Assembly: GCA_017883485.1 (NCBI GenBank)
Contig: JADGNM010000029.1
Location: 1-12,797 of the forward strand
Reading direction: 5' to 3'
DNA from: Methanosarcina sp.
GTDB taxonomy: Archaea; Halobacteriota; Methanosarcinia; Methanosarcinales; Methanosarcinaceae
DNA length: 12,797 nucleotides
A program made the position numbers and the translations under genes. Shown in pieces: positions 1 through 12,797 of this stretch. The first letter of the stretch is position 1, and each line of letters begins with the position of its first letter. The notes beneath the pieces were generated by a model. The model saw only the letters and a list, made by a program, of their open reading frames with translations, did not search any database and was not told the DNA's origin.

Positions 1-198
1 AACTATTTGTAAAAATAATCGCCATCTAAAAAGGCAAGAATCACTAAATCAACCAAATTCAATGAAAAATTTAAAGGGGGGGGTCGGAATGTAAAGTGAG
101 ATGAGCTTTTATCGGACGAATATGCTGTTATGCCTACCTGATGCATAATGTAAATTCCAACATAATATGGTAAAGGGCAGCAAAACCTGTGCTGTGCC
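1..198. other. Non-coding spacer downstream of fni
   Basis: AT-rich sequence following the fni stop codon (fni reads leftwards). I see no convincing gene. It holds a run of eight G (76-83) leading into a short motif, GGGGGTCGGAATGTAAA (79-95), which recurs with one mismatch in inverted orientation near the right end of the window. On the minus strand T-rich stretches (around 64-75 and 10-18) could serve for transcription termination, but no strong hairpin precedes them. Confidence 0.5.
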
Positions 199-1296
199 TT
201 AAAATATTTCCCTTGACAGGGCATAGTCTTTTATATTGAAACCACGCTGGCCAAGGTATTCAAGTGTCCAGCCGGTAACGACTACAGGAGCATTACGCAG
301 ATCCCGTATATTTGCACAGCCGCATAGAAACATTGCAGTTTTTAACTCATTCAGCATACGGGAAAGAGTACTCACAACGGCTTCTTTTCCTTCAAGAGCA
401 GAGCCTACAAAGGGCAGTGCTGCACTTGCCACACTGGCTCCAAGAGCGATGGATTTAGCGATATCAAGGCCCGTTCTGACTCCACCAGTTGCGATAATTG
501 GAAGGGAAACCCTGGATTCAATAATGCTGGCAACAGTTGGAATTCCAAAGTCCCAGAAGAGTCTTCCAAGGTGTTCAGAGATTGAATCTCCGCTTTCCTT
601 AGCCCTGTAGACCTCAACTCCTGCCCAGCTTGTGCCTCCTACGCCTCCCACATCAATTGCAGATACGCCTGCTTTCTGGAGAAGAAGGGCATCTTCCCTT
701 GAGATTCCAGCTCCGGTTTCTTTAACAATTACTGGTGTACTCAGTACGGAACATATCTCTCTAATTGTATCCAGACAGCCAGTTGCATCTTTATCCCCTT
801 CTGGCTGGATGGCCTCCTGTAAAAAGTTAAGATGAATAGCAAGGGCATCAGCTTCGATCATTTCAATAAGCTTTTCAATTCCCTCAACCCCGTACTCGCG
901 GATCTGGGCAGCGCCTATATTCCCATAGACAAAGGCCTTGGGAGCTTTATCCCTGACAACCCTGAAAGATTCTTCCTGAATAGGATCATCGATTGCAGCT
1001 CTCTGGCTGCCAACTCCTATTCCAACTCCCAGTTCCTCGGCTGCGGCTGCAAGGGCAGCGTTTACCGGAATCGTGTCAGGGTGACCTCCGGTGATCGAAG
1101 CAATTAAGAAAGGAGCCTGCAAGCGTTTCCCGAGGAGATCCACAGACAGGTCAAGCTTATTCATATCATGTTCAGGAAGCGCCCTGTGGATCAGGGTCAC
1201 GTCCTCAAAGCCCGCACTGACCTTTCGTGATTCCACCGGGTTTGTAGCACATATCATCAGATGTTCAATCTTTCGCCTTGAGGTAGTATTGATCAT
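199..1296 (-). CDS. fni: Type 2 isopentenyl-diphosphate delta-isomerase (FMN-dependent)
   Basis: Interconverts isopentenyl diphosphate and dimethylallyl diphosphate in the cytosol, giving the primer for archaeal isoprenoid ether lipids. At 365 residues the length is normal for IDI-2, an FMN- and Mg-dependent TIM-barrel enzyme. Visible signatures are the N-terminal RRKIEHL (7-13), ASITGG (66-71), GVGSQRA (94-100), the LNFLQEAIQPEGD segment (156-168) with the catalytic Gln160 and Mg-binding Glu161, KETGAG (192-197), GVGGTSW (218-224), and the phosphate-binding ATGGVRTGLD (269-278). The ATG overlaps the ipk stop as ATGA, so the two genes are almost certainly co-transcribed and translationally coupled. 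It is the last gene of the minus-strand cluster. Function follows from the family; the residue matches are seen directly. Confidence 0.97.
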   Translation of the reverse strand: MINTTSRRKIEHLMICATNPVESRKVSAGFEDVTLIHRALPEHDMNKLDLSVDLLGKRLQAPFLIASITGGHPDTIPVNAALAAAAEELGVGIGVGSQRAAIDDPIQEESFRVVRDKAPKAFVYGNIGAAQIREYGVEGIEKLIEMIEADALAIHLNFLQEAIQPEGDKDATGCLDTIREICSVLSTPVIVKETGAGISREDALLLQKAGVSAIDVGGVGGTSWAGVEVYRAKESGDSISEHLGRLFWDFGIPTVASIIESRVSLPIIATGGVRTGLDIAKSIALGASVASAALPFVGSALEGKEAVVSTLSRMLNELKTAMFLCGCANIRDLRNAPVVVTGWTLEYLGQRGFNIKDYALSREIF

Positions 1297-2081
1297 GCTT
1301 CATACCCTTTGTCCGGACTAATTCTGGTTCCTATGGATTCCCCATTTAAGAACCTGTGTATGTTATCCGCTTTTCCTGCATTGAATATATATGAAGTAAT
1401 ACAAGATGTTTTGCTAAGTTCCAGAAGTTCCTGTACCTTCCCGAGCATGCCGCCCGTAACATCAGTGCTTCCTGAGCCTCCTATGTAATGCTTGAAATTT
1501 TCAAATTTTTCAGGAGTAATCTCAGGCACAGGTTTTCCATACATATCAAGCACTCCATCTTCTGCCGACCCCAGTCCGAGCCTTGTAATTCCAAGCTTCT
1601 TTGCAAGGTAGGGAACTATCTGGTCTCCGGAGAGCACGCATGCCCCGAGTTCGAGGTCCATAACAACGTCTCCGTGAAGCACAGGGACAAAACCATTCTT
1701 GAGCATGAGCTTTATGTTGTCTAGATACATGCTCTCTATCCGCCCTTTCCTGCAAACCGTACAACCAAAAGGATGTACAGCTACAGCCCGGACTCCGAAA
1801 CGGTTAAGGGCATCTACCACTCTTGAGGCAAGTTTCTTGACGGATTCATGGGTTATAATTACTCCCTCAGGATCAAAACTTGTATCAAGCCTGTATTTCC
1901 TGGCGTAGGTATGCCCGAAGGAGCCTGCACCGTGCACAATAATTATTTTTCCCCGAAATTCGGAAACTTCCCGCGCAATCCTCAGGAGAGCAGCCTCTTT
2001 TACAACCCCTTCATCTGCGCCTTTGTCAGTAATAACGCTGCCTCCAAGTTTCAGGATAACTGGTTCGGTTGAGACCATCAT
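1293..2081 (-). CDS. ipk: Isopentenyl phosphate kinase
   Basis: ATP-dependent phosphorylation of isopentenyl phosphate to isopentenyl diphosphate, the characteristic step of the archaeal modified mevalonate pathway. It is a 262-residue amino-acid-kinase fold protein. Visible motifs are the N-terminal ILKLGGSVITDK (9-20) with nucleotide-binding Lys11 and glycines, and VHGAGSFGH (49-57) whose last His corresponds to the catalytic His of characterised archaeal IPKs. Further on are VLHGDVV (134-140) and LSGDQIVPYLAKKLG. The GSFGH motif separates IPK from other amino-acid kinases such as glutamate-5-kinase or UMP kinase. The stop overlaps the fni start by 4 bp and the start lies 25 bp after the mvk stop, which supports an mvk-ipk-fni transcription unit. 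There is a second Met at residue 2, so the start is uncertain by one codon. Confidence 0.96.
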   Translation of the reverse strand: MMVSTEPVILKLGGSVITDKGADEGVVKEAALLRIAREVSEFRGKIIIVHGAGSFGHTYARKYRLDTSFDPEGVIITHESVKKLASRVVDALNRFGVRAVAVHPFGCTVCRKGRIESMYLDNIKLMLKNGFVPVLHGDVVMDLELGACVLSGDQIVPYLAKKLGITRLGLGSAEDGVLDMYGKPVPEITPEKFENFKHYIGGSGSTDVTGGMLGKVQELLELSKTSCITSYIFNAGKADNIHRFLNGESIGTRISPDKGYEA

Positions 2082-2106
2082 TCCGTATCACTTAACGCTT
2101 ATTTAA

Positions 2107-3018
2107 CTAACTGTTAGTCAACTTCAGTCCCTGTTCAGTTGGTTTTGTAATGATCACCCTGCTGTCTGCCTCTGACATCGCTTCGGCAATCTGCGTACAC
2201 CTATCAGTTGCAGTAAGTGCTACCATGCATCCTCCACCGCCAGCGCCTGTGATCTTTGCTCCGAAGGCCCCAGCTTTCCTGGCAGAGTAAATTAATCGGG
2301 AAAGCTCAAGAATATTTACACCAAGAGCATCCAGAAGGCCCTGATTTACATTCATGAGCCTGCCAACGGAAGTATAATCGCCTGCCATGACAAGGGATTC
2401 TCCTATTTTAGATATTCTGCCAATAGAAGCCATAAGAGGCTCAATCAGTTCGGGATAACTTTCACGGAGCTTCCTGACATTTGCTACAAGTTCCTTTGTA
2501 GAAGAGAAAATTCCTGTGTCCCCGATCACAATTCCGCAGTCGGGTATCCTCAGTTTCCTCTTTTCAGGGATGGTAACGACCCCACCGAATGTGGACACAT
2601 AGGTATCCGTGGGGCTTGCCGCTCCCTGGACCCGGATCTCGATTTCATGCCCGGTTTTTGCAATCTCCTCTAAAGAAAGACCGCAGCCAAAAAGCTCATT
2701 GAGAGCACCTATACATGCAATAGTAACAGCAGCAGATGACCCGAGTCCTGAGCCCACCGGAATATCGGAATCGACTTCCAGGAAAACACCTTTTATCGGT
2801 GTGATTTTTTTCATTTTCTCAATAACTGAGGAGATATAGGGATGTTTTTCAAAATCAATTCCAGTCATGCCAATTTGAGAATGGATTATTATTGAATCGT
2901 TAAGTTCTGCCCGCACCCGCGTTCTTAACTCAACCGCACATGCTATTGCGGTTTCCCCGTAGACAACCGCGTGTTCTCCGAAAAGATAAATTTTTCCGGG
3001 TGCAGAGCACGAAATCAT
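2107..3018 (-). CDS. mvk: Mevalonate kinase (GHMP kinase family)
   Basis: Phosphorylates (R)-mevalonate to mevalonate 5-phosphate with ATP. It has 303 residues, typical for archaeal mevalonate kinase. All three GHMP motifs are visible: PGKIYLFGEHAVVYG (7-21), the ATP-binding PVGSGLGSSAAVT (87-99), and the C-terminal KITGAGGGGCMVAL (255-268). The acidic catalytic residue is expected at Asp138 in the ASPTDTYVSTFGG segment (134-146), preceded by a conserved Glu-rich helix. GEHAVVYG and the SPTD motif favour mevalonate kinase over galactokinase, homoserine kinase or phosphomevalonate kinase. The ATG follows a modest GGAA site. The 123-bp upstream spacer carries a possible TATA box and a triplicated 13-bp repeat, so mvk may start its own transcript. 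It is known that the Methanosarcina mazei enzyme resists feedback inhibition by downstream isoprenoids; whether that holds here is inference. Confidence 0.96.
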   Translation of the reverse strand: MISCSAPGKIYLFGEHAVVYGETAIACAVELRTRVRAELNDSIIIHSQIGMTGIDFEKHPYISSVIEKMKKITPIKGVFLEVDSDIPVGSGLGSSAAVTIACIGALNELFGCGLSLEEIAKTGHEIEIRVQGAASPTDTYVSTFGGVVTIPEKRKLRIPDCGIVIGDTGIFSSTKELVANVRKLRESYPELIEPLMASIGRISKIGESLVMAGDYTSVGRLMNVNQGLLDALGVNILELSRLIYSARKAGAFGAKITGAGGGGCMVALTATDRCTQIAEAMSEADSRVIITKPTEQGLKLTNS

Positions 3019-3039
3019 ACTATTCCTCTGAAGTTCCAG

Positions 3040-3078
3040 GTTTAGTTGAAAAGTTTAGTTTGAAAGTTTAGTTGGAGT
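3040..3078. repeat. Three tandem 13-bp repeats upstream of mvk
   Basis: Units GTTTAGTTGAAAA (3040-3052), GTTTAGTTTGAAA (3053-3065) and GTTTAGTTGGAGT (3066-3078), each sharing the GTTTAGTT core. They lie 22-60 bp upstream of the mvk ATG, between a candidate TATA box and the ribosome site, so they would fall in the 5' leader of an mvk transcript. The repeats are seen directly; any regulatory role is speculation. Confidence 0.75.
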
Positions 3079-3107
3079 GCTTAAAGCAGCTACCGATTCC
3101 GACTGAT

Positions 3108-3115
3108 TATTTAAA
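3108..3115 (-). promoter_or_regulatory. Candidate TATA box for the mvk-ipk-fni unit
   Basis: On the minus strand the sequence reads TTTAAATA inside GCAAATTTAAATAATC, close to the archaeal TATA consensus. It lies in the only sizeable spacer between MEMO and mvk. Initiation about 25 bp downstream would give a leader of roughly 65 nt that includes the 13-bp repeats. Promoter assignment is by sequence resemblance only. Confidence 0.35.
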
Positions 3116-3141
3116 TTTGCAAGCTGATCCACAATATTCTC

Positions 3142-3939
3142 TTACTCCACAATTATTGCGGCATATCCCACAACTGCGTTCAGATCTCCGGAAACATCCC
3201 CACTGTTTGAATAGTTGAGAAGAGTAGCGTGATTTCCACCCAGCTTTTTGGAAGACGTAAGCATTGCAGCAATTGGCCCGTAGCCGCATATAGACGCATT
3301 CCTACGGTAGAGCCGGTCATACATTCCCGGAACATCGAGATTCAGTATAGAATCAATGACTTCATTATCTGTTTCCTTTGCAAGCTTTGCAGGCTGGTAG
3401 TGAGTAAAATCACTGGATGCGATGAAGACCACTCTTTTTCGGCTTTCGGAAACAAGGTTGGCAATAATGTTTCCTATCTCAACTGCGGTTTCTTCATCCT
3501 GCATACCCATACAGATAGGAAGGATTTTGAAATCCCCATCGAAGCGATATTGAAGAAAAGGAAGCTGAACTTCGATAGAGTGTTCGTATTTGTGACCAAG
3601 TTCATCCACGTCTACAATGCTCCCTAAAAACCTATCAACAAGTTCGACATCAACCTCGACAGTTCCCAGGGGAGTTTTCCACGTGTCTCTGGATACCGAC
3701 ACAGGTGAGCCGTATCCTGTATGGTTGGGACCTAAAAGCACATAGGTATCGGCTTCGGGGAGAGTTGCATAGGCATGCGCGGCCACTTTTCCGGAATAGA
3801 CATACCCGGCATGCGGGCATACTGCCCCGATGACATCTCGCTCCCGGATCTCCAGACCTTCAAAACATCGCTTGAGTTCTTTCTCCAGATTTTCAGGACG
3901 CAGGGGATAAAACTGCCCTGCAACTGCTGGCTGTCTCAT
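3142..3939 (-). CDS. MEMO1 family protein
   Basis: A 265-residue protein of the MEMO/AmmeMemoRadiSam-type family, structurally related to metal-dependent extradiol dioxygenases. The family is widespread in archaea, but its archaeal function is not settled. It begins with the family hallmark MRQPAVAGQFYP (1-12). Metal-site residues are in place: His43 in CPHAGYVYSG (41-50), His73 in LGPNHTG (69-75) and Cys218 in SICGYGPI (216-223). Further conserved blocks are YEHSIEVQLPFLQ (118-130) and SSDFTHY (175-181). The start is supported by the hallmark N-terminus and by a GGGTGAT site six bases before the ATG. It lies between rps2 and mvk, a neighbourhood common in euryarchaea. A well-formed TATA box indicates that it can be transcribed independently of rps2. 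The name reflects family membership, not a demonstrated reaction. Confidence 0.93.
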   Translation of the reverse strand: MRQPAVAGQFYPLRPENLEKELKRCFEGLEIRERDVIGAVCPHAGYVYSGKVAAHAYATLPEADTYVLLGPNHTGYGSPVSVSRDTWKTPLGTVEVDVELVDRFLGSIVDVDELGHKYEHSIEVQLPFLQYRFDGDFKILPICMGMQDEETAVEIGNIIANLVSESRKRVVFIASSDFTHYQPAKLAKETDNEVIDSILNLDVPGMYDRLYRRNASICGYGPIAAMLTSSKKLGGNHATLLNYSNSGDVSGDLNAVVGYAAIIVE

Positions 3940-3970
3940 TTACAATCACCCATAATAAGATATGGATCTT

Positions 3971-3980
3971 TTTTATATAT
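3971..3980 (-). promoter_or_regulatory. TATA box upstream of the MEMO gene
   Basis: The minus strand reads ATATATAAAA within a 71-bp gap between rps2 and the MEMO ATG. Initiation about 25 bp downstream falls near 3950, giving a leader of about 10 nt that still contains the GGGTGAT ribosome site. This is one of the best TATA matches in the window. Confidence 0.5.
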
Positions 3981-4010
3981 CCTTGCAGTATGCAGGACTG
4001 CCCTTCGGGA

Positions 4011-4778
<768 letters not shown>

Positions 4779-4840
4779 TCATAATAGAATCAATAATAAG
4801 ATATAATCATGTCTGAAAAATACATCTCAAATGTTTTCAA

Positions 4841-5020
4841 TCAACTTTTACGTTTGACCGTAATTGGAATAACTCCGGCCTTCAACTCTTCAATAGCGAT
4901 ATAGAGAGGATCCAGCCGCCCGTCATCTTCAACAAGGACAGGAGCCCCCATTGCAATTTGCAATGATCTTGCACCTACAATCCGCGCACGCTCGAACCGA
5001 GTATACTTTTCCTTGACCAA
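4841..5020 (-). CDS. rpoK: DNA-directed RNA polymerase subunit Rpo6 (RpoK)
   Basis: A 59-residue subunit of archaeal RNA polymerase, homologous to eukaryotic RPB6 and bacterial omega, involved in enzyme assembly and stability. The translated sequence has the family signature [20 protein letters not shown] (6-25), followed by APVLVEDDG and [17 protein letters not shown] (37-53), ending in basic TVKRKS. The frame is open back to a TAG at 5057-5059 but contains no ATG. The likely start is TTG at 5018-5020, because a strong GGTGAT site (5024-5029) lies three bases before it and the resulting length fits the family. The gene lies 111 bp downstream of tRNA-Pro and 71 bp upstream of rps2. An A/T-rich stretch near 5080-5092 could be its promoter. 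It is easy to miss because of its size and TTG start. Confidence 0.9.
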
Positions 5021-5131
5021 CTGATCACCCTGAAACTCAAAAACGCTCCGATGAATCTAAAAATTGAGAAGCATGATAGATTTAATTTAGTTCATACATA
5101 CCTGAAAACCAGTACCCTGAAAATGGGGAAA

Positions 5132-5206
5132 TGGGACCGCTGAGATTCGAACTCAGGTTCCGGCGTCCCGAACGCCGAAGGATGGACCAGGCTACCCTAC
5201 GATCCC
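5132..5206 (-). tRNA. tRNA-Pro (anticodon CGG)
   Basis: Read on the minus strand, the 75-nt gene has a 7-bp acceptor stem (GGGATCG with CGGTCCC, one T-G pair) and a D arm with GGGT/ATCC. The anticodon stem is CGGCG/CGCCG around the loop TTCGGGA, and the T arm is CTGAG-TTCGAAT-CTCAG. The loop places CGG at 34-36 (plus-strand 5168-5170) with U33 and G37, so it reads proline codon CCG. The discriminator base is A; CCA is not encoded and must be added after transcription. No intron is visible. The 5' end directly abuts the rpoN stop codon with no spacer, so the tRNA is probably processed out of the ribosomal protein/RNA polymerase transcript. Confidence 0.93.
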
Positions 5207-5395
5207 TTACTGGTACGGCGAAAGCACATCAACAAGTTCGACATGGCTTAAGATCATTCTACGGCAGCAGTAGCGGGTGATCCCAAGATCATCCAGCACT
5301 ACGGCAGCGTCTTCGCCTTCATTGACACGTCTTTTGTACTCATCCCAATAGTTGGAGATTACTTTTCCACATGAGAAACATCGGACTGGGATCAT
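5207..5395 (-). CDS. rpoN: DNA-directed RNA polymerase subunit Rpo10 (RpoN)
   Basis: A 62-residue zinc-binding subunit of archaeal RNA polymerase, equivalent to eukaryotic RPB10, part of the Rpo3/Rpo10/Rpo11/Rpo12 assembly platform. It starts with the family hallmark [13 protein letters not shown] (1-13) and contains the C-x2-C (Cys6, Cys9) and RYCCRRM (Cys43, Cys44) zinc ligands, with [14 protein letters not shown] typical of the family. The frame continues upstream to another possible Met 16 codons earlier. I chose the internal ATG at 5395 because it gives the exact family N-terminus, lies just after the rps9 stop, and has an AGGTAAG sequence overlapping that stop as ribosome site. The stop codon is immediately followed by the tRNA-Pro gene. 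Confidence 0.96.
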
Positions 5396-5399
5396 AGTC

Positions 5400-5810
<411 letters not shown>

Positions 5811-5817
5811 TCACCCT

Positions 5818-6240
5818 TTAAAATTTTGAACCCATTTTCTGGCTCACTTCACCAAGCTCGATATATTTGTTAGAACTCAGAAGCCTCATATCGGCATCTT
5901 CAATGGTGATTAATTCAGCGCCCTTGAGTTCATAGGGGACACCAACATAGACTTTGAGCCTGGACATTGCATCCTTGCCTCTTGCTCTCTTATAGGGCAG
6001 CATACCACGAATAGTCCTCTTCAGAATTCGGTCCGGACGCTTCGGGAAATAAGGTCCGAACTCCGTAGCCCCTCTCTCCCGGGTTTCCCGGTATTCTTTA
6101 AGGGTGGTTGCCCTTGAACCAGATATCACGGCTTTTTCAGCATTTACAATATGTATTTTCTCGTCTCCTGAAAGCAGCTGTTTTGCAACCGTACTTGCAA
6201 GACGCCCCAAAATAAGCCCTTTTGCATCGATAACCGTCAT
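5818..6240 (-). CDS. rpl13: Large-subunit ribosomal protein uL13
   Basis: Component of the 50S subunit. The 140-residue protein shows the L13 signatures [13 protein letters not shown] (4-16) followed by [17 protein letters not shown] (31-41), and the central [20 protein letters not shown] stretch (78-97), then VYVGVPYEL. Its start lies 10 bp downstream of the rpl18e stop, with GGTG as ribosome site partly overlapping that stop region. Length and architecture are ordinary for an archaeal L13 and I see no anomaly. Confidence 0.97.
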
Positions 6241-6250
6241 TTTCTACACC

Positions 6251-6661
<411 letters not shown>

Positions 6662-6668
6662 TTACTCA

Positions 6669-6690
6669 CGCGAAAAAATTCCTTATCGCG
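6669..6690. repeat. Inverted repeat CGCGA-N12-TCGCG upstream of rpl18e
   Basis: Perfect 5-bp arms separated by 12 A/T-rich bases, located 38-59 bp upstream of the rpl18e TTG start and downstream of a TTTAAA box (6723-6728). Its position would suit an operator or a leader hairpin. Arms this short can occur by chance, so any function is speculative. Confidence 0.3.
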
Positions 6691-7239
6691 TTCGAACATC
6701 GCTGTAATTGCCTCTCCCAGACTTTAAACTCGGAAACGGCAGATTAAAAATTAAGCGATTAGTCGGAGTAGTATCATGTGAATAACATTTCTAGTACATA
6801 AAGATTATGTGCACAATAGTTCCTATTCACTAGAATTCCAAATGATAAAATTTTTATTTGTTTCCCATTCACTCGTACCTTCAAATGTTCCTGAATTAAA
6901 GTTGTGCTGGCACATATGCCTAAAAATAACAAACATGTGTTATATTTAGGGGAAGTATGCTCTGTATGAAATTTATTGAGGATTCACTTATTAGAGAAAA
7001 CGGGTAGTTTTGAACGAGTTATCCCTGTTTTTAACCCTGTTTTAAGAAGTGTCTACAATTAGAAACTTAACTTTAGAAGCAAATTTAAGAGAGCTGAAAA
7101 TGCATTGGGAAAAAGTCTCATTTTTTATAATATTAGTGAATTATAATCCGTGGGGAATGATCAATGTCAGGAGAGCGATTAATATCGTTTTGAGTTAGTG
7201 TCCGGTCTGCAGCAGGTTACAAATGAACACTAGATCTCT

Positions 7240-7412
7240 TTGGAATGGCAGCAAGATGAAGACTGACGGATAGTCGAGAGCAAAATGAAGAAAGCCGCCT
7301 GATTGCCTGGGTCGCGCTCCCCTTGACGTTCAGTAGCTACTTAAGGGATCCAGAGGCGCAGATTCATTGGCTGCGAATGCTCTTGACGGCTATGATCAAA
7401 ATACGGATCTAG
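7240..7412 (+). pseudogene. Possible decayed coding remnant, unidentified
   Basis: A stop-free frame runs from 7260 to a TAG at 7410-7412 (50 codons). Its predicted peptide is protein-like and contains SREQNEESRLIAWVALP (5-21) and LRDPEAQIHWLRMLL (28-42). It has no usable start codon or ribosome site. The sequence just upstream reads LEWQQDED in another frame before a stop, as expected if a frameshift had broken a longer gene. The segment is less AT-rich than its surroundings. The complementary strand is also open for 39 codons, so the coding interpretation is not certain. I do not recognise the family. Confidence 0.25.
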
Positions 7413-7490
7413 AAACACAGTAACCAAATTTCTGTTAATTGAGGAACACTGGGCTTGGCCCAAAATAATGAAACAAGTAGATCTGAATTT

Positions 7491-7496
7491 GGAGGG
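7491..7496 (+). promoter_or_regulatory. Ribosome binding site deciding the decarboxylase start
   Basis: GGAGGG lies seven bases before the ATG at 7504, a strong match to the archaeal anti-SD. The earlier in-frame ATG at 7468 has no comparable site. Confidence 0.75.
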
Positions 7497-7503
7497 TATT
7501 ATT

Positions 7504-9135
7504 ATGCCTGAGACAGTTATTCAATATCTTCTGAACCGATTAAAGCAGCTAGGAATGAATGATATTTTCGGTGTGCCAGGAGACTATGCGTTTCCTATCA
7601 ACGATGCCATATGTGATGATAAGGAGTTGCGCTGGATAGGCTGCTGCAATGAGCTGAATGCCGCTTATGCTGCCGACGGTTATGCCCGTATCAAAGGTAT
7701 GTCAGTACTGTCTACTACCTTTGGGGTAGGCGAATTATCCGCAATGTGCGGGATAGCAGGCTCTTACGCAGAGCACAATATAGTATTCCATATAGTTGGA
7801 ATGCCGCAAATGTCGGTCCAAGAGAAACATGCCATTGTACATCATACGCTTGGCAACGGAGAGTTCGACCAATTTATGACCATGGCTGCCCCAGTGGTAT
7901 GTGCGAAAACAATGCTTACCCCGGAGAACTGCGTTAATGAAGTCGAGCGTGTTATCGCGGCAGCTCTGGAGCAGCACCGGCCGGTATACATCGCCATACC
8001 TCATGACTATGTGCATAAAGAGATTTCATCCTCCATGGCACCGGCAAACGTGCTTTCAAAAAGCGATCCTGAGACGCTAGAGGAAGTGGTCTCGACAATT
8101 GTAGATAAGCTGTCGAATGCAAAGAAAGCCTGCATTATGCCAGGCATTCTTGTTGAACGTTTTGGGCTCAAGGAATTGACCACGGCCGCTGTTAATGCTT
8201 CGGGTTTGCCTTATGTGACCCTGGAATCGGATAAATCAGTGCTTGACGAGACTAATCCCTCATATCTGGGGTTATACAGCGGACAGCTTATCAATCCTGA
8301 AATTAGGGAGTTCGTGGAATCCTGCGATTGTATACTTGCTATAGGCACTATTCTGTCTGATTATAACACTGGTATGTTCACGGCAAAACTTGACAAATCC
8401 AGGATCATCAATATCATGCCCTCTGAGGTCCAGATAGGGGATGCTGACTATCTCCATATAAAAATGTCTGATGTGCTCGGGGAACTGGTGAAAAGACTCC
8501 ATAAGCGTATTGATGTCGGGGGACCTGTGGCTAAGCATCCTACAATGCCAAAGGTAGATGCCGAAAACCCTATAACTGCTGATTATTTGTACGCGAGGTG
8601 CGCGAAATTTTTTAAGCCCGATGACATAATTATAGCCGATTCAAGCACATCCTTTTTTGGCTTACTGCCAGTATTTTTACCGAAAGGGGTTAAGTTCGAG
8701 AGCCAGATGCTCTGGGGGGCGATAGGCTGGGCTACTCCGGCTTCCTTTGGAGCCTCACTGGCTGCCCCGAATCGGCGAGTGGTTCTTATTACGGGGGAAG
8801 GGTCTCACCAGATGACCGTTCAGGAGATCGGCCAGTTTTATCGCTATGGTCTAAAGCCTATTATTTTCGTGCTGAATAATCACGGCTATCTAATAGAAAG
8901 GATGCTTTCTAAGAAATTGGATTATTGTTACAATGAACTGGCAGAATGGCAATATCATAAGTTACCAGAAGTACTTGGCTGCAATGACTGGGTAATGAGG
9001 AAGACCACTACTTGCGGCAATCTGGATAAAGTTTTGGTAAAACTAGAAAATACTAAAACAGGAGCATATATCGAGATAGTCATGCCAAAATTGTCGGCAC
9101 CACCTCTTGTGGAAACAATTCACCAAAGAATATAA
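7504..9135 (+). CDS. ThDP-dependent 2-oxo acid decarboxylase (pyruvate/indolepyruvate decarboxylase family)
   Basis: Predicted cytosolic, non-oxidative decarboxylation of a 2-oxo acid (pyruvate, indolepyruvate, phenylpyruvate or branched-chain) to an aldehyde. It has 543 residues, near the 545-570 usual for the family. With this start, PDC numbering falls into place: Asp27 in GVPGDY, Glu50 in CNELNAAYAADGYAR (48-62), His113/His114 in IVHHTLGNG (111-119). The C-terminal ThDP domain has GEGSHQ (431-436), 24 residues, then NNHGYLIE (458-465) with the catalytic Glu465. The metal ligand Asp of the GDG motif is Glu432 here. The HH pair and YxIE motif argue against acetolactate synthase or benzoylformate decarboxylase. 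No alcohol or aldehyde dehydrogenase is adjacent to indicate the fate of the product. Being alone on the plus strand among housekeeping genes, it may be horizontally acquired. Substrate cannot be read from sequence. Confidence 0.9.
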   Translation: MPETVIQYLLNRLKQLGMNDIFGVPGDYAFPINDAICDDKELRWIGCCNELNAAYAADGYARIKGMSVLSTTFGVGELSAMCGIAGSYAEHNIVFHIVGMPQMSVQEKHAIVHHTLGNGEFDQFMTMAAPVVCAKTMLTPENCVNEVERVIAAALEQHRPVYIAIPHDYVHKEISSSMAPANVLSKSDPETLEEVVSTIVDKLSNAKKACIMPGILVERFGLKELTTAAVNASGLPYVTLESDKSVLDETNPSYLGLYSGQLINPEIREFVESCDCILAIGTILSDYNTGMFTAKLDKSRIINIMPSEVQIGDADYLHIKMSDVLGELVKRLHKRIDVGGPVAKHPTMPKVDAENPITADYLYARCAKFFKPDDIIIADSSTSFFGLLPVFLPKGVKFESQMLWGAIGWATPASFGASLAAPNRRVVLITGEGSHQMTVQEIGQFYRYGLKPIIFVLNNHGYLIERMLSKKLDYCYNELAEWQYHKLPEVLGCNDWVMRKTTTCGNLDKVLVKLENTKTGAYIEIVMPKLSAPPLVETIHQRI

Positions 9136-9165
9136 ACACTACAAAAATACATAGGCACTTTAATT

Positions 9166-9192
9166 TAACCTCTTCAGAATCTGCGGAGGTTA
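9166..9192. terminator. Hairpin between convergent decarboxylase and DUF2240 genes
   Basis: Perfect 7-bp arms TAACCTC (9166-9172) and GAGGTTA (9186-9192) enclose an inner palindrome CAGA-A-TCTG (9175-9183). The hairpin sits between the decarboxylase stop (9135) and the DUF2240 stop (9193), so it could act on both converging transcripts. There is no long T-run directly after it on either strand, so the termination role is inferred from position. Confidence 0.45.
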
Positions 9193-9699
9193 TCAAAATG
9201 AGATGCCGAGCACGGACCTGGAAACCTTTCCAAAGATCGTGTCGATATCGCACCCCAATTTCCTCGCCACAAATAGGGCCACGATCCGGATGTCCACAAG
9301 GTAAAAAAGCCTCTCCTGCATGGAGTTAATTTCAGAGACAAGTTTTTGTCTGTTTACTCCGGTATCTGCGGAAATAAATTCCAGGACTTGCTCAAAGGAG
9401 ATCTCTTCCTTGAGAGAAGGGTATTTTTCTCCGAAACTCTCATGGCTTTCAAGAAAATTCTCCGGCGGCTTGAAGGCATGGGGAAGTCGGATGCTCTCCA
9501 CATCAAAGGCAGGAATAAGAGCACCGTGCTTAAGGTTGAGCAGGCCGACTTCGAGGGCACGATCCTTTACCTTTGAGGCAATTTTCGGGGAAAACCATTT
9601 GAGGTCAAAAGCCAGGGAAAACTCAAAATCCTTTTCCGAAAGGGAAACTGCAAGATTCTTTTTAAAAGGAGTCGAAACTACAAGTTTAAGTTCTTCCAT
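9193..9699 (-). CDS. DUF2240 family protein
   Basis: A 168-residue archaeal protein of unknown function, without signal peptide or membrane segment. It resembles the archaea-restricted DUF2240 family. Matching blocks are an N-terminal VVSTPFKKNL (7-16), then SEKDFEFSLAFDLKWFSP (21-38), a short helix region (KVKDRALEVGLL), LIPAFDVESIRLPHAFKPP (61-79), and a C-terminal helical half with INSMQERL (125-132) and ALFVARKLGCD (141-151). The alternation of short helices and hairpins in the first half suggests a winged-helix-like fold, but that is inference. The ATG has a GAGGGT-type ribosome site a few bases upstream. Immediately upstream are tandem 15-bp repeats. It lies downstream of serA in the same direction, 184 bp away and separated by a hairpin, so it is probably transcribed separately. 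Confidence 0.8.
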   Translation of the reverse strand: MEELKLVVSTPFKKNLAVSLSEKDFEFSLAFDLKWFSPKIASKVKDRALEVGLLNLKHGALIPAFDVESIRLPHAFKPPENFLESHESFGEKYPSLKEEISFEQVLEFISADTGVNRQKLVSEINSMQERLFYLVDIRIVALFVARKLGCDIDTIFGKVSRSVLGISF

Positions 9700-9720
9700 T
9701 GGCTACCCTCTCAGGTTTAG

Positions 9721-9780
9721 GCATAATCGGTTTAGACATAATCGGATTAGACATAATCTGTTTGGATACATAGACATTGG
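9721..9780. repeat. Tandem 15-bp repeats upstream of the DUF2240 gene
   Basis: Units GCATAATCGGTTTAG (9721-9735), ACATAATCGGATTAG (9736-9750) and ACATAATCTGTTTGG (9751-9765), with a degenerate fourth unit (9766-9780). They lie 22-81 bp upstream of the DUF2240 ATG, in the place expected for a promoter or operator. The repeat is directly visible; a binding role is not shown. Confidence 0.75.
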
Positions 9781-9805
9781 ATAGCAGGCTTTACGGATAT
9801 AATTT

Positions 9806-9855
9806 CGGAAAAGAATTTAAGACTCCAGCACAGAATTACCATTCTTAACCTGTGC
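9806..9855 (-). terminator. Probable serA terminator hairpin
   Basis: Downstream of the serA stop, arms GCACAG (9828-9833) and CTGTGC (9850-9855) pair, with an inner GAAT-TACC-ATTC stem (9833-9844) and a small bulge. On the minus strand the hairpin is followed by a T-rich stretch (TTCTTTT, near 9807-9815). The arrangement fits termination of serA before the DUF2240 gene. Confidence 0.45.
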
Positions 9856-9883
9856 CGAAGCAAAACATTTCTCAGAAATACGT

Positions 9884-11455
9884 TTATATTTTCACGAGTT
9901 TGGCACTGAGTATTCCTGGAACATTCCGTAATTCTTCAAGGATAGGAGCAGGAACTTCGGAATCCACATTCAGGACCATCATAGTAGTGCTTCCGATTTC
10001 TGACCTTCCAACCTGCATGCCTGAGATATTGATGTTGTTTTTACCAAGAACCACGCAGCACGGCCCGATTACATTCGGCTTGTTGATGTGTTTGGCAAAA
10101 ATCATATATCCTGCAGGGAAGATATCCAGTTTGTCCCCGTCAACTGAAACGATTTTTGGTTCATCCCCGACGACAGTTCCGGCAATCAGCTTTGTCATTC
10201 CTCCGCCAATAAGCTTGATACTGACAGTTGAAGCGTATTCCTCGGAAGACTCGGATTTGCTTTCTACGACTGCGATCTGTCTGGACTTTGCAAGAGTCGG
10301 AGCATTGACATAATTTACTGCGGAACCAAGAGCCATTTCAAGCAGCCCTTTGAGAGCGGAAACCGTAAGGGGCCGCGTGTCTTTTCCGGAAATCTCGCCG
10401 TTGTACCCGATTTCTACCTTTTCGTAATTTCCTTCTACAAGCTGCCCTGCAATTTTTCCCATCATTTCAGCAAGCCTGATGTAAGGAGCAAGGACTGCCA
10501 TAGCTTCCGGCTTTACAGACGGGATATTGATTGCATTCTTTGCAAGCCCGCCTGTGAGTACGGACACTATTTCGTTGGCGATCTCAATTGCCACGTTGAC
10601 CTGAGCTTCCTGTGTGGAGGCTCCAAGATGAGGAGTTACTATGACGTTGTCAAAATCAAGGAGAGGACTGATAAAAGGAGGCTCCTCAACAAATACATCT
10701 AATGCTGCACCGCCTATTTTTCCACTTGCAAGAGCTTTTGCCAGGGCTTCTTCGCTTATAATGCCGCCGCGAGCACAATTGATAATTTTGACGCTGGGTT
10801 TCATCAGGGCAAACTGCTCATCATCCAGAATATTCCTGGTTTCTTTAATAAGGGGAGTGTGTACTGTAATATAGTCAGCTGCTTTTGCGATTTCGTTTAC
10901 TGTCGCAAGCTTTACCCCCAGTTCGGTAGCCCTCTTTTCGGAGATAAACGGATCGTATCCCATAAGCTTCATTTCAAGTCCTGACGCCCTTTTTGCGACT
11001 TCCGAACCAATTCTTCCAAGACCTATGATTCCCAGAATCTTGCCTTTGACCTCAACGCCCATGAATTTGTTGCGCTTCCATTCCCTGGCTTTCAGGGAGG
11101 TGTTTGCCTGGGGTATATTCCTGGACATTGACATCATCATGGCAATAGTGTGCTCTGCTGCAGAAATCATGTTGCCTTCGGGAGAGTTAGTCACGATGAT
11201 GCCCTTCTTGGTAGCTGCATCGACATCAACATTGTCAACTCCGACTCCAGCTCTCCCGATAACCTTCAGCTTGTCGGCAGCTTCGATAATTTTCTGTGTG
11301 ACCTGGATACCGCTTCGGATTATAAGGGCATCGTAGTCTTTGATTTTTTTCACCAGTTCGTCCTCGGAAAGCCCGGTGGAAATGTCAACAGTAAAGTGCT
11401 CTTTTAAAATCTCCAAGCCTTCGTTGGAGAGTGGATCACTGACCAATACTTTCAT
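9884..11455 (-). CDS. serA: D-3-phosphoglycerate dehydrogenase
   Basis: Oxidises 3-phosphoglycerate to 3-phosphohydroxypyruvate with NAD, the first step of serine synthesis. The 523-residue length marks the long form, with catalytic, intervening and C-terminal ACT domains. Visible features are RAGVGVDNVD (68-77), the Rossmann motif GLGRIG (145-150) with Asp168 downstream, and NCARGG (226-231) with catalytic Arg229. VEEPP (256-260) carries Glu258 and TPHLGAS (274-280) carries His276. The ACT domain covers about residues 450-523 (IGPCCVVLGKNNINISGMQV), where serine feedback is expected in this family. I chose the ATG at 11455 because it gives the canonical MKVLVSDPLS and follows GGAG by 8 bases; a longer frame to 11485 adds ten residues with no support. 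It is divergent from the DUF1059 gene. Confidence 0.97.
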   Translation of the reverse strand: MKVLVSDPLSNEGLEILKEHFTVDISTGLSEDELVKKIKDYDALIIRSGIQVTQKIIEAADKLKVIGRAGVGVDNVDVDAATKKGIIVTNSPEGNMISAAEHTIAMMMSMSRNIPQANTSLKAREWKRNKFMGVEVKGKILGIIGLGRIGSEVAKRASGLEMKLMGYDPFISEKRATELGVKLATVNEIAKAADYITVHTPLIKETRNILDDEQFALMKPSVKIINCARGGIISEEALAKALASGKIGGAALDVFVEEPPFISPLLDFDNVIVTPHLGASTQEAQVNVAIEIANEIVSVLTGGLAKNAINIPSVKPEAMAVLAPYIRLAEMMGKIAGQLVEGNYEKVEIGYNGEISGKDTRPLTVSALKGLLEMALGSAVNYVNAPTLAKSRQIAVVESKSESSEEYASTVSIKLIGGGMTKLIAGTVVGDEPKIVSVDGDKLDIFPAGYMIFAKHINKPNVIGPCCVVLGKNNINISGMQVGRSEIGSTTMMVLNVDSEVPAPILEELRNVPGILSAKLVKI

Positions 11456-11692
11456 GTCGATTTCTCCAATAAACACGATAAACATGATTCATTAAATTTT
11501 GACAGAGACATAAATCAACTTACTCACACTTAAGCATTATCACACATAAAGTAATCCCTGTTAACAAGCCAAAAAGAGGGGATTTTATGCCTTATTCGCA
11601 GTTAATCAAAAATTGAGCAAGGAAAATAACTTCGCACCGAAAAAAGATGTTCTAGAAGCTTAGTTTTAGATCTTATCCATTGTTTTGTTTTC

Positions 11693-11700
11693 TATATTAA
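11693..11700 (+). promoter_or_regulatory. Candidate TATA box for the DUF1059 gene
   Basis: CTATATTA lies about 48 bp upstream of the ATG at 11745. Initiation about 25 bp downstream, near 11722, would give a leader of about 23 nt containing the AAGGGAT ribosome site. Resemblance only. Confidence 0.4.
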
Positions 11701-11744
11701 TCATTTTGACTAATTCTACAGTTCGTTTACATCAAGGGATTTTT

Positions 11745-11954
11745 ATGAAAATAATTAAGTGCCGCGATCTGGGATTTAAGTGTGATTTTATGGCTGCCGG
11801 TAGTAACCAGGATGAGGTTAAGAAGACAATACTTGACCATATAGAAAAAGAGCATAAAGATGAACTTGATAAAATATCTGAAGATGATATAACCCACCTG
11901 AAGCACAGAGTATCAACTCTTCTAGGACGAAGCTGCGGCTGTGGTGCCTTATAA
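11745..11954 (+). CDS. DUF1059 family small protein, probable metal binding
   Basis: A 69-residue cytosolic protein resembling the DUF1059 family of small proteins found in archaea and bacteria, function unknown. It begins MKIIKCRDLGFKCDF (1-15), with Cys6 and Cys13, then DHIEKEH (31-37) with His32 and His37, giving a C-x6-C-x18-H-x4-H arrangement that resembles a zinc site. The C-terminus SCGCGAL (63-69) adds Cys64 and Cys66. The ATG at 11745 is preceded by AAGGGAT and matches the family start. A longer frame from 11685 would place hydrophobic, unrelated residues in front and overlap the TATA box. It is divergent from serA and convergent with the TspO gene, with only 30 bp between the two stops. 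Metal binding is inferred from residue spacing. Confidence 0.8.
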   Translation: MKIIKCRDLGFKCDFMAAGSNQDEVKKTILDHIEKEHKDELDKISEDDITHLKHRVSTLLGRSCGCGAL

Positions 11955-11956
11955 TT

Positions 11957-11981
11957 AGAGAGTTTAATGAACCTCTTTTTT
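11957..11981 (+). terminator. Possible terminator after the DUF1059 gene
   Basis: An imperfect short stem (GAG..TT / AA..CTC) is followed by six T (11976-11981) on the plus strand, right after the stop codon and before the convergent TspO gene. The stem is weak; the T-run is the main evidence. Confidence 0.35.
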
Positions 11982-11984
11982 CAA

Positions 11985-12467
11985 TCACATGTTCAGAGTC
12001 CATAAGTAGTAGTTAAGCAGAGCTGCGAAACTGACCCATAATATATAAGGTATTAACAGGTACGAAGCTGTTTTTGAGATATTTCTAAATTTAATTATTG
12101 TCAGGAAAATAGCAAGCCAAAGAAAGATGATTTCAACAAAACCATAGTAAGGAGACTTTAACCCAAAAAACAGAAAGGACCACAGAGAATTAAGGACTAA
12201 CTGTATACCGAAAATAATCAATCCAATTTTTACTTCCCGATCTTGCAGCCCTTTGTCCCAAACAATGTATAAAGAGATTCCCATAAGCGTATAGAGCAAA
12301 GTCCAGACAGGAAAAAAGATCCATGAGGGAGGGTTGAAAACCGGCTTTTCAAGTAGAGAATACCAATTCTCAAGAGACGATGCCGTAAATACTGAACCAA
12401 CGGCTCCTGCAAACTGGCAGAGCAGCACCGAGGCTAGAAGTTTAAAGTAGTTTATCTTCTGGGACAT
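11985..12467 (-). CDS. tspO: TspO/MBR family membrane protein
   Basis: A 160-residue integral membrane protein of the TspO/translocator (peripheral benzodiazepine receptor) family, associated elsewhere with tetrapyrrole or oxidative-stress signalling; its role in methanogens is not established. Five hydrophobic segments are visible, about 8-28, 46-67, 80-102, 106-126 and 134-157. Family motifs are AGAVGSVFT (20-28), KPVFNPPSW (41-49), PVWTLLYTLMG (53-63), LNSLWSFLFFGL (92-103) and PYILWVSFAALLN (140-152). An upstream in-frame GTG at 12491 would add eight residues. I prefer the ATG at 12467 because the TATA box at 12504-12511 predicts initiation near 12483, downstream of that GTG, and because the resulting length fits the family. 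The abundance of Trp and aromatic residues is typical. Confidence 0.93.
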   Translation of the reverse strand: MSQKINYFKLLASVLLCQFAGAVGSVFTASSLENWYSLLEKPVFNPPSWIFFPVWTLLYTLMGISLYIVWDKGLQDREVKIGLIIFGIQLVLNSLWSFLFFGLKSPYYGFVEIIFLWLAIFLTIIKFRNISKTASYLLIPYILWVSFAALLNYYLWTLNM

Positions 12468-12797
12468 ATCGATATTTAGAGTATTTCTCACTCCAATAAT
12501 ATTAATTTATAGGATAAAAAAAGTTCTTATATCCAATTTCCGAAATTTATGCTTTTTTACTTATGTATCCGTTAAAAGGGGTGATATTTGAAGCTTATTC
12601 GGGAATATATCCCCTCCAGGTGGGTTTTATATACAGGATATTAGAAATGTAGTGAGAATTGGGGATGGATTTGAAATATTTTTATAATTTTTGCAATCTA
12701 TTTTACATTTCGACCCCCATGCAAAAATAGAACATAATTTATTTTTTTGATACAATATATATTTTCACTTCATGTTCAACTTTTATATTATGATACA
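12468..12797. other. AT-rich non-coding end of the window
   Basis: No gene of useful length is seen on either strand. The stretch contains the tspO promoter at its left edge, an SD-like AGGGGTGAT (12577-12585), a palindrome GGGA-ATATA-TCCC (12601-12613), TATA-like boxes TTTTATATAC (12625-12634) and AATATATATTTT near 12755, and the inverted copy of the GGGGGTCGAAATGTAAA motif (12702-12718). These could belong to the promoter and leader of a plus-strand gene beyond the right edge. Confidence 0.45.
12504..12511 (-). promoter_or_regulatory. TATA box for tspO
   Basis: The minus strand reads TATAAATT, a good archaeal TATA match. Initiation about 25 bp downstream falls near 12483, giving a leader of roughly 16 nt to the ATG at 12467. 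This placement favours that ATG over the GTG at 12491. Confidence 0.45.

Follow-up and report, generated by a model that had tools for sequence, protein, structure and literature searches.

A PDC-type 2-oxo acid decarboxylase gene in the genus Methanosarcina, probably acquired from outside the archaea

Introduction

Among enzymes with solved structures, the indolepyruvate decarboxylase of Enterobacter cloacae (EcIPDC, PDB 1ovm) is the closest relative by sequence (E 6.9e-118, 38% identity) of the Methanosarcina decarboxylase described here, followed by a related Enterobacter enzyme, yeast PDC, and KivD/KdcA. EcIPDC and the Methanosarcina protein are both three-domain ThDP decarboxylases with a common Asp/Glu/His-His/Glu set, but the latter has GEG in place of GDG, Phe384 in place of Ala387, Tyr287 in place of Thr290, and Ser380 in place of Gln383. 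KdcA/KivD and yeast Pdc1 (2vbg, 6vgs, 9axw) share 35-40% identity with it over the whole length, and the catalytic residues are shared with the yeast enzyme, whereas the GEG motif sets our protein apart from this group and yeast Pdc1 has an Ala at the 387 position, where we find Phe. The PDCs of Zymomonas, Gluconacetobacter, and Gluconobacter likewise have the same catalytic residues, and the Gluconobacter homologue also resembles the Methanosarcina protein in an aromatic residue at the 387 position (Trp) and in the Ile before the Glu of the YxIE motif. However, identity to these PDCs is only about 29-30%, and the Gluconobacter protein lies on a separate branch of the protein tree. Finally, there is a shell of GEG-type proteins from Planctomycetota, Bradyrhizobium, Proteus, and the fungus Dissophora (53-58% identity), which mostly share Glu in the GxG motif (101/122), Ile464 (115/122), and Leu468 (121/122), but have Ser or Ala (114/122) at the position of Phe384.

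A 2013 review notes that archaeal PDC homologues had not been described up to then (PMC4030962), and our search of the open-licence PubMed Central literature found, by title, no study of a PDC-type enzyme of Methanosarcina. Public records name the Methanosarcina proteins indolepyruvate, pyruvate, or alpha-keto acid decarboxylase.

Results

The window, i.e., the whole stretch of 12,797 nucleotides that was analysed, contains an intact open reading frame of 543 codons followed by a stop codon.

7504-9135, plus strand: ThDP-dependent 2-oxo acid decarboxylase (PDC/IPDC/KdcA type), 543 aa, assigned by ORF, domain, family-model, and structure matches
7491-7495, plus strand: putative GGAGG Shine-Dalgarno-like site, 8 nt 5' of the ATG at 7504, from reading of the sequence

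An in-frame ATG is also present upstream, at 7468, but the start at 7504 is favoured because of the GGAGG site and because of the starts of related proteins. Judged by eye, the upstream regions of 18 decarboxylase genes had no common element beyond the start codon when aligned, and no Rfam family matched anywhere in the window at the gathering thresholds. The N-terminal (PYR), middle, and C-terminal (PP) ThDP-enzyme domains of Pfam (PF02776, PF00205, and PF02775) all scored above their cut-offs and together span the whole length of the protein. An AlphaFold model, generated from an alignment of 53 sequences, reached a pLDDT of 88.3 and a pTM of 0.91, and its top fold match in the PDB was 1ovm (TM 0.90). 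With dN/dS values of 0.09-0.20 in eight Methanosarcina gene pairs, the gene is evidently maintained under purifying selection.

The residues that carry catalysis and cofactor binding in characterised enzymes of the family were located by alignment and motif reading.

7582-7584, plus strand: codon of Asp27 (catalytic), aligned with EcIPDC D29
7651-7653, plus strand: codon of Glu50 (ThDP activation), aligned with EcIPDC E52
7840-7845, plus strand: codons of His113-His114 (HH motif), aligned with EcIPDC H115/H116
8797-8799, plus strand: codon of Glu432, which replaces the Mg2+-binding Asp of the GDG motif, by motif reading and alignment
8878-8880, plus strand: codon of Asn459, the second Asn of the NN end of the ThDP motif, by motif reading
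8893-8898, plus strand: codons of Ile464-Glu465 (YxIE motif), with Glu465 aligned with EcIPDC E468

A first-pass annotation of the gene had claimed a complete PDC-type catalytic set, and our analysis bears this out, as Asp27, Glu50, His113, His114, and Glu465 are all found at these positions, in line with the Pfam domains and the 1ovm match. That reading did not mention the GEG motif: relative to the consensus GDGX24-27N, the protein retains the NN end of the ThDP/Mg2+ motif but has Glu432 in place of the Mg2+-binding Asp. The exchange raises the possibility that cofactor binding is crippled and that the protein has little activity, which we regard as extremely improbable, as Glu is present at this position in 79 of 81 Methanosarcina-type proteins, in all 15 proteins of a sister set, and in most of the bacterial and fungal shell proteins, and as dN/dS is well under 1. 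In addition, a superfamily survey gives Glu in place of the GDG Asp for 7% of the superfamily (PMC3534367). Since Glu predominates in all three sets, GEG, a known minority variant, is unlikely to be damage. The Methanosarcina-type set was defined by identity and place in the tree and consisted of P0002-P0079, with at least 74% identity to the window protein, and of P0080, P0082, and P0095, which the tree placed inside; fragments shorter than about 490 aa were dropped.

Carboligation is a side reaction of PDC-type enzymes, and acetolactate synthases are distantly related to them. It is thus conceivable that the enzyme mainly forms carbon-carbon bonds, with acyloins or acetolactate as products, rather than setting free an aldehyde. 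We consider this highly improbable, since all 81 Methanosarcina-type proteins have the HH motif and Glu465, by which decarboxylases are recognised, and since acetolactate synthase models scored far below their cut-offs (best 114 bits against 738, among the best 25 models). Several genomes of the genus also have other distant relatives with 25-27% identity, which are presumably the acetolactate synthases.

With respect to substrate specificity, two pocket positions deserve attention.

8362-8364, plus strand: codon of Tyr287 at the EcIPDC Thr290 position (pocket), by alignment, variable among Methanosarcina-type proteins
8653-8655, plus strand: codon of Phe384 at the EcIPDC Ala387 position (pocket), by alignment

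The Ala387 position is reported to influence specificity in the EcIPDC family (PMC9045302). In the 81 Methanosarcina-type proteins it is occupied by Phe (78), Tyr (2), or Val (1), compared with Thr in 14 of the 15 sister proteins and the predominant Ser or Ala of the shell. The Phe is thus particular to the genus and hints at a narrower pocket. The column probably corresponds to Trp392 of ZmPDC in standard numbering, as suggested by the Trp of the Gluconobacter protein in our alignment; W392 is named in the superfamily survey (PMC3534367). Phe384 and Ile464 recall the bulky residue at position 392 and the Ile before the Glu of YxIE in pyruvate decarboxylases, but this Ile is common to several enzyme types. 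Moreover, Klebsiella IpdC is reported to have lost activity on pyruvate as well as on 2-ketoisovalerate upon the exchanges A387L and A387I (PMC9063327), and a bulky residue at this position alone therefore does not make a pyruvate enzyme.

Many public records use the name indolepyruvate decarboxylase, and the best NCBIfam model is indeed the IPDC equivalog TIGR03393, so that decarboxylation of aromatic 2-oxo acids (indolepyruvate or phenylpyruvate) to indole- or phenylacetaldehyde has to be considered. A Proteus mirabilis protein with 53% identity also points in this direction, as it may be the PmKDC of strain JN458 that has reportedly been used for 2-phenylethanol (PMC9045302, PMC7214760). 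However, TIGR03393 scored only 485.4 bits against a cut-off of 946, and because this is about half of the cut-off, the name is not supported. Ala387 of EcIPDC is furthermore replaced by Phe in the window protein and by Ser in the Proteus protein, and the A387Q exchange in KDC4427 is reported to have cut phenylpyruvate and indolepyruvate activity by 40% (PMC9045302). An aromatic substrate thus appears unlikely, and the indole-acetaldehyde type of product that had been suggested for this gene is not borne out by the model score and the Phe at the Ala387 position. Short or branched 2-oxo acids are the likelier substrates; we say only likelier because the A387L and A387I data and the variable Thr290 position cut against a simple reading of the pocket.

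Orthologues with 75-100% identity were found in 19 of 30 Methanosarcina genomes, the copy of one genome (G009) being split over two contigs, whereas none of six genomes of other genera of the family carries one (0/6). Records with the gene include those named M. barkeri, M. horonobensis, M. flavescens, and M. thermophila. In 23 further genomes of the order, we found one protein with 35% identity and, in six genomes, weaker matches with 25-29%. At the level of the phylum (392 genomes, window protein as query), 20 genomes had a match at E 1e-60 or better, namely 11 Methanosarcina genomes and nine others with 31-34% identity, and no match outside Methanosarcina exceeded 34% at this threshold. A single scan of genome contigs with the window protein returned three Methanosarcina loci and one clostridial protein with 24% identity. 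The search of other Methanosarcina genomes that had been proposed for this gene thus showed that it is not peculiar to the window genome, but that it is restricted to one genus of the family; it is an old, patchy gene of Methanosarcina that is already annotated publicly.

The closest proteins from outside the Methanosarcina-type set are the 15 sister proteins (P0081, P0083-P0094, P0096, and P0097; 65-72% identity), which are mostly about 550 aa long; several of them are slightly extended at the C-terminus. A tree of 76 proteins was built by a quick search with SH-aLRT supports, and the tool flagged long branches among its more distant sequences. In this tree, Methanosarcina and sister proteins formed one clade with a support of 100. 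This clade belonged to a 59-row clade (support 100) that also held proteins from Planctomycetota, Bradyrhizobium, a deltaproteobacterial MAG, Proteus, metagenomes, and Dissophora, while EcIPDC and the yeast and Gluconobacter proteins were outside. Ten other archaeal PDC-like proteins were found elsewhere in the tree, together with a Synechocystis protein (support 92). Neither this tree nor the genome searches showed a deep archaeal clade with a wide presence in Methanosarcinales, which would have spoken against a transfer; the gene is widespread in one genus only and stands apart from these ten proteins. With bacterial proteins and a single fungal one as neighbours, and with the ten other archaeal proteins at a distance, the tree gives good support to the view that the genus acquired the gene from outside the archaea. 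The earlier suggestion of an acquisition from bacteria therefore stands with regard to an origin outside the archaea, for which the tree and the insertion site speak, whereas a bacterial donor is likely only.

Two further proteins in this part of the tree may be mentioned. P0115 of Dissophora ornata, a fungus of the Mortierellales, is 57% identical and lies among bacterial proteins, which may reflect a bacterium-to-fungus transfer or contamination. When viral contigs were searched with an alignment that included the sister proteins, one protein with 52% identity was found on a 9.3 kb IMG/VR contig (L101), which is perhaps a misclassified cellular contig.

The genomic surroundings of the gene were compared among the genomes.

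6251-6631, minus strand: ribosomal protein L18e gene (rpl18e), conserved left neighbour of the insertion, by Pfam and locus comparison
6632-7503, no strand: divergent gap of 872 nt between the L18e and decarboxylase genes, without Rfam match
9193-9699, minus strand: DUF2240 gene, conserved right neighbour, which adjoins the L18e gene where the decarboxylase is absent, by Pfam and locus comparison
9884-11485, minus strand: serA (phosphoglycerate dehydrogenase), conserved neighbour, by family model and locus comparison

In 17 of the 19 carriers, the decarboxylase gene is located beside rpl18e; one copy (G010) is found elsewhere and another (G017) was not placed. Of the 17 loci that were read over a longer stretch, 16 have DUF2240 and serA on the far side. 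Seven of the eight non-carriers with at least 90% completeness have an empty site, with DUF2240 adjoining L18e across gaps of about 179-188 nt, and in the eighth (G004), neither the decarboxylase nor DUF2240 was present within 1.5 kb. The same empty site was seen in five of six outgroup genera (gaps of 147-272 nt), the sixth having no DUF2240 in the stretch read. At the empty site of G007 (L086, around 8241-8799), DUF2240 is in two pieces, i.e., there is a frameshift or a sequencing error. Adjacent genes are housekeeping genes on the opposite strand, and none of them is linked as an operon partner. At the alternative site of G010, the larger flanking ORFs encode a leucine carboxyl methyltransferase-type protein and a TPR protein, again with no link seen.

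The occupied and empty sites point to a single insertion between rpl18e and the DUF2240 gene. In a tree of ten neighbouring proteins, the basal genome (G025) lacks the decarboxylase and both main branches contain it, and five changes of presence are needed. These changes fit one gain with four losses and equally one insertion that spread within the genus. A tree in which the 15 decarboxylase genes outside the G002/G008/G014 group form one clade was rejected (p-AU 0.0004), and the window gene (G000) groups with barkeri-type genes in the decarboxylase tree, whereas the neighbouring genes pair G000 with G012. Unless the root is wrong, these two results imply that inheritance was not by vertical descent alone, and there was probably some exchange within the genus in addition to clean losses.

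Several enzyme families were considered as partners of the decarboxylase. Aldehyde dehydrogenases (PF00171) were set aside, since they occur in 30 of 30 genomes and the single class examined on the tree showed no variation in step with the decarboxylase. Zinc alcohol dehydrogenases (PF08240) had matches in 22 of the 30. An iron alcohol dehydrogenase, with 84-100% identity among near-full-length matches in Methanosarcina genomes, has L-threonine dehydrogenase and lactaldehyde reductase as its nearest NCBIfam models, none of which was above cut-off. By a Pfam-based count, it is present in 17 of 19 carriers and in 4 of 11 non-carriers (Fisher p 0.004, a test that ignores kinship); a strict count in genomes with at least 90% completeness gave 12/15 and 2/8 (p 0.023, likewise ignoring kinship). 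When the damaged copies of G000, G012, and G019 were scored as present, a likelihood test that was written by hand and run on the tree yielded p 0.015. Independent pairs never disagreed (a mean of 3.1 agreed and 0.9 did not differ), but were too few to reach 0.05, and these values refer to a family that was picked after two families had been inspected. Exceptions are the carriers G015 and G021, which lack the dehydrogenase, and the non-carriers G007 and G029, which retain it. The gene contains stops in G012, and of two copies in the genome of the window, one is truncated and the other contains stops. Broken copies with stops or missing ends are located at G018:C192:108-819, G012:C65:465-1343, and G000:C286:2596-3422. 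The partial co-occurrence is thus no more than suggestive of a route from 2-oxo acid via aldehyde to alcohol.

Of the 22 Methanosarcina genomes with a match to the iron alcohol dehydrogenase, 16 have a glycogen-debranching gene no more than 5.2 kb away from it; if only near-full-length matches are counted, the figure is 16 of 18. Glycogen-debranching genes were found in 30 of 30 Methanosarcina genomes, and one publication states that Methanosarcinaceae store and use glycogen (PMC9723798). Because of this gene pair, its partial tracking of the decarboxylase, and the use of glycogen, one can envisage a true alcoholic fermentation in many Methanosarcina, in which starving or methanogenesis-blocked cells convert stored glycogen to pyruvate, which the decarboxylase turns into acetaldehyde and the iron alcohol dehydrogenase into ethanol, as an electron outlet that bypasses ferredoxin, with Phe384 as a re-tuning to pyruvate after entry. 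We consider this complete scheme distinctly improbable. The conserved pair itself (GDE_N/GDE_C domains in the debranching protein) can be seen in L102 (G014, 1881-6723), L103, L106-L108, and L110-L113.

Discussion

We regard it as probable that the gene, which would be of non-archaeal origin and have entered by one insertion, specifies a functional ThDP/Mg2+-dependent 2-oxo acid decarboxylase that prefers short or branched substrates to indolepyruvate and produces an aldehyde that is subsequently reduced. By analogy with the characterised family, Glu50 would activate ThDP, and Asp27, His113/His114, and Glu465 would handle the proton steps, so that the 2-oxo acid would be split into CO2 and aldehyde. 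An alcohol dehydrogenase would probably then reduce the aldehyde. The gene most likely came into Methanosarcina from a bacterial-type lineage, and its patchiness would be due to clean losses, with a probable contribution of exchange within the genus.

As cultured Methanosarcina species carry a complete PDC-type gene, the question can be tested there. Activity on pyruvate would provide a methanogen with a ferredoxin-free, non-oxidative outlet for pyruvate, which would bear on models of carbon and electron flow and on the engineering of alcohols from C1 substrates. An inactive enzyme, or one that acts on aromatic substrates, would instead call for the correction or confirmation of a widely copied annotation.

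With regard to expression, Table 2 of a co-culture study lists M. barkeri MSBRM_0475 (ipdC) as 2.563-fold upregulated (PMC12195604). Other genes in the same passage of this table share exactly the value of 2.563, so that low read counts are likely, and we set this upregulation aside as evidence of expression.

Two further genes beyond serA in the window may be noted. A TspO/MBR-family membrane protein (PF03073, 170 bits) is encoded in this methanogen at 11985-12491 on the minus strand, and a small DUF1059 protein of 70 aa at 11742-11954 on the plus strand.
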